A stretch of 64,000 bases of DNA from Comamonas halotolerans (lineage in GTDB: Bacteria; Pseudomonadota; Gammaproteobacteria; Burkholderiales; Burkholderiaceae_C), in assembly GCF_030162935.1 (NCBI RefSeq), contig NZ_JASAUZ010000074.1, positions 62,001-126,000 on the forward strand, in the 5' to 3' direction. The notes beneath the pieces were generated by a model, which was not told the origin of the DNA, did no database searches, and saw nothing but the letters and a program-made list of their open reading frames with translations. Each line of letters begins with the position of its first letter. Within the stretch, counting starts at the first letter, position 1. A program made the position numbers and the translations under genes. Below are positions 1 through 64,000 of this stretch, piece after piece.

Positions 1-464
1 AGATTGAAGAACGCTGGGTTAGGAACCGCCCCGCCAATAAACACACGGTTGCTGGGTGCAATCGCAATATTTACCGTCACCTGCGGTTCGCGATATATGC
101 GCGCATTGCGCGTAGTGATTTCTTGCTGCACTTGCTGCGGCGTGCGTCCTGCCACATGTACCAAACCCACCATGGGCATCGAGATCAATCCATCAGGACG
201 GACAAGAAAAAGTGTCATGTCATCCTTCTCTGCGGGCTCTTGCGCATCTCGAACGATACGCAGACTATCACCGGGCTGGACCAGAACCTCTGGAGCGGGC
301 AAATCTGCAAGACTGTAGACCTCTGCATGGCGCAGCTTCAGCAAGTCAGCATCGGGCAGTGCAATATGGGCTGGCGTTGAGCATGCGCTCAGCAACGCTG
401 CAATCAAACCAGCACAAGCACACCCACGCAAACGCGAAATCAAAGGAAAGGGCAAAGAAGGCAT
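1..464 (-). CDS. polysaccharide export lipoprotein (Wza-like), 3' part outside window
   Basis: The frame is open from the ATG at 464 to the window edge, giving 154 visible residues and no stop. It encodes an outer-membrane polysaccharide export protein of the Wza/Poly_export type, which would form the secretion channel for the exopolysaccharide made by the genes upstream. A signal peptide with lipobox LLSAC (Cys at about residue 28) is visible. It is followed by a Poly_export-like region with QPGDSLRI, then VRPDGLISMPMVG and VAGRTPQQVQQEI, and a start of the next domain (NRVFIGGAV). The ATG lies 3 bases after the stop of the glycosyltransferase gene, so it is the fourth gene of this operon. 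The family assignment is firm; the identity of the polymer is unknown. Confidence 0.85.
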   Translation of the reverse strand, partial: MPSLPFPLISRLRGCACAGLIAALLSACSTPAHIALPDADLLKLRHAEVYSLADLPAPEVLVQPGDSLRIVRDAQEPAEKDDMTLFLVRPDGLISMPMVGLVHVAGRTPQQVQQEITTRNARIYREPQVTVNIAIAPSNRVFIGGAVPNPAFFN

Positions 465-467
465 AGA

Positions 468-1382
468 TCAGTTCCAATAAGCCGAGAACATGCTGAGATG
501 GCGCTTGACCCAAGGCGGCAGCGATTTACCGTGATAGCCCATGCGGTAGCCCAATAGCTTCAACGCACTACGCAACAGCACCTCAGGCACACGATGAAGA
601 GCACCTGCTTTTTCCAGTGCGCGCAGTTCCGCAACTACAAAACGGCGCCCTTCACCACCTGCTTGCCCAAAAGCATCTGCGATCCATGGCTCACTACCGT
701 AAAAGCTGCCTATATCGAAATAACGACGGAATTCCTCCACCAACCGATAGTCATGCGAATGAAAAACCCGGGCACTCGCTGCATAGCGCACCGCATGACC
801 AGCCAGCAACATACGCGCAGCCACATACGCGTCTTCGCTGCCAATAACATCCTCAGGAAATCCGCCAACGGCTTCAAGCGCCGTGCGCCGATATGCCGCA
901 AACGAGTCTGAGCTAAAGCAGGTTTTGATACCCAGTCGTGGCGCATCCGTCAGACGCTTGGTCTGTCCCTGCTCCGGATAATTGAACCGCCGTGCCTGCG
1001 CACCAAGCAAGCCGGCACCCAAATGTGGCAACTGTCTTCCATAAGCCACTCCAATGTCGGCTTCTGCATGCAATTCATCAACCAGATGGGCAAAGCTGTC
1101 AGCATCCGCCGGGATTGCATCCTGGGTCATCACAATGAGCGTTTCTGCCTGTACCAGAGTACTTGCCCAGCGGCGCGTGCCGCCATGGTTAAAACGACGT
1201 GCCCCCAGTACTTCGACACGTGCTCCCGCAGCTCGCATGCGATCAACAGTGCCATCACTGGAGTTGCTGTCAACGACCAGAAACTCCGTGGGCTGTAGCC
1301 GCTGCATGGCCAGTGCTGGTAACAGCTTGTCCAAAAACGGAGCCGCATTCCGGGTAGGAATAATCAGTGCTGTACGCGTCAC
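468..1382 (-). CDS. family 2 glycosyltransferase (rhamnosyltransferase-like)
   Basis: This 304-residue protein is a GT-A fold family 2 glycosyltransferase. The N-terminus ALIIPTRNAAPFLDKLLPAL is the usual nucleotide-sugar entry motif. VVDSNSSDGT follows near residue 40, a DxD-like MTQDA lies near residue 87, and an acceptor-side motif SEDAYVAARML near residue 183. No membrane segment is evident, so it should act at the cytoplasmic face, adding a sugar to the lipid-linked repeat unit started by the upstream WcaJ-like enzyme. It resembles rhamnosyltransferases of the WbbL/RfbF type, but donor and acceptor cannot be read from sequence. Its ATG overlaps the end of the upstream manC-like gene by 4 bases, implying translational coupling. 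Confidence 0.85.
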   Translation of the reverse strand: MTRTALIIPTRNAAPFLDKLLPALAMQRLQPTEFLVVDSNSSDGTVDRMRAAGARVEVLGARRFNHGGTRRWASTLVQAETLIVMTQDAIPADADSFAHLVDELHAEADIGVAYGRQLPHLGAGLLGAQARRFNYPEQGQTKRLTDAPRLGIKTCFSSDSFAAYRRTALEAVGGFPEDVIGSEDAYVAARMLLAGHAVRYAASARVFHSHDYRLVEEFRRYFDIGSFYGSEPWIADAFGQAGGEGRRFVVAELRALEKAGALHRVPEVLLRSALKLLGYRMGYHGKSLPPWVKRHLSMFSAYWN

Positions 1383-2848
1383 AGCACCTCCTGCGGCTCG
1401 GGCGTGGATCGACCATAAACGTCATCGAAACGCACGATGTCATCCTCACCCAGATATTCACCGCTTTGGACTTCAATCATTACCAGATCAATCAAGCCAG
1501 GGTTGCGCAGTCGGTGACGGTGTCCGGCAGGAATGAAGGTGGACTCATTGGTATGCAGCAAAAACTCTCGTTCACCATTGGTGACACTGGCTGTGCCGCT
1601 GACCACTACCCAGTGTTCGCTGCGGTGATGATGCATCTGCAGAGACAGCGCTGCTTTGGGGTGTACGACGATTCGCTTGATCTTGAAGCGCTCTGCATCC
1701 TCGAGCACAGTGTAGACCCCCCATGGGCGATTCACTGACCTGTGCTGGCGATAGGTCGCATCATCACGCTGCTTGAGCGTTTGTGCAATGAAGCGTACAT
1801 CTTGAGTGCGCCGCGCATCGGCAACCAACAGTGCATCGGGAGTATCTACAATCACCAAATTCTGTACACCGACCACACCTACAGTACGGCGTGGAGCATC
1901 GATATAACAGTCGTGCACATCATGAAGTACACAATCACCATGGACCTGATTGCCGTTGCTGTCTGCAGGTGTCAGGGATCTCAATGCCTCCCAGGAGCCT
2001 ATGTCGTTCCAACCAATATCGCATGGCACAACAGCAACCCTGTCAGACTTCTCCATCAAAGCGTGATCAATAGAAATGTCAGGTGACCGGCTAAAGGCCG
2101 CAGAATCCAATTCTCGTTGACAGCCCTGCGCATTCTCCAGCCGACTTCCATTGTTTAATGCCGCCTGGCTGGCAGCCAACACCGCTGGCGCGTGCAGCTG
2201 CAGTTGGTCCAGAATGGTTCCCGCCTGAAAGCAGAACATGCCAGCATTCCATAAATGTCGTCCACCATCAACATATTTCTGTGCAGTCGCAGCATCAGGC
2301 TTTTCAACAAAGCGCACAGCACGAAACCCCGGGTTCAATGCATCACCCAGTTCAATGTATCCAAAGCCAGTTTCTGCGCGATCGGGTTGTATGCCAAAAG
2401 TTACCAGTTGCCCCATTGAAGCCAACTCGCAGGCGCTTTGAACGGCTGCCGCAAAAGCTTGGGCATCCTTGACTAGGTGATCTGCAGGCAATACGAGCAA
2501 CAGAGCTGAATCACCGAATTGTTCCTGCACATGCAAAGCGGCTGACGCAATTGCAGCAGCTGTGTTGCGTCCCATGGGCTCCAGCAAAAAGTCCAATACC
2601 AACCCTTGAGGTCCAACAGCACGATAGTCATCCAAGGTGCGAAACAGCAACTCACGATTGGTGACCGTCAACACGCGCTCCATGCCTGACTGAGCAAGGG
2701 CTCGCAATAATGTTTTTTGCAGCAGACTTTGCCCATCAGCCAGCTTGATGAAGGGCTTGGGTTCAGCCTCACGCGACAGCGGCCAAAGCCGCATGCCTGC
2801 ACCGCCGGACACTATGCAGGGAATCAGGGGAACGGCAGTGCCAGTCAT
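1379..2848 (-). CDS. mannose-1-phosphate guanylyltransferase / mannose-6-phosphate isomerase
   Basis: This is a 489-residue bifunctional enzyme of the ManC/CpsB/XanB/AlgA family, supplying GDP-mannose for polysaccharide synthesis. The N-terminal nucleotidyltransferase starts with PCIVSGGAGMRLWPLSRE followed by EPKPFIKL, and contains FVEKPDAATA and WNAGMFCF. The C-terminal type II phosphomannose isomerase cupin carries RPWGVYTVLE and a His-rich LSLQMHHHRSEHWVVVSG. The start at 2848 is preferred because a strong AAGGAGGTG Shine-Dalgarno lies 6 bases ahead. A longer frame upstream runs into the preceding gene. The start codon shares one base with the stop of the upstream wcaJ-like gene (TGATG). 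Confidence 0.92.
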   Translation of the reverse strand: MTGTAVPLIPCIVSGGAGMRLWPLSREAEPKPFIKLADGQSLLQKTLLRALAQSGMERVLTVTNRELLFRTLDDYRAVGPQGLVLDFLLEPMGRNTAAAIASAALHVQEQFGDSALLLVLPADHLVKDAQAFAAAVQSACELASMGQLVTFGIQPDRAETGFGYIELGDALNPGFRAVRFVEKPDAATAQKYVDGGRHLWNAGMFCFQAGTILDQLQLHAPAVLAASQAALNNGSRLENAQGCQRELDSAAFSRSPDISIDHALMEKSDRVAVVPCDIGWNDIGSWEALRSLTPADSNGNQVHGDCVLHDVHDCYIDAPRRTVGVVGVQNLVIVDTPDALLVADARRTQDVRFIAQTLKQRDDATYRQHRSVNRPWGVYTVLEDAERFKIKRIVVHPKAALSLQMHHHRSEHWVVVSGTASVTNGEREFLLHTNESTFIPAGHRHRLRNPGLIDLVMIEVQSGEYLGEDDIVRFDDVYGRSTPEPQEVL

Positions 2849-4296
2849 CAATACACCTCCTTGGAAAAAAGTGCGGGCAGAGTACGCACCAAGATATAGA
2901 GATCGAACCACACCGACCATTTGGCGATGTATTCAAGGTCGTAATCCACGCGCCGGCGAATCTTGTGTAACGTATCGGTTTCGCCACGGTAGCCGTTGAT
3001 CTGCGCCCAGCCAGTGATGCCCGGTTTGACGCGATGACGCGATGCATAACTTTGCACAGCTTCTTCAAACAAAATGCCCGCTGCTTTGGTGGCCGTGGCA
3101 TGAGGTCGTGGCCCTACCATGGACATTGAGCCTCCCAGCACATTCAGCAACTGTGGCAACTCGTCCAGACTTGTGCGACGGATGAAATGCCCCACTCGCG
3201 TGACTCGAGGATCACCGCGTACGGTCTGTCGCTGCGCGTCAGCATCCGACTGATCGGCATACATTGATCGGAACTTGTAGACACCAATCAAGCGGTTGTT
3301 ATAGCCGTATCGACGCTGTTTAAAAAATACCGGACCCGGCGAATCCAGCTTGATGGCCATTGCTACCAACAACATCACAGGAGCAGTCAACAACAGCGCC
3401 AGTCCAGCCAGCACAAGATCCTCGGCGCGCTTGACCATGGGAGACCATCCACGCAGTGGCAACTGCGAAGCACTCAACATTGGAATACCAGCGATCTTGA
3501 CAATACGATGTACATGCCGAGAGGCTCCCAGATCTGGCACAACCAAAACCTCAACTGGAAACTGGTTCAAACGACGCACAATCGATGCAATTCTTTCTGC
3601 GGCAGACCAGGGCAGCGCAATCAGCACCTGATTCACCGACTCAGAACGTATGAGTTGCTCAAGCGCCTGCATATTTCCCAGCAGCGGCAATGTGCGAAAA
3701 CCTTTGTACACACGGTCGGCTGTACGCTCATCGATGAAACCGATCAACTCTGAGCGGATGTCTGGACTGCGCAGCAAACTTTCTGACAGTTGAACACCCC
3801 CATAGGTACACCCGACAATCACCGTTCGCTGCAAATACATCCCCTTGCGCATCCAGTGTCGATACATCCGCAATACCAGCATGCGCTGTATGCCAAAGAG
3901 CAAGAAACTGCAAAAAAACCAGAAGCCCAACTGTCTCAGGCTCAGATATGGCAACAAATGCAGTGCTTGGTACATGAAGAGCAGCAAGCAAAATGCTGAC
4001 GCCCACGCAGTCCCCATGCGCCGCAAATGCCATAAATTGCTGAAAATTTCATCGCCATAAATGCCTTGGGCCTGAAACATGACCACAGTCAGTGCGGCAA
4101 AGAAGATCAACAACCAAAGCATGTTGTAGCGCATCTCCGCTGGAACGCTCTCTGCCGTAAAGAGTATTACCAAAGCCGGAGCAATCGCCATCAACCCGTG
4201 CATTAGACGAGAGACAGCCAGAAAGCCCTGTATAAAGCCCGCATGCCAAGTCTTGGCTGGACCACTGCGGCGGAAGATAGAGATTTCGGAATTCAA
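2848..4296 (-). CDS. undecaprenyl-phosphate glucose phosphotransferase (WcaJ/CpsE-type)
   Basis: This 482-residue polyprenyl glycosylphosphotransferase should transfer a hexose-1-phosphate (typically glucose) to undecaprenyl phosphate, the initiating step of exopolysaccharide repeat-unit assembly at the inner membrane. The N-terminal half has four hydrophobic segments (about residues 20-130), then a Rossmann-like CoA-binding-type domain ([17 protein letters not shown]). A fifth hydrophobic segment sits near 295. The C-terminal sugar-transferase domain has [34 protein letters not shown] and [10 protein letters not shown]. Length matches WcaJ homologues. It is the first gene of the minus-strand operon, so the promoter should lie in the AT-rich region to its right. 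Confidence 0.9.
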
Positions 4297-4639
4297 TTGC
4301 TTGACAGGTTAAGCGAGCCCCGAAACTTCCTAAACGAAAAGATCCGGATCATTATTTTTAACTATCTGCATCATAGAGTCAATCTATTGAAGCAATGTTT
4401 ATTGTTAATGTACCCGTTAATCTGGAAAAACATAGACAGAAACCCTAGCCATCTGCTTTACTAGCTCACCCCCCTTCCTGCACATATCGTGAAAAAGCGT
4501 TAAGAGTTTTCAAATCTTTAGAAAGCGCCGGAAGCAGCACCCAGGCCTGGAAAAATCTGTCGGATAGACCTAGTCACCCGATCAACAGTGCTGCAATATT
4601 GATGATGCATGACGAAATTAGCGTCGCACCTGAGCACTA
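4297..4639. other. AT-rich intergenic region upstream of the exopolysaccharide operon
   Basis: No gene is supported here. The part nearest the wcaJ-like start (about 4340-4440) is distinctly AT-richer than the surrounding DNA, as expected of a regulated promoter region, possibly one bound by nucleoid proteins. I cannot assign a specific promoter or operator. Confidence 0.4.
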
Positions 4640-4640
4640 G

Positions 4641-4678
4641 ACAAAGAAAAAGCCTTCTGACTGAAAATCAGAAGGCTT
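4641..4678 (-). terminator. intrinsic terminator downstream of the tRNA-Pro genes
   Basis: A perfect 11-bp stem (AAGCCTTCTGA with TCAGAAGGCTT) and a 7-base loop is followed on the minus strand by TTTCTTT. It begins only 7 bases beyond the CCA end of the first tRNA gene. Confidence 0.88.
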
Positions 4679-4684
4679 GTCTTT

Positions 4685-4761
4685 TGGTCGGCGTGGCGGG
4701 ATTCGAACTCGCGACCCCTTGCACCCCATGCAAGTGCGCTACCAGGCTGCGCTACACGCCG
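4685..4761 (-). tRNA. tRNA-Pro (anticodon GGG), copy 1
   Basis: This is a 77-base tRNA with CCA encoded. The acceptor stem is CGGCGTG with CACGCCG. The anticodon stem CTTGC/GCAAG encloses the loop ATGGGGT, giving anticodon GGG, which reads CCC and probably CCU proline codons. The T-arm contains GTTCGAATC. Every base matches the copy at 4864-4940. Confidence 0.96.
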
Positions 4762-4863
4762 AAGCTTTAGAGTATATCGTGGATTCAACCCACTTTTCAA
4801 AATGTGGAGGACATCTTGAAAGTACATGAACCCGAGAAATATCAGGTCTATGATCGATAAATC

Positions 4864-4940
4864 TGGTCGGCGTGGCGGGATTCGAACTCGCGACCCCTTG
4901 CACCCCATGCAAGTGCGCTACCAGGCTGCGCTACACGCCG
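4864..4940 (-). tRNA. tRNA-Pro (anticodon GGG), copy 2
   Basis: This gene is identical over all 77 bases to the copy at 4685-4761, with CCA encoded and anticodon GGG. The two are separated by 102 bases, and only the downstream copy is followed by a terminator. They are therefore probably co-transcribed from the ihfA side or from a promoter in 4941-5040. Confidence 0.96.
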
Positions 4941-5042
4941 AAGCCACGATTGTAATCCATTTTTTGTAGCACCTAATGCAAACTAGATGCTGCAATCCAT
5001 GAAAAAAACCAGATCCTTTGTAATCAAGAGCTCAGCTCTGTA

Positions 5043-5369
5043 TCAGGCTTGAATTTGCTCCTTGAGCTTGGTGCTGGCGTGGAAAGTCACCACACGGCGA
5101 GCCTCGATAGGGATCAATTCACCCGTGCGCGGGTTGCGCCCCGGACGAGGTGCCTTGGTTCGCACCTGAAAGTTGCCAAAACCTGAGAGCTTGACCTCTT
5201 CACCCTGCACCAAGCTGCCAGCAATCAGGTCAAAGTAAGCATCGACCATGTCTTTGGCCTCACGCTTGCTCACACCCAGTTGATCAAACAACAGGTCAGC
5301 CAGCTGGGCTTTCGTCAAAGCGCCCACAGCATCCAATTCGCTGCCCATCAAAACTTTGCTCGCTTCCAT
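5043..5369 (-). CDS. ihfA: integration host factor subunit alpha
   Basis: This 108-residue protein is the alpha subunit of IHF, a heterodimeric DNA-bending protein. It shows the HU/IHF fold: [38 protein letters not shown], then the DNA-inserting arm [25 protein letters not shown] with the conserved Pro at the arm tip. The start at 5369 has AAGGA 6 bases upstream. An internal Met at 5348 would also give a normal length. It follows pheT by 8 bases, the pheST-ihfA arrangement also seen in enterics, so it is likely the last gene of the thrS-ihfA transcription block. Confidence 0.95.
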
Positions 5370-5377
5370 GTCTTTCC

Positions 5378-7834
5378 TTAGCTGCGCAAGCGCGCCATCA
5401 CTTGCTCTTGCAAGGCAGCAATCGCGCCCTGCATCGCTGCGTCAATTTCCACGTCGCTCAACGCAGCATCGTCACGCCCCAATGTCAAACGCACCGCCAG
5501 ACTCTTCTCATCTTGCGCCAAACTGCCAGCGACAGCCTCTTCTCCTTGCTTGAGTTTCTTTGGACGGAACACGTCAAACAATACTGCATTACGCAACACA
5601 CCGTTTTGAACACCCGCTGCAATCGCTTGCAGCACTTGAGCGTGGGTCACACTTTCCTTGACGACCACGGCAATATCACGCTCCACCACTTGATGCTTGG
5701 AGACGGGCTGGAAGTTGGGCACTTCGCGCGCCAGCACGGCATCCAGCTCCAACTCAAACAGCACGGGAGCGGAAGTCAAGTCCCAGCTTTGGCGCCATTT
5801 GGGGTGCAACTCGCCCACAAAGCCAATGGCCTTGCCATTGAGCACGACACGCGCACAGCGACCAGGATGCATCGCGGGATGCTCTGCCGCTTCAAAGACG
5901 GGCTTCAAAGGAGCCAGCAGCGCTTCAACATCACCCTTGACGTCGTAGAAGTCAACCTTGGACTCCGCCACGCCCCATTGCTGAGCACTGGCTGCGCCAT
6001 AGGCCAGACCTGCTACACGCATCGGCTGGTTAAAGCCCTTCACCGTGGTGTCAGACTCGACCACGCTGTCATCCCGCAGAAAGACCCGCCCTAACTCGAA
6101 CACTCGCACGCGCGCCGCCTTACGATCCACATTGAACTTCAAGACCTGCATCAGCGAGCCAATCAAGCTTGAGCGCATGACGCTCAACTGGCTGGCAATG
6201 GGGTTAAGCAGCTTGATAGGATTGGTATTGCCAGCCAGTTCCTCTTCCCACTTGGTTTCTACAAACGAGAAATTGATGGTTTCCTGATAGCCCAATGCGG
6301 CCAACTCACGGCGCACCGCGAAAGGACTGCGCTTGTTTTCAGCACGCAGCTTGGGCGAGATAGGAGCCAAGGGCTTGCTTGTCGGCAGATGTTCATAGCC
6401 GATCATGCGTGCAACTTCTTCAATCAGATCTTCTTCCAGATTGATGTCAAAGCGGAAAGTGGGCGCAGTCACGCTGATCACACCTTCTTGAACAACTTCA
6501 GCAGGCAAGCCCAAGCCGTTCAACGCATCCAGACATTGCTGCTGGGTCACGGGCATACCGATCACCTTGGCAGCACGGGCTACACGCAGTTGCACAGGCT
6601 TGGCAGCAGGCATATTGGGTTGCTGGTCGTCCATGGCGCACACTTGCGTCTCCGCCGTACCGCAAATCTCCTGCACCAACTGGGTGATGCGCTCAATGTG
6701 CTCAACGGTGAACGCGGGATCCACGCCACGCTCAAAGCGGTGACCTGCATCCGTGGAGAAATTGAAGTGACGAGAGCGACCCGCCACAGCCTTGGGAAAC
6801 CAGAACGCTGCTTCAATGTAGATGTTCTTGGTATCGTCGGACACAGCAGTGGCATCACCGCCCATGATGCCAGCCAGAGACTCCACCTGCTTGTCATCGG
6901 CAATCACACCTACCTTGGTAAAGCCATCAAACTTCACCGTGTTGCCATTGAGCAGCTTGAGGGTTTCGCCCTCTTTGCCCCAACGCACGGTCAGGCCACC
7001 GCTGATCTTGTCCAGATCAAAAATGTGGCTGGGGCGACCCAGCTCAAACATCACATAGTTCGAGATATCCACCAAGGGGGAAACCGAACGCTGGCCACAG
7101 CGTGCCAAGCGGTCCACCATCCATTGAGGTGTTTTCACCTGTGTGTTCACATTGCGCACAATGCGACCCGTGAAACGCCCACACAAATCTGTGGCTTCAA
7201 TTTTCACAGCCAACCTATCCTGCGAGGTCACAGCCGCTTGCGGATAGTCGATGGCTTGCAATGGCGCACCAGTCAAAGCTGACAGTTCACGCGCAATTCC
7301 GTACACGCTCAGGCAGTGAGCCAGATTCGGGGTCAGCTTCAGTGTGAACAGCGTGTCATCAAGGTTCAGATATTCACGAATGCTCTGCCCCAAAGGCGCA
7401 TCAAGCGGCAACTCCAGCAAGCCACTTGCGTCTTCGTCAATGCCCAGCTCCTTGGCCGAGCACAACATGCCATAGCTTTGCACTCCACGCAGCTTGCCGA
7501 CCTTGATCTTGAACGGTTTGCCATCGGGCCCCGGGGGTAGCTCAGCGCCCACCATGGCGCAAGGAATCTTGATACCCACACGCGCATTCGGCGCGCCACA
7601 GACAATATTCAGCAACTCAGGAGCGCCCACGTCTACCTGGCACACGCGCAGGCGATCTGCATCGGGGTGTTGAGCGGCTTCTTTGATTTCACCAACCACA
7701 ATGCCGGAAAAGGCGGGTGCCACAGGCTCCAGCTCTTCCACTTCCAGGCCGGCCATGGTCAAGGTGTCGGCCAACTGCTGAGTGGTCAGATTGGGGTTGC
7801 AATATTGGCGCAACCAGGATTCAGGAAATTGCAT
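5378..7834 (-). CDS. pheT: phenylalanyl-tRNA synthetase beta subunit
   Basis: This 818-residue protein is the beta chain of the (alpha-beta)2 PheRS that charges tRNA-Phe. It begins [11 protein letters not shown], followed by the tRNA-binding OB domain (about 40-150, with [20 protein letters not shown] and [16 protein letters not shown]). Then come the B3/B4 editing module ([20 protein letters not shown]), the B5 domain ([20 protein letters not shown]), the catalytic-like fold, and a C-terminal ferredoxin-like anticodon-binding domain ([15 protein letters not shown]). Length is typical. It lies 136 bases after pheS. Confidence 0.97.
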
Positions 7835-7970
7835 AGTTCAAACTCTTTGGCGTTCTTGCCAGCGCCCTCTTGTCATCTACCGAGGCAGTCACTGGTCGAG
7901 CATTCGTACTTACAAAAAGGTGCGGGCGCGCTTGCATGACTTATTCTGCGCGCGACACGCTCTTTGCGGC

Positions 7971-9023
7971 TTACTGGAATTGCGACAAGAAACGAATGTC
8001 GCCATCGAAGAACAGGCGCAAATCGTTCACGCCATAACGCAGCATGGTCAAGCGATCCGGCCCCATGCCAAAGGCAAAGCCAATGTATTTTTCAGGGTCA
8101 AGGCCCATGTTACGCACCACGTTGGGGTGCACCTGACCCGAGCCTGCAACTTCCAGCCACTTTCCCGCCAGAGGACCGCTTTGAAACTGGATGTCGACTT
8201 CAGCCGATGGCTCGGTAAACGGGAAGAAGCTGGGACGGAAACGCAGCACCAGATCATCCTGCTCAAAGAAGGTCTTGCAAAAGTCGGTAAACACCACTTT
8301 CAAGTCTTTGAAGCTGACATTCTCACCAATCCACAGGCCTTCACACTGGTGGAACATGGGCGAGTGGGTTGCATCCGAGTCCACACGATAGGTACGACCG
8401 GGCGCAATAACGCGGATCTCAGGCATACCTTGGCCTGCATCGATCGCATTGCGGTATTTTTTCACGTGCTGCACTGCGTGACGCACCTGCATAGGACTGG
8501 TGTGCGTGCGCAACAGGTTGGGAGCGTGTTCAGTGCCGCCTTCTACATAGAAGGTATCGTGCATCGAACGTGCGGGGTGATCTTCAGGCGTATTCAGCGC
8601 TGTGAAGTTGAACCAGTCGGACTCAATCTCCGGGCCTTCTGCCACATCAAAGCCCATGGAGCCAAAAATGCCCTCGATGCGCTCCAGCGTGATGGAGACT
8701 GGGTGCAAACCACCAGTGCCACGACGACGACCAGGCAAGGTCACATCCAGCACTTCAGCTTTCAGATGGGCCTGCAGCTCCGCATCGGCCAAGGCCTTGC
8801 GGCGAGCGGTCAAGGCCGCTTCAATGGCCTGCTTGGCCACGTTGATGGCGGCACCGCGCGATTTTTTCTCTTCGACGGAAAGCTGCGCCATGCCCTTCAT
8901 GAGCTCGGTCATCTTGCCCGACTTGCCCAGAAACTGCGCTTTGGCATTTTCCAGATCTGCGGGGGTTTGGGCCTGCGCAAACAGTTGTTGCGCGCTTTCG
9001 ACCAGAGAATCCAACTCGTTCAT
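7971..9023 (-). CDS. pheS: phenylalanyl-tRNA synthetase alpha subunit
   Basis: This 350-residue catalytic subunit of PheRS activates phenylalanine and transfers it to tRNA-Phe. An N-terminal coiled-coil (about 1-90) precedes the class II core. Class II signatures include [12 protein letters not shown], the motif-2-like region [31 protein letters not shown], and the motif-3 region [22 protein letters not shown]. It ends SQFQ, as in homologues. It is preceded by rplT and a strong hairpin with a U-run at 9041-9087 that may modulate entry of transcription. Confidence 0.97.
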
Positions 9024-9040
9024 ATCGACTCTTTATCGAC

Positions 9041-9087
9041 TTTAAAAAATAAACAAGGGCTAGTGCCTTTTCAAGCTCTAGCCCTTG
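9041..9087 (-). terminator. terminator-like hairpin between rplT and pheS
   Basis: On the minus strand CAAGGGCTAG and CTAGCCCTTG form a 10-bp stem, followed by TTTATTTTTT, 18 bases before the pheS start. An upstream AGCTTCTAGC (9094-9103) can pair with the first arm region GCTAGAGCT, so alternative folds are possible. No Phe-rich leader peptide is seen. The motif resembles an intergenic repeat that I recall as common in Comamonadaceae. Confidence 0.6.
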
Positions 9088-9135
9088 CCGTTTGTGCGCT
9101 AGAAGCTACCTAAATAGTAGCTACACACCGTTAAC

Positions 9136-9495
9136 TTAAGCAGCCAGCTTGGCCTTCACTTGGTCAACGATTGCTGCAAAAGCAGCCTTGTCGTGCACAG
9201 CGATATCGGCCAGCATCTTGCGGTCGATCTCGATAGCAGCCTTCTTCAGGCCGTTGGCGAATTGGCTGTATGTCAGGCCCAGTTCACGTGCAGCAGCGTT
9301 GATACGAGCGATCCACAGCTGACGGAATACACGCTTCTTGGTACGACGGTCACGGTAGGCGTATTGACCGGCCTTCATCACCGCCTGCTTGGCGACGCGG
9401 AAGACGTTACCGCGGCGACCGCGGAAACCCTTAGCAAGATTCAGAACTTTTTTGTGACGGGCACGGGCCGTTACACCACGTTTGACGCGAGGCAT
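9136..9495 (-). CDS. rplT: 50S ribosomal protein L20
   Basis: This 119-residue protein is L20, a 23S rRNA-binding assembly protein of the large subunit. The sequence begins [18 protein letters not shown] and contains [18 protein letters not shown] and [20 protein letters not shown], all diagnostic. It follows rpmI by 26 bases. In E. coli L20 represses rpmI-rplT translation; I did not identify its binding site here. Confidence 0.98.
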
Positions 9496-9521
9496 GTGTT
9501 TTCTCCTTGTTCGTCAGTGAA

Positions 9522-9725
9522 TTACAGGCCAGCGGAAGGCAACATCTTTGCGATGGAGCCCATATCGCCTTCATGCACGGAGGTAATGCCACGTAGGTGA
9601 CGCTTATTCTTCGTGGTCTTCTTGGTCAAGATGTGACGCTTGAAGGCTTGACCGCGTTTGACGGTACCACCTGGACGAACGCGAAAACGCTTCTTCGCGC
9701 TGCTCTTGGTTTTCATTTTGGGCAT
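9522..9725 (-). CDS. rpmI: 50S ribosomal protein L35
   Basis: This 67-residue, very basic protein starts [20 protein letters not shown] and ends KMLPSAGL, a full-length L35. The open frame extends 24 codons further upstream, but the extension (Pro/Ser/Leu-rich) is not L35-like, and an AGGAG lies just ahead of the Met at 9725. It sits between infC and rplT as in most proteobacteria. Confidence 0.97.
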
Positions 9726-9844
9726 GTGAATGCTCCTGTTTATTGTGCTCGTGAGGCGTTGCGGCAACCCTGCCCCAACTTGTAGGCCCCGAGACACTTC
9801 TTAGTGCCGGTTTGCACCAGCGTTTTAGCAACTCTTGCAAGTTG

Positions 9845-9877
9845 CAAAACAGAGACCTGCCCTTTCAGGCAGGTCTC
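9845..9877 (-). terminator. hairpin with short U-run after infC
   Basis: GAGACCTGCC and GGCAGGTCTC form a perfect 10-bp stem with a 6-base loop, followed on the minus strand by TGTTTTGC. It lies 19 bases past the infC stop. It could be a partial terminator or attenuator separating infC from rpmI-rplT. Confidence 0.65.
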
Positions 9878-9895
9878 CTAAAATTCTAACCCAGC

Positions 9896-10501
9896 TTAGG
9901 CTGCGTTGCTGCTTTGTGCGTTTTCTGCTGCAGGCTTGGCATTGCCAGCCACAGGTTTTTTGCGCGCTGGGGCAATCATCATAACCATTTGACGGCCTTC
10001 CAGCTTGGGAAACTGCTCCACCTGGATGGAGTCCGCCAGTTCATCACGCAGACGATTGAGCAAATCAAGACCCAGTTGCTGGTGCGTAATTTCACGACCG
10101 CGGAAGCGCAAAGTGACTTTCACCTTGTCGCCATCAGCCAAGAAGCGTCGAATATTACGCAGCTTGATGTTGTAGTCGCCATCATCAGTTCCAGGACGGA
10201 ATTTCACCTCCTTGATATCGATAACGGTTTGCTTGGCCTTGGCTTCTGCTGCCTTCTTTTGCTCTTGATACTTGAACTTACCGTAGTCCATCAAGCGGCA
10301 AACAGGAGGGTTTGCAGTGGCGGCAATTTCCACCAAATCAACGTCCAAATCACCAGCCATACGCAGTGCTTCTTGCAACGAAACAATGCCGATAGGCTCA
10401 TTCTCAGGACCGGACAGACGCACTTCTGGCGCCATGATTTCACGGTTCAAACGGTGTTTGCGTTCCTCGCGGTGGCGACGGTCACGAAATTCTGTAGCTA
10501 T
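9896..10501 (-). CDS. infC: translation initiation factor IF-3, probable AUA start
   Basis: This is IF-3, which binds the 30S subunit, prevents premature 50S joining and proofreads start codons. Diagnostic segments are [61 protein letters not shown] and [16 protein letters not shown] place the start at the ATA at 10501 (then ATEFRDRRH), because an AGGG Shine-Dalgarno lies 8 bases ahead. The GTG at 10510 overlaps that Shine-Dalgarno and has none of its own. Rare infC start codons (AUU in E. coli) let IF-3 repress its own translation. The C-terminus beyond about residue 180 is Ala/Lys-rich. Confidence 0.93.
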
Positions 10502-10586
10502 GGCTTTCACCCTAAATTCAAATCGCTACGAAAAGCGTAGCTGCTTGCATTGATGAGACAAGCGCGGCCTAACCGCGCTTACTGCA

Positions 10587-12506
10587 TCAGACTTTGTTGT
10601 TGATATCGTTGGTCAGCAATTCGATGAACGCTTCCACCGACATCACGCCCAAGTCTTTGTTTCCTCGGGCACGCACAGCGACGGTGCCAACCGCTTTTTC
10701 CTTGTCACCTGCGACGAGGATATAAGGCAGCTTCTGCAATGCATGCTCGCGTATTTTATACGTGATCTTTTCGTTGCGCAGGTCAGACACCACCTTAAGG
10801 CTTTGATGAGGCAATGCTTTTTGCACCTTTGCCACAACTTCCTTCACGTAATCGGCCTGCGCATCCGTGATATTGAGCACCGCCACTTGTTCTGGAGCCA
10901 GCCACACGGGCAGTGCGCCAGCAAATTGCTCAACCAGGATGCCGATGAAGCGCTCCAGAGAACCCACGATCGCTCGGTGCAACATCACTGGGCGATGACG
11001 ATTGCCGTCTTCACCCACATACTCTGCATCCAGACGCTCAGGCATGGAGAAGTCCACCTGAATGGTCCCACACTGCCACTGACGACCCAATGCATCCTTC
11101 AAGGTGTATTCAATCTTGGGGCCGTAGAAAGCGCCATCACCCACGGCAATCTGGTATTCGCAGCCCGATGCCTTCAATGCATCAAACAACGCCTTTTCGG
11201 CCTTGTCCCAGATTTCGTCGGAACCAATGCGTGCATCAGGACGGGTTGCCACCTTGTAGATGATGTCGGTAAAGCCAAAGTCAGCATAGACCTTTTGCAC
11301 CAGCTGATTGAAGTTCAGCACTTCTTGCTGAATCTGGTCTTCAGTACAGAAAATGTGACCATCATCCTGAGTAAAGCCACGTACACGCATGATGCCGTGC
11401 AGACCACCCGTGGGCTCATTACGGTGGCATTGGCCGAACTCACCATAGCGCAGCGGCAGATCACGGTAGCTCTTCACACCCTGCTTGAAAATCAGAATGT
11501 GGCCCGGGCAGTTCATGGGCTTCAAAGCGTAATCACGCTTTTCCGACTCGGTCACGAACATGTTGTCACGATACTTGTCCCAGTGGCCGGTCTTTTCCCA
11601 CAAGGTTTTGTCCAGGATCTGGGGCGCCTTAACTTCGTCGTAGCCATTTTCGCGATAGACGCGGCGCATGTACTGCTCAACCTCCTGCCACACGCGCCAG
11701 CCCTTGGGGTGCCAGAACACGGTCCCCGGAGAACACTCGTCGATGTGATACAGGTCCAGCTCACGGCCAAGGCGGCGATGATCGCGCTTTTCCGCCTCTT
11801 CAATGCGTGTGATGTATGCCTGCAGATCTTTCTTGTCGGCCCAGGCAGTGCCATAGATACGCTGCAGCTGCTCGTTTTTGGCATCACCACGCCAGTACGC
11901 TCCAGCCAGCTTGGTCAGCTTGAAGACCTTCAGGAATCGAGTGTTTGGCACGTGAGGGCCACGGCACATGTCCACATATTCCTGGTGATAGTACAAGCCC
12001 ATCGCCTTTTCTTCAGGCATGTCTTCCACCAGACGCAACTTGTAGTCTTCACCGCGCTCTTTGAACACTTTGATGACTTCATCGCGCGGCGTCATTTTTT
12101 TGATGACATCGTAGTCTTGCGCAATCAGCTCTTTCATGCGCGCTTCAATGGCAGCCATGTCCTCGGGCGTAAAGGGGCGCTCGTAAGAAATATCGTAGTA
12201 AAAGCCCTCATCAATCACAGGGCCAATCACCATCTTTGCGCTGGGATACAACTGCTTGACAGCGTGGCCCACCAAGTGCGCACAAGAGTGACGAATGATC
12301 TCTACACCTTCCTGATCCTTGGGAGTGATGATTTGCAGCTTGGCATCCTGCTCGATCGGCTCGCACGCATCCACCAAGCGGCCATTGATCTTGCCTGCAA
12401 CAGTGTTTTTGGCCAAACCAGGACCAATAGCAGCAGCCACTTGCATGACAGTTACCGGGCCTTCAAATTCGCGTTGCGAACCATCGGGAAGTGTGATCTT
12501 TAACAT
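10587..12506 (-). CDS. thrS: threonyl-tRNA synthetase
   Basis: This 639-residue class II synthetase charges tRNA-Thr. Domains in order: an N-terminal TGS domain ([19 protein letters not shown], about 1-60); the editing domain with the zinc-type motif [18 protein letters not shown] (near 70-90) and [11 protein letters not shown] (about 181); the catalytic core with [11 protein letters not shown] (about 333), motif 2 [21 protein letters not shown], and a motif-3 region [15 protein letters not shown]; and a C-terminal anticodon-binding domain (about 540-639). An AAGGAATTCC precedes the ATG. It heads the thrS-infC-rpmI-rplT-pheST-ihfA block and is preceded by an apparent Thr attenuator. Confidence 0.98.
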
Positions 12507-12551
12507 GGAATTCCTTAGCTATCTTTGTATGTAACAGGAGCGCGCAAGCTG

Positions 12552-12671
12552 TGGAAAAAGCAAAGCGCGGAACTTGTCCGCGCTTTCTAGGAAACAACAA
12601 CTCCGGGCAGGCGCGAACTCACAACCTTACTGGCTGTGCAACATCTCCGTGTTCGTCGTTCGCGGTGTCAT
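12552..12671 (-). promoter_or_regulatory. probable threonine transcription attenuator of thrS
   Basis: On the minus strand four mutually exclusive segments can be traced. Segment 1 CGCGAAC (12664-12658) lies inside the leader-peptide Thr codons. It pairs perfectly with segment 2 GTTCGCG (12618-12612). Segment 2 GTTCGCGC can instead pair (8 bp, one G-U) with segment 3 GCGCGGAC (12583-12576). Segment 3 AAAGCGCGGA can pair perfectly (10 bp) with segment 4 TCCGCGCTTT (12571-12562), followed by GCTTTTTCC, an intrinsic terminator. Ribosome stalling at the Thr codons would mask segment 1, favour 2:3 and allow read-through into thrS. The geometry is that of enteric amino-acid attenuators. The structure is seen; the function is inferred. 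Confidence 0.75.
12627..12671 (-). CDS. thrS leader peptide, 14 residues
   Basis: The predicted peptide is MTPRTTNTEMLHSQ, with four Thr in its first eight residues (codons ACA, ACG, ACG, ACG). A Shine-Dalgarno-like GAGAAAGG lies 10 bases ahead. The Thr codons overlap segment 1 of the attenuator, and the stop codon lies 9 bases before segment 2. The size equals enteric leader peptides such as TrpL and PheM. An in-frame ATG at 12716 would give a 29-residue form, but it lies inside the likely -10 box (TAAAAT, 12720-12715). Confidence 0.65.
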   Translation of the reverse strand: MTPRTTNTEMLHSQ

Positions 12672-12714
12672 AACCAGAATGCCTTTCTCGCTCTTGTTGG
12701 TTAGCTCTACGGGC

Positions 12715-12720
12715 ATTTTA
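12715..12720 (-). promoter_or_regulatory. candidate -10 box for the thrS leader transcript
   Basis: TAAAAT matches the sigma-70 -10 consensus at five of six positions. A start about 7 bases downstream would place the leader ATG roughly 37 bases into the transcript. No good -35 hexamer is visible at 16-18 bases upstream (GGGCTT/GGCTTT), so the call is tentative. Confidence 0.4.
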
Positions 12721-12733
12721 ACGCTCTACACAC

Positions 12734-12763
12734 AAAAAAGCCCGTAGCGCTAGAGCTACGGGC
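12734..12763 (-). terminator. intrinsic terminator of aceA
   Basis: GCCCGTAGC and GCTACGGGC form a perfect 9-bp stem with a 6-base loop, followed on the minus strand by TTTTTT. It lies 60 bases past the aceA stop and just upstream of the thrS leader promoter region. Confidence 0.88.
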
Positions 12764-12822
12764 AATGCCAAGTCAAAATTTGACACTGTGCATGCCCTCT
12801 TCACATGCGCAGTGTCACCCTA

Positions 12823-14154
12823 TCAGTGAAACTGCTCTTCTTCGGTAGAACCAGCTAAGGCCTTCACCGAGGACGACCCGCCTTGGATCACTGTCGTCAC
12901 GTCATCAAAATAGCCAGCCCCCACTTCTTGCTGGTGTGACACAAAGGTATAGCCCTTTTCACGAGCAGCAAATTCAGGCTCTTGAATCATCTCCACATAG
13001 TGCTTCATGCCTTCGCCTTGTGCGTATTCGTGAGCGAACTTGAAGGTGTTGTACCAGTTGCTGTGAATGCCAGCCAGGGTAATGAACTGGAACTTGTATC
13101 CCAAAGCAGACAGATCTTCCTGGAAGGATGCTATCTGACTGTCCGACAGGTTCTTCTTCCAGTTAAACGAAGGCGAGCAGTTGTATGAGAGCAGCTTGCC
13201 TGGGCACTCTTTGAGCACCGCCTGAGCAAATTCACGAGCAAAACCAATATCAGGGGTACCCGTCTCGCACCACACCAAATCGGCATATGGCGCATAGGCA
13301 ATACCGCGGCTGATGGCCTGCTCCAGACCGTTCTTGACGCGATAGAACCCTTCTTGCGTACGCTCTCCGGTCAGGAAAGCCTGGTCATTGGCATCGTGGT
13401 TGCTGGTGATCAGGTTGGCTGCTTCAGCATCCGTTCGAGCCAGCACAATGGTGGGAACACCCATCACATCAGCAGCAAAACGGGCCGCAATCAGTTTTTC
13501 AACAGCTTCACGGGTTGGCACCAGCACCTTGCCGCCCATGTGGCCACACTTTTTCACAGCTGCCAGCTGGTCTTCAAAGTGCACACCAGCAGCACCTGCG
13601 GCAATCATGTTCTTCATCAACTCAAAAGCGTTGAGCACACCGCCGAAGCCCGCTTCCGCATCAGCCACGATCGGCAAGAAGTAGTCGATAAAGTCTTTGT
13701 CACCGGGATTGGTGCCACGCGCCCACTGGATCTCGTCGGCACGTGTAAAAGTATTGTTGATACGGCGCACCATGGTTGGCACCGAGTCATAGGCATACAA
13801 GGACTGATCGGGGTACATAGTCTCCGAGGTGTTACCGTCGGCAGCGACTTGCCATCCAGACAGATACACAGCCTCCAGGCCCGCTTTGGCCTGTTGCATG
13901 GCCTGCCCCGCAGAAATGGCGCCAAACGCGTTCACATAGCCCTTCTTGGCACCACCATTGATCTTTTCCCACAGCTTTTCGGCGCCACGCTGGGCCAGTG
14001 TGTATTCGGGACGCAGGCTGCCACGCAAGCGCACCACATCTGCTGCACTGTAACCGCGCCTCACCCCCTTCCAGCGAGGGTTCTGTGCCCAATCCTTTTC
14101 CAAGGCGGCAATTTGCTGTTCACGGCTGAGTTGTTGATTCAAGGATTCGGGCAT
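12823..14154 (-). CDS. aceA: isocitrate lyase
   Basis: This 443-residue enzyme cleaves isocitrate to succinate and glyoxylate, the first step of the glyoxylate shunt used during growth on acetate or fatty acids. It carries the active-site signature [14 protein letters not shown] (about residues 200-215) and the family core [27 protein letters not shown] and [15 protein letters not shown]. The ATG at 14154 is preferred over that at 14166 because GGAG lies 6 bases ahead of it. It is monocistronic, with its own terminator. Malate synthase is not in the window. Confidence 0.97.
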
Positions 14155-14464
14155 GTCGCTCTCCATTCAAAGTAAGACAAGGTTTGAAACTCTGCTGCCG
14201 TTTTGTTTGCGGCTTGGAGACAAATTTAAGTCTTATAGAAGAGTTAAACAAGCTCTTATGTCTTATATAAAACAAATATTTTTACCATTTAAAAACAATA
14301 GCTTGCAAATAATTATCTCAATATGAAATCAGATGCCCCCTAATGAAACGCTTTTGCTGCATAGCAGCACGGAATGTTTTCATAGTGTGAAAACACATTT
14401 CTAAGCAATGAAAATAGGCACCGAAACCGCCGCCAGCCGCGGCACCTAGCCTCTTCAATGCAAT
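14155..14464. promoter_or_regulatory. aceA upstream region
   Basis: About 300 bases between aceA and the RraA-like gene contain no supported gene. The part next to aceA (14220-14300) is AT-rich with repeated TCTTAT motifs (14231, 14257, 14270), a possible regulator-binding cluster for the glyoxylate-shunt promoter. No operator can be named. Confidence 0.35.
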
Positions 14465-14965
14465 TCACTGATGAAGGGCAGTAGCGGAAACAACAGTGCC
14501 ATCTTCATCGGCGTAAATCCAATCACCTGGGTGAACAAGCACACCCGCAATATCAACGGCCACCCCCGAGCACCCTTGGCCTCGTTTTTCTGTCGGCATT
14601 GGCATCGGCCCCAAAGCGGTAATACCCACAGCCGTTGCACGCAGCTCGGCCACATCACGCACGCAGCCATACACCACAATGCCAGCCCAGCCGTTTTGCG
14701 CAGCAGTTGCAGCCAGGTTGCCTCCAACCAGCGCCTTACGCATAGAGCCGCCTCCGTCAACTACCAATACACGGCCTTCCCCCTTCGAATCCAACGCTTG
14801 CTTGACCAGGGTGTTGTCCTCGAAACATTTCAAGGTTACGGCTTGACCCGCAAAACAGACAAGGCCACCAAAATGTTTGAACACGGGGGGCAATACTCGA
14901 AATGCACCGCTGTCATCGTGCTTTTGCGCATCACACAGATCGCAGGTTTGAAACTCCTTCACCAT
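14465..14965 (-). CDS. RraA-like protein / HMG-CHA aldolase family
   Basis: This 166-residue protein belongs to the RraA/4-hydroxy-4-methyl-2-oxoglutarate aldolase superfamily. It shows [31 protein letters not shown] in two blocks and [13 protein letters not shown], which contains the conserved Arg-Asp of metal-binding family members. Homologues either inhibit RNase E (RraA proper) or act as pyruvate aldolases on HMG or oxaloacetate; sequence alone does not decide. The length (166) is that of short proteobacterial RraA-type proteins. It stands alone on the minus strand, ahead of the aceA promoter region. Confidence 0.85.
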
Positions 14966-15230
14966 CTATTGCCTCCATATTTGTAGCTTTGTGTGTCCCT
15001 CGAAATTAAGGGCGAACACTGGTCAGATACTCTCACCAGCCACTCAAGGCGCAAAGAATGGACACAGTTTTTGCTGGTTTACGTGCTGTGATGCAACAAA
15101 ACAAGTGAAAAAACTCGTTCGTCCGCTTGGAAAGGGGAAATTTTCCCATTAGCATCTGGCACAACCAGTTCGCACTGAGCAAAAGCTCTTCACATGAGCT
15201 GGCAAATTCACCCCAAAAAGGAAAGCAAAA

Positions 15231-15530
15231 ATGGCAACTGCAAAGAAGGCAACTGCTGCATCCGCAGCTCCCGCGAAAAAGCGCACTCCTAACGCCGCCT
15301 TCATGAAACCCCTGACACCTAGCGCTGCTTTGGCTGCCGTGGTTGGCAAGGAGCCACTGCCCCGTACTGAAATCATCAGCAAGCTGTGGGTCTACATCAA
15401 GGCAAACAACCTGCAAGATGCAGCAAACAAGCGCATGATCAATGCAGACGCAAAGCTCAAGGAAGTGTTTGGCAAGCCACAGGTTTCGATGTTCGAAATG
15501 GCTGGCCTGATTGGCAAGCACGTCAGCTAA
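15231..15530 (+). CDS. SWIB/MDM2 domain protein
   Basis: This 99-residue protein has an Ala/Lys-rich, low-complexity N-terminus (about 1-25) followed by a complete SWIB domain. Segments include FMKPLTPSAALAAVVG, LPRTEIISKLWVYIKANNLQD, NKRMINADAKLKEVFG and VSMFEMAGLIGKHVS. SWIB proteins in bacteria are small, chromatin-like or chlamydial-type domains, and their role in proteobacteria is not established. The basic tail suggests nucleic-acid binding (inference). An AAAGGAAAGC Shine-Dalgarno precedes the ATG, and a strong terminator follows. Confidence 0.9.
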   Translation: MATAKKATAASAAPAKKRTPNAAFMKPLTPSAALAAVVGKEPLPRTEIISKLWVYIKANNLQDAANKRMINADAKLKEVFGKPQVSMFEMAGLIGKHVS

Positions 15531-15545
15531 TCAGCACAATCTCTC

Positions 15546-15572
15546 AAAAAACCGGCTTAGGCCGGTTTTTTT
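15546..15572 (+). terminator. intrinsic terminator of the SWIB gene
   Basis: AACCGGC and GCCGGTT form a stem with a TTAG loop and a 7-T run, 16 bases after the stop codon. The A-run on the other side would make it work in both directions. Confidence 0.88.
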
Positions 15573-15626
15573 GAGCCTGCCACACAGCCACGCACAACTT
15601 TAACCCGACAAGCACAAAGTGTTTGC

Positions 15627-15652
15627 AAATGCGATGAATTCGCATTTATAAT
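15627..15652 (+). promoter_or_regulatory. Fur-type operator and promoter of bfd
   Basis: AAATGCGA and TCGCATTT form a perfect inverted repeat of 8 bp around a 5-base spacer (15627-15647), the form that Fur boxes commonly take in beta-proteobacteria. A consensus TATAAT (15647-15652) abuts it, and TTGCAA (15623-15628) lies 18 bases before that. The operator thus fills the spacer between -35 and -10. Iron repression of bfd and perhaps tonB is inferred from this and from gene content. Confidence 0.7.
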
Positions 15653-15693
15653 TCTTTCATCACATCAATAGCCAGCCACAACTGTTTGCAGCC

Positions 15694-15966
15694 ATGATCG
15701 TTTGCGTTTGCCACCGAGTTTCAGATCGCGAAATCGCACGCCATGCCCATGCTGGCATGAGTTTTGACGAAATCCAGTTCGAGCTAGGTGTTGCCACTCA
15801 ATGCGGTCGTTGCGAAACTTGCGCACGCGACGTAGTGGCCAAGTGCTGCTCAATGGGCAACACAGCCGCCATTCACAACGAAGCTGCAGCACAAACCGTT
15901 CAGCTTGCCACCCCTATTCTGGAGAGCAAAGCATGGCATTCTTCTCAACCGTTGCAGGTAGCTTGA
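15694..15966 (+). CDS. bfd: bacterioferritin-associated ferredoxin-like (2Fe-2S) protein
   Basis: This 90-residue protein has a Bfd-type [2Fe-2S] domain. Cys 4 and 6 in MIVCVCHRVSDREI and two more in TQCGRCETCARDV give the Cx1C...Cx2C pattern. Bfd reduces the core of bacterioferritin to release iron, and its synthesis under iron limitation fits the Fur box upstream. The C-terminal 30 residues extend beyond the enteric 64-residue Bfd, and their 3' end overlaps a small ORF in another frame. It is the first gene before tonB-exbB-exbD, although a terminator intervenes. Confidence 0.85.
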   Translation: MIVCVCHRVSDREIARHAHAGMSFDEIQFELGVATQCGRCETCARDVVAKCCSMGNTAAIHNEAAAQTVQLATPILESKAWHSSQPLQVA

Positions 15967-16007
15967 TTTTGGTTTTAGGCTGCTCATGGTGGATCTTCCG
16001 CAAGTAA
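15933..16007 (+). CDS. 24-residue single-span membrane peptide
   Basis: This ORF is too short for routine calling. A good Shine-Dalgarno (GGAG, 8 bases before ATG) starts a 24-codon frame beginning MAFFSTVAGSLILVLG and ending in SWWIFRK. It is one hydrophobic helix with aromatic residues and a basic C-terminus, the look of a real membrane micro-protein. It overlaps the last 34 bases of bfd in another frame and ends before the terminator at 16076, so it would be made from the Fur-regulated bfd mRNA. The function is unknown. Confidence 0.55.
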   Translation: MAFFSTVAGSLILVLGCSWWIFRK

Positions 16008-16075
16008 CTTTTTTCCGTTACCCGCATATGCGGGCGTCAGATTCGCCTTACTGCACTAGCCTAAAGGCTGGCCCT

Positions 16076-16099
16076 ACCGGCTGAAACAGCCGGTTTTTT
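16076..16099 (+). terminator. intrinsic terminator between bfd and tonB
   Basis: ACCGGCTG and CAGCCGGT form an 8-bp stem with an AAA loop and a six-T run. It ends 7 bases before the tonB ATG, so tonB expression needs read-through or a promoter overlapping this site. A separate perfect palindrome CCCGCATATGCGGG sits at 16021-16034. Confidence 0.8.
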
Positions 16100-16106
16100 G
16101 ATCTCT

Positions 16107-16823
16107 ATGTCTTCATCCGAACAACTTGCCCCCAGCGGTCCTCTAGGCCAAAAAGCCATGATTACCGGGGTGGTAGTAGCGCTGCACGCTGCTGGCATCT
16201 GGGCTTTGCAAAGTGGCATGAGCCGCCCGCCAGAGCCACAAATCATTGCTGCAGAAGTCATCGCGCAGTTCATCGCCCCCCCTGCACCAGAGCCGCCAGC
16301 ACCGGAGCCTCCAAAGGCTACGCCCAAGCCTCAACCACCGAAGCCCAAGCCGGCGCCAAAACCCAAGCCTGTTCAAAAAGCGCCTCCGCTACCCAAGGCC
16401 ATTGCAGACCCTACGCCTGCTCCCAATGCGCCAACAGGCACTTTGGACAGTGAGCCTGCTCCAGCGGTGGATGCTGCCCCGCCAGCGCCACCTGCCCCAC
16501 CCGCACCGCCAAGCCCTCCAGCGCAACCTGCAGGAGGGGCTGTGCAGTTGCCTTCCAGCAATGCGGCTTATTTGAACAATCCGCGCCCAAGCTACCCTTC
16601 GATTAGTCGTCGTATGGGTGAGCAGGGGAAAGTGCTGCTACGCGTGCTGGTAGATGAAAATGGCTTGCCCAAGCAAATTGAAATCAAACAATCCAGCGGA
16701 TTTGATCGCTTGGATAAAGCTGCATTGGCATCGGTTCAGCGCTGGCGCTTTGTCCCCGGTAAACGCAATGGTGTTCCTGAAGCAATGTGGAACATCGTGC
16801 CCGTCAATTTCGTACTCGAATAA
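16107..16823 (+). CDS. tonB: energy transducer TonB
   Basis: This 238-residue periplasm-spanning protein couples the proton-motive force from ExbBD to outer-membrane receptors. A short cytoplasmic N-terminus and one membrane helix (about 20-38, MITGVVVALHAAGIWAL) precede a long Pro/Lys/Ala-rich spacer (about 55-150) and a C-terminal TonB domain. That domain has NPRPSYPSISRRMGEQGKVLLRVLV, SSGFDRLDKAALASVQRWRF and a C-terminus NIVPVNFVLE. The frame opens at a TTG at 16098 within the terminator T-run; ATG 16107 is more likely but lacks a clear Shine-Dalgarno. It forms an operon with exbB and exbD. Confidence 0.95.
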   Translation: MSSSEQLAPSGPLGQKAMITGVVVALHAAGIWALQSGMSRPPEPQIIAAEVIAQFIAPPAPEPPAPEPPKATPKPQPPKPKPAPKPKPVQKAPPLPKAIADPTPAPNAPTGTLDSEPAPAVDAAPPAPPAPPAPPSPPAQPAGGAVQLPSSNAAYLNNPRPSYPSISRRMGEQGKVLLRVLVDENGLPKQIEIKQSSGFDRLDKAALASVQRWRFVPGKRNGVPEAMWNIVPVNFVLE

Positions 16824-16844
16824 ACAGTCATCTCAGGAGTTTTC

Positions 16845-17576
16845 ATGGAATCCCAATTCGGCATTGCCCACGTCTGGGCACAAGGCGACTTTGTCACGAG
16901 AGGCGTTGCCATCCTGCTGCTGATCATGTCTGTGGCATCGTGGGTCGTCATCATCATCAAGGCTCTGGGCCTGATGAAATTCAAGAAGTACGCCAAGGAA
17001 GCCAAAGATTTCTGGCACAGTGAAGACTTTGGCTCCGGCTTGAACAAGCTCAATGCCGACCCAGCTAATCCATTCCGCTATCTGGCTCTGGAGGGCCGCG
17101 AAGCCATTTCTCACCACCGCAAGACCAGTGCACATCTACACGACACTTTGGATGTGTCCGACTGGGTTACACGCTGCCTGCGCAATGGAATTGATGAGTT
17201 CACAGCCCGCATGCAATCCGGTCTGGCCATTCTGGCTTCGGTAGGATCCACCGCCCCTTTCGTGGGTCTGTTCGGTACAGTCTGGGGGATCTATCACGCT
17301 CTGATTGTGATTGGCACATCAGGCCAGGCTTCGATTGACAAGGTGGCCGGCCCCATTGGCGAAGCGCTGATCATGACTGCATTTGGTCTGGCTGTAGCCA
17401 TTCCCGCCGTACTTGGCTACAACGCTATCGTGCGTGGCAACAAGGGGGTACTGGGTGGGCTGAATAGTTTTGCCCACGACTTGCATGCATTCTTTGTAAC
17501 CGGTGCTCGCTTGACTGTAGACACCACCGGAGCGACGCAGGACGGTAAGGTCCTGCCAATGAAGAAAGGCGCTTAA
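16845..17576 (+). CDS. exbB: MotA/TolQ/ExbB proton channel protein
   Basis: This 243-residue inner-membrane protein is the ExbB component of the TonB motor. It has a first helix near residues 22-42 (AILLLIMSVASWVVIIIKAL), a long cytoplasmic loop, and two further helices in the conserved core with LAILASVGSTAPFVGLFGTVWGIYHAL and AGPIGEALIMTAFGLAVAIPAVLGYNA. An AGGAG precedes the ATG. It follows tonB by 21 bases and is 3 bases ahead of exbD. Confidence 0.95.
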   Translation: MESQFGIAHVWAQGDFVTRGVAILLLIMSVASWVVIIIKALGLMKFKKYAKEAKDFWHSEDFGSGLNKLNADPANPFRYLALEGREAISHHRKTSAHLHDTLDVSDWVTRCLRNGIDEFTARMQSGLAILASVGSTAPFVGLFGTVWGIYHALIVIGTSGQASIDKVAGPIGEALIMTAFGLAVAIPAVLGYNAIVRGNKGVLGGLNSFAHDLHAFFVTGARLTVDTTGATQDGKVLPMKKGA

Positions 17577-17579
17577 CTC

Positions 17580-17990
17580 ATGGCTTTCGGCACCCAAGAT
17601 GACAGTGATGACGTCATGAACGAAATCAACATGACGCCCCTTGTGGACGTGATGTTGGTATTGCTCATCGTCTTCATCATCACAGTCCCTGTGATGAAGC
17701 ATGCAGTGAACGTGGATCTGCCTCGCGCCTCCAATGAACCTGAAGTGGTCAAGCCTCAAAACATCAGTCTGACGATCGATGCACAAGGCCAATACCATTG
17801 GAACAAAGAGGCCATCAGCGATGAGCAATTGGTTGAGCGTCTGAAAGCTGAGGCAGCCAAAGAGCCTCAGCCCGACCTCCATATCCACGGAGACAAGGAA
17901 GTGCGATATGAACGCATCGCCAAGGCCATGGCTGCAGCACAAAGCACGGGTATCCGTAAAATCGGCTTTGTCACCGAACCTGAGCAATAG
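17580..17990 (+). CDS. exbD: ExbD/TolR biopolymer transport protein
   Basis: This 136-residue protein has a single N-terminal helix (about 20-42) preceded by NEINMTPLVDVMLVLLIVF. That motif contains the essential membrane Asp of ExbD/TolR that carries protons. The periplasmic domain (DAQGQYHWNKEAIS, HIHGDKEVRYERIAKAMAAAQ) is full length. It completes the tonB-exbB-exbD operon and is followed by a strong terminator. Confidence 0.95.
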   Translation: MAFGTQDDSDDVMNEINMTPLVDVMLVLLIVFIITVPVMKHAVNVDLPRASNEPEVVKPQNISLTIDAQGQYHWNKEAISDEQLVERLKAEAAKEPQPDLHIHGDKEVRYERIAKAMAAAQSTGIRKIGFVTEPEQ

Positions 17991-18028
17991 AACCCGCGGT
18001 TCGCTTTGTGCTCCTTGTTATTTCCCAG

Positions 18029-18059
18029 GCCCTGCAAACTTGTTTTGCAGGGCTTTTTT
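18029..18059 (+). terminator. intrinsic terminator of tonB-exbBD
   Basis: GCCCTGCAAA and TTTGCAGGGC form a 10-bp stem with a CTTGT loop and a six-T run, 38 bases past exbD. Confidence 0.9.
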
Positions 18060-18221
18060 CATGCCTTCAAAAATCTATCCAATTCACTGGAACGCCCAGC
18101 CGAGGGATCAAGAGTTCTGTGGCAGATGCGGTACTTCTCTGGTCCTTTTGTGACCAGGAAAGGAAAGTTATTGCATTCATTGAATTGCCGCACTTGATGT
18201 ATGGGAATTACTTGTACATTG

Positions 18222-18240
18222 AATAAGAATTGTTATCATT
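18222..18240. promoter_or_regulatory. probable Fur box upstream of hemP
   Basis: The 19-mer AATAAGAATTGTTATCATT resembles the classical Fur consensus (alternating NATWAT hexamers) and lies 30 bases before the hemP ATG. hemP homologues in Burkholderiales are iron- and Fur-regulated, which supports the call. Confidence 0.55.
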
Positions 18241-18270
18241 AACACAACTTCAACGCACAGATATCGAGCC

Positions 18271-18474
18271 ATGCAAGCCACACTCTCCCTCCCTGTCACG
18301 CGCCGCACACCACTCTCGCAGCCCGTAATGGTCGATAGTGCTGCCACATCGCAAGAAGTCAGTTTGGACAGTGAAGCATTACTGCGTGGCAAAAAGTCGG
18401 TTGCGATCATCCACAACGGCTCCACCTACCGTTTGCAAGCAACCAAATTGGGCAAGTTGATCTTGACCAAGTAA
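18271..18474 (+). CDS. hemP: hemin uptake protein HemP
   Basis: This 67-residue protein has the HemP/HmuP core: SEALLRGKKSVAIIHNGSTYRLQATKLGKLILTK, given here as two joined blocks. HmuP homologues act with Fur or HmuI-type regulators to activate haem-receptor genes; some are annotated simply as hemin uptake protein. The N-terminal 30 residues are variable. It stands alone here, without a haem receptor beside it. It has a probable Fur box ahead and a bidirectional terminator behind. Confidence 0.85.
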   Translation: MQATLSLPVTRRTPLSQPVMVDSAATSQEVSLDSEALLRGKKSVAIIHNGSTYRLQATKLGKLILTK

Positions 18475-18596
18475 AAGCAACCAGGACATCAGTTTCATCG
18501 TGGGGCGATACGGGGATACCCCGTCATCGTTTAGGCCAGCCAACAAAGCATTTCATCGGGCATTGCGTAGCCAGTCCTTTTTTTCCACGAAGTTAT
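18475..18596. other. hemP downstream spacer
   Basis: No gene is visible. There is a short inverted repeat, GGGGCGATACGGGGATACCCC region (18502-18522), of uncertain meaning before the terminator. Confidence 0.3.
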
Positions 18597-18626
18597 AAAA
18601 AAGCGACCTTCAAGGTCGCTTTTTTC
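18597..18626. terminator. bidirectional terminator between hemP and the glcG-like gene
   Basis: AAGCGACC and GGTCGCTT form an 8-bp stem with a TTCAA loop, flanked by an A-run and a T-run, so it serves both convergent genes. Confidence 0.88.
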
Positions 18627-18649
18627 TTGCGTTCAGGCTTGTCTCCAAC

Positions 18650-19057
18650 TCACAGGCCCAAGGCTGCGATGCCTGCAATGGCGATCTGCGCATCTTCATT
18701 GGACTTCACGCCACTGACACCCACAGCACCAAGGCATTGACCGTCCTTGATGATGGCAACGCCACCTTCAAGCAGGCCGTCCACAAATGGCGCACTCAGA
18801 AATGCCGTACGTCCGTTATTGATCATTTCCTCAAACAGCTTGGTGTCCTTGCGACCAACAGCCGCTGTGCGGGCCTTGGCCGGAGCAATATGCGCAGAGA
18901 TAGGCGCAGCGCCATCCAGACGTTGCTGCCAGAGCAAGTGACCTCCATCATCGACGATGGAAATCGTGACTGGCCAATTGTTCTTCAAAGCTTCTGCCTC
19001 CGCTGCAGCAGCAATTTTCTTGACATCTGCCAGTTCCAGTTCAAACTTGTTCTTCAT
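18650..19057 (-). CDS. GlcG/HbpS-type heme-degrading-like protein
   Basis: This 135-residue protein belongs to the GlcG/HbpS family (old DUF336). Signature segments are LADVKKIAAAAEAEALKNNWPVTISIVDDGGHLLWQQRLDGA, written as one run of short motifs: PVTISIVDDGGHLL, APAKARTAAVG, and the C-terminal CLGAVGVSGVKSNEDAQIA. HbpS binds haem in Streptomyces, while GlcG sits in glycolate operons; neither role can be assigned. The start is taken at 19057, where the family begins; the frame extends 30 codons further with an unlikely sequence. Confidence 0.85.
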   Translation of the reverse strand: MKNKFELELADVKKIAAAAEAEALKNNWPVTISIVDDGGHLLWQQRLDGAAPISAHIAPAKARTAAVGRKDTKLFEEMINNGRTAFLSAPFVDGLLEGGVAIIKDGQCLGAVGVSGVKSNEDAQIAIAGIAALGL

Positions 19058-19268
19058 TGCGTTGCTCCAATAGCAGTTTTGTATACAAACCCACAGCATA
19101 CTGACTCTGAACGCTCTGGCCCCAACCTTCTGCGCAAAACATTCCAACCTAAAACAACGCAGAAAACTGCCGCAAATACCAAGGATTTGGGAACTTGCCC
19201 GATGGTGGATGTCTCATAGAATGAGCGTTCGTAGAAATCCGCTACATCTCAACAGGAGTAAACACTCA

Positions 19269-19958
19269 ATGAACCATCTGAACACTTTGGACTCTGCAGG
19301 CTACGGCATCTCGCAGCAGCAGCGCCACAGAGTGCTGCGCAACACTTACTGGCTGCTGGCGCTGAGTTTGCTGCCCACGGTATTGGGCGCATGGGTTGGT
19401 GTGACAACCGGCATCACTGCAGGGCTGACCGGTTTTATGGGCTTGATCGTATTCATGGTCGGTGCCTTTGGCTTCATGTACGCCATTGAAAAGACCAAGC
19501 ATTCAGCTGCTGGTGTGCCTGTTCTGCTGGCATTCACCTTCTTCATGGGCTTGATGCTCTCGCGGCTGATTGCCATGGTGCTGGGCTTTAGCAACGGCTC
19601 ACAGCTCATCATGACCGCATTCGCTGGCACTGCTGGCGTTTTCTTTGTGATGGCCTCGCTGGCCACTGTCATCAAGCGCGATATCTCGGGCATGGGCAAG
19701 TGGCTCTTCGTGGGCGCGCTGGTGCTGATGGTCGGTGCAGTGATCAACGTGTTTGTGGGCTCGACTGCAGGCATGATGGCGATTTCCATGCTGGCTATCG
19801 GTATCTTCTCGGCCTACATGCTGTATGACATCAAGCAGATCATTGATGGTGGAGAAACCAACTACATCAGCGCCACGCTGTCGCTGTACCTGGACATCTT
19901 CAACGTCTTCCAGAGCCTGCTGGCATTGCTGGGGATCATGGGCGGTGAAAACGACTAA
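19269..19958 (+). CDS. Bax inhibitor-1/YccA family membrane protein
   Basis: This 229-residue integral membrane protein of the BI-1 superfamily has seven hydrophobic segments from about residue 28 to 225. Family signatures are RNTYWLLALSLLPTVLGA, the acidic DIKQIIDGGETNYISATLSLYLDIFN in two blocks, and FQSLLALLGIMGG at the C-terminus. E. coli relatives (YccA, YbhL) interact with FtsH or act as ion leaks; the role here is open. AGGAG lies 10 bases ahead of the ATG, and a terminator follows directly. Confidence 0.92.
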   Translation: MNHLNTLDSAGYGISQQQRHRVLRNTYWLLALSLLPTVLGAWVGVTTGITAGLTGFMGLIVFMVGAFGFMYAIEKTKHSAAGVPVLLAFTFFMGLMLSRLIAMVLGFSNGSQLIMTAFAGTAGVFFVMASLATVIKRDISGMGKWLFVGALVLMVGAVINVFVGSTAGMMAISMLAIGIFSAYMLYDIKQIIDGGETNYISATLSLYLDIFNVFQSLLALLGIMGGEND

Positions 19959-19977
19959 ACACGCTCTGTGACCTCAC

Positions 19978-20004
19978 AAAAAGGCTCCTGAAGGAGCCTT
20001 TTTT
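19978..20004 (+). terminator. intrinsic terminator of the BI-1 gene
   Basis: AAGGCTCC and GGAGCCTT form an 8-bp stem with a TGAA tetraloop and a T-run. Confidence 0.88.
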
Positions 20005-20061
20005 CATTCCTCGCCAAAGAAGCACTCATTATCTGGAAACACCTGCCGATAAGAGAAGTAC

Positions 20062-20424
20062 ATGCCAAATCATCTCCATTCCATCCGCCCGATACTTGTG
20101 TTGCTGCCATTGACAGCAGCATTGCTGACGGGCTGCTTAGAACAAGTCCCCGGCCTGGGACCTGACCCACGTACCGTCATTCGTGAAAACGAAGCCAAGG
20201 CCATCGGCAGTGCTTGTCGGTATGCCATGCGAGGTATTGAAGACTGTTTTACCTTGAACCCCAAGGCACCCAAGGCCATGGTTTTTGCCGGATGGAAGGA
20301 TATGGATGCTTATATGCGCGAGCACAAGCTGGAAGGCACGCCGTCCGTATTGACTCAAAAGCCTGAACCTTCAAAGTCCGTTGGTGGCGAGATCGAGGCT
20401 GAGTACAACCACCCTCGCAGCTAG
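20062..20424 (+). CDS. hypothetical lipoprotein
   Basis: This 120-residue protein is not recognised as a named family. A type II signal peptide is clear, with a hydrophobic stretch and lipobox LLTGC (Cys at about residue 25). The mature part begins LEQVPGLGPDP and contains two further Cys (in ACRYAMRGIEDCF) that could form a disulphide in the periplasm. It continues with KAPKAMVFAGWKDMDAYM. It is monocistronic, with a terminator shared with convergent rlmD. Confidence 0.75.
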   Translation: MPNHLHSIRPILVLLPLTAALLTGCLEQVPGLGPDPRTVIRENEAKAIGSACRYAMRGIEDCFTLNPKAPKAMVFAGWKDMDAYMREHKLEGTPSVLTQKPEPSKSVGGEIEAEYNHPRS

Positions 20425-20448
20425 TCTGGCAAGCCTTACATCAAATAC

Positions 20449-20484
20449 AAAAGCCCGTGGTTGCAAAATTCCACGGGCTTTTCA
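20449..20484. terminator. terminator between lipoprotein gene and rlmD
   Basis: AAGCCCGTGG and CCACGGGCTT form a perfect 10-bp stem flanked by A- and T-tracts, able to stop transcription from either side. Confidence 0.85.
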
Positions 20485-20545
20485 TTTCTGTGCAAAAAGC
20501 GAGGGACAGCCGTCACCCCGCCTTGCAGATGTCTTGCGCACTCGC

Positions 20546-22063
20546 TTAGTCCGCCCGCTCAAATACCGCCATCGATTCCACATGTGCAGTGTGCGGGAAC
20601 ATATTGACCACTCCTGCCAACACGCAGCGGTAACCCGCCTGATGCACCAGCAATCCTGCATCGCGTGCCAAGGTGGCAGGATTGCAGCTCACATAGACAA
20701 TGCGCTGAGGGAACTTCCACCTCTCTTGCCCTTCGGGCAAAGGGGGCAACAGATCAGGCTGCTCTTCGGTAGGCACACCGGTTTGCCTGGCACCGATGCG
20801 AATCTGGTGAATGTCTGCCAATGCTTTGGACAATGCAAACGCGCCTTCGCGGGGCGGATCGACCAGCCATTTTTCCGCATTGCCATCCGCCATCAGCAGC
20901 GCTGGGGTCATGTTGAACAGGTTGCGCCCCACAAACGAAGTGGGAGCCAGCTTGTCGTCTTCAGCACGCGCGGCATTATTGGCAGCATAGTTCTCGTGTG
21001 AGCGTTGCACAAGCGCATCCGATCCTTCAATGCCCAGTACCTCACGCGCCATGGTCGCAATCGGCAAGGTGAAGTTGCCCAAACCACAGAACCAGTCAAT
21101 CACTCGCTCGTGCTTCTGAGCATCGAGCAAACGCAACGAACGCGTCACCAGCACACGGTTGATGTGCGGATTAACCTGGGTGAAGTCAGTGGGCTTGAAT
21201 GGCATGGTGATGCCAAAGTCCGGCAGGCTATAGGAAAGCTGCGCAATGGGAGCATCCATCAGGTGCACCGTATCTGGCCCCTTGGGCTGCAACCACCATT
21301 GCACATTCTGAGCAGTCGCAAAATCCCGCAACCGCTGCTTGTCCGCATCACTCAAAGGCTCGAGATGTCGCAGCACCAGCGCAGTGACATGGTCACCCAC
21401 TGCCACTTCGATTTGCGGGCAGGTTTCGCGCGCATCCAGGCTGGCAATCAGGGCGCGCATCGGCATCAGCATGGCATCCACATGAGGTGGCAACACCTTG
21501 CAGGTTTCCATGTCGGCGATGTAGCGGCTCTTGCGCTCGTGAAATCCGACCAGCACCTTGCCCTTTTTGATCACGTAACGCACGGCCAGACGCGCACGGT
21601 AACGGTAACCCCACGTCGGCCCCTCAATAGGGCGCATCATGGTTTCAGGCTTGACCTTGCCCAAGTGCCAGAGATTGTCTTCCAGCACGCGCTGCTTGAT
21701 GGCCACCTGTGCCTGGACATGCATATGCTGCATCTTGCAACCGCCACAGGCACCTTCATGCAGACCGGCATTCGGACAGCCTGGCTTCACACGCTGGGAT
21801 GACTCCCGATGCAAATGCATCAGTGTTCCAGCCTCCCAGTTGTTCTTCTTGCGATGTATGTTGGCCGTCACCAGCTCGGTGGGCAGCGCACCGTCGATGA
21901 ACACCACTTTGCCATCGTTTTTTCGGGCAATACCTTTGGCCTCCATGTCCATGGACACCACTTCAAGCCATCCTTCTGGCAGGTCAGGGTTGCCCACGGG
22001 CATGTTTTCGTAGGCGGATTCGGGGGAGATCTTGTCGTTCTGAGCACTCATGATGGGCGACAT
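20546..22063 (-). CDS. rlmD: 23S rRNA (uracil-C5)-methyltransferase, RlmD type
   Basis: This 505-residue SAM-dependent enzyme makes m5U1939 in 23S rRNA. It has an N-terminal TRAM domain ([27 protein letters not shown], about 34-60). An iron-sulfur cysteine cluster, [19 protein letters not shown], lies near residue 100. The methyltransferase core has [26 protein letters not shown], and the catalytic Cys in [15 protein letters not shown] second Met (22051) is possible as the start. The gene is divergent from the GbsR-like regulator. Confidence 0.93.
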
Positions 22064-22265
22064 TGTCTCAGGCTCTTAGTAACTTGCTTGGCTACAGGAA
22101 TGGACAGCGACACAAATTGTCTCTGCGTCTACCTTCCAGCATCTCCTAGGTTGCCTACGAATCTTTTAAAAATCAAGAAAATATTCTCTCTCAAGAGAAA
22201 TAAAAAAAAATCAAAATTCCATTTAATTCAATAGATAAGAACCAATTTTCAAAACAATGAAAAAA

Positions 22266-22293
22266 TGAAATTTCTCTATTGACAGAAATTTCA
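22266..22293. promoter_or_regulatory. inverted repeat at the start of the GbsR-like regulator
   Basis: TGAAATTTCT and AGAAATTTCA form a perfect 10-bp inverted repeat around CTATTGAC. It sits in an AT-rich gap between divergent genes and touches the ATG at 22293. Position and symmetry suggest an autoregulatory operator for the adjacent winged-helix regulator. Confidence 0.55.
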
Positions 22294-22847
22294 TGCACGG
22301 CGACACTGCGCCTATGCAACTCAGTCCCATCGCCCAACAATTCGTCTCCCACTGGGGAGACATGGGAGCTGCCTGGGGCGTCAATCGCACCGTGGCACAA
22401 ATTCACGCCCTGCTTTTTTTCCATGGCAAGCCCTTGAACGCTGAGGATCTTTGCGCCGCACTCGGGGCTGCACGCTCGAATGTGAGCAACAGCATCAAGG
22501 AGCTGCTCAGCTGGAACCTGGTGCGAGCCAGCAAACGCGCAGGGGATAGGCGTGAGTATTTCGAAACATCTGCAGATGTATGGGAGTTGCTGCGCACCAT
22601 CGTTCGTGAGCGCAAGCAGCGTGAATTCGATCCCACCACGCAGATGCTGCGTACCCTGATTACAAAGCCACAGTTTGAACTGGAGTCACCAGACACACAG
22701 GACAGGGTACTTGAGACTCTGCGCCTGATGGAGTCCATGAGCATCTGGACGGAAGAAATGCTGCGCCTGTCGCCCTCTACGCTCGACAAGATCTTGCGCC
22801 TGGGTGCCAGCGTGCAGCGCTTTGTCCGCGGTAATGGACATGCTTAG
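22293..22847 (+). CDS. GbsR/MarR-type transcriptional regulator
   Basis: This 184-residue winged-helix regulator belongs to the GbsR/OpuAR branch of MarR-like proteins. It begins with SPIAQQFVSHWGDMGAAWGVNRTVAQIHALL (two blocks). The recognition region LCAALGAARSNVSNSIKEL lies near residue 55-75, with a wing at SKRAGDRREYFE. A helical C-terminal part (about 100-180) would mediate dimerisation. It is transcribed toward, and likely controls, the three-gene SDR/DoxX/DUF2269 operon 69 bases downstream. The start could instead be the second Met at 22314, since the first overlaps the inverted repeat. Confidence 0.82.
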   Translation: MHGDTAPMQLSPIAQQFVSHWGDMGAAWGVNRTVAQIHALLFFHGKPLNAEDLCAALGAARSNVSNSIKELLSWNLVRASKRAGDRREYFETSADVWELLRTIVRERKQREFDPTTQMLRTLITKPQFELESPDTQDRVLETLRLMESMSIWTEEMLRLSPSTLDKILRLGASVQRFVRGNGHA

Positions 22848-22915
22848 CAGCGCTAATCGCAACAAAGCGGACTCTCGACGCACCGAGCAATAGCAAACTA
22901 CTGGGGGGATTCACT

Positions 22916-23800
22916 ATGCGTGTCTTGGTTTGTGGTGGCAACGGCTTTCTAGGCCGTCATATCTGCGCAGCACTGGTTCACAGCAACCACGACCCAGTGG
23001 TTCGCAGCCGGCGCTCTTCACCTGCACTGGATTTTCTACTGAGCACGCAACCTGGCGACTGGCTGGAACATCTTGCAGGCATTGACGCTGTCATCAATGC
23101 CGTAGGAGCATTGCGTGATAAACCTGATCAGCCGCTAGATGTGCTGCATACCCAGGCTCCGATTGCCCTATTTGATGCCTGCGTGCAAGCCGGAGTGCAG
23201 CGCGTGGTGCAAATATCCGCTCTCGGTATTGGTGACAGCAACACCCACTATGCACGCAGCAAGCGCACTGCTGACGAACATCTTCTTGCACTGCATGCCC
23301 AAGGCGCATTGAACGCAACCGTCATCCGGCCAAGCATCATTTTCGGCACAGGTGGTGCCAGCACTCGGCTATTCCTGCAACTGGCCAGGCTGCCCCTGCT
23401 GATGCTTCCTGCTGAAGCCATGAACTGCCCCATCCAGCCCGTCGCTGCGCAGGACTTGGCCGAAGCCATAGCCACCATCACTACAGCACCTACCCATAAG
23501 GGCCTGATCGAGCTGGGTGGACCACGCGCACTCACGCTGGGCGAACTACTGGTCAGCCTGCGTGCCCAGCGTGGTGCAATGCCTGCACGCATTCACAGCC
23601 TGCCGCAATGGTTGGCCAACACCAGTGCCCGGATCGGGGATCACCTCCCCTCCCTGCCCTGGTGCAGCGAAAGTATGGCCATGTTGCAAACACCCAATGT
23701 GTGCGATCCAGACACACTGCGCAGCCTGCTGGGGCGTGAGCCTGTTGCCCCAGATGCCTTGTATGCCTCGCTGCCAGCAACAGCCAGGGAGAAACGATGA
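22916..23800 (+). CDS. SDR-type NAD(P)-binding epimerase/dehydratase-like protein
   Basis: This 294-residue extended SDR-like protein has the Rossmann motif VLVCGGNGFLGRHICAAL at the N-terminus. It also shows AVINAVGAL, the region RVVQISALGIGDSNTHYARSKRTADEHLL (with Y-x3-K as YARSK), and VIRPSIIFG. It resembles the NDUFA9/YbjT-type atypical SDRs whose substrates are unknown. The stop overlaps the start of the next gene by 4 bases. In other bacteria an SDR of this kind is fused to a DoxX-like membrane domain; here the two are separate but coupled genes. Confidence 0.83.
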   Translation: MRVLVCGGNGFLGRHICAALVHSNHDPVVRSRRSSPALDFLLSTQPGDWLEHLAGIDAVINAVGALRDKPDQPLDVLHTQAPIALFDACVQAGVQRVVQISALGIGDSNTHYARSKRTADEHLLALHAQGALNATVIRPSIIFGTGGASTRLFLQLARLPLLMLPAEAMNCPIQPVAAQDLAEAIATITTAPTHKGLIELGGPRALTLGELLVSLRAQRGAMPARIHSLPQWLANTSARIGDHLPSLPWCSESMAMLQTPNVCDPDTLRSLLGREPVAPDALYASLPATAREKR

Positions 23801-24219
23801 ATACGCCAACGCCTCGCGCACTGTGTGCTTTGCATACGAGTGTTGTCATCGTCTGGTTGGGCACAGCACTGGTCAGTGCCCTGGACTACTGGGGATGTCT
23901 GGGATCTGCTCAGTATGGACCGCAGTTGCTCAAGGATGCAGGCATCCACAGTCCGAGCCTGCAGACCACGCTCATATGGAGTGGACTGCTGGCCGACCTT
24001 GTCATTGGCATGTGGCTATGGCTACGGCCGGGGCGTATTGCGTATGTTGCCGCATTTACGCTGATGACCGGCATGACCCTGGCAGGAACAATGCTGCACC
24101 CCACTTTATGGCTGCATCCCTTGGGACCTCTGCTTAAAAACCTGTCCATTGCCGCAGCACTATGGGTGCTTTGGCAAGCACAACCTGCACAGCAAACTAG
24201 TTCAAAGAGAACATCATGA
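23797..24219 (+). CDS. DoxX-like four-helix membrane protein
   Basis: This 140-residue protein has four predicted membrane segments (about 12-32, 60-80, 85-103, 112-130). It resembles the DoxX-like C-terminal domain found fused to SDR proteins. Conserved-looking polar spots include the loop GSAQYGPQLLKDAGI, the LLADLVIGMWLW helix, and HPTLWLHPLGPLLKN. The gene overlaps both neighbours by 4 bases. The function is unknown. A membrane partner for the SDR enzyme is an inference from fusion and coupling. Confidence 0.72.
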   Translation: MNTPTPRALCALHTSVVIVWLGTALVSALDYWGCLGSAQYGPQLLKDAGIHSPSLQTTLIWSGLLADLVIGMWLWLRPGRIAYVAAFTLMTGMTLAGTMLHPTLWLHPLGPLLKNLSIAAALWVLWQAQPAQQTSSKRTS

Positions 24220-24692
24220 ACACCTATCTCCTGCTCAAGACGGTGCACATCATCTCCAGCGTCCTGCTCGTGGGAACCGGGCTGGGATCAGCTTTTTACA
24301 TGTTTTTCGCCAATCGCAGCGGCTCCATCGCTGCACAAGCCGTGGTGAGCAAATTGGTTGTACGCGCAGACTGGTGGTTCACCACGCCATGCATCATTGT
24401 GCAGCCCGCTACAGGCTTGGCCATGATGTACCTGGCGGGATGGCCACTTTCAACATCATGGCTGGCATTGTCCATTGGCCTGTATGTTCTGGCCGGTGCA
24501 TGCTGGCTACCTGTGGTCTGGCTGCAGATTCGGATGGCGCATCTGGCTGAGCAAGCGCACACGCAAGGCGCAGCCCTTCCCTGTTTGTTCCTGCGCTATC
24601 AACGCATGTGGGAAAGCTTGGGCTACCCGGCATTTGCAGCCATGGCTGGCACCTACTTCCTGATGGTCAACAAGCCCAGCTTGTGGGGTTGA
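24216..24692 (+). CDS. DUF2269-family membrane protein
   Basis: This 158-residue protein has four hydrophobic segments (about 5-30, 55-75, 80-102, 132-152). The DUF2269 start LLLKTVHIISSVLLVGTGLG and the RYQRMWESLGYPAF motif identify the family. These proteins occur in small membrane operons and have no assigned function. It ends one base before the convergent RNase H-like gene, with no terminator between. Confidence 0.8.
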   Translation: MNTYLLLKTVHIISSVLLVGTGLGSAFYMFFANRSGSIAAQAVVSKLVVRADWWFTTPCIIVQPATGLAMMYLAGWPLSTSWLALSIGLYVLAGACWLPVVWLQIRMAHLAEQAHTQGAALPCLFLRYQRMWESLGYPAFAAMAGTYFLMVNKPSLWG

Positions 24693-25139
24693 TCAGCACT
24701 TTGAGCAGGTGCTGTGTGCCTCACGTGCCAAAGCATCGGCTTGCGCGTTGCAGTGTCTTGGAACCCAGCGCCAATGCACATGCTCCAGTGTTTGCAAAAT
24801 ACCTTGCACCACGGCCAACTGACTCTGCAAGCGCATCGTCTTGCGCGCCCGCTGCGCACCATGAGGCGCTTGCGCCAGTTGCTGAACCAGCCACTGGCTA
24901 TCGGTATAGATACGCAAACAGCGAACTTCGCGCGCTTTCGCCTCTGCCAAGCCTATGCGCAAGGCCTGCAACTCCGCTTCGTTGTTGCAACCAGTGCCTT
25001 GCAGACGCAGAGCCTTGGCATAGTACCCGCCATCAGGAGCAGTCAGCACAATGCCAACTGCCATGCGCCCAGGGTTAGGCATTGCCGAGCCATCGACATG
25101 CAGAATCCAGAATTGAGGTGGCGGTAAGGCGGTGAACAC
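24693..25139 (-). CDS. ribonuclease HI-like protein
   Basis: This 148-residue RNase H-fold protein shows all four acidic residues of the family. They are Asp in ILHVDGSAMPNPG (about 15), Glu in NNEAELQAL (about 54), Asp in IYTDSQWLV (about 80), and Asp in HCNAQADALARE (about 136). It should cleave the RNA strand of RNA-DNA hybrids. It belongs to the reverse-transcriptase-like RNase H group (Bacillus YpdQ-like) rather than the RnhA mainline, lacking the RnhA basic protrusion. It is the last gene of the minus-strand group, 31 bases after cysB. Confidence 0.82.
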   Translation of the reverse strand: MFTALPPPQFWILHVDGSAMPNPGRMAVGIVLTAPDGGYYAKALRLQGTGCNNEAELQALRIGLAEAKAREVRCLRIYTDSQWLVQQLAQAPHGAQRARKTMRLQSQLAVVQGILQTLEHVHWRWVPRHCNAQADALAREAHSTCSKC

Positions 25140-25170
25140 AGCACACCAATGTACACCTACATGCTCAAGG

Positions 25171-26100
25171 CTACTGTTCGTTGCCTAGCGCCTTGTGCAC
25201 CATCTCCCTCGTCAGCGTTGGTACAAAGCTTTCAATAAAGCTGTAGGCATACGCACGCAGCCAGGCACCGCGGCGCAACCCCAAACGCGTGACATTCACC
25301 TGAAACAGGTGCCCCGCATCGACTGCCTGCAGCAGGCGATCCCGCTCGGGGTCAATCGCTACCGAAGCCACAATGCCCACGCCCATGCCCAGTTCCACGT
25401 AGGTCTTGATAACGTCGGCATCCATGGCCGTCAGCACTACATCGGGCGCAACGCCTTCGCGCTCAAAAGCCTCGTCAATATGCGCACGGCCGGTATAGCC
25501 TTGCTCGTAAGTGATGATCGGATACTGCGCCAAATCCTGCAGCGTGATGGGCTGGGTACGCTGCAACAAAGGGTGTCCGTGCGGCAGCACCACGCTGTGC
25601 GTCCATCGATAGCACGGCAGTGTGACCACCCCTTCATAGTTCGCCAAGGCTTCGGTGGCCACGCCGATATCCGCCTCTCCGCTGACAAGCATTTCTGCCA
25701 CCTGCCTGGGAGAGCCTTGGTGCAAATGCAGCTTCACCAGCGGATAACGTTGGCGAAACTCATGTACTACCTGTGGCAATGCGTAACGAGCCTGGCTGTG
25801 CGTGGCAGCAATCGACAACCGCCCTTGCTCACTGGCACTGAAGTCTGCCCCGGCGCGGCGCAGATTGTCCGCATCCAGCAGCAGCCGCTCCACGATGGGC
25901 AACAGAACTTCTCCAGGCGGCGTCAAGCCGGTCAACCGCTTGCCTGCACGCAAAAAAATCTCTACGCCCAGTTCCTCTTCCATCTCCCGGATTTGGCGGC
26001 TGATGCCAGGCTGAGAGGTATGCAGTATTTGCGCAACGTCGGTCAGATTAAAGCCGCGTCGCACCGTCTCGCGCACAGAGCGCAGTTGCTGAAAATTCAT
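25171..26100 (-). CDS. cysB: LysR-type sulfur regulator CysB
   Basis: This 309-residue LysR regulator is full length and CysB-like. The N-terminus MNFQQLRSVRETVRRGFNLTDVA carries the helix-turn-helix with ILHTSQPGISRQIREMEEELG. The effector domain has SIAATHSQARYALPQVV and a C-terminal half with GMGVGIVASVAIDPERD and LGLRRGAWLRAYAY. CysB activates sulfate uptake and assimilation with N-acetylserine as inducer. It lies downstream of sbp and 6.7 kb from the cysI-cysN operon, both likely targets. Confidence 0.92.
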   Translation of the reverse strand: MNFQQLRSVRETVRRGFNLTDVAQILHTSQPGISRQIREMEEELGVEIFLRAGKRLTGLTPPGEVLLPIVERLLLDADNLRRAGADFSASEQGRLSIAATHSQARYALPQVVHEFRQRYPLVKLHLHQGSPRQVAEMLVSGEADIGVATEALANYEGVVTLPCYRWTHSVVLPHGHPLLQRTQPITLQDLAQYPIITYEQGYTGRAHIDEAFEREGVAPDVVLTAMDADVIKTYVELGMGVGIVASVAIDPERDRLLQAVDAGHLFQVNVTRLGLRRGAWLRAYAYSFIESFVPTLTREMVHKALGNEQ

Positions 26101-26170
26101 GGCACTAAAAAAAGCCGAAGAGCATGCTGCTTGCTACAACACCTAAGAACGTGTTTGCGCCAAGACTGTC

Positions 26171-26614
26171 TCACGCGCAAACTGCATGCTGTATAAGTGT
26201 TGGACGCGTGGATGCTGGCTGCAGCGCGGCGAATGGCTGCAGCAGCTCCAGCGTATTTCCCGCAGGGTCTTTGGCATAAAAACGTAGACCTTCTGGCACC
26301 TGCGCCACGCTCAGAACCATGGCGCCGTGATGCGACAAATATTGTTGCAGGCCGTATGCATCGGTCACCTGCAAGGCGAGATGAGCATGTCCCCCTGACT
26401 GCACAGCTTGCCCAATAAGCGGCACCAGATCGATTCGCTGTCCGCCAACCGCATAACTGAGCACATGCTCAACAGCACTGTGGGATGCTCTTCTCAGTCC
26501 AAGCAACTGTCCATAGAAATGCTCCATCTGCGTTTGCAATTTGGGAGCGAAACTCAGTTGTACATGGTGCAGCCCCCGCACAGAACAGGCATGCAAGAGG
26601 CACACTTCACTCAT
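26171..26614 (-). CDS. VOC (glyoxalase/dioxygenase-fold) protein
   Basis: This 147-residue protein of the vicinal oxygen chelate superfamily has HHVQLSFAPKLQTQMEHFYGQLLGL at the N-terminus, HAHLALQVTDAYGLQQYL in the middle, and the closing motif GLRFYAKDPAGNTLELLQP. His and Glu positions compatible with metal binding are present. The substrate is unknown. The long open frame to 27022 is not needed: the ATG at 26614 overlaps the stop of the small upstream gene by 4 bases and begins the recognisable domain. Confidence 0.82.
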   Translation of the reverse strand: MSEVCLLHACSVRGLHHVQLSFAPKLQTQMEHFYGQLLGLRRASHSAVEHVLSYAVGGQRIDLVPLIGQAVQSGGHAHLALQVTDAYGLQQYLSHHGAMVLSVAQVPEGLRFYAKDPAGNTLELLQPFAALQPASTRPTLIQHAVCA

Positions 26615-26832
26615 GTTGCGCTCCCCCAGGCTTGAGCAAGTATTTCCTGCAGGCTGGTGCAAGGCAATACCGCTACAGGTTTGCGGCCTGCAGCGCCCGC
26701 TTTGCGGCAAGGAGACTCGACACGCATTCCCCATTGCTGTGCAGTGATTCGCAGCACACGGACTGCTTGAACGCACAGAACATCGCGCTGCAAGCTGGTT
26801 GCTTTGGCGGTGGATGCAGATGTTGGGTTCAT
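26611..26832 (-). CDS. small hypothetical protein between sbp and the VOC gene
   Basis: This 73-residue basic protein matches no family that I recognise. It is supported as a real gene by a strong AAGGAG 7 bases before the ATG and by a 4-base start/stop overlap with the VOC gene. Its middle (LQRDVLCVQAVRVLRITAQQW) could form an amphipathic helix. The C-terminal part contains KPVAVLPCTSLQEILAQAW, and there is no signal peptide. Being sandwiched between the sulfate-binding protein gene and cysB suggests a link to sulfur metabolism (inference). Confidence 0.6.
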   Translation of the reverse strand: MNPTSASTAKATSLQRDVLCVQAVRVLRITAQQWGMRVESPCRKAGAAGRKPVAVLPCTSLQEILAQAWGSAT

Positions 26833-26897
26833 GGTGCTTCTCCTTAATTGACAGCCGCAACTGCGGGGTACGTCCGCAGCGCACTGTGTTGCTGTGA

Positions 26898-27926
26898 TTA
26901 CTTTTTGGTGTAGATCTGGTCGAAACTGCCACCGTCTGCAAAGTGGGCCTTGTCAGCCTTTGCCCACCCACCAAATGCCTGGTCAATGGTGAACAACTCC
27001 AGCTTGGGGAACTGCTTGGCAAAATCTGCTTTCACCTTGTCATTGGTCGGGCGGTAATAATTGCGCGCTGCAATCTGCTGGCCTTCATCGGAATACAGAT
27101 ACTGCAGATAGGCCTCTGCCACCTTGCGTGTTCCCTTTTTGTCGACCACCTTGTCCACCACTGCCACGGTAGGCTCGGCAAGGATGGAAATTGAAGGTGC
27201 CACGATTTCAAATTTCTCGGGACCAAACTCCTTCAGCGCCAGAAACGCTTCGTTCTCCCAGGCCAGCAGCACGTCACCCACGCCGCGCTGCACAAAGGTG
27301 ATGGTGGAGCCACGCGCACCGGTGTCCAACACCGGCACGTTTTCATAGAGTTTCTTCACAAAATCTTTGGCTTTGCCCTCATCACCGCCGTTTTTACGTT
27401 TGGCAAACTCCCACGCTGCCAGATAGTTCCAGCGTGCACCGCCCGAGGTTTTGGGATTGGGCGTAATCACCTGCACGCCCGGCTTGATCAGGTCATCCCA
27501 GTCCCTGAGCCCCTTGGGGTTACCTTTTTTGACAAGGAAAACAATCGTCGATGTGTAGGGCGCACTGTTCAAAGGCAACTTCTTTTGCCAATCCGCAGCA
27601 AGATGGTTGCCGTTCTTGACCAGGGCATCCACGTCTCCAGCCAAAGCCAGTGTGGCCACATCGGCATCAATGCCATCAATGATTGAGCGCGCCTGCTTGC
27701 CAGAGCCTCCGTGTGACTGTTTGATGGCGACATCCTGGCCGCTTTTTTCCTTCCAGTGCTTGGCGAAAGCCTTGTTGTACTCCACGTACAGCTCCCGCGT
27801 GGGGTCATATGAAACATTGAGCAAAGTGACCGGATCCGCCCCTAATGCTGGCAGTGCTGAGAAGGTGAAGCCCGCCAAAAGGCTGAGGGCAACGGGAATC
27901 TTGATAAAGTTGCGGCGATTGTTCAT
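26898..27926 (-). CDS. sbp: periplasmic sulfate-binding protein of the sulfate ABC transporter
   Basis: This 342-residue Sbp/CysP-family protein has a Sec signal peptide (about 1-29, ending ALPALGA). The mature part begins [19 protein letters not shown] and contains [16 protein letters not shown], the anion-contact motif. Further family segments are [36 protein letters not shown] and a C-terminal YYRPTND. It captures sulfate or thiosulfate for the CysTWA permease, which is not in the window. It is probably CysB-controlled. Confidence 0.93.
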
Positions 27927-28068
27927 TTTTTGCTTTCGGGAATGTGCTGTGTCAAACGGTCCGTTTCACCGTTGAAGGGCATTCTGAAAGCTTGTCTTCA
28001 AAACATAAACCAATAAGATTTCAGTTCGTTATTACCAAAACATCTGAAGTTGAATAAGGAACCTCCCC

Positions 28069-28341
28069 ATGGCACGTACTGTTCATTGCATCAAACTGGG
28101 TCAAGAAGCCGAAGGCTTGGACTTTCCACCCTATCCTGGCGAACTGGGTAAGCGCATCTTTGAAAGCGTGAGCAAGCAGGCCTGGGCTGACTGGCTCAAG
28201 CACCAGACCATGCTGGTGAACGAAAACCGCCTGAATCTGGCCGATGCTCGTGCACGTCAATATCTGGCCCGCCAAATGGAAAACCACTTCTTTGGTGCTG
28301 GCGCCGAAGCAGCTGCAGGCTATGTGCCTCCCAGCGCTTGA
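28069..28341 (+). CDS. yggX: probable Fe(2+)-trafficking protein YggX
   Basis: This 90-residue protein matches YggX over its full length: [59 protein letters not shown] and the C-terminal GYVPPSA. The single Cys near residue 7 is conserved. YggX protects Fe-S clusters from oxidative damage and is linked to iron handling. It is divergent from sbp and followed by a strong terminator. Confidence 0.94.
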
Positions 28342-28512
28342 TGTTGTAGAGCGCAGCTAAGCACTTGCTGCATCTACGGCATTGCTGCTGCCTTTGCTGC
28401 GTTATCGGAGAATGCTGGCAGTTCGCTGACTCTGAGAAAGAGAGATTTTTTTCTCAACGCCCAGCAACCTGGTTTGCAAGCTGCTTGGCCCTGTTTTGCA
28501 CCCATCTACCCA

Positions 28513-28543
28513 AGCCCAGCGAGTTCCGTCGCTGGGCTTTTTT
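28513..28543 (+). terminator. intrinsic terminator after yggX
   Basis: AGCCCAGCGA and TCGCTGGGCT form a perfect 10-bp stem with a GTTCCG loop and a T-run. It lies 170 bases past the yggX stop; the intervening DNA holds no supported gene. Confidence 0.85.
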
Positions 28544-28609
28544 GATATCTGCCATGCCCAGTTTGGCCGCTGGGTCTTGGACTCAAGCCATAATCGCAGC
28601 TTTTGTTTT

Positions 28610-28823
28610 CCGTGGGAGAGCGAGGCTGTCACTACAGATCAGCCTCCGCCGAAGGCGCAAACTCCCATAATCGCTCAGGCACCCAGCACCACGGAACACT
28701 ATTGCCGACTGGAGAGCAGCCGGGGTTGCCAAAGCAATCAGCCGGTTCACCGAAGGGGCAAGCTGCCGCATGCCGAACATGCGGATTGCTGAAACTCTCA
28801 GGTAAAAGGACAGCGGGAGAGGC
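28610..28823 (+). ncRNA. tandem glycine riboswitch
   Basis: Two consecutive gcvT-type aptamers are visible. The first runs from CCGTGGGAGAGCG to CACGG (P1 CCGTG/CACGG, 28610-28614 with 28690-28694) and contains GCCGAAGGCGCAAACTCCC. The second runs from GGAGAGCAGCC through CACCGAAGGGGCAAGC and GAAACTCTCAGGTAAAAGGA to GGGAGAGGC. The two-aptamer layout with a short linker is the classical glycine form. It precedes a TRIC-family gene, an association already known in beta-proteobacteria. Confidence 0.93.
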
Positions 28824-28826
28824 TTA

Positions 28827-28877
28827 CCCATGCCCGCAAAGCTGCATATCTGAGCAGCCAACGGCGCGTGGGCTTTT
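28827..28877 (+). terminator. expression platform hairpin of the glycine riboswitch
   Basis: CCCATGC (28827-28833) pairs with GCGTGGG (28866-28872), enclosing an inner GCTGC/GCAGC hairpin, followed by CTTTTCCTTTT. This looks like an imperfect terminator starting 4 bases after the second aptamer. The GTG at 28868 lies inside its 3' arm. Confidence 0.55.
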
Positions 28878-28888
28878 CCTTTTGCATC

Positions 28889-29554
28889 GTGTCTGTTTTG
28901 CCCGACTTCCTGCACGCACTGTTCAGCACCCAGCTGGACGTCATTCTCATCATCTATCTGATCGCCATCACGGCAGAGGCCATGTCTGGCGCGCTTGCTG
29001 CCGGACGGCGCAATATGGACATTTTTGGCGTCGTGGTCATTGCTTTTGTCACCGCACTGGGTGGCGGCACCATTCGCGATATGGTGCTTGGCAACTACCC
29101 CATTGGCTGGACACAGCACCCCGCCTACGTCTATCTGGTTGTGTCTGCAGGCCTTTTGACCACCGTCATTGCACGCTTTATGCAGCGCATGAAACATGTC
29201 TTCCTGCTTCTGGACGCCATGGGACTGATTGCGTTCTCGCTGATCGGCAGCAATGTGGCCATCAAGCTGGGTTACGACCCCTTGGTGGTGGTCATGTCGG
29301 GCATGATCACCGGCATCAGCGGCGGCATCTTGCGCGATGTGCTGTGCAATCAGGTGCCTGTGGTGTTTCGCCGCGAGTTGTATGCCAGCGTATCCATGCT
29401 GGTGTGCCTGCTCTACCTAGGTTTGCAGTGGCTGGAAGTGTCGATTGGCTTGAGTACCGCCATTTGCTTTGGCAGCGGCTTGAGTCTGCGCCTGGCGGCC
29501 ATTCGCTTTGGCTGGCGTCTGCCGGTTTTTTCTTACCAGCAGCGCTGGGAATAG
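28889..29554 (+). CDS. TRIC/UPF0126-family membrane channel or transporter
   Basis: This protein of about 221 residues is of the trimeric intracellular cation channel family (YadS/YicG type), with seven hydrophobic segments. The duplicated signature is clear: AVTALGG-like FVTALGGGTIRDMVLGNYPI in the first repeat and GISGGILRDVLCNQVPVVFRREL in the second. Control by a glycine riboswitch, together with reports I recall for UPF0126 proteins, points to glycine movement; this is inference. Start choice is uncertain. GTG 28868 lies in the riboswitch hairpin, so GTG 28889 is preferred, and TTG 28898 (then PDFLHAL) is also plausible; none has a clear Shine-Dalgarno. Confidence 0.88.
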   Translation: MSVLPDFLHALFSTQLDVILIIYLIAITAEAMSGALAAGRRNMDIFGVVVIAFVTALGGGTIRDMVLGNYPIGWTQHPAYVYLVVSAGLLTTVIARFMQRMKHVFLLLDAMGLIAFSLIGSNVAIKLGYDPLVVVMSGMITGISGGILRDVLCNQVPVVFRRELYASVSMLVCLLYLGLQWLEVSIGLSTAICFGSGLSLRLAAIRFGWRLPVFSYQQRWE

Positions 29555-29591
29555 GAATTGCAAGGCGGAGGGCTTGCAATGATTGATCAAT

Positions 29592-31379
29592 ATGGATTCC
29601 ATGTCTGCACAAAGTTCTGAATACGCACTCCTGCACGCTTGGCAAGGGCGCGCCAGCTGGCACGTTCTGAGTACCGACTTTGGGCATGGGCAGACCTTTT
29701 TGCAGACCTGGGCTGCCTGGAAGGCCGACGCGCAGCGCAGTGCGCAGCTTCATTTCACTGCCATTATTCCAAGCGCCGCAACAGCCATCGATGTGCTGTC
29801 CCTGGCAACACCTCCACAACAAGAGCAGGCGCAGGCTTTGTCCAACGCGCTGTTTGGCCTGCTCGAAGGTGTGCACCGCCTGAGTTTTGAACAAGGCCGC
29901 GTGCTGCTCACCCTGTGGGTGGGAGATGTGCAAACCATGCTGCGCCAACAGCGAAGCACCGCCCACGCCGTCTTGCTGAATGCGCCGTTTGCCAGCGATG
30001 CCCACAGTATCAAAGCCTTGGCCCGCCACTGCGAGCGCGGCACAGTGCTTCACATACAGGCTCCCGATGAAGACTTGATACAGGCACTGGAGCGCGGAGG
30101 CTTTGTCTTTGGCAACATCGCTTCTGCTCCCTCTTTGGCTCACTTTGCCCCGCGCTGGGAACCACGCAAACGCACAGCTGCCGTCACTCCGCTCTCGCAA
30201 GCAGGCACCGCGTTGGTCATCGGCGCCGGACTGGCTGGTGCGGCCGTTGCGCACAGCCTGGCCTTGCGCGGCTGGCATGTGCACGTTCTGGCCGCTGGAG
30301 CGCAGCCTGCAGACGGGGCCTCAGGTCTGCCCGCAGGTCTTTTTTGCCCGCATGTGTCACCAGACGACAGCGTGCTCTCGCGCTTGTCTCGCAATGGCGT
30401 GCGCATGACGCTGCAGCGCTTGCGCGATGTGTGCGAGGAAGGCAGAGACTGGGGGCTTAGCGGCGTGCTGGAGCACTGCACCGATGGCGGAACTGGTTTA
30501 CCGCCAAGCTGGGCAGACAGCGCAGGCGCGCAATGGAGCCATGCCACCAACAGCGCTCAGTTACAAGCTGCTGGTTTGGCTGATGACACCGTGGCTTGCT
30601 GGCATGCACAAGCGGGATGGGTGCGCCCTGCCGAGCTGGTGAAAGCCCAACTGGCCCACCCTCATATCCAGTTTCAGGGCCATGCTGAAGTGGCAAGTCT
30701 CAGACAAACAGCTGCAGGCGCATGGCAGGCATTGGATACACACCAAAAGGTGCTGGCGCAGGCTGAGATTGCCATCCTGGCATGCGGCCCCGCCACCGCA
30801 GGACTGCTGCCGACAGGCGTGCAGTGGCAGCTCCAGGCTTTGCGCGGTCAAGTCACCTGGGGATGGCACACAACAGCCAATGCGGCGGCACTGCCGCCCT
30901 TTCCCGTGAATGGCAACGGCAATCTGGTCACACATATTCCTTTTGCGCAGGGGCAGGCCTGGGTCATGGGATCAACCTTTGAGCGCGATCTGGACGAGAT
31001 GCCCATCTCCCAAGCTGACCAAATGGCAGCGCATGCCGTGAATTTCGAGAAACTTTCGACCTTGCTGCCCGCAAGTGCCGCGCCCTTGAGGCCCTGGTTC
31101 ACCCCCGGCAATGCACATTGCCTGCCCACCTGGGGCCGTGTGCGCTGCGCCAGCCATGACCGCCTGCCCATTGCAGGCCCTGTTGACGCAAGCAAGCCCG
31201 GTCTGTGGGCGAGTACGGCCATGGGTGCCCGTGGGCTGACCTTGTCCGTGCTGTGTGGGGAGCTGATAGCGGCGCAGCTTCACGCAGAGCCACTGCCACT
31301 GGACAGCAAGCTGGCGCAACACTTGGGCATCGAACGTCTGGCACGCCAAATGCGTGGTGTCTGTGCCCCGTCCAGCTAG
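29592..31379 (+). CDS. mnmC: MnmC-type tRNA 5-methylaminomethyl-2-thiouridine modification protein
   Basis: This protein of about 595 residues has MnmC layout. An N-terminal region aligns with the SAM methyltransferase domain (about 1-200). It is followed by an FAD-dependent oxidoreductase (GTALVIGAGLAGAAVAHSLALRGW near 210, GASGLPAGLFCPH, and a C-terminal GARGLTLSVLCGELIA). The FAD half converts cmnm5s2U34 to nm5s2U34. The methyltransferase half looks eroded. The nucleotide motif reads DFGHGQTFL, and the region where family members have a LDGF-P-NP motif reads LLNAPFASDAHS. Several starts (TTG 29583, ATG 29592, ATG 29601) are possible. Confidence 0.82.
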   Translation: MDSMSAQSSEYALLHAWQGRASWHVLSTDFGHGQTFLQTWAAWKADAQRSAQLHFTAIIPSAATAIDVLSLATPPQQEQAQALSNALFGLLEGVHRLSFEQGRVLLTLWVGDVQTMLRQQRSTAHAVLLNAPFASDAHSIKALARHCERGTVLHIQAPDEDLIQALERGGFVFGNIASAPSLAHFAPRWEPRKRTAAVTPLSQAGTALVIGAGLAGAAVAHSLALRGWHVHVLAAGAQPADGASGLPAGLFCPHVSPDDSVLSRLSRNGVRMTLQRLRDVCEEGRDWGLSGVLEHCTDGGTGLPPSWADSAGAQWSHATNSAQLQAAGLADDTVACWHAQAGWVRPAELVKAQLAHPHIQFQGHAEVASLRQTAAGAWQALDTHQKVLAQAEIAILACGPATAGLLPTGVQWQLQALRGQVTWGWHTTANAAALPPFPVNGNGNLVTHIPFAQGQAWVMGSTFERDLDEMPISQADQMAAHAVNFEKLSTLLPASAAPLRPWFTPGNAHCLPTWGRVRCASHDRLPIAGPVDASKPGLWASTAMGARGLTLSVLCGELIAAQLHAEPLPLDSKLAQHLGIERLARQMRGVCAPSS

Positions 31380-31395
31380 TGCCGCCCCCTATGCA

Positions 31396-31488
31396 CTTAG
31401 AGCCGCTAACACTACCCAGCAAACGAAAGTTTGCGATTGAGACAAGGCGAAGCAACGACGTATCAATGGTTGTGTTAGCAGGTCTAAG
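31396..31488. repeat. structured intergenic repeat, copy A
   Basis: Imperfect terminal inverted repeats of 21 bases (31396-31416 and 31468-31488, sharing TTAGA and GCTAACAC) flank a central hairpin GCAAAC-GAAA-GTTTGC and a block GAGACAAGGCG...CGTATCA. A diverged copy is at 50013-50107. The right arm includes the arginase stop codon. Confidence 0.6.
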
Positions 31489-32485
31489 GGCTGGGCATTG
31501 TGCGTTGACGCACCAATGTGCTTTTGCCAAACAGGCTTTCCACCAGGTCCACCACCAGTTCAGCCGTCTGGTTGCGGATGTCCAAAGCGGGGTTCAGCTC
31601 CACAATATCCAGCGATGCCATGCGTCCGGTATCCGCAATCATCTCCATGCACAGCTGGGCTTCACGGTAGTTGGGCCCGCCACGTACGGTAGTACCAGTG
31701 CCCGGTGCAATCTCCGGATCGAGAAAGTCCACATCAAAGCTCACATGCAGGTGCACATCTTCGGCACCAGGCTCTGAAAGCCCTGCCAAACCCTGCTGCA
31801 TCACCGCACGCATGCCCTGCTCGTCAATAGCTCGCATATCAAACACCTGCAGCCCCAGGTCTTGAAGGATGCGCTTTTCCACAGCATCCACGCTGCGCAA
31901 ACCAATCTGGCATATGGCCTGCCCCTGCAATGCGGGTGCCATGCCGGATAACTGAGTCAAGGCATCGGGCCCATGCCCGCACAAACAGGCTACGGGCATG
32001 CCATGCAGATTCCCTGTTGGGCTGATGTCCGGTAAGTTGCAATCTGCATGGGCATCCAGCCACAGTACGCGCAGACGTTTGCCTGCGCTGCTGCAATGCC
32101 GTGCCACCGCACTGATGGAGCCCGTAGCCAGGCTATGGTCGCCACCCAGCATGATGGGCATACGCCCCGCTTGCAGCTGCGCATAAACGGCATCGTGTGC
32201 CGACTGGTTCCAAGCGCAACATTGTTCATAGTTACGCACACCATGCGCATCGCGTGCGCCACATGGGTTAGGCGGCCCAGCAAGGTTGCCGATATCTTGC
32301 ACCTCCACGCCCAAGCGTGTCAGCGCAGCGCCTAGTTGCGCCACACGCAAGGCATCCGGCCCCATGGCAGCCCCCAATCTCCCCGCTCCCACATCGGTTG
32401 GCACACCGATCAAGGTGACTGCGCTCTGGTGCGCATCTCCGCGTGCGCCATGCGTATTCAAAGTTACCGGCAACGTTGCCTGCAT
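31484..32485 (-). CDS. rocF: arginase
   Basis: This 333-residue ureohydrolase converts arginine to ornithine and urea. All manganese-binding motifs are present: GGDHS (114-118), DAHAD (144-148) and SFDVDFLDP (249-257). HGMPVACL follows the second motif, and the arginase-type DAHADCN rather than an agmatinase-type sequence is seen. It starts directly after the ornithine cyclodeaminase stop, so the pair is one operon converting arginine to ornithine to proline. Its stop codon lies inside a repeat element. Confidence 0.93.
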   Translation of the reverse strand: MQATLPVTLNTHGARGDAHQSAVTLIGVPTDVGAGRLGAAMGPDALRVAQLGAALTRLGVEVQDIGNLAGPPNPCGARDAHGVRNYEQCCAWNQSAHDAVYAQLQAGRMPIMLGGDHSLATGSISAVARHCSSAGKRLRVLWLDAHADCNLPDISPTGNLHGMPVACLCGHGPDALTQLSGMAPALQGQAICQIGLRSVDAVEKRILQDLGLQVFDMRAIDEQGMRAVMQQGLAGLSEPGAEDVHLHVSFDVDFLDPEIAPGTGTTVRGGPNYREAQLCMEMIADTGRMASLDIVELNPALDIRNQTAELVVDLVESLFGKSTLVRQRTMPSP

Positions 32486-33592
32486 TCATGCCACCTTTTG
32501 CAAATTGGAAGGAACCGTGGATGCAGCAGGGTGCACCAAGGCAAACAAGTCCTTGGGATCCGTCATTGTGGGCACTAGCTCGATATGCGACAGCAAGCCT
32601 GCTTGTCTGGCGAGCAGCCGCATGCTGCGCAGCGCAGAATAATCTTCCAGCGCAAATCCAACGGAATCGAACACTGTCACCTGCTCGGGCGACACCCGAC
32701 CTGGTGCTTGCCCGGTGAGCACACGCCAAAATTCGGTGACGGGAAAATCTGCTGGCATTTGCTGCAGTTCTCCTTCCCGGCGCGTCTGTGGCTCATACTC
32801 TACAAACACGCTGCCACGTCGCAGCACCTCGGCTGCCAGCTCTGTTTTGCCTGGACAGTCGCCTCCCACAGCATTCACATGCATGCCCGCAGCCAACATG
32901 CTGCCATCCACGATGATGGCATTGGTTTTGTCTGCCGTGACGGTGGTCACGATATCTGCACCCTGTACGGCAGCTGCAGCGCTATCTAGGGTGAGCAATT
33001 GCACACCAAACTCCTTAGCCCAGGGTGATAGATTACGCACCAACTTGGTCGTGGCTTCCGCATCCACGTCAAACAATTGCAGACGCCGTACGCCCAACAG
33101 TGCTGTGAATGCCAGCGCCTGGAACTCGCTTTGAGCGCCATTGCCAATCAATGCCATGCAACGGCTATCGGGACGCGCCAGGTACTGAGCGGCTAGCACA
33201 GACATGGCGGCCGTGCGCAGCGCAGTGGTCAGCGTCAGCTCACTCAAAAACACAGGTGCTCCAGTAGCCACATCGGCCAGAGCACCGAACGCCATCACCG
33301 TGGGCAAGCCATGTTTGGTGTTGATGGGGTGGCCATTGACATATTTGAAGGCATAGTCGCACGCATCGGCTACCGGCATGAGCTCAATCACACCCTGGGC
33401 CGAGTGCGCTGCCGTGCGCGCTGTCTTGTCAAATTCGTTCCAGCGTGCGAAGTCCGCCTGTAGTGCCTGCACCATCTCTTGCAGGCAGACATCTACGCCA
33501 ACACGGGCCACAAGCCGTACCGCGTCGCTTGCGCTCAAAAACTCTGTCTGCACCTGCTTTGTCTGGCGGCGGTGAATACGAGAGACTGGCAT
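32486..33592 (-). CDS. ornithine cyclodeaminase
   Basis: This 368-residue protein of the ornithine cyclodeaminase/mu-crystallin family uses NAD to convert ornithine to proline and ammonia. Family segments include INTKHGLPTVMAFGALADVATGAPVFLSE in short blocks, the nucleotide site ALIGNGAQSEFQALAF, VTTVTADKTNAIIVDGSML, and HVNAVGGDCPGKTEL with the catalytic Asp. The start is set at 33592 by a perfect GAAGGAGG 7 bases ahead; the longer frame upstream is not protein-like. It is coupled to arginase. Confidence 0.92.
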   Translation of the reverse strand: MPVSRIHRRQTKQVQTEFLSASDAVRLVARVGVDVCLQEMVQALQADFARWNEFDKTARTAAHSAQGVIELMPVADACDYAFKYVNGHPINTKHGLPTVMAFGALADVATGAPVFLSELTLTTALRTAAMSVLAAQYLARPDSRCMALIGNGAQSEFQALAFTALLGVRRLQLFDVDAEATTKLVRNLSPWAKEFGVQLLTLDSAAAAVQGADIVTTVTADKTNAIIVDGSMLAAGMHVNAVGGDCPGKTELAAEVLRRGSVFVEYEPQTRREGELQQMPADFPVTEFWRVLTGQAPGRVSPEQVTVFDSVGFALEDYSALRSMRLLARQAGLLSHIELVPTMTDPKDLFALVHPAASTVPSNLQKVA

Positions 33593-33721
33593 TTGCACCT
33601 CCTTCTGCCAACAGGCTTCCAATATAGGCCTTTGATTCCCACAGTGTGGCAGTAATTCAAATAGACAGCTCCTAGTTGAAATTGCCAAAAATTTATCATT
33701 TCGCTACTGATGATTACCACT

Positions 33722-34120
33722 ATGCCTAATCTGGATCAGATTGATCAGCGCCTGATTGAACTGCTGCTCCACAACGCCCGTGAAAGCATTGCCACACTCG
33801 CTGCGCGGCTGAGCGTTTCACGCGGTACCATCACCAACAGGCTGCGCCGTCTGGAAGACGAAGGCATCATCGTCGGCTATACCGTACGCCTGAAACCAGA
33901 GGCTGAAACAGGCTGCCTGCAAGCCTGGATGAGCGTAGCCATTGAAGGCAATGATGCGAGGCGTGTCATCGCGTCTTTGCTGGGTGAGCCGGCGGTGCAA
34001 GCTTTGCATGCAACCATTGGGCAGTGGGATCTGCTGACCAAGCTACAGATCGCCAGCTTGCCAGAGTTGGCCCATGCGCTGGAGCGGATTCGCTTGATCA
34101 AAGGCATCTGCCATTCCTAG
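33722..34120 (+). CDS. Lrp/AsnC-type regulator, C-terminus cut by an in-frame amber codon
   Basis: This 132-residue Lrp/AsnC protein has an N-terminal helix-turn-helix (MPNLDQIDQRLIELL, LAARLSVSRGTITNRLRRLEDEGII) and most of a RAM ligand-binding domain. It stops at TAG 34118-34120 after RLIKGICHS. Reading past the TAG, the same frame continues with TSIHLETLRAP to a stop at 34171, the expected last beta-strand of the family. A GAG-to-TAG change therefore probably removed it. The gene is divergent from ocd-arginase, so it probably regulates arginine catabolism. It may be a weakened allele, a pseudogene or a sequencing error. Confidence 0.8.
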   Translation: MPNLDQIDQRLIELLLHNARESIATLAARLSVSRGTITNRLRRLEDEGIIVGYTVRLKPEAETGCLQAWMSVAIEGNDARRVIASLLGEPAVQALHATIGQWDLLTKLQIASLPELAHALERIRLIKGICHS

Positions 34121-34283
34121 ACCAGCATCCACCTTGAAACCCTGCGAGCCCCCACAGCGCACTCGAAATAGAACATCGTGTTTGAAATGCTTTGGAGCAT
34201 TGCAATGACAATCACTACCAAAGCATCCTTACAGCCTGCACACAACGGTGTGTCCACTTTCCCCTCTGACTGCTATTTCTTCC

Positions 34284-34649
34284 ATGTACCTTGCCCTAAA
34301 ACACTCCCACATGCTGTTCGCGGTGCTCACGCTGCTGCTGTCTGTTGGCTATCTGGCGATGGCCTGGAAGTCGACTCCCGCTACCAAATCCACACTGGTC
34401 TATGTCTTTACCCGGATTTTTGGTGGTATTGCCGCCTTGACTGGACTTGGCGTCACCTTTGTCGGCCCTTGGCAGCACATGATGTTTCCTTACATCGGGC
34501 TTATTCTGTACGTGGTGCATGGGCTGTGCATGGGTTTTGCCAAGCGCAGCATCGCCTCTCCGCAGCTTGGTCTGCGTCGCTCCATGTTGGCTTTGCAATT
34601 GCTTGTCTTGCTGATGCTCACAGGCTTGATGGGTGCTAAAAGCTTTTAA
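34284..34649 (+). CDS. SirB2-family membrane protein
   Basis: This protein of about 121 residues has four membrane helices. It begins MYLALKHSHMLFAVLTLLLS and contains TRIFGGIAALTGLGVTF and PYIGLILYVVHGLCMGFAKR, matching SirB2 (invasion gene expression up-regulator family), whose role is unclear. The frame opens 12 codons earlier, but the family starts at the Met at 34284. It has no close operon partner and is followed by a terminator. Confidence 0.82.
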   Translation: MYLALKHSHMLFAVLTLLLSVGYLAMAWKSTPATKSTLVYVFTRIFGGIAALTGLGVTFVGPWQHMMFPYIGLILYVVHGLCMGFAKRSIASPQLGLRRSMLALQLLVLLMLTGLMGAKSF

Positions 34650-34667
34650 AAATGCCCTAAGTCAAGG

Positions 34668-34694
34668 AAAAGGCTCCCCCACGGAGCCTTTTTT
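34668..34694 (+). terminator. intrinsic terminator after the SirB2 gene
   Basis: AAGGCTCC and GGAGCCTT form an 8-bp stem with a CCCAC loop and a six-T run. Confidence 0.88.
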
Positions 34695-34840
34695 GTCACA
34701 TCGACCATAGTCTTTATAACCAAAAGAGATAGTTCAAAAACAAAATAATATTTTGAAATCATAAAGAGCTTGCATAAAGTGCGCAGCCATACGAGAAAAC
34801 CATCCGTCGGGTGGCAATCTCTCACGATGACGACTGCGCC

Positions 34841-36628
34841 ATGTACCAATACACAGAATTCGACAAAGCATTCCTGAGCCAACGGGCCGCCCAGTTCCGC
34901 GACCAGTTGGAGCGCTGGCAAACCGGCAAGCTTCCAGAAGATGACTTCCGCCCGCTGCGCCTGCAAAACGGCTGGTACGTTCAGCGCTACGCGCCCATGT
35001 TGCGTGTGGCCATTCCCTATGGAGAAGTTTCCAGCGCTCAGATTCGCGTGCTGGCACGCGTGGCACGCGAGTATGACGAGCCCGAAGCCGAGGTCTTCCG
35101 GCAAGCCATGGAAGGTCAGGGCAAATTGGGTACCACTTTCTTGCCGACCCACTGCGCCCACTTCACTACGCGAACCAATGTGCAATTCAACTGGATCCCG
35201 CTATCCAAAGCTGCCGATGTGATGGAGCTGCTGGCCACCGTGAACTTGCACGGCATCCAGACCAGTGGCAACTGCATTCGCAACACCACCACCGACGCCC
35301 TGGCTGGCGTGGCCGTCGATGAAATTGTTGATCCTCGCCCCTACGCAGAAATTCTGCGCCAGTGGACCACGCTGCACCCCGAATTCGCCTTTCTTCCACG
35401 AAAGTTCAAGATTGCCATTTCGGGTGCCCGTGAAGACCGCGCAGCCACAGGCTGGCACGACGTGGGCCTGCATCTGCTGAAAAATGATGCTGGCGAGATC
35501 GGCTTCAAGGTGTTTGTAGGCGGCGGCATGGGCCGCACACCGGTAGTCGGCACCGTGATCCGTGAGTTCCTGCCCTGGAACCAGATCATGAACTACATCG
35601 AAGCCATTGTGCGCGTCTACAACGAGCTGGGCCGCCGCGACAACAAATACAAGGCGCGCATCAAGATTCTGGTGAAAGCAGAAGGCCAGGCCTATATCGA
35701 TGCCGTGGAAGAAGAGTTCCGCCAGATCGTGGAGATTGACGGCGGGCCACACACCATCCCTCAAGCGGAGTTTGACCGTGTGGCTGCCTGCTTCGTAGAC
35801 CCCGAACTGCCCGCGATCGCCGATGTGGAACCCGCAAAAGCCGAGCAGGAGCTGATAGAAAATGCCGCCCGCCACCCTGCGTTTGCACGCTGGCTCAGCC
35901 GCAATGTGCACCAGCACCGCAATCCACAGCTGCGTGCCGTGACTTTGTCGTTCAAGCGACCTGGGCAGGCACCAGGTGATGCCACCGGTGACCAACTGGA
36001 TGCTCTGGCTCAATTGATGGACACCTACTCCGCCGGTGAGGCACGCATCACCCACGACCAGAACGTGGTGTTGCCCTGGGTGCACGTCAGCCAGTTGTTT
36101 GCCCTATGGCAGGACGCCAAGGCGCTAGGCCTTGCCAGCACCAACGTAGCGCTGCTGACCGACATGATTGCCTGCCCCGGCGGTGATTTCTGCGCGCTGG
36201 CCAATGCCCGCAGCCTGCCCATTGCAGAAGCCATTACCCAGCGCTACCAGGACCTAGACGAGCTGGACGACATTGGCGAGATTGATCTGCACATCAGCGG
36301 CTGCATCAACAGCTGCGGCCACCACCACAGCGGGCACATCGGCATTCTGGGCGTGGATAAGGATGGCAAGGAGTGGTACCAGGTAACGCTGGGTGGCTCG
36401 GACGGCTCCACGCTGTCGGGCAACAACCAGGCGGGCAAGGTGATTGGTCCCTCATTCTCCGCCGCTGAAGTGCCGGATGTGCTGGAAGCCGTGTTGAACA
36501 TCTACCGCGACCTGCGCGAGCCCGGTGAGCACTTCATCGATGCCGTACGCCGCATCGGCCTGGAGCCCTTCAAGGAAGCTGGCAAGGCTGCACGTCACCC
36601 CGTGCAAGAAGTCGCGGAAGTAGCTTGA
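34841..36628 (+). CDS. cysI: sulfite reductase hemoprotein (CysI-type)
   Basis: This 595-residue siroheme and [4Fe-4S] enzyme reduces sulfite to sulfide. It shows the duplicated ferredoxin-like half-domains (VAIPYGEVSSAQIRVLA, TTRTNVQFNWIPL). The cluster cysteines are C445 and C451 (MIACPGGDFCALANARS) and C488 and C492 (HISGCINSCGHHHSGHIG). It is of the single-chain kind found in Burkholderiales and probably takes electrons from ferredoxin or a separate flavoprotein, since no cysJ is present. The start at 34841 (MYQYTEFDKAFL) fits homologues. It is the first gene of the sulfate-assimilation operon. Confidence 0.92.
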   Translation: MYQYTEFDKAFLSQRAAQFRDQLERWQTGKLPEDDFRPLRLQNGWYVQRYAPMLRVAIPYGEVSSAQIRVLARVAREYDEPEAEVFRQAMEGQGKLGTTFLPTHCAHFTTRTNVQFNWIPLSKAADVMELLATVNLHGIQTSGNCIRNTTTDALAGVAVDEIVDPRPYAEILRQWTTLHPEFAFLPRKFKIAISGAREDRAATGWHDVGLHLLKNDAGEIGFKVFVGGGMGRTPVVGTVIREFLPWNQIMNYIEAIVRVYNELGRRDNKYKARIKILVKAEGQAYIDAVEEEFRQIVEIDGGPHTIPQAEFDRVAACFVDPELPAIADVEPAKAEQELIENAARHPAFARWLSRNVHQHRNPQLRAVTLSFKRPGQAPGDATGDQLDALAQLMDTYSAGEARITHDQNVVLPWVHVSQLFALWQDAKALGLASTNVALLTDMIACPGGDFCALANARSLPIAEAITQRYQDLDELDDIGEIDLHISGCINSCGHHHSGHIGILGVDKDGKEWYQVTLGGSDGSTLSGNNQAGKVIGPSFSAAEVPDVLEAVLNIYRDLREPGEHFIDAVRRIGLEPFKEAGKAARHPVQEVAEVA

Positions 36629-36654
36629 GCAGCAAGAAGAACAAGGACTGAACC

Positions 36655-37038
36655 ATGAAAATTCTGGCCCAAAATGAATACCATGCGCCCGCCGAAAGCA
36701 CCGGCAGCATACTGGTGCTGGCCAACGACGTGAATGCGCTGGAGGTGGATCTGGATGGGATTACGCAGATAGATCTGCACTTTCCTGCCTTCACCGATGG
36801 CCGTGCCTTCAGCCAGGCCTATCTGCTGCGCCGCCGCCGCAAGTTTGCGGGCGACATTCGCGCTACCGGCGATGTGCTGATCGACCAATTGGTGCAGATG
36901 CACCGCACGGGTTTCAGCTCTGCCGTGCTGCGCGAAGGCGTGGATGCTGCCGATGCACAACGCCAGTTCGAGCGCTTCAGTGGCTTTTACCAGGCTGATG
37001 CTGTCAACACCACGCCTCATTTTGCGGAGTCCGTATGA
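36655..37038 (+). CDS. DUF934 protein of the sulfate-assimilation operon
   Basis: This 127-residue protein of family DUF934 is almost always found between cysI and cysH. It contains HFPAFTDGRAFSQAYLLRRR, GDIRATGDVLIDQLVQMHRTGF and the acidic C-terminal part. It has no signal peptide or metal motif. An accessory role in sulfite reduction is an inference from context. It overlaps the start of cysH by 4 bases. Confidence 0.9.
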   Translation: MKILAQNEYHAPAESTGSILVLANDVNALEVDLDGITQIDLHFPAFTDGRAFSQAYLLRRRRKFAGDIRATGDVLIDQLVQMHRTGFSSAVLREGVDAADAQRQFERFSGFYQADAVNTTPHFAESV

Positions 37039-37658
37039 GCCAGCTCGACATCTCCCGCATCAATGCCGAACTTGGCCACAACGCCCAGGCCCTGGTGCAA
37101 TGGGCGCTGGAGCTTGACCAAACACCTATTGTCACGACCAACTTCCGTCCATTCGAGGCCGTCATTTTGCACATGGTCACCCAGGTAAAACCCGATGTGC
37201 CGGTGATCTGGATGGACAACGGCTACAACACCGAGGCCACCTATCAGTTTGCCGATGCCGTGACCCGACAGTTGGGCCTGAATCTGAAGATTTACCTGCC
37301 CTTGCGCTCACGCGCCCACCGCGAGGCCGTGGAAGGTCCCACACCGGCGCTGGATGATCCACGCCACGCAGCCTTTACCGAAGAGGTCAAGCTCGAACCC
37401 TTTGCGCGAGCCTTGCGCGAGACGCAGCCCAAGGTCTGGTTCACAGCCCTTCGCGCGACCGATAGCGCGGTGCGTGCCCAGATGGAGCCGGTGAGCATCA
37501 ACCCCGATGGGCTGATCAAGGTCGCGCCATTGCTGCACTGGTCTTCCAAGGACCTCTATGACTACTGCGAAAAGCACGGTCTTCCCAATAACTTCGACTA
37601 TGTGGACCCCACCAAAGGGGAAGAACAGCGCGAATGCGGTCTGCATCTCGCCCATTGA
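37035..37658 (+). CDS. cysH: phosphoadenylyl-sulfate/adenylyl-sulfate reductase
   Basis: This 207-residue CysH reduces activated sulfate to sulfite with thioredoxin. The catalytic ECGLH is present at the C-terminus and the family motif PVIWMDNGYNTEATYQFA near residue 55. Only two Cys occur in the protein, and the CC...CxxC set that holds the [4Fe-4S] cluster of APS reductases is missing. The sequence EEVKLEPFARAL lies at the expected place, as in E. coli-type PAPS reductase. A PAPS substrate is therefore likely, requiring an APS kinase not seen in this window. A GGAG precedes the ATG. Confidence 0.9.
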   Translation: MSQLDISRINAELGHNAQALVQWALELDQTPIVTTNFRPFEAVILHMVTQVKPDVPVIWMDNGYNTEATYQFADAVTRQLGLNLKIYLPLRSRAHREAVEGPTPALDDPRHAAFTEEVKLEPFARALRETQPKVWFTALRATDSAVRAQMEPVSINPDGLIKVAPLLHWSSKDLYDYCEKHGLPNNFDYVDPTKGEEQRECGLHLAH

Positions 37659-37734
37659 ACGCCTGCACCTCGCAAACTTTGCTGCCAACACCGCGCTCAA
37701 GCTTGTTGGCGCTTGATTGGATTGGAATTACGAC

Positions 37735-38667
37735 ATGAACGCCCGTGTTGACAACCACGTGCTGAGTCAGCTCAGCAACCGCCACCTGGATGCGCTGGAA
37801 GAAGAAACCATCTTCATCCTGCGCGAAGTGGCCGCCGCCTTTGAACGCCCTGCCCTGCTGTTTTCCGGTGGCAAGGACTCTCTGGTCATGCTGCGCTGTG
37901 CTGAAAAGGCATTCGGTGCAGGCCGCATCCCCTACCCCTTGCTGATGATCGACACTGGTCACAACTTTCCCGAAGTGACCGATTTTCGAGATTTCCGCGC
38001 CAAGGAGCTGGGTGCAGAACTGATTGTGCGCAGTGTGGAAGACTCAATGGCCCGCGGCACCGTGCGCCTGGCGCACCCGGGTGAGAGCCGCAATGTGCAC
38101 CAGTCTGTCACCTTGCTGGAGGCAATCGAGGAGTTCCGCTTTGACGCACTGATCGGCGGCGCTCGCCGCGATGAAGAAAAGGCTCGCGCCAAGGAACGCA
38201 TATTCAGCCACCGCGACAGCTTCGGCCAGTGGCAGCCCAAGGCCCAACGCCCCGAGTTGTGGACACTGTTCAACACCCGCATTGCACAAGGCGAGCATTT
38301 CCGAGTGTTCCCCATTTCGAACTGGACTGAACTGGACGTGTGGCAGTACATCGAGCGCGAGCAAATCGCGCTGCCGTCGATTTACTACACCCACCAGCGT
38401 CAGGTCGTGGAGCGAAAAGGCCTTCTGGTGCCCGTCACCGAACTGACACCGCCAAAGGATGGCGAAGAAGTCGTTCTTCGCGATGTGCGTTTTCGCACCG
38501 TGGGTGACATCACCTGCACCTGCCCTGTGGAAAGCACTGCCGCCACAGCAGCCGACATCGTGATCGAGACTCTGGCCGCAGAGGTCAGCGAGCGTGGAGC
38601 CACCCGCATGGACGACAAGACCAGTGATGCCTCCATGGAAAAGCGCAAGAAGGACGGTTATTTCTAA
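37735..38667 (+). CDS. cysD: sulfate adenylyltransferase subunit 2
   Basis: This 310-residue small subunit of ATP sulfurylase makes APS from sulfate and ATP. The PP-loop motif LLFSGGKDSLVMLRC is near residue 40. Other family segments are LLMIDTGHNFPEVTDFRD, ALIGGARRDEEKARAKERIFS, WTELDVWQYIE and the C-terminal KRKKDGYF. The start at 37735 has GGAAT 8 bases ahead. It shares one base with cysN (TAATG). Confidence 0.96.
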   Translation: MNARVDNHVLSQLSNRHLDALEEETIFILREVAAAFERPALLFSGGKDSLVMLRCAEKAFGAGRIPYPLLMIDTGHNFPEVTDFRDFRAKELGAELIVRSVEDSMARGTVRLAHPGESRNVHQSVTLLEAIEEFRFDALIGGARRDEEKARAKERIFSHRDSFGQWQPKAQRPELWTLFNTRIAQGEHFRVFPISNWTELDVWQYIEREQIALPSIYYTHQRQVVERKGLLVPVTELTPPKDGEEVVLRDVRFRTVGDITCTCPVESTAATAADIVIETLAAEVSERGATRMDDKTSDASMEKRKKDGYF

Positions 38668-40040
38668 TGACAACCCAAAATACAGCCTCCATCACGGGCA
38701 CAGCCAATGTGGCGGTGCCCTTTGGCATCAACCCTGAACTGTCATCGGCCCTGCGCTTTATCACCTGCGGCTCGGTCGATGATGGCAAATCCACGCTCAT
38801 TGGGCGCCTGCTGGTCGATACCCGCGCCGTGCTGCAAGACCAGCTGGCCGGTGTCACCAAGTCCGGTGAAACTGATCTGGCCCTGCTCACCGACGGACTT
38901 TCGGCCGAGCGTGAGCAAGGCATCACGATTGACGTGGCCTACCGCTACTTCAATACCGATGCACGCAAATTCATCATTGGCGACGCACCTGGCCACGAGC
39001 AGTACACACGCAACATGGTGACTGCGGCCTCCAGTGCCGATGCTGCTGTGGTGCTGGTGGATGCCACCAAGCTGGAATGGCAAAACCCCGGGCTTACCCT
39101 CCTGCCGCAAACGCGCCGACACAGCCTGCTGGTACACCTGCTGCGCGTGCATTCGCTGGTGTTTGCCGTGAACAAGCTCGACGCTGTGGATGACCCCACG
39201 CAAGCCTTCGCCCACATCCGTGACGCGCTGCAGCGCTTTGCGCAAGAAGCGGGCATTGCCGTCAGTGCCACCATTCCTGTTTCGGCGCTCAAGGGTTACA
39301 ACGTGGTCACCCGTGAGGCTGGCTGGGCGGGCTATGACGGCCCCAGTCTTTTGCAGTTGCTTGAAAAGTTGCCCAACACCCCCGCTGACAGCGATCTGCC
39401 GCTGGCATTGCCCGTGCAGTGGGTGGAGAAGTTCCACGACAGCGCCATCACCACCCAGGGCCGTCGCGTGTTCTGGGGCCGTGTGGCTGCAGGAGTAGCG
39501 AAAGTGGGCGCGCAAGTGCAGATTCTGCCCAGTGGCCAACTGGCCACAGTTGCGCAGGTCATCGACCATGGCCGAGCCCCGAAAGACGTGGATGCAGGTT
39601 TATCTGCTGGCATTACGTTGGATAGAGAGGTGGATGTTTCACGCGGTGACTGGATTGTGGCTGCTCCTGCCGCAACCAACAGTGCGGACGACGACTTCGA
39701 CACACCTGCTCCGCAGCCGACTTGGCCCAGCAGCCGCACATTCAGTGCCACCGTGGCCTGGATGGACAACGACCCCCTGGTGCCCGGCCGTGTTTATTGG
39801 GCATTGCATGGTCACCGCTGGGTCAAAGCCAAGGCACAACGCGTGGTACACCGCCTGAACATTCATACGCTGGAAGAAGAAACCTCCACGCAGCTGGAGC
39901 CCAATGCCATTGGTGTGGTGGACTTTTCTCTACAGGAATCTATTCCAGCAAGCAGCTTTAACCACAGCCGCGCCCTGGGCTCTATGATCTTGGTCGACAC
40001 CGCCAGCAATGCCACTGCCGCAGCTGTTTTGGTGCGCTAA
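38667..40040 (+). CDS. cysN: sulfate adenylyltransferase subunit 1 (GTPase)
   Basis: This 457-residue GTPase subunit drives CysD. It has the EF-Tu-like G domain with the P-loop TCGSVDDGKSTLIGRLL (about 30-45), the switch region EREQGITIDVAYRYF, DAPGHEQYTRNM, and NKLD. Two beta-barrel domains follow. There is no C-terminal APS kinase (CysC) extension. It is the last gene of the cys operon. Confidence 0.95.
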   Translation: MTTQNTASITGTANVAVPFGINPELSSALRFITCGSVDDGKSTLIGRLLVDTRAVLQDQLAGVTKSGETDLALLTDGLSAEREQGITIDVAYRYFNTDARKFIIGDAPGHEQYTRNMVTAASSADAAVVLVDATKLEWQNPGLTLLPQTRRHSLLVHLLRVHSLVFAVNKLDAVDDPTQAFAHIRDALQRFAQEAGIAVSATIPVSALKGYNVVTREAGWAGYDGPSLLQLLEKLPNTPADSDLPLALPVQWVEKFHDSAITTQGRRVFWGRVAAGVAKVGAQVQILPSGQLATVAQVIDHGRAPKDVDAGLSAGITLDREVDVSRGDWIVAAPAATNSADDDFDTPAPQPTWPSSRTFSATVAWMDNDPLVPGRVYWALHGHRWVKAKAQRVVHRLNIHTLEEETSTQLEPNAIGVVDFSLQESIPASSFNHSRALGSMILVDTASNATAAAVLVR

Positions 40041-40174
40041 GTGCCTATAAAGCTTGATCTCATCGCAGAAAACACAGGTTTGCACTCTTGAATCTCTGCC
40101 AACTAGTGGCAGGGATTCAGAAAAAACCTAGAATCGTGGGTTAATACTGATCCACTGCATAAGAAGAATCCCTC

Positions 40175-40504
40175 ATGACACACGTCGTCACCGAAAACTG
40201 CATCAAATGCAAATACACCGACTGCGTGGATGTTTGCCCCGTGGACTGCTTCCGCGAAGGCCCAAACTTCCTCGTGATTGACCCTGATGAATGCATTGAC
40301 TGCGCAGTTTGCATTCCCGAGTGCCCAGCCAACGCCATTTTTGCGGAGGAAGACACACCCGCAGATCAGCTGGCATTCATCAAGCTCAACGCCGAACTGG
40401 CAGTAGCCAAAGGCTGGAAGAGCATTACTAAGCGCAAGGCTTCTTTGCCAGACGCTGACGAGTGGAATGGCAAGGAAGGTAAGCTTGCCTTGCTGGAGCG
40501 CTAA
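40175..40504 (+). CDS. fdxA: 7Fe-type ferredoxin FdxA
   Basis: This 109-residue ferredoxin has [18 protein letters not shown] and [13 protein letters not shown], giving one [3Fe-4S] and one [4Fe-4S] cluster as in FdxA of Azotobacter and Burkholderia. It carries the C-terminal extension ending [20 protein letters not shown] precedes the ATG. It is a plausible electron donor to CysI, and the adjacent ferredoxin reductase could recharge it (inference). Confidence 0.95.
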
Positions 40505-40538
40505 TTCTTCACCCGCATTGCGCTATCGCTATTTTTTT

Positions 40539-40565
40539 CAGCCCCAGCAATGGGGCTGTTTGCTT
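40539..40565 (+). terminator. hairpin after fdxA
   Basis: CAGCCCCA and TGGGGCTG form an 8-bp stem with a GCAA tetraloop, followed by TTTGCTTTG. The T-run is weak, so some read-through into the reductase gene is possible. Confidence 0.65.
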
Positions 40566-40579
40566 TGTAGAGCTTTTGT

Positions 40580-41656
40580 ATGACCTTGGAACACACTCTC
40601 ACCGTTCCCACGGAAATCGACGTTGCAGTCATCGGTGCAGGTGCTGTGGGCATGTTTCAGGTGTTTCAGCTGGGTTTGCAAAACCTGCACTGTCATCTGA
40701 TCGATGCACTGCCGCATCTGGGCGGTCAATGCGCAGAGTTGTACCCGCACAAACCTATCTACGACATTCCAGGCATCCAGGCATGTACCGGCGCCGAGCT
40801 GGTTGAGCGGCTGCGTGTACAGATGGCACCATTTGCGCCCACCTTGCATCTGGGACAGCAAGTACAAACGCTGCAACAGCAGGACGATGGCCGTTGGCTG
40901 CTGATTACCAGCGCCAACACTCAGCTGTTGGCTAAAGCGGTGGTGATTGCAGCAGGCGTGGGATCTTTTGTCCCGAAAACGCTCAAGCTTGACGGTATTG
41001 AGGCCTTGGTCGGCCACAGCGTGCACTACCATCCCAATGACTTGAGCAGGTTGCCCCTGGAACAGCAAGATGTGCTGGTACACGGAGGCGATGAACTGGC
41101 AGTGCAGGCTGCCCTGGATGCCCTGACCTACCGCCCCGCCAGTGTCACCCTGATGCACCGTCGTGATGTTTTCAATGCGCCACAGGCCTTGCTGCAGGCC
41201 CTACACAGCCACCAGACTGCGGGCCGCATAAGAGTGCTGGCCGCGCAACCGCAAACGCTGCACGCTCAGGAACAAGCACTGCGCAGCGTGGAAGTCAGCC
41301 TGCCTGATGGCAGCAGCCAGACTCTGCCTGTGCAGCAATGGCTGGTCTTCCAAGGTATCTCTCCCAAGCTTGGCCCAGTTGCGGACTGGGGGCTTGAACT
41401 GGTCAAAAAACAATTGCCGGTAGACACCGGCACTTTTGTGACCGAAGCCCCTGGCGTTTATGCCGTGGGCGACATCAACCTTTATCCCGGCAAACGCAAG
41501 TTGCTGCTGTGCGGCTTCCATGAAGCAACGCTGGCCGCCTTTTCAATTGCGGAATACATCACCGACAAGCCCGTGCTGCTGCAATACACCACCACCAGTA
41601 CACGCCTGCATGCGCTACTGGGTGTGGCGCAGGTCCAGGACGCCACAGCGCAATAA
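40580..41656 (+). CDS. thioredoxin-reductase-like ferredoxin-NADP(+) reductase
   Basis: This 358-residue flavoprotein of the TrxR-like FNR family transfers electrons between NADPH and ferredoxin. It has an FAD-binding DVAVIGAGAVGMFQVFQLGL and the family-specific HLGGQCAELYPHKPIYDIPG. The NADPH-binding region DVLVHGGDELAVQAALDAL departs from the usual GGGDSA. The FAD motif GVYAVGDINLYPGKRKLLLCGFHEA is near the C-terminus. It lies 75 bases after fdxA, suggesting a functional pair. Confidence 0.9.
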   Translation: MTLEHTLTVPTEIDVAVIGAGAVGMFQVFQLGLQNLHCHLIDALPHLGGQCAELYPHKPIYDIPGIQACTGAELVERLRVQMAPFAPTLHLGQQVQTLQQQDDGRWLLITSANTQLLAKAVVIAAGVGSFVPKTLKLDGIEALVGHSVHYHPNDLSRLPLEQQDVLVHGGDELAVQAALDALTYRPASVTLMHRRDVFNAPQALLQALHSHQTAGRIRVLAAQPQTLHAQEQALRSVEVSLPDGSSQTLPVQQWLVFQGISPKLGPVADWGLELVKKQLPVDTGTFVTEAPGVYAVGDINLYPGKRKLLLCGFHEATLAAFSIAEYITDKPVLLQYTTTSTRLHALLGVAQVQDATAQ

Positions 41657-41669
41657 GCCTCGACCTCAG

Positions 41670-42419
41670 TCAGCGTACCGGCAGGAATGGCAACAAAGGC
41701 CCTGCCACAATCGCCTGCCCGAATCCAATCGCTGTTCGACGCACACGCTCTGTGCCAAAGCTGGCGACCAAGTCCAGACGCGCAATGACTTTGCCCATCT
41801 CACGCTCAAAGCTGAGGTTACGCTCCTGTTCAGAAATATGGTTGGATAACAGAAGCAGCTGCCCCTGGGCGTTTCTGCGTGTGTTGAGCACCCAGTTGGC
41901 AATCTCCACATTGCGTGCTGCGTTATAGACATGCTGTGCGTGAATGCCATCCACCAGCGTGAAGCTGGTACGGCCACCGTGCGATATCAGCAACATGTCC
42001 CCCAAGGCGTACCCGAAAGCAGCAACACGATCTCCGGAAAACTCTGGACTCAGCGCTTTGCTCAAGGCTTGTACATCCCGAAGGCCATCCAGCGCGGGCC
42101 AAGGTTCACGCTCCAAAATAGCTGTGCGCACTTTGGTCAAAGCTTCCTGGCGCGAAACCGCTGTCTTACGCCATTCACCCGGATTGCGTTGGTATAGCTT
42201 GTCCATCAATCGCATGAGACTGTCGAGATTTTCTTGCATGGCCAACGTGGTAATGCGATTGCTCTCGGACTGCAGCAGCTCCTGCATGGAAAAACTGTCC
42301 CCCGCCACCTTGCCATGCGGTGCAGGTGCCGATGCGCACCCTGTCAGCAACAGAACACATCCCCATGCACACAGCAGCATGAAGGATCGAAATGATCTTT
42401 GGTGGTTTGCCAGTCCCAT
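41670..42419 (-). CDS. hypothetical lipoprotein
   Basis: This 249-residue protein matches no family that I recognise. It has a type II signal peptide with lipobox LLTGC (Cys at about 28) and a mostly helical, soluble mature domain. That domain contains QELLQSESNRITTLAMQENLDSLMRLMDKLYQRNP (one helix-rich block), PALDGLRDVQALSKALSPEFSGDRVAAF and YALGDMLLISHGG. The C-terminus is hydrophobic (AIGFGQAIVAGPLLPFLPV). It stands alone, convergent to the ferredoxin reductase gene. Confidence 0.75.
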   Translation of the reverse strand: MGLANHQRSFRSFMLLCAWGCVLLLTGCASAPAPHGKVAGDSFSMQELLQSESNRITTLAMQENLDSLMRLMDKLYQRNPGEWRKTAVSRQEALTKVRTAILEREPWPALDGLRDVQALSKALSPEFSGDRVAAFGYALGDMLLISHGGRTSFTLVDGIHAQHVYNAARNVEIANWVLNTRRNAQGQLLLLSNHISEQERNLSFEREMGKVIARLDLVASFGTERVRRTAIGFGQAIVAGPLLPFLPVR

Positions 42420-42589
42420 GAGTGAAGCATATCCAAGGGCTTGCCATGCACCAACTACTGTTTGAAACCTCTGTCATTTCTTGACATATACCAAATTCTG
42501 TCAATTCTTGGGGGCAAACCGGTTCAATTACGAGGAAGTTTGCAGCGCAGGTGTGCCAGATAATTGCGTGCCTTCTTATTAGCAATGCA

Positions 42590-43216
42590 ATGCCCGCAGA
42601 AACTGCACAACGCCGCCAAAGACTGCCCGCTGAGGTCCGTATCAACCAGATACTGGATGCGGCACTGGCCGAGTTTTCTCAACACGGCTTTAAAGCAGCG
42701 CGCATGGAAGACATTGCACAAGCTGCGCATTTGTCTAAAGGAGGCTTGTATGCGCACTTCCCCAGTAAAGAGTCGCTGCTCCAAACCTTGCTTCAGCGTG
42801 TGGTGGAGCAGCCTCTGCAGGAGAATCTGCATTGGTGGCCGCAAGGCGTCCAGACTCTTGATGCCTTGGTGAACGCATTCGTGGATCACACCATTGATCG
42901 TTTGATGGATCCAGCGTTCCTGCCAACCATCCGGCTGCTTTTGGCTGAGTCGCCGCGTTTGCCTGCAGGCATACAAGACTGGCATGCCAAGATGATGCAG
43001 CTGCACTATGACAACCATGAGCGCCTGATCCAGCGTGCGGTTGCGGAAGGACTTCTAAACCAGACGCCAAAAGCTGAGGATTGCACCATCTTGATGCTCC
43101 CCATGATGCACACCCTGCTGATGGTGCTTGCCAGTGGCTCCCCAATAACCCCTGCACAGCTAGAAGCGCTGCGTCCACAAAACAAAATGCTGCTCATGCG
43201 ATTGCTGCGCACTTGA
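42590..43216 (+). CDS. TetR-family transcriptional regulator
   Basis: This 208-residue TetR-type repressor has an N-terminal helix-turn-helix (INQILDAALAEFSQHGFKAARMEDIAQAAHLSKGGLYAHFPSKESLL in short motifs, about 20-65). The helical C-terminal domain would bind a ligand. The frame extends 13 codons upstream, but MPAETAQRRQRLPAEVR is a natural start. It precedes a four-gene efflux operon, with a palindromic operator in the gap, so it is probably the local repressor. Confidence 0.88.
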   Translation: MPAETAQRRQRLPAEVRINQILDAALAEFSQHGFKAARMEDIAQAAHLSKGGLYAHFPSKESLLQTLLQRVVEQPLQENLHWWPQGVQTLDALVNAFVDHTIDRLMDPAFLPTIRLLLAESPRLPAGIQDWHAKMMQLHYDNHERLIQRAVAEGLLNQTPKAEDCTILMLPMMHTLLMVLASGSPITPAQLEALRPQNKMLLMRLLRT

Positions 43217-43259
43217 TGGTGTGCTTTCACCTTAGCCGCAGCTTCCATTCTCACTAAAG

Positions 43260-43273
43260 ACCGACCAGTCGGT
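43260..43273. promoter_or_regulatory. TetR-type operator before the efflux operon
   Basis: ACCGACCAGTCGGT is a 14-base palindrome (arms ACCGAC/GTCGGT) of the form bound by many TetR regulators. It lies 43 bases after the tetR-like stop and about 90 bases before the nodT-like start. Confidence 0.65.
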
Positions 43274-43361
43274 AGCAATCTTGATGTAACTCAAGGCCAT
43301 TCTGGCCACCAACTTTCACACTGTGCTCAGCCGCCGCATTGAGCGGTCTCTTCGCACAGTT

Positions 43362-44840
43362 ATGCTCCCAGCCTTTCACCTCTCGTTACGTCCTATCGCA
43401 TGGACAGCCACCATCAGCGCTGCACTGCTCACGATGGCTTGCGCACCTCGCCTGGGGCTATTGGAGCCAGACCCCGCCTTACCGGCCATGTGGCCTTCCA
43501 CTGCTCCTGGTACCACCTTTGCCGATGCACCCCTTGCCCAGTGGCAGACTGTGGTAACCGACCCCGTGTTGCAGCAATTGCTCAAGCAGGCCAGCACCCA
43601 CAACCACAATCTCCGCCAGGGACTGCTGCGCGCGCAAGAAGCCCGTACTGCATACGGCATTCAACGTGCAGAGCGTTTGCCAGCACTGGGCATCGGCAGT
43701 TCCCATTCGCGCGCCCGTGTTCCCGGTGACCTGAATGCCAGCGGACAATCAATGGTTGGCAGCGACCATGAGGTGTTTGTGGGCCTCAATAGCTGGGAAC
43801 TGGACTTGTGGGGCCGTGTACGCAACCTCAGCGAGGCGGCCTTGCAACAGTATCTGGCCACTGAAGCGGGCGTGCAGACAGCACGCCAGGGCCTGCTGGC
43901 TCAGGTGGCGCGCAGCTATCTGTCACTGCGCGAGATCGAAGACCGGATTGCTCTCACGCAGCGCACCGTGGATAGCCGCGCTGAAACATTGCGCATCTTT
44001 ACCCGACGCTACGAATTGGGAGCCTTGAGCAGGTACGCGCTGACTCAGGTGCAAAGTCTGCACAATCAGGCTCGCAGCATTGCCATCCAGCTAGAGCAAG
44101 AACGTGCACAGGCCATCCATGCGCTACAGCTGCTCACAGGCGCGGACATCAGCCAGCTACCGGCTCACGCACCTGACACTCAGGTTTTTGCAGCGGTTCC
44201 TGTGGGCCTGCCCTCCAGTCTTTTGAACCAGCGCCCCGACATTGTGGCCGCCGAGCACCAATTGAAGGCAGCGCACGCCAGCGTGGATGCTGCAAGAGCT
44301 GCATTCTTCCCACGCATTGCGCTCACGGGCAGTTGGGGCACCGGCAGCGCGCAACTCAGCGGTCTCTTTGAGTCGGGTAGCAAGGCATGGACTTTCATGC
44401 CGAGCATTTCTGTGCCAATTTTTGATGGCGGACTGCGCCAGTCCAATCTTGACCTGGCGGCAGTGCGCCAGAACATGGCCGTGGTCGAATACGAACGCAC
44501 CGTACAAACCGCTTTCCGTGAAGTGGCAGATGCATTGGCCGTGCGCCACAGCATGCAACAACAGGTGGAAGTTCAGCGCAGCAACCTGTCCGCTCTTCAA
44601 GAACGTGCGCGTCTTGCACAGCTGCGCTATGACAACGGCGCTTCGCCTTATCTGGATGTACTGGATGCCGAGCGCGAGCTGCTGGCAGCTGCACAACAGA
44701 TGGTGCAAGCAGCCTATGCATTGCAAGGTGCGCATGTCAGTGTTTACACGGCGATGGGAGGCGGCACCGATTTAGGCGTTACGCCAGAGCCAGACCTTCC
44801 TGCAACCACCGGACCTCGCGCAGCCCAGAACTTATCTTGA
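43362..44840 (+). CDS. NodT/OprM-family outer-membrane efflux channel
   Basis: This outer-membrane factor of about 492 residues (TolC-like) belongs to the lipoprotein NodT class. The signal peptide ends with lipobox LTMAC (Cys near residue 27 from this start). Two OEP repeats follow: HNHNLRQGLLRAQEARTAYG, SWELDLWGRVRNLSEAALQQY, LLNQRPDIVAAEHQLKAAHA, VPIFDGGLRQSNLDLAAVRQN and YDNGASPYLDVLDAEREL. A GTG at 43323 would lengthen the signal peptide; the ATG gives a more normal one. It supplies the outer-membrane exit for the HlyD-ABC system encoded next. Confidence 0.9.
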   Translation: MLPAFHLSLRPIAWTATISAALLTMACAPRLGLLEPDPALPAMWPSTAPGTTFADAPLAQWQTVVTDPVLQQLLKQASTHNHNLRQGLLRAQEARTAYGIQRAERLPALGIGSSHSRARVPGDLNASGQSMVGSDHEVFVGLNSWELDLWGRVRNLSEAALQQYLATEAGVQTARQGLLAQVARSYLSLREIEDRIALTQRTVDSRAETLRIFTRRYELGALSRYALTQVQSLHNQARSIAIQLEQERAQAIHALQLLTGADISQLPAHAPDTQVFAAVPVGLPSSLLNQRPDIVAAEHQLKAAHASVDAARAAFFPRIALTGSWGTGSAQLSGLFESGSKAWTFMPSISVPIFDGGLRQSNLDLAAVRQNMAVVEYERTVQTAFREVADALAVRHSMQQQVEVQRSNLSALQERARLAQLRYDNGASPYLDVLDAERELLAAAQQMVQAAYALQGAHVSVYTAMGGGTDLGVTPEPDLPATTGPRAAQNLS

Positions 44841-44853
44841 CCCCCTCCGCACC

Positions 44854-45930
44854 ATGCCTCAGAAAATCACAAAAAAAACGCTCACCTATCTGGCTGCCGC
44901 AGCCGCTGTCGCACTCGCAGCAAGCTATGCCTGGAAACAGTGGCAAACCAGTCATCTCAACGAAGGTTTGGTAGGTGGTAACGGACGCATTGAAGCCACC
45001 GAAGTAGACATTGCAACCAAACTAGGAGGACGTGTCGAAGAAATTCTGGTGCAGGAAGGTGCTTTTGTGAAAGCCGGTGAGCCCCTGGCACGAATGCAGA
45101 TTCACACCTTGCAGGCCCAGCACCAAGAAGCCGTGGCCGGTCAGGACCGTGCCGTGCACAACGTTGCGGCAGCCAAGGCTCAGGTTGCGCTGCGCCAAAG
45201 TGACCATGCAGCATCGCTTGCCATGGTGGCACTGCGTGAGGCCGAACTTGATGCTGCTCAGCGCCGCCTGGCTCGCTCAGAAACCTTGACCAAGGAAGGA
45301 GCCAGTTCTGCCCAGGAACTGGACGATGACCGTGCACGTGTACGAGGTGCGCAGGCTGCACTGAAAGCCGCACAAGCGCAAGCAGCTGCCGCTCAAGCTG
45401 CCATTGCAGCTGCACAGGCACAGGTCACGGGCTCGAACTCAGCCGTGGTTGCAGCACAAGCCACGGTCCAGCGCATTGCCGCAGAGTTGGACGACAGCAC
45501 CCTGGTTGCCCCTCGGGATGGCCGTGTTCAGTTTCGTCTTGCGCAACCTGGAGAAGTCCTGGGCGCTGGCGGCAAGGTGCTCAACGTGGTGGATCTGTCC
45601 GATGTCTATATGAGCTTCTTTTTGCCTGAAGCCATTGCTGGCCGCATGGCGTTGGGCGCTGAAGTGCGAATTGTCCTGGATGCTGCGCCAAGCTTTGTGA
45701 TTCCTGCCAAGATCTCATTTGTCTCAGCTACCGCTCAATTCACACCGAAGACAGTGGAAACAGCCAGCGAACGTCAAAAGCTGATGTTCCGCGTCAAGGC
45801 CCAGATTGATCCACAACTGCTGCAAAAACATCTGCAGCAGGTCAAAACCGGCCTGCCTGGTCAAGCCTGGGTTCTCGCAGAACCCGGAGCACAGTGGCCG
45901 GCACACCTGCAAGTGAAATTGCCGGAGTAA
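44854..45930 (+). CDS. HlyD/membrane-fusion protein of an ABC exporter
   Basis: This 358-residue periplasmic adaptor has one N-terminal membrane helix (about 10-28). The lipoyl half-motifs are [40 protein letters not shown] (in blocks) and [26 protein letters not shown] long Ala/Gln-rich coiled-coil (about 85-220) lies between them. It resembles E. coli YhiI/YbhG. It bridges the ABC permeases and the NodT-like channel and begins 13 bases after that gene. Confidence 0.92.
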
Positions 45931-45934
45931 GACC

Positions 45935-48757
45935 ATGCCCGCAGACATGGCAAGCCGTGCGACGACTCCGGTAGCACGCATCCAGAACGTGCACCAACGC
46001 TATGGCGCCACAGAAGCGCTCAAAGGGCTCACTATCGACATTCCCGCTGGTGTCATGGTTGGCCTGATCGGGCCTGACGGCGTGGGCAAATCCAGCCTGC
46101 TGTCCTTGCTGTCTAGTGCGCGAGCCTTGCAAGAGGGTGAAATATGGGCTCTCGGCGGTGATATGCGCCTCAAAGCACACCGCGATGCGGTCTGTCCACG
46201 CATTGCCTATATGCCACAGGGCTTGGGGAAAAACCTCTATCCCACGCTCTCGGTCGAAGAGAATCTGCAGTTTTTTGCCCGCTTGTTTGGTCATGACGAA
46301 GCCGAACGCCGCACCCGCATCGATGACTTAACCCAGAGCACCGGCCTCAAAAATTTTTTGACCCGCCCGGCAGGCAAGCTCTCTGGTGGCATGAAGCAAA
46401 AGTTGGGACTGTGCTGTGCACTGATTCACGACCCGGACTTGCTGATTCTGGATGAACCTACCACGGGTGTTGACCCGCTGGCGCGTGCGCAGTTCTGGGA
46501 CCTGATCAACCGCATTCGCCGCACACGTCCACATATGAGCGTGGTGGTAGCCACGGCCTATATGGATGAGGCCCAGCGTTTTGACTGGCTGATTGCCATG
46601 GACGACGGCCAGATTCTTGCCACAGGCACGCCCGAGGAGCTGTTGACACGTACCAGCACACAGTCGCTGGAAGCGGCATTCATCCACCTGCTGCCCGAAA
46701 CCAAAAAGCAGGGGCACAGCGCAGTGCTGATTCCGCCTCTGCAAGTCAACGATGATGACATCGCCATTGAAGCGCAAGGCCTCACCATGCGCTTTGGTGA
46801 TTTTGTAGCCGTCGACCATGTGAGCTTCCGAATCCGGCGCGGAGAAATTTTCGGCTTCCTTGGCTCCAACGGCTGCGGCAAATCCACCACCATGAAGATG
46901 CTCACCGGATTGATGCCTGCCAGCGAGGGCACTGCCTGGTTGTTTGGCCAGGAAGTCAATCCGCATGACATCGCCACGCGCCGCCGCGTGGGCTATATGT
47001 CGCAGGCATTCTCACTCTATGGTGAGCTGACGGTGCAGCAAAACCTGGTGCTGCACGCGCAGTTGTTTCACGTTCCTGCTGCGCAGATCAATGCGCGCGT
47101 TGAGGCCATGCTGGAGCGTTTTGAACTGAAACACGAGCGCCACGATCTGCCCGACAAACTCCCCCTCGGTCTGCGCCAGCGCTTGTCACTGGCGGTGGCC
47201 ATGGTGCACAGCCCGGAACTGCTCATTCTGGATGAGCCCACCTCCGGTGTCGACCCTGTTGCGCGGGATCAGTTCTGGCGTCTCCTGATCGAACTTTCGC
47301 GCCGTGACAAGGTGACTATTTTTATCTCCACCCACTTCATGAACGAAGCAGAGCGCTGCGATCGCATGTCCATGATGCACGCAGGCAAAGTGCTGGACAG
47401 CGACACCCCTGCCAAGCTGGTTCAAAAACGCAGGGCAGCTTCGCTTGAGGAGGCATTTATTGGTTATCTGGTGGAAGCCTCGGGTGAAACTGCGCCTGAC
47501 CTTGACACTAAAAAAGTAGCCGTGCTTGAGCATGCGCCCAGCACTTCAACAACAGCCGAACCACAAGCGACCAATAGGCCAGCCACCACCGCCCCGGTGG
47601 AGGAGAGCTCCTGTTCTGTACATGCTGCACCGCGTTTCAGCCTGCAGCGCATGTGGAGCTATCTGTGGCGCGAGTCCCTGGAACTGCAACGCGACCCCGT
47701 GCGTGCCACATTGGCACTGGTGGGCTCGCTGGTGCTGATGGTGGTGATTGGCTTTGGCATCAGCATGGATGTGGAGGACTTGACCTTTGCCGTGCTCGAC
47801 CGAGATCAAAGCACGCTCAGCCAAAGTTATACGCAAGGCCTCTCAGGGTCACGCTACTTTATCGAGCAACCGCCGCTGACTTCGTACGAAGATCTGGACC
47901 AGCGCATGCGCGCAGGCAAGATCACTGTAGCAATCGAGATTCCTCCCAGCTTTGGCCGTGATGTGCTACGGGGCACCCCCACAGCCATTGGCGCCTGGTT
48001 TGACGGAGCCATGCCCACACGCGCAGAAACCGTCAAAGGCTATGTACAGGGCATTCACCAACATTGGTTAGCCCAGCAAGTACGTGAGCGTACAGGCTTG
48101 AATCTGACAAACGCAGTGAGCATTGAAACCCGCTTTCGCTACAACCCTGACGTCAAAAGCCTGCCTGCCATGGTGCCTGCAGTGATTCCGCTGCTACTCA
48201 TGATGCTGCCTGCCATGCTCACTGCCCTGGCTGTGGTGCGCGAGAAAGAGCTGGGCTCTATCGTGAACCTGTACGTGACGCCTGTGACGCGCATCGAGTT
48301 CTTGCTGGGCAAGCAACTACCTTATGTGGTGCTGGCCATGCTGAACTACGTGTTGATGTGCCTGATGGCTGTGCTGGTTTTCGATGTACCCATCACCGGC
48401 AGCGTGCTCACGCTGACGCTGGCGGCACTGCTTTTCAGCTTCATCGCCACTGGTATGGGCTTGCTGGCATCGGCTGTCACCCGCAGCCAGATTGCAGCCA
48501 TGTTCTTCGCCATGCTGGGCACCTTGATTCCTGCCACCCAGTTCTCAGGTTTGACCGACCCTGTCTCTTCTCTGGAAGGCGCTGGCCGCATTATTGGCGA
48601 GTACTACCCTGCCACCCATATGTTCACCATCAGTCGTGGTGTATTCAACAAGGCACTGGGTATGCAGGACTTGGCGGCATCTTTTGTGCCACTGCTTTTA
48701 GCCATCCCCATCATCATAGGCATCGCTGTATGGGCCTTACCCAAGCAGGAAAAATGA
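45935..48757 (+). CDS. RbbA-like ABC transporter with two ATPase domains and a permease domain
   Basis: This 940-residue fusion matches the YhiH/RbbA type. ATPase 1 (about 10-235) has Walker A GPDGVGKS, signature [10 protein letters not shown] and Walker [14 protein letters not shown]. ATPase 2 (about 270-500) has GSNGCGKS, a divergent signature [10 protein letters not shown], and [14 protein letters not shown] linker (about 520-570) leads to an ABC-2 permease with a first helix near 600, a large periplasmic loop and a membrane bundle (750-935). GGAG precedes the ATG. Drug or toxic-compound export is inferred from the TetR and NodT neighbours. A ribosome-linked role, proposed for E. coli RbbA, cannot be excluded. 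Confidence 0.9.
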
Positions 48758-48814
48758 AGATGTACGCCTTGTGTTGCAGCGCAACGCCAAGCACTTTCCC
48801 ACTGGAGACCTGCC

Positions 48815-49942
48815 ATGGGGCATAGCCTGAAAAACATCTGGCGCCTGGGCGTCAAAGAGCTGTGGAGTTTGTGGCGTGACCCAGTCATGCTCATTCTCAT
48901 CATCTACACCTTCACGCTATCGGTATATACCACCGCGTCTGCCATGCCGGAAACGCTGCATCACGCGCCGATTGCCATCGTTGATGAAGACCAGTCACCG
49001 CTGTCTACACGCATTGCCTCTGCCTTTTATCCACCCTACTTCATGCATCCGCAGATGCTGACTGTTCAGGATGTGGACCCCGGAATGGATGCTGGCATCT
49101 TCACCTTTGCGCTGACCATTCCCCCCGGATTCCAGCGCGATGTGCTGGCTGGCAAAAAAGTGGAGCTGCAGCTGAATGTGGATGCCACCCGCATGAGCCA
49201 GGCTTTTTCTGGCAATGGCTACATCCAGCAAATCGTGATGGCCGAGGTCAATGAATTCGCTCAACGCCACCGAGCAACACCCAGCGCTGCAGTGGATCTG
49301 GAAGTGCGCGCACGCTTTAATCCTTCGCTCAACAAGATGTGGTTTGGCGGTGTGATGCAAATCATCAACAACGTGACCATGCTCTCCATCATCCTCACGG
49401 GCGCTGCGCTGATTCGTGAACGTGAGCACGGAACAATCGAGCACTTGCTGGTAATGCCCGTCACTCCGACCGAAATCATGCTGGGCAAGGTCTGGTCCAT
49501 GGGCGCTGTGGTGCTTGTGGCTGCAGCGGTGTCTTTGAATCTCGTTGTACGCGGCCTTTTGCATGTACCGATTGAAGGCAGCATTGCACTGTTCATAGCA
49601 GGTGCCGCCCTGTGCCTGTTTGCTACCACTGCCATGGGCATCTTCATGGCCACTGTGGCGCGGTCCATGCCGCAGTTCGGCTTGTTGCTGGTGCTTACAT
49701 TGCTGCCACTGCAAATGCTTTCTGGAGGCACCACACCGCGCGAATCCATGCCACAACTGGTGCAAGACATCATGCTTGCGGCGCCGACCACCCACTTTGT
49801 CAGCCTGGCCCAGGCTATTTTGTACCGCGGCGCGGGCATGGATGTGGTGTGGCCCCAGTTTCTGGCGCTGTTTGTCATTGGTAGCGTACTTTTTGCGCTG
49901 TCGCTGGCAAGGTTCCGCAAGACCATCAGTTCCATGGCATAG
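48815..49942 (+). CDS. ABC-2 type permease (YhhJ-like)
   Basis: This 375-residue second permease has one N-terminal helix (about 22-45), a long periplasmic domain (50-170) and five helices toward the C-terminus. Family motifs are RIASAFYPPYF, LIREREHGTIEHLLVMPVTPTEIMLGK in two blocks, and LQMLSGGTTPRESMP. Together with the RbbA-like protein it would form the inner-membrane pore. GGAGA precedes the ATG. It is the last gene of the efflux operon. Confidence 0.92.
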   Translation: MGHSLKNIWRLGVKELWSLWRDPVMLILIIYTFTLSVYTTASAMPETLHHAPIAIVDEDQSPLSTRIASAFYPPYFMHPQMLTVQDVDPGMDAGIFTFALTIPPGFQRDVLAGKKVELQLNVDATRMSQAFSGNGYIQQIVMAEVNEFAQRHRATPSAAVDLEVRARFNPSLNKMWFGGVMQIINNVTMLSIILTGAALIREREHGTIEHLLVMPVTPTEIMLGKVWSMGAVVLVAAAVSLNLVVRGLLHVPIEGSIALFIAGAALCLFATTAMGIFMATVARSMPQFGLLLVLTLLPLQMLSGGTTPRESMPQLVQDIMLAAPTTHFVSLAQAILYRGAGMDVVWPQFLALFVIGSVLFALSLARFRKTISSMA

Positions 49943-50012
49943 CAAAACTGCCGAAATACCTGCCAAGGCAAGCATCTGGATTTAGAACTACAAAGACCGC
50001 CTGCACAAGCCT

Positions 50013-50107
50013 GCAAGCCGAAGCTTTGCAACTCAGACAAAGCACAACACCGCTGGCAGTACAGAGATCCGAGAAGGTGGGACAACGATGTATCAGGAGT
50101 GGTGTGC
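50013..50107. repeat. structured intergenic repeat, copy B
   Basis: This is a diverged copy of the element at 31396-31488. It shares the GCAA-C..GAA..-TTTGC hairpin with a compensating A-to-G and T-to-C change. It also shares the CAGACAA block, ACAACGATGTATCA against ACGACGTATCA, and GGTGTG against GGTTGTG. It carries about 30 extra bases in the middle, and the outer inverted-repeat arms are poorly preserved. Confidence 0.55.
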
Positions 50108-50121
50108 CCGGTAATCAGTGT

Positions 50122-52845
50122 TCAGTGTTTGCGTTGCAATATGTGCAACGACAACCATTTGTCCAGTTCAGCCCCCACAAACACCAATACCCCACCAAGA
50201 ATAACTTTGGTCCATTGCTCAGAATTGAGTGCTGCTGAGTCAAAAATGGCATGCATCAGTGGCCAGTGCACAAAAAGCATTTGCATCAGCAAGCACGCCA
50301 GCAGTGTCCACAGCACCATCCAGTTGCCATTCCATGCTGCCCCCCCCAGGGCGGGTGCGGCCACAAAACGGCAACTGAGCAAATAGAACACCTCGGCCAT
50401 CACAATCGTGGTCACGGCCATGGTGCGTGCTACTGCCACGTCCGTGCCTTGATTCAGCTCCCACAGGAACAGTCCAAGCGCTGCAGCCATCATCAGCACA
50501 GAAACCAGCACCACCCGCCACAGCAGCCCCGCCGTAAGCAAGGACTCCTGCGGCGAACGCGGTGGCCGCCGCATGATGCCCTGCTCTGCGGGCTCAAATG
50601 CCAGGGCGAGCCCCAAGGTGCAAGAGGTCACCATATTGATCCATAGCAACTGCGCCGCCGTCATCGGCAAAGTAAGTTGGAACAGGATGGCCGCAATGAC
50701 TACCAAGCCTTCGCCACCATTGGTGGGCAGCATAAAGAGGATGAACTTGCGAATATTGTCGTAGACGGCCCGCCCCTCGTGCACCGCAGCAGCGATGGTG
50801 GCAAAGTTGTCATCGGCCAGCACCACGTCCGAGGCTTCTTTGGCTGCTTCCGTGCCTTTGCAGCCCATGGACACACCCACGTCTGCGCACTTCAGTGCCG
50901 GCGCGTCATTCACGCCGTCACCTGTCATCGCCACCACTTGCCCATTTTGCTGCAAGGCCTGCACCAGACGCAGCTTGTGCTCCGGGCTGGCGCGCGCAAA
51001 CACGTCCACCTCCAGCGCCACACGCGCAAGCTCCTCTGCGCCCATCAGCTCCAGTTCCGCACCAGTGACAGCAGGTTTTTCCATGCCAATCGCCAGCTGA
51101 GCGCCAATGGCACGTGCCGTCTCGGCATGATCGCCTGTAATCATCTTGACGCGAATGCCTGCACCATGACACTGCGCCACGGCACGCACTGCTTCATCAC
51201 GGGGAGGATCCACAATGCCCACCAAAGCGAGCATCGTGAAGCCGTGTTGCACATCGGTATGCTCCAGGATTTCACCTGCACTACGCGCACGCTTGCACGC
51301 CATACCCAGCAGTCGCTGCCCGCGTGCGGCAATGTCGTTAGACATGCGGCGCCAAGTGTCCACGTCCAGGTTTCGCTCGCCCTCGGGGCCCCATTCGAAG
51401 GTACAGATATCGAGCATTTTTTCGGGTGCGCCCTTGGCAAAAATCCAGGGCTGCCCCTCGTCGTCGATGTGCGCCGTCGCCATGAAGCGATGCTGCGACT
51501 CAAATGGAATTGAGTCCTTGCGCGGCCAGGCCTGCACGATGGAAGCATGCTGCAAGGCTGCCTTGCCCCCCAGAACCAGCAATGCGCCTTCCGTCGGATC
51601 GCCCACCACACACCATTGCCCCTGCTCGTTGAGCACCATACGGGCATCGTTGCAAAGCATTCCGGCACGCAACGCCAACGCCAGCGCTTCATGGCGATTC
51701 GGATCTATGGGATTCTCATTCACCAGCAAGCTGCCTTCTGGCACATAGCCAGCCCCGGTCACTGTCACATCCAGCCCAGCACACACCACACGCTGCACGG
51801 TCATTTCATTGCGTGTGAGCGTACCCGTCTTGTCCGAACAAATCACGGTGACCGAACCCAGTGTCTCTACAGCAGGCAAACGGCGCACAATCGCGCGTTG
51901 TTTTGCCATGCGCTGCACGCCCAAAGCCAAGGTAATGGTCATGATGGCAGGCAAACCTTCAGGAATGGCCGAAGCTACCAGTGCCACAACCATCATGAAC
52001 ATTTCTGAAGCGGCGTGTCCCCTAAACCAGACGCCCAGCACAAAGGTCATTGCTGCAATCAACAAGATGACGAAGGCCAGCATGCGGCCAAACCGATCAA
52101 TCTGGCGCAGCAGTGGCGTTGTGCTGTGCGCTACATCTGCCAGCATGCGATCAATGCGACCAATCTCCGTTTCGCGCGCGGTGGCAACCACCACACCTGT
52201 AGCTTGACCGTATGAAACCAGCGTCCCTGCATAGGCCATCCCACATCGATCACCCATTGGCGTGTCTGCCTGCACCGCTGCAATGTTCTTCTCCACTGGC
52301 AGTGACTCACCTGTCAGTGTTGACTCATCACAACGCAATTCCTTGACTTGTATCAACCGAAGATCCGCAGGCACGCGATCTCCCGAAGCCAGCACCACCA
52401 AATCGCCTGGCACCAACCAAACGGCATCGATTTCCTGGCGTTGGCCGTCGCGCACGACCACAGCCTTCGGCGACAGCATGGCGCGAATGGCATCCAGGGC
52501 GGACTCCGCCTTGCCTTCCTGCACAAAACCAATAACCGCATTGACCACCACCGCGGCCAGCAGCACTCCCGTATCAATCCGGTGTCCGAGAAAGGCCGTC
52601 ACCACTGCGGCAGTCAGCATGACATACAGAAGTACGTTGTGAAACTGCAGCAGCAAACGCAGCCAAGGGCTGCGTCGGCGAACTGTCTGGAGTTGGTTAG
52701 GTCCGTATTGCGCCAAGCGCTGGTTCACCTGCTCTGCCGTCAAACCAGAGGGATTGACCTGCAGTTGTGTGAGCACAGCTTGAGCCGTTTGCGTGTGCCA
52801 ATCAGTAGCAGAGCAAGCTTGGGAGGATTCTGAACGTGGGTGCAT
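50122..52845 (-). CDS. P-type cation-transporting ATPase (P2-like)
   Basis: This 907-residue P-type ATPase has an N-terminal cation-ATPase domain (GLTAEQVNQRLAQYGPNQL), the actuator TLTGESLPVEKN, and M4 ASAIPEGLPAIMTITLALG. The phosphorylation motif is CSDKTGTLTRNEM, the hinge TGDGVNDAPALKCADVGVSMG, and it has a six-helix C-terminus. In M5 the cation ligands N and E of SERCA are kept (TNGGE), but M6 reads LLWINMVTSCT with Ser where SERCA has the ligand Asp. It belongs to a bacterial P2-like subgroup of uncertain ion specificity. AAGGAG lies 10 bases ahead of the start. It is monocistronic. Confidence 0.9.
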   Translation of the reverse strand: MHPRSESSQACSATDWHTQTAQAVLTQLQVNPSGLTAEQVNQRLAQYGPNQLQTVRRRSPWLRLLLQFHNVLLYVMLTAAVVTAFLGHRIDTGVLLAAVVVNAVIGFVQEGKAESALDAIRAMLSPKAVVVRDGQRQEIDAVWLVPGDLVVLASGDRVPADLRLIQVKELRCDESTLTGESLPVEKNIAAVQADTPMGDRCGMAYAGTLVSYGQATGVVVATARETEIGRIDRMLADVAHSTTPLLRQIDRFGRMLAFVILLIAAMTFVLGVWFRGHAASEMFMMVVALVASAIPEGLPAIMTITLALGVQRMAKQRAIVRRLPAVETLGSVTVICSDKTGTLTRNEMTVQRVVCAGLDVTVTGAGYVPEGSLLVNENPIDPNRHEALALALRAGMLCNDARMVLNEQGQWCVVGDPTEGALLVLGGKAALQHASIVQAWPRKDSIPFESQHRFMATAHIDDEGQPWIFAKGAPEKMLDICTFEWGPEGERNLDVDTWRRMSNDIAARGQRLLGMACKRARSAGEILEHTDVQHGFTMLALVGIVDPPRDEAVRAVAQCHGAGIRVKMITGDHAETARAIGAQLAIGMEKPAVTGAELELMGAEELARVALEVDVFARASPEHKLRLVQALQQNGQVVAMTGDGVNDAPALKCADVGVSMGCKGTEAAKEASDVVLADDNFATIAAAVHEGRAVYDNIRKFILFMLPTNGGEGLVVIAAILFQLTLPMTAAQLLWINMVTSCTLGLALAFEPAEQGIMRRPPRSPQESLLTAGLLWRVVLVSVLMMAAALGLFLWELNQGTDVAVARTMAVTTIVMAEVFYLLSCRFVAAPALGGAAWNGNWMVLWTLLACLLMQMLFVHWPLMHAIFDSAALNSEQWTKVILGGVLVFVGAELDKWLSLHILQRKH

Positions 52846-53277
52846 GCGGCATGGACTCCTTGTCCTGTCATGCTGTCACTATCACCACACTATGCAAGTG
52901 CTGCACGATTTCCTGTTCAGCCAAGTCTTGACACGCATCATGCTTCACCCCTAAAGCCATTCCCTGGGTACTCCACGCACCGCAACCACGCGATCACTAT
53001 CTATTCATTCACCATCTCTTATCAGGATTTCAGGAAGATTGGCTGGTGAAGAAGACGCGGAAATATTCAATGCGTGTGGTCAAGAAACATGAACAAGTTA
53101 GCATCTCTTAATTGGCTGTAGGGTCATTAATGCCATCGCTACACAAGAGGGAGGGCATCGCACAAAATCCAGCCCCATACGGAACAAACAGGCCGCATTC
53201 AGCGGCTTTTTTTGTTGGCTTGGCGCAGCAGCAGTTTGGCTGGATGCTGCGCTTTCAACTGGATTTGCAACGCGTCT
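52846..53277. other. leader/intergenic region before the LysP-like permease
   Basis: This stretch of 432 bases has no convincing gene. It contains a terminator-like hairpin (GCCGC/GCGGC with seven T, 53192-53213) 65 bases before the permease start. An imperfect ATGCC...GGCAT structure lies at 53129-53156. Regulation of lysP by premature termination is possible but unproven. Confidence 0.4.
53192..53213 (+). terminator. terminator-like hairpin in the lysP leader
   Basis: A five-bp GCCGC/GCGGC stem with an ATTCA loop is followed by TTTTTTT. The stem is short but GC-rich. Confidence 0.55.
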
Positions 53278-54744
53278 ATGTCTTCTGACTCGCAAGTATC
53301 TTCTCTGCGCCGTGGCCTCAAGGCTCGTCACATGTCGATGATCGCCATTGGTGGCTCCATCGGCACCGGCCTCTTTGTCGCCTCAGGCGCAACCATTTCT
53401 CAAGCGGGACCAGGTGGAGCATTGCTGGCCTACTGCGTCATCGGCTTGATGGTGTATTTTTTGATGACCAGCCTGGGGGAAATGGCTTCTCACCTGCCTG
53501 TGTCGGGCTCTTTCGCCACCTATGGCGCCAAATATGTGGATGAAGGCTTTGGCTTCGCCCTGGGCTGGAACTATTGGTACAACTGGGCTGTAACCATCGC
53601 GGTGGACCTGGTAGCTGCCCAGCTCGTCATGGCTTACTGGTTCCCGGATGTCAACGGGCTGCTGTGGAGCGCACTGTTCCTGGCCCTGATGTTTGCCCTG
53701 AACTCTCTGTCGTCCAAGGGATTTGGTGAATCGGAGTTCTGGTTTGCAGCCATCAAAGTGGTAACCGTGCTGATCTTCATCGCCATTGGCCTGCTGATGG
53801 TTTTTGGCATCATCACCGGTGGCGCGCCTGAAGGCATCTGGGGAAACATTGCCAATTTCACGGCAGACGATGCGCCTTTTGCGGGTGGTTTCGCAGCACT
53901 GATTGGTGTGGCCATGATTGTGGGCTTCTCATTCCAGGGCACTGAACTGATTGGCATTGCTGCCGGAGAATCGGAAGATCCGGCCAAGAATGTGCCTCGT
54001 GCCGTGCGCAAGGTGTTCTGGCGCATTTTGCTGTTCTATGTGTTCGCCATCCTCATCATCGGTCTGCTGATTCCTTATACCGACCCGAAGCTGCTGCGTA
54101 ATGATCTGGGCGACATCAGTGTCAGCCCTTTTACGCTGGTGTTTGAGCGTGCAGGCCTGCTGGGCGCCGCTGCCGTGATGAATGCAGTGGTGCTCACTTC
54201 GGTACTGTCAGCCGGCAACTCTGGCATGTATGCATCTACCCGCATGCTGTATGCGCTGGCCAAACAAAATATGGCGCCAAAAATCTTCGCTCGCGTGAAC
54301 GCTCGCGGCGTGCCTATCATGGCTTTGATTGCCACCACCGTCATCGCAGCGCTGTGCTTTTTCACCAATGTATTCAGCCCTGAGGCTGTCTACATCTGGT
54401 TGCTGAACCTGTCAGGCATGTGCGGCTTTATTGCCTGGCTGGGCATTGCCGTGAGCCACTATCGTTTTCGCCGAGCCTGCGAGGTCCAAGGTTTCAATAC
54501 CCAGCAGCTGCCCTACCGCGCTGCGGCTTTCCCGATCGGCCCCATCTTTGCTTTTGTGCTGTGCCTGATCATCACGCTGGGCCAGAACTATGAAGCCTTC
54601 CTGGCGGATGCGATTGACTGGACCGGCGTGGTTGCCACTTACATTGGGATTCCACTGTTCCTGGCTATCTGGTTTGGCTACAAGTTCAGCAAAGGAACGC
54701 GGTTCGTGAAGCTTGAAGAGATGGACATCAGCGGTGCTAGATAA
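53278..54744 (+). CDS. LysP-like amino acid permease (AAT/APC family)
   Basis: This 488-residue, 12-helix proton-coupled amino acid permease begins LRRGLKARHMSMIAIGGSIGTGLF, the AAT-family entry motif with GGSIGTGLF. It continues with LMTSLGEMASHLPVSGSF, GWNYWYNWAVTIAVDL, SFQGTELIGIAAGESEDPAKNVPRA in two blocks, and SGMYASTRMLYALA. Similarity is greatest to LysP (lysine) among AAT members; the substrate is inferred. The start at 53278 (MSSDSQVSSLRRG) is chosen; the earlier frame overlaps the upstream hairpin. Confidence 0.9.
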   Translation: MSSDSQVSSLRRGLKARHMSMIAIGGSIGTGLFVASGATISQAGPGGALLAYCVIGLMVYFLMTSLGEMASHLPVSGSFATYGAKYVDEGFGFALGWNYWYNWAVTIAVDLVAAQLVMAYWFPDVNGLLWSALFLALMFALNSLSSKGFGESEFWFAAIKVVTVLIFIAIGLLMVFGIITGGAPEGIWGNIANFTADDAPFAGGFAALIGVAMIVGFSFQGTELIGIAAGESEDPAKNVPRAVRKVFWRILLFYVFAILIIGLLIPYTDPKLLRNDLGDISVSPFTLVFERAGLLGAAAVMNAVVLTSVLSAGNSGMYASTRMLYALAKQNMAPKIFARVNARGVPIMALIATTVIAALCFFTNVFSPEAVYIWLLNLSGMCGFIAWLGIAVSHYRFRRACEVQGFNTQQLPYRAAAFPIGPIFAFVLCLIITLGQNYEAFLADAIDWTGVVATYIGIPLFLAIWFGYKFSKGTRFVKLEEMDISGAR

Positions 54745-54771
54745 GGTATTGACTCCATATTGATGCATCCC

Positions 54772-54803
54772 GGCGGCCTGTCAACAAGCCGCTTTTGTTT
54801 TTC
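54772..54803 (+). terminator. intrinsic terminator of the LysP-like gene
   Basis: GCGGC and GCCGC pair across a 10-base loop, followed by TTTTGTTTTTC, 28 bases past the stop codon. Confidence 0.7.
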
Positions 54804-54951
54804 AACATGGTGTGGCCTTCTTCTAAACACGGCACCCATCACAAAAACCAAAGGCAGCATGCAGCTTGTTAAAACTTGACATTTCATCTCCTGTAACTGC
54901 TACAAAAATTAATACGATGCGTTTAAAGCTCTGTTGCAGCACGGACTCCAC

Positions 54952-55791
54952 ATGATCTCCGAGATTTTGACAATCAGAACCGCTCCCGCCCGCCGTAACC
55001 CACGCCTCAAATCGCATGTATGCAAGTGCCTGAGATCGCTGATGCTTGTTATCCCTGCGACGCTATCGCTCTACGGACCATCGCAGCAGGCCATACATGC
55101 TGAACCAGTTGCGACCACGCAATCACATGTCACTACCGCGTTGTTTGTCACAGACGAATGGCATGACTTGACACGCAAGGACGGTACAGGTCTGTACCTG
55201 GATGTGGTGAAAGCAGTATTCGCACGTCAGGGCATCAACGTGGAATACCGTTTCTTTCCCTACCCTCGCGCGGTGCAAAAAGTGCGTGACCACGAAGCCG
55301 ATGGCTGGGTGGCCTCCTTTTTGAACGAGAAATCGTTTCCGCTGTACCCCAAATACCACTTCGACAAGAATGAACAGGTGATCTTGTTTCGCAAAAAGGG
55401 ACAATCTGGGCCTGTCACGACGCACTCACTGAAAAACAAGCGCGTTGCTTGGTTACGTGATTTTGGCCTGGATCGCTTCATTGCAGAGCCGATGCGCGTC
55501 ACAGAGCTGGACAGCATCAAGAGTGCGTTCCAAATGCTGGAGCACAAGCGCATCGACTATTTCGTGGGGGCGAAATCCGATATCCAGGATTACATTGCTT
55601 CTTCAAAGCAAAATATGGGTCCCTATGGGATGGCCTATGCATTGCATCTGGGGCTGTATATGGCCTTTGCAGACACCCCGCGCGGCGCTGAGTTGCGCGC
55701 CATATGGGATGCCGAGATGGCAAGCTTCCATAAAACGGAGGCTTTCCAGTCCATCTACAAACGCTACGGCTATCCCTACCCATTCCCCTGA
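54952..55791 (+). CDS. periplasmic solute-binding protein (family 3-like), paired with a sensor kinase
   Basis: This 279-residue protein has an extended N-terminal signal (basic region to about 30, then LMLVIPATLSLYG, cleavage near HAEP). The mature domain is of the amino-acid-type periplasmic-binding fold: GTGLYLDVVKAVFARQGINVEYRFFPYPRAVQKV, VASFLNEKSFPLYPKYHFDKNEQVILFRKKG and KRVAWLRDFGLD, each read here in part. No ABC permease or ATPase gene is nearby. Instead a hybrid histidine kinase starts 52 bases downstream, so a signal-sensing role is more likely than transport. Confidence 0.78.
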   Translation: MISEILTIRTAPARRNPRLKSHVCKCLRSLMLVIPATLSLYGPSQQAIHAEPVATTQSHVTTALFVTDEWHDLTRKDGTGLYLDVVKAVFARQGINVEYRFFPYPRAVQKVRDHEADGWVASFLNEKSFPLYPKYHFDKNEQVILFRKKGQSGPVTTHSLKNKRVAWLRDFGLDRFIAEPMRVTELDSIKSAFQMLEHKRIDYFVGAKSDIQDYIASSKQNMGPYGMAYALHLGLYMAFADTPRGAELRAIWDAEMASFHKTEAFQSIYKRYGYPYPFP

Positions 55792-55843
55792 AACTTGACG
55801 GCTGCTGCACAAAGACGCAGCTGTCCCATGAAGCAGCATTGCA

Positions 55844-58723
55844 ATGAAATCCATCCAGACACGCTTTGTCGTGCTGATGATTGCCATCGTTTCCTTCATG
55901 CTGACTGCATTCGGTACCTTGAACTATGCAGACAGCAAGGCTGAAAAACACAAGCAACTCTCCGACCACCTCCAGGCCATCCGTCAACGTCTTTCACAGT
56001 CTCTGCCCGCCGTCATCTGGCGTTTCGACGACGATCAGGTTCGGCAGATCGTAGATGCAGAACTGGGTAATCCAGCGATTACAGGCATTGCGGTGTACGA
56101 CGACAAACACCGGCTGCTCTACAGCGCGCCCCCCGATGCGGTCTACCCCGAGATCTGGTCACACGATAGTAACCAGGCCTTTGCATCAACAGGCGATTTC
56201 CCGCACGAATTTCCACTGAGCATCATTGATGGGAATATCGCTGAACCACTGGGGATGGTTCAGATCAGCGCTTCATCCCGGTTTATTGATCAGGCGTTGC
56301 AGCGCGAGGCCATTCGCCTGTTCACACTCATTTTGCTCATGAATCTGGTCATCGTCGGCGCGCTTTGCGCCGTGATGCGCTGGGTCATCATGGAGCCACT
56401 CTACGGACTGCGCAACGCCTTGCGTGACATTGCCACAGATGGCGCAGATCTCTCTTTGCGGCTCCCTGCATCGCCCTGGAAAGAGTTTGAAGATCTTATT
56501 GATAATTTCAACACCTTCATCCAACGCTTGGATACAGCGTTGGGCGCACCGATTGACGAAGTCCACCAAACGATCAGCCGAATCGCCCAGGGAGACTTTT
56601 CACAAACAGTGCAAAGCGCAAAGACTGCGTCAGCCCACACCATCATTGCGCGCCTGGCGTACATGCAGTCAAGCTTGGTGCGTCTGACTGAAGAATTGCG
56701 TCACGCCAAGCACAGTGCTGACTCCGCCAGCAAGGCCAAGACAGAGTTTCTGGCCAATATGAGCCATGAAATCCGCACCCCACTGAATGCCATCCTGGGC
56801 ATGACTCGACTGGCTATGCGTGGTGACATGCAACCCGCACAGCAGGCACAGCTGAACAAGGTCGTGCATTCTGCGCAGCACTTGCTGGGTCTGATCAACG
56901 ACATCTTGGATTTCAGCAAGATCGAAGCAGGTCAGCTGTCGCTGGAACAGGTGCCTTTTGCACTGTCTGATGTGCTCGACAATGTGGTCACTCTGGTCAG
57001 CGACAAAGCCGTGGATCAAGGTCTGGAACTGGTTACCGATGTGCACGCCGATGTTCCCTGGGCCTTGGTGGGTGACCCCTTGCGTCTGTCTCAAATCCTT
57101 CTGAACTTTGCCACCAATGCGCTGAAGTTCACCCAGCGCGGTGAGGTTGTCATCTACCTGTACCCCGTCAGCCACAGTGTCGGCAAGGTGCGCCTGCGAC
57201 TGGGCGTGCGCGACACAGGCATCGGCATTCCCGCTGACAAGCAGTCATTGCTGTTCCAGAACTTTGTGCAAACCCATGCCTCCATCTCACGTCAATATGG
57301 AGGCACAGGACTGGGTCTGGCCATCACACGCCAACTGGCGCTGCTCATGCATGGGCAAGTTGGCGTCCAATCCATTGAAGGTGTGGGCTCTGACTTCTGG
57401 TGCGAGGTTGAACTGGGATGCCAAGCAGATCAAGATTGTGTACATACCCCGCTGTACCAGACTGGCACCCCCACACGTGTGTTGGTGGTTGATGACAACA
57501 GTACGGCCCGTGAGATTCTGGTTCGCCTGCTCAGAGACGCTGACATTCAAGCCTGCGGTGTAGCTAGTGGGCCTGAAGCCATGCAGACATTGCGCAATGC
57601 ACAAACTGCTGGAGCTGCTTTTGACTGCGTGATGCTGGACGAGTTGATGCAGCCCTGGGACGGCATACATTCGGCCGCCCAGATCCAGGCTCTGCCCCTC
57701 GAAAACAGACCTCAACTCGTATTGCTTTCGGCCTCAAGGTCGGCATTGCAGCAGCCCCCAAGCGGTTTCCGCTCCATCCTGCCCAAGCCCTTCAACGCCC
57801 ACAGTCTGCGCCAAGCCCTGCATGCGCGCAGCACTGCTTCAGTATCGACAGCAACATCCGGTACAGGGCTTAGCAATGAATCATTGCGCCGCAGCGCAGG
57901 CGCACACCTTTTGCTGGTCGAAGACATCGAGATCAACCGCGAAGTGGCCATAGGTTTGCTCGAAGATTTAGGCATTGGCCTGCAAGTCGACGTGGCCGAG
58001 AATGGTCAGATCGCGCTCGACATGATGACGCGGAAGCACTATGACGGTATCTTTATGGACATGCATATGCCCATCATGGATGGTTTGGCTGCTACCCAGT
58101 CCATACGCCGCAATCCTGTATGGGCTGGCATTCCCATCATTGCAATGACAGCCAACCAGATGGAAAGCGATCTGCAACGATGCAAAGCTGCAGGCATGTG
58201 CGACTTTGTCAGCAAGCCGATTGATCCAGAACGTTTACGCGAAACCCTACGCAAGTGGATTGTGGCCAAACCCAGTACAGAATTGACTGCACCTGCCGCC
58301 GCAACGCCTGCTGGTAATACACACGCTCCCGGCAAGGGGCGCCCCATCCTGGCGACGCTGCTAGCGAATATTGAAGGCCTGGATGTCACTGAGGGTCTGC
58401 GCCACTTTGGAGGTCGACAAGCCACATACCGCGAAATGCTGCGCCAATTCGTCAACGATGCGCCCTCCCAGCTGCAGGCGCTGAACGAGTCGCTACAGCG
58501 TAACAACATCGCGCAAATGCACACACAGACGCATGCACTGGTGGGAGCGGCAGTGAATGTCGGTGCTAGGCAAGTAGCCGCGTATGCCCTGCAGATACAG
58601 TCTTTGATCGGCAGTGAAAATGGGGCAGAAGCCACGCTGCTAGGCCAGCTCCAGTCGTTGCACGAACATCTGCATGCCTTGTGCGCAGCAATCCGGCAGG
58701 CCATACCCAATGTTTTCAGCTAG
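55844..58723 (+). CDS. hybrid sensor histidine kinase with two receiver domains and an Hpt domain
   Basis: This 959-residue BarA-like kinase has two membrane helices (about 8-28 and 160-182) around a periplasmic sensor region, then a HAMP-like segment (180-235). The HisKA domain has MSHEIRTPLNAILGM (H308), followed by an HATPase domain (NFATNALKFTQ, DTGIGIP, GGTGLGLAI). REC1 has VLVVDDNSTAREILV (putative Asp599 in MLDELMQPWDG). REC2 has LLLVEDIEINREV (Asp739 in FMDMHMPIMDG). The C-terminal Hpt has H897 in THALVGAAVNVGA. No separate output regulator is adjacent. The upstream binding protein is a probable input partner. Confidence 0.92.
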   Translation: MKSIQTRFVVLMIAIVSFMLTAFGTLNYADSKAEKHKQLSDHLQAIRQRLSQSLPAVIWRFDDDQVRQIVDAELGNPAITGIAVYDDKHRLLYSAPPDAVYPEIWSHDSNQAFASTGDFPHEFPLSIIDGNIAEPLGMVQISASSRFIDQALQREAIRLFTLILLMNLVIVGALCAVMRWVIMEPLYGLRNALRDIATDGADLSLRLPASPWKEFEDLIDNFNTFIQRLDTALGAPIDEVHQTISRIAQGDFSQTVQSAKTASAHTIIARLAYMQSSLVRLTEELRHAKHSADSASKAKTEFLANMSHEIRTPLNAILGMTRLAMRGDMQPAQQAQLNKVVHSAQHLLGLINDILDFSKIEAGQLSLEQVPFALSDVLDNVVTLVSDKAVDQGLELVTDVHADVPWALVGDPLRLSQILLNFATNALKFTQRGEVVIYLYPVSHSVGKVRLRLGVRDTGIGIPADKQSLLFQNFVQTHASISRQYGGTGLGLAITRQLALLMHGQVGVQSIEGVGSDFWCEVELGCQADQDCVHTPLYQTGTPTRVLVVDDNSTAREILVRLLRDADIQACGVASGPEAMQTLRNAQTAGAAFDCVMLDELMQPWDGIHSAAQIQALPLENRPQLVLLSASRSALQQPPSGFRSILPKPFNAHSLRQALHARSTASVSTATSGTGLSNESLRRSAGAHLLLVEDIEINREVAIGLLEDLGIGLQVDVAENGQIALDMMTRKHYDGIFMDMHMPIMDGLAATQSIRRNPVWAGIPIIAMTANQMESDLQRCKAAGMCDFVSKPIDPERLRETLRKWIVAKPSTELTAPAAATPAGNTHAPGKGRPILATLLANIEGLDVTEGLRHFGGRQATYREMLRQFVNDAPSQLQALNESLQRNNIAQMHTQTHALVGAAVNVGARQVAAYALQIQSLIGSENGAEATLLGQLQSLHEHLHALCAAIRQAIPNVFS

Positions 58724-58759
58724 CAAGGCACGCACACTTGGCCTATTCGCCAGACCATA

Positions 58760-58789
58760 AAAAAGCCCGGGGTCACCCCCGGGCTTTTT
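58760..58789. terminator. bidirectional terminator between the hybrid kinase and pntB
   Basis: AAAAAGCCCGGGG and CCCCGGGCTTTTT form a very stable stem with runs of A and T on both sides, serving both convergent genes. Confidence 0.92.
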
Positions 58790-58811
58790 GTACTAGGCCT
58801 GCTGCTAAAGC

Positions 58812-60224
58812 TTAGCCTCTCAAGGCCGTCAGCACCTCATCCAGCATCTTCTTGGCATCACCAAACAGCATGCGGTTGTTGTCTTTGTAGAACAGCGGGT
58901 TGTCCACTCCTGCATAGCCCGAAGCCATGGAGCGCTTCATCACAATGGAGTTCTTGGCCTTCCACACTTCCAACACCGGCATACCAGCAATCGGGCTTTC
59001 AGGATCATCCAATGCAGAAGGGTTCACGATGTCATTGGCACCAATCACCATGGCGACATCTGCCTCTGGGAAGTCTTCGTTGATTTCGTCCATCTCCATG
59101 ACGATGTCATACGGGACCTTGGCTTCGGCCAGCAACACATTCATGTGACCCGGCATGCGGCCTGCCACAGGGTGAATGGCAAATTCGACCTGCACGCCTT
59201 TTTCACGCAGCGTCTTGGTGATTTCATAAACGGTGTGCTGGGCCTGAGCCACCGCCATGCCATAACCAGGCACGATGATCACGCGCTTGGCATCGCGCAG
59301 CATCTCGGCTGTTTCCTGGCTGGACACGGCAATCGCCTCACCTTGCGGCTGCGCAGCACCGCCAGCTGCGGCCTTCTTGGGTGCACCAGAGCCGAAGCCG
59401 CCAGCAATCACGCTGATGAAGTTGCGATTCATGGCCTGACACATGATGTAGCTCAGGATGGCACCTGAAGAGCCCACCAGCGCCCCCGTCACGATCAGCA
59501 AATCGTTACTCAGCATGAAGCCGGTGGCCGCTGCCGCCCAGCCCGAGTAGCTGTTGAGCATGGACACCACCACGGGCATGTCCGCTCCACCAATAGCCAT
59601 CACCATGTGCACGCCAAACAGCAAGGCAATCACGGTCATGACAATCAGCGCAGGCATGCCCGCTTGCACCGTCGGCGCGTTCATGAATTCACGACCAAAG
59701 TAGATCACCACCAGCAATGCCACCAGATTCAGCCAGTGGCGAGCGGGCAGCAGCAAAGGCTTGCCGCCAATCTTGCCATTGAGCTTGCCAAAGGCAATCA
59801 AGGAGCCCGAGAACGTGACGGCACCGATCAGAATACCGACGTAGATTTCAACTTCATGGATGACTTTTTCCGCACCCTCCAACTGGATCGACGTATCCAC
59901 ATAACTGGCAAAACCCACCAGACACGCAGCCATACCCACCAAGCTGTGCATCAAGGCCACAAGCTCAGGCATCTGCGTCATCTTTACGGTCTTGGCCGCA
60001 TAAAGGCCAATACCGCCGCCGATTACCAGCGCAGCGATGATCCATGCCACACCATCGGCCGTCACACGGGGACCAAACACAGTCGCCAGAATGGCCAGTG
60101 CCATGCCGAGCATGCCGAACAGGTTACCGCGGCGCGAGGTTTCCGGATTGGACAAGCCACCCAGGCTCAAGATAAACAAAATAGCCGCGCCCAGATAGGC
60201 TACGGTTGCAAGACTTTGGGACAT
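58812..60224 (-). CDS. pntB: NAD(P) transhydrogenase subunit beta
   Basis: This 470-residue protein is the NADP(H)-binding half of the proton-translocating transhydrogenase. Eight or nine membrane helices fill about residues 5-265. The cytosolic dIII domain follows, with [61 protein letters not shown]-type residues and [16 protein letters not shown]. It reduces NADP with NADH using the proton-motive force. It lies 30 bases after pntA. Confidence 0.95.
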
Positions 60225-60254
60225 TTCAATGGTTTCCTCTTGTTGTTGTTCTTC

Positions 60255-61862
60255 TTACTTGCGGAACATGGCAAGCATGCGGCGTGTCACGGCAAAGCCG
60301 CCAAACATGTTGACGGCTGTGAGCACCAGCGCGGCAAACGCCAGCCATGTAATCAGGCTGTCAGGACGCCCATCGCTTCCTGCAGCCGGCGATGCGATCT
60401 GTACCAGCGCGCCAATCGCGATGATGGAAGAGATGGCGTTGGTCACACTCATCAACGGTGTATGCAGCGCAGGCGTCACGTTCCACACCACCATGTAGCC
60501 AATAAAGCAGGCCAGCACAAACACAGTGAAATGCCCCAGGAAGGCTGCTGGTGCATAGGCACCAATGAACCAGAAAGCGACCGCCGCAATCGCAAAAATC
60601 ACCGCCAGTGTTTTGGCAGGCAATGGCCCGGTGCTGCCATGGCCGTGACCACCCTTCTTGGCTTCTGCCGGTGCCGTAGCGGGTTTGGGTGCTGGCGCAG
60701 GTGCGGCCTTCAAAGGTGGCGCAGGCCAGGTGATTTCGCCTTGCTTGATCACGGTGAGGCCACGGATGGCATCGTCTTCCATGTTCACCACAACTTGCCC
60801 ATCCTTGGCCTTGCACAACTCTTCCGTCAGACGCAGCAAGTTGGTGGCGTACAGCGTGGAGGACTGCTTGGCCAGGCGTGAAGCCAGATCGGTATAACCA
60901 ATGATGGTCACCCCATGACGCACTACGGCTTCATTAGGAACTGTCAGCTCACAGTTGCCGCCCTGCTCTGCGGCCATGTCCACAATCACGCTGCCGGGCT
61001 TCATGCTTTGCACCATCTCTGCCGTGATCAGCTTGGGCGCAGGCTTGCCCGGGATCAGCGCTGTGGTGATGATGATGTCCGCGTCCTTGGCCTGTTCAGC
61101 GTACATGGCACGCTGCGCAGCCTGAAAGCCTTCGCTCATGACCTTGGCATAACCGCCACCGCCTGAGCCATCTTCTTCATAGTCCACCTTGACGAACTCG
61201 CCGCCCAGGGATTTGACCTGATCTGCCACCTCTGCACGCGTGTCGTTGGCACGCACGATGGCCCCCAGATTGGCAGCAGTGCCGATGGCAGCCAAACCAG
61301 CCACTCCAGCTCCGGCAATGAACACCTTGGCAGGAGGCACCTTGCCAGCTGCCGTGATCTGTCCATTGAAATAGCGGCCAAAGGCATTCGCCGCCTCAAT
61401 CACTGCTCGGTAACCGGATACCCCTGCCGTCGAGGTCAGCGCGTCCATTTTCTGCGCGCGGCTGAGCGTACGGGGCAGGCAGTCTATTGCCAGCACCGTT
61501 GCCTTCTTAGCTGCCAGTTGCTGCATCAAGTCCGGGTTCTGCGCGGGCCAGATGAAATCAATCAGCGTGGTACCTTCGCGCATCAAGGCCAACTCCGCCG
61601 AACTGGGTGGGCGCACCTTGAAAACGATGTCGGAACTTGCCCAAAGTGCAGCAGCATCGGCCACAACTTCAGCGCCAGCCGCGCGATAGGCTGCATCGCT
61701 GAAATTGGCTGCATCGCCAGCACCAGACTCCACCACTACGGCAAAGCCCAGCTTGATCAGCTTCTCCACCACATCGGGCACCGTGGCCACGCGCTTTTCC
61801 AAAGGATAGGTTTCCTTTGGCACACCAATGCGCTGAGGCGGCAAAACTTGAAGATCTTGCAT
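60255..61862 (-). CDS. pntA: NAD(P) transhydrogenase subunit alpha
   Basis: This 535-residue protein fuses the NAD(H)-binding domain (about 1-380) to a membrane part. The NAD domain has [58 protein letters not shown] and [16 protein letters not shown] Pro/Ala-rich linker (about 395-420) leads to the four-helix membrane part (430-530), as in single-chain PntA. It works with PntB. The operon starts here, and the 5' region is the long gap to 62431. Confidence 0.95.
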
Positions 61863-62431
61863 CTCAGAAATCTCCTGAAGAAAAAATGTGTACGTTGAAG
61901 CGATGCGTAATCACGCCCGTATTGCGTGGATGTGCCATCGCATGCAACCACCCCATGCTTATGGAATGCAGTGGCGCAAATTCATAGAGGGTTTTCAAGC
62001 AAGCGGGACGGAATGCCAGCCCGTTGAATGACTTGGGTAAATATTATCGGTAAGGAAGGCATCCGCCTGGCGCATCCGCACCACAGTAGTGCATGCGCAC
62101 ACCTCTTGGGTGCAAGCGATTCAAGCCGCACTTTTTGGGTGCACCCAGAGGAGAAACATCTTTTTAAAGCCCCTCAGCCCGCTTGCCAACGCAGTTGGGC
62201 ATGACCCTATTCTTTTGCATCGATCGATGCCTTTTGCGCATAAACACGCAGAATTTGTAAGCGTTTTCTTTTCTTACCGTGGCATACCCATCTGCTGATG
62301 CAACCATCATTCAAGCGTGTCGCTGGAGGTTTGCCACAGACTTTAACCAGCACGACTTCTCATTACGGGCAAAGGCTGAGCCTTGTAAGCACCGGACTTG
62401 ACCATCGTGATCAATGCTTCATAAAGCCAGC
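61863..62431. other. long intergenic region between pntA and an Lrp-type gene
   Basis: This stretch of 569 bases has no supported gene; small open frames lack ribosome sites and protein-like composition. It holds an inverted repeat CCTCTTGGGTGC/GCACCCAGAGG (62102-62113 with 62141-62151) whose right arm overlaps a GGGTGCACCC palindrome (62137-62146). The pntA promoter should lie in the left part. Confidence 0.4.
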
Positions 62432-62887
62432 TCATGCGCCCAAAGGCATCTCGGCACGCTTCAAAGTGCGCAGCACGAACATGGACTGGCTGTGCTGTAT
62501 GCCTTTGATCTTGTAAAGCTTCTCACGCAATAAGCGCTCATAGTCGCGCGTGTCTTTCACCATCACACGCAGCAGATAATCGTATGTACCGGAGACCAAG
62601 TGTGCTTCCACAACCTCGGGAATAGTTGCCAATTGCTCACCGAATTTTTCCAGCGTGTTGTCACTGTGGCTGTTGAGTGTGACCATGAGCAACACAGTGT
62701 CGTTCAAGCCCAATGCCTGGGGATTCAGACGCACCGTATAGCCCTCAATCACCCCTTCATCTTCCATGCGCTTGATACGCGTCCAGCATGGTGAGGGGCT
62801 CAGGCCAACTGCCTGCCCGATCTCTTGCAAGCTGGCGCGTGCATTGCGCTGCAATTGCTCGATAATTTTTCTGTCAATTTTATCCAT
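62432..62887 (-). CDS. Lrp/AsnC-family transcriptional regulator
   Basis: This 151-residue full-length Lrp-type regulator begins MDKIDRKIIEQLQRNARASLQEIGQAVGLSPSPCWTRIKRMEDEGVI (helix-turn-helix, about 1-50, read in blocks). The RAM domain has VEAHLVSGTYDYLLRVMVKDTRDYE. The expected last strand, HSQSMFVLRTLKR, is present here and lost in the regulator at 33.7 kb. The effector is unknown. No divergent catabolic gene is adjacent. Confidence 0.9.
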   Translation of the reverse strand: MDKIDRKIIEQLQRNARASLQEIGQAVGLSPSPCWTRIKRMEDEGVIEGYTVRLNPQALGLNDTVLLMVTLNSHSDNTLEKFGEQLATIPEVVEAHLVSGTYDYLLRVMVKDTRDYERLLREKLYKIKGIQHSQSMFVLRTLKRAEMPLGA

Positions 62888-63098
62888 GCAGCAAATTTTG
62901 CTTTAAAAGATTAATTTTTCAATACATTTTTCTTAAATACAGAAACTTTCATCGTCAGACAGCAGCATTTTTTGCACCGCAACATGCACACTACAAGGCA
63001 TGGAAGCAACGCCTACCGGCGATGTTCAACGCCATTTCATCGCCAAGGCAATTTACCGTTTGCCGGCTGCCATGTGACCCGCGCATCAAGCACTATGC

Positions 63099-63140
63099 AA
63101 AAAGGCCGATCTGCAACATCTCTTGCAAATCGGCCTTTTT
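63099..63140. terminator. terminator downstream of the RND outer-membrane channel gene
   Basis: AAAAAGGCCGAT and ATCGGCCTTTTT form a 12-bp stem, with an inner TGCAA/TTGCA helix and a CATCTC loop. T-runs occur on either strand. On the minus strand it ends transcription 33 bases after the NodT-like stop. Confidence 0.88.
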
Positions 63141-63172
63141 GTTTGTGCTGCAGTGGCACTGCAGCGCTTGCA

Positions 63173-64000
63173 TCATTGAGCAGCTGACTCCGCCAAGCGC
63201 TCCTGCCCCCCCAGTGCTTTCCACAAGGTCACTCGGTTGATTTGCTCTGCCAGGCGCAGGCTGATCAGTGTCTGCTGTGCTGCGTAAAGGCTTCGCTGTG
63301 CATCCAGCACCGTCAGGTAGTTATCCACTCCAGCCTGAAAGCGGGCTTCCGACAATTCGAACGCTTTTTGCGTAGCTTGCACCATGCCAGCTTGCGCCCC
63401 CAGGCGCTCTCCCCATTGCGCACGATCAGCCAATGCATCAGCCACCTCCTTGAAGGCAGTTTGCACCGCTTTTTCATATTGGGAGATGGCAATGCGTTGG
63501 TTGGCCTCGGCAACATGCACACCTGCACGCAAACGCCCCCCATCAAAAATGGGCAGCCTGATTTGGGGCATAAAACTCCACGTACCGTTGCCAGCACCAA
63601 ACAACTGATCCAGCTCTCGGCTGCCCGAGCCCACACTGCCTGTCAGCGTGATGGAAGGGAACATGGCCGCGCGAGCAGCACCGATATTGGCATTCATGGC
63701 ACGCAAGTTGTGCTCCGCAGATTGCACATCAGGGCGTTGCAGCAACACGCTCGAGGGCAAGTCTTGCGGCACCGGTAACAGTGCCAGATTGTCAGGCTCA
63801 GCTAACGTCAGAGTTTGCGCACTGGGCAGCACATCAGCAGACAGCACGCCGCCCACCAGCAACTGCAGCGCATTGCGGTCGCGCGCCACCTGCGAAGTGT
63901 AGGCTGCAACGTCTGCACGCGCCGTCTCAACAGTCGAGAGATTTTGCGCCAGCACCAGACCGGAGGTAGAACCAATTTCAAACATGCGCTTGGTCAACGC
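63173..64000 (-). CDS. NodT-family efflux outer-membrane protein, 5' part outside window
   Basis: The frame is open to the window edge, giving the C-terminal 275 residues of an outer-membrane factor. Motifs are LLQRPDVQSAEHNLRAMNANIGAARAAMFPSITLTGSVG in blocks, LPIFDGGRLRAGVHVAEANQR, FKEVADALADRAQWG, and FQAGVDNYLTVLDAQRSLY. It belongs to the RND-type (OprM/CusC) subgroup and differs in sequence from the NodT-like protein at 43.4 kb. It ends KALGGQERLAESAAQ. The matching pump genes presumably lie beyond the right edge. Confidence 0.9.
   Translation of the reverse strand, partial: ALTKRMFEIGSTSGLVLAQNLSTVETARADVAAYTSQVARDRNALQLLVGGVLSADVLPSAQTLTLAEPDNLALLPVPQDLPSSVLLQRPDVQSAEHNLRAMNANIGAARAAMFPSITLTGSVGSGSRELDQLFGAGNGTWSFMPQIRLPIFDGGRLRAGVHVAEANQRIAISQYEKAVQTAFKEVADALADRAQWGERLGAQAGMVQATQKAFELSEARFQAGVDNYLTVLDAQRSLYAAQQTLISLRLAEQINRVTLWKALGGQERLAESAAQ

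Follow-up and report, generated by a model that had tools for sequence, protein, structure and literature searches.

Leader-peptide attenuation is a well-known mode of control of amino-acid and synthetase genes, with the trp, his, thr and pheM leaders as examples. In the enterobacterial thrL leader, located upstream of thrABC, a Thr-rich leader peptide, competing hairpins and an intrinsic terminator act together to sense Thr-tRNA, and in E. coli the pheM leader, which carries Phe codons, attenuates pheST. The thrS gene of E. coli is instead controlled translationally, through protein binding to an operator in its tRNA-like leader. The thrS leader described here lies in the window, that is, the whole stretch of 64,000 nucleotides of Comamonas halotolerans DNA that was analysed. 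It shares with thrL the Thr-rich leader peptide, the competing hairpins, the intrinsic terminator and a proposed sensing of Thr-tRNA, and differs from it in that thrL controls the biosynthesis genes thrABC, whereas the present leader precedes thrS. It resembles pheM-pheST as a candidate leader-peptide attenuator of an aminoacyl-tRNA synthetase gene, although pheM has Phe codons and another target, and it shares with the E. coli thrS operator the feedback control of the same gene, here by means of a proposed codon-reading transcriptional switch. Judged from its sequence and from computed folding, it is very probably a ribosome-mediated transcription attenuator of thrS that senses charged tRNA-Thr, and the thrS leader of Burkholderiales would thereby be a widespread, well-supported threonine attenuator of the known leader-peptide type.

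A leader peptide named thrL was proposed ahead of thrS in Streptomyces lividans (PMC8079986). In the passages of that paper that deal with it, the peptide is given as MKRVRPFLETTPGFVPAR, with two Thr residues, a leaderless transcription start, one hairpin and no U-run (PMC8079986); by eye, the peptide as printed there looks unrelated to the one described here and, going by the same passages, the S. lividans thrS leader is weaker than the Burkholderiales one. In a survey of premature terminators, the main text has one mention of the E. coli ThrRS and none of 'thrS' (PMC2965389). For Burkholderiales, no thrS attenuator was found among the matches listed in a search of the open-access literature; the first-pass annotation of this DNA knew of no published description for the group. 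Comparison of the region 12480-12830 with 4227 Rfam models up to E=5 returned two weak matches, both to sRNA families and below their gathering scores. The Rfam threonine operon leader model did not match the window leader, a T-box was matched neither in the window at the gathering score nor in 12480-12830 up to E=5, and only tRNAs were matched in 14 related loci. Rfam 15 is without a matching family for this leader.

Sequence inspection of the window found all elements of an attenuator on the minus strand (to which all coordinates in this and the next paragraph refer) upstream of thrS. The presumed controlled gene, thrS (threonine--tRNA ligase; 12506..10587; TIGR00418, 718 bits), encodes a protein 95% identical to C. 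aquatica ThrRS. The leader ORF (12671..12627, 45 bases including the stop codon) is predicted to encode MTPRTTNTEMLHSQ, a short peptide rich in the amino acid that would be sensed, with Thr at residues 2, 5, 6 and 8, which agrees with the four Thr in eight residues counted in the first-pass annotation. Segment 1, CGCGAAC (12664..12658), lies within codons 3-5 and is invariant in 47 aligned sequences (see below); it pairs perfectly with the GTTCGCG part (12618..12612) of segment 2, GTTCGCGC (12618..12611). Segment 2 can alternatively pair, with one G-U, with the antiterminator partner segment 3, GCGCGGAC (12583..12576), which overlaps the 5' arm of the terminator. This predicted intrinsic terminator, located between the leader ORF and thrS (12586-12555), consists of a perfect 10-bp 3:4 hairpin with a CAAGT loop (12586..12562; arms AAAGCGCGGA, 12586..12577, and TCCGCGCTTT, 12571..12562) directly followed by GCTTTTT. 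These pairings were all as first described from the letters; the distance from the end of the U-run (12559..12555) to the thrS ATG, given there as 46 bases, is 48. In both sequence and folding, 1:2, 2:3 and 3:4 are mutually exclusive, and segment 1 would lie under a stalled ribosome. Three further features go beyond those listed in the first-pass annotation: a 7-bp hairpin, CACAGCC-AGTAA-GGTTGTG (12638..12620), nested within the 1:2 structure and holding the stop codon of the leader in its loop; a -10-like box of the presumed thrS promoter, TAAAAT (12715..12720), read from the sequence and absent from the list of a consensus promoter scan; and AGAAAGG (12682..12688), 10 nt upstream of the leader ATG and conserved in relatives, which we take to be the Shine-Dalgarno (SD) sequence of the leader ORF and which would be complementary to the 3' tail of the 16S rRNA. 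The minimum free energy of the whole leader gave no signal against shuffles on either strand (z -0.70), and because the whole leader folds no better than shuffles, the case for it rests on conservation.

Upstream of thrS lies aceA (isocitrate lyase), behind which a terminator scan found a terminator-like hairpin (12763..12740), suggesting from the sequence that thrS has its own transcription unit. Downstream, infC (9896..10510; gene match) directly follows as the next gene, and behind it come, all on the same strand as thrS and in this order, rpmI (inside 9522-9797), rplT (9136-9495), pheS (7971-9023), pheT (5378-7834) and an ihfA-like ORF (5043-5369), of which rplT and pheS were assigned by gene match and rpmI, pheT and the ihfA-like ORF were judged from translation only. 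Elsewhere in the window, on the plus strand, a glycine riboswitch aptamer (RF00504, 58.5 bits) was found at 28603-28701.

In the proposed mechanism, scarcity of charged tRNA-Thr would cause the ribosome to stall on Thr codons 2, 5, 6 and 8, covering segment 1. Segment 2 would then pair with segment 3 once the latter is transcribed, the terminator would come too late, and thrS would be transcribed. When tRNA-Thr is charged, the ribosome would reach the stop codon, melt the stop-codon hairpin and cover the start of segment 2 or, alternatively, it would leave and 1:2 would re-form; segment 3 would then pair with segment 4, and transcription would end before thrS. Translation of the leader, stalling, termination and the physiological response are steps that we infer from this arrangement.

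Conservation of the ORF among relatives had been set beforehand as a test of this idea, and the ORF start and the Thr codons turned out to be kept across much of the family. A pattern describing the ORF start with GAAAGG ahead of it matched 142 of 200 family genomes (104 of 141 genera), with a single match in each but one, which had two; in its strict form it was absent from the other 58. The reversed control pattern matched 2 of 200 (hand count). A looser pattern matched 15 of 276 genomes at the class level, comprising G000 and G002 at the leader, G154 elsewhere, and 12 of the 273 genomes outside the order, in 11 of which thrS and the match lie on different contigs and in one of which no thrS was found; its reversed control matched 26 of the 276 (hand count). 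One locus per genus was fetched for 100 genera, and 147 leaders were parsed, of which 142 are distinct and five are duplicates; the parser failed on 7 of 124 genome loci (L085, L120, L143, L148, L172, L201, L204) and on 6 of 35 named MTPRT loci (L003-L006, L023, L038). Among 54 named loci taken as betaproteobacterial, which were chosen by title from 80 named loci and include a few whose titles name no class, 35 have an MTPRT leader and three, from Ralstonia, have MIxAPRTTTASERQ. Additionally, 53 of 144 leaders have a -10-like box between 85 and 25 nt ahead of their ATG, with a cluster near -49; among shuffles, the proportion is 3%.

At the order level, 118 genomes had a thrS match, 90 of which were read, and one locus (L279) was not orientable; the 551-base loci among them were oriented by a PDG-type motif, so the orientation may be wrong for a few. 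A Thr-rich ORF was judged to be a leader in 15 of the 89 thrS upstream regions, the window's own included, from nine families, three further loci (L262, L265, L289) were doubtful, and a clear leader was judged absent in 74 of the 89. The leaders from other families include some without MTPRT, namely MFRTSTTTQS, MQRTSTKTITYLG, MLKTDTTTLMISG and MQLNRTTTTS. In three sequences of one family, the 5'-UTR pairs with the region preceding the terminator, each time by means of other bases (ATCAAGCTC/GAGCTTGAT, ATCAAACTC/GAGTTTGAT and GAATCAGA/TCTGATTC).

The enrichment in Thr was counted from residue 6 onward, since the search pattern itself fixed MTPRT. Across 125 distinct peptides, Thr makes up 290 of 1097 residues beyond residue 5 (26.4%) in the frame of the leader, compared with 1.8% and 2.5% in the two other frames, 4.0% downstream and 7.3% expected from base composition. 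All four Thr codons are used at these positions; therefore, the amino acid is what is kept. These Thr codons, the conserved ORF start and the terminator support the first-pass proposal that thrS would be attenuated by charged tRNA-Thr.

By rule, 140 of 142 distinct leaders (145 of the 147 parsed) have a terminator between the leader stop codon and thrS, that of L054 being doubtful, and the two leaders missed by the rule (L013 and L178) show by eye a longer-loop hairpin followed by a T-run. Covariation was assessed on an alignment of 47 of the 53 leaders that carry TTCGCG in segment 2, the criterion by which this Comamonas/Acidovorax-like group was selected; L011, L114 and L119 were left out by name and others by spacing or identity. 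In these 47 sequences, 5 of the 6 pairs of the helix around the stop codon have changed on both sides, and 94.7% of cells are paired. The structure including this helix has a covariation score of 0.230, compared with 0.113 for shuffled alignments (reached by 0 of 500) and a maximum of 0.074 when slid; of five measures, one (how many pairs have changed on both sides) was reached in 29 of 500 shuffles. The stop-codon hairpin scores at least 5 in 43 of 53 leaders inside the subgroup vs 7 of 87 outside it and is, on this sequence comparison, a feature of the Comamonas/Acidovorax-like subgroup. For the terminator, the covariation score is 0.090 vs 0.042 shuffled, with covariation at the top pair only, and its count of pairs with both-sided changes was equalled by 340 of 500 shuffles. 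The outer 1:2 helix shows no covariation and is invariant in the 47 sequences, partly owing to the selection for TTCGCG, and the 2:3 helix, paired in 97.9% of cells, is nearly invariant and does not exceed shuffles. The prediction that the competing stems would be kept in relatives was borne out, with reservations: the terminator is conserved and the stop-codon hairpin covaries in the subgroup, whereas 1:2 and 2:3 are conserved without covariation.

Further comparisons of the pairings used 139 leaders, from which the two without a terminator by rule and L054 were excluded. In these, 1:2 and 2:3 have better duplex energies than dinucleotide-shuffled middle regions give, with a mean z of -1.10 and -1.27, respectively, although taken singly only 33 and 42 leaders have p<0.05. 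The middle region contains CGCG in 77 of 93 genera, compared with 23% in shuffles. Swapping segment 3 between the 93 genera revealed no significant coupling (p=0.076), nor did swapping the ORF for the 1:2 pairing (p=0.071), in which a leader's own ORF pairs slightly worse than foreign ones; we accordingly make no claim that 1:2 or 2:3 covaries across genera. Our reading is that a common CGCG core would make the segments mutually complementary and their exact partners interchangeable.

The switch was also examined by folding transcripts truncated at the end of segment 3, when the choice between the structures is made, with the stall modelled at Thr5. Over the 139 leaders, the mean probability that segment 3 is sequestered was 0.30 without a ribosome and 0.75 with the ribosome stalled at Thr5, compared with 0.58 and 0.67 when the middle region was shuffled; the Wilcoxon p of ~1e-20 for the natural-versus-shuffled difference overstates independence, the 139 leaders being related. 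As these values indicate, segment 3 of the natural leaders stays free unless segment 1 is covered, as an attenuator would require. For 18 leaders that are divergent or come from outside the family, among them three Ralstonia loci, the effect of the stall was marginal (p=0.067). In the window leader, segment 3 without a ribosome was sequestered with a probability of 0.55, partly by segment 1, and a stall at Thr6 gave the full 8-bp antiterminator and left the stop-codon hairpin formed. When the ribosome was placed at the stop codon, covering 15 nt, only four pairs were left in the best structure. Counting footprints of 12, 15 and 18 nt from the first base of the stop codon, the probabilities for this ribosome-at-stop state were 0.67, 0.58 and 0.55 over the 139 leaders and 0.81, 0.51 and 0.61 for the window; in these models the state is weakly separated and is the step least supported by computation. 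Equilibrium folding of the window leader prefers the terminator even in the stalled state, and the switch must therefore be kinetic. What the present analysis shows is the parts themselves, their conservation, the enrichment in Thr codons and, by computation, what happens when segment 1 is covered.

Two other explanations of the locus were considered. The gene concerned is the same as in the autogenous control of E. coli, where ThrRS represses its own mRNA, and ThrRS could likewise bind a tRNA-like leader and block translation here, the small ORF being incidental. The terminator survey briefly mentions the E. coli protein as regulating itself (PMC2965389). However, the enrichment of Thr codons in one frame is left unexplained by such an operator, the hairpin loop of the Comamonas subgroup holds a stop codon instead of an anticodon-like NGU (by eye), the leader has no Rfam match, and the distance from the end of the terminator stem to the thrS start (median 32 nt, range 15-95, in the 93-genus set) leaves little room in about half of the leaders, so that we regard this type of control as very improbable. 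A plain terminator of the upstream unit, namely a tRNA-Val gene in several relatives and aceA here, accompanied by a chance ORF, would account for the position of the hairpin behind a tRNA-Val(GAC) gene in some families and for its retention in relatives without the leader ORF, but aceA has the terminator-like hairpin of its own mentioned above, with a -10-like box between it and the leader, and neither Thr enrichment nor a conserved SD sequence nor covariation of the stop-codon hairpin is expected of a chance ORF, which makes this explanation, too, highly unlikely. Both were set aside.

A different sensor is conceivable within the same architecture, in that the leader could sense translation through an arrest-type nascent peptide (MTPRT) or through the state of initiation, and not the charging of tRNA-Thr. 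This would agree with MTPRT and its nucleotides being almost frozen in the parsed family leaders (the search pattern fixed the peptide and not the third positions). More distant leaders, however, drop MTPRT and keep the Thr richness, and the frozen stretch corresponds to the first five codons, which would be translated before the nascent chain could fill the exit tunnel; there is very little likelihood of such a sensor. Attenuation in response to charged tRNA-Thr is the preferred reading, and pairing alone leaves the near-frozen start block unexplained. Codons 2-5 are nearly frozen at the nucleotide level across the parsed family leaders, which were found by a pattern that fixes the MTPRT peptide but not third codon positions. 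Codon 2 is ACA in 124 and codon 5 is ACT in 105 of the 125 peptides, and these make up 3.9% (ACA) and 4.9% (ACT) of the Thr codons in 29 thrS genes of the named loci; codons 2, 4 and 5 of the leader are all rare codons in the thrS genes of related genomes. From genus to genus the frozen 5' block, AGAAAGGCA ... GGTTATGACACCGCGAAC, is retained, whereas segment 2, with which it pairs, varies. The trp leader of Sinorhizobium reportedly acts in trans on other mRNAs. The frozen block, more constrained than attenuation would need, could have a second role of this kind, with the terminated RNA or MTPRT acting in trans on other mRNAs, or its rare codons could be tuned to several Thr isoacceptors, a speculation that we consider rather unlikely to hold.

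Some relatives are without the leader or have a different one. Six Limnohabitans-like loci (L008, L010, L019, L032, L039, L052) are without the ORF and keep a GC hairpin with a U-run, located ahead of thrS and shortly after the TAAAAT box that is the presumed thrS promoter. Among family genomes at least 90% complete, counted by hand, the pattern is absent in 22 of 30 genomes of up to 3.1 Mb vs 24 of 149 larger ones (Fisher p=1.5e-9, kinship ignored). A Polaromonas MAG (L050) has the conserved 5' block and the hairpin, with ATA instead of the leader ATG, and its leader is possibly decaying. In nine Xanthomonadaceae loci (L016, L020, L024, L035, L036, L037, L040, L053, L057), the region upstream of thrS carries a different, strongly conserved block, GGTGGCCCGCGG...GGCCGAGCGTGCGACATG, which encodes, for example, MSTTIAHR and behind which 7 of the 9 show by eye a GC hairpin and a T-run; going by its sequence, this block is a possible second, unrelated Thr leader. 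A further observation concerns synteny: 13 of 14 order-level loci (L211, L237, L245, L251, L261-L264, L271, L284, L285, L289, L290) have a tRNA-Val(GAC) gene near thrS, which is no frequency since the 14 were hand-picked, partly for a visible tRNA. The same gene was seen by eye near thrS in L018 and L020, outside the order, and this proximity possibly represents an old synteny.

If the proposed attenuator is real, an essential tRNA synthetase gene would be under the control of tRNA charging across a large group of Burkholderiales, and the translation operon behind thrS would perhaps be included in that control. To our knowledge, control of thrS was known only from E. coli. The relatives that are without the ORF and carry the terminator hairpin, together with the Xanthomonadaceae ORF, would then offer a case in which to study the gain, replacement and loss of synthetase control.
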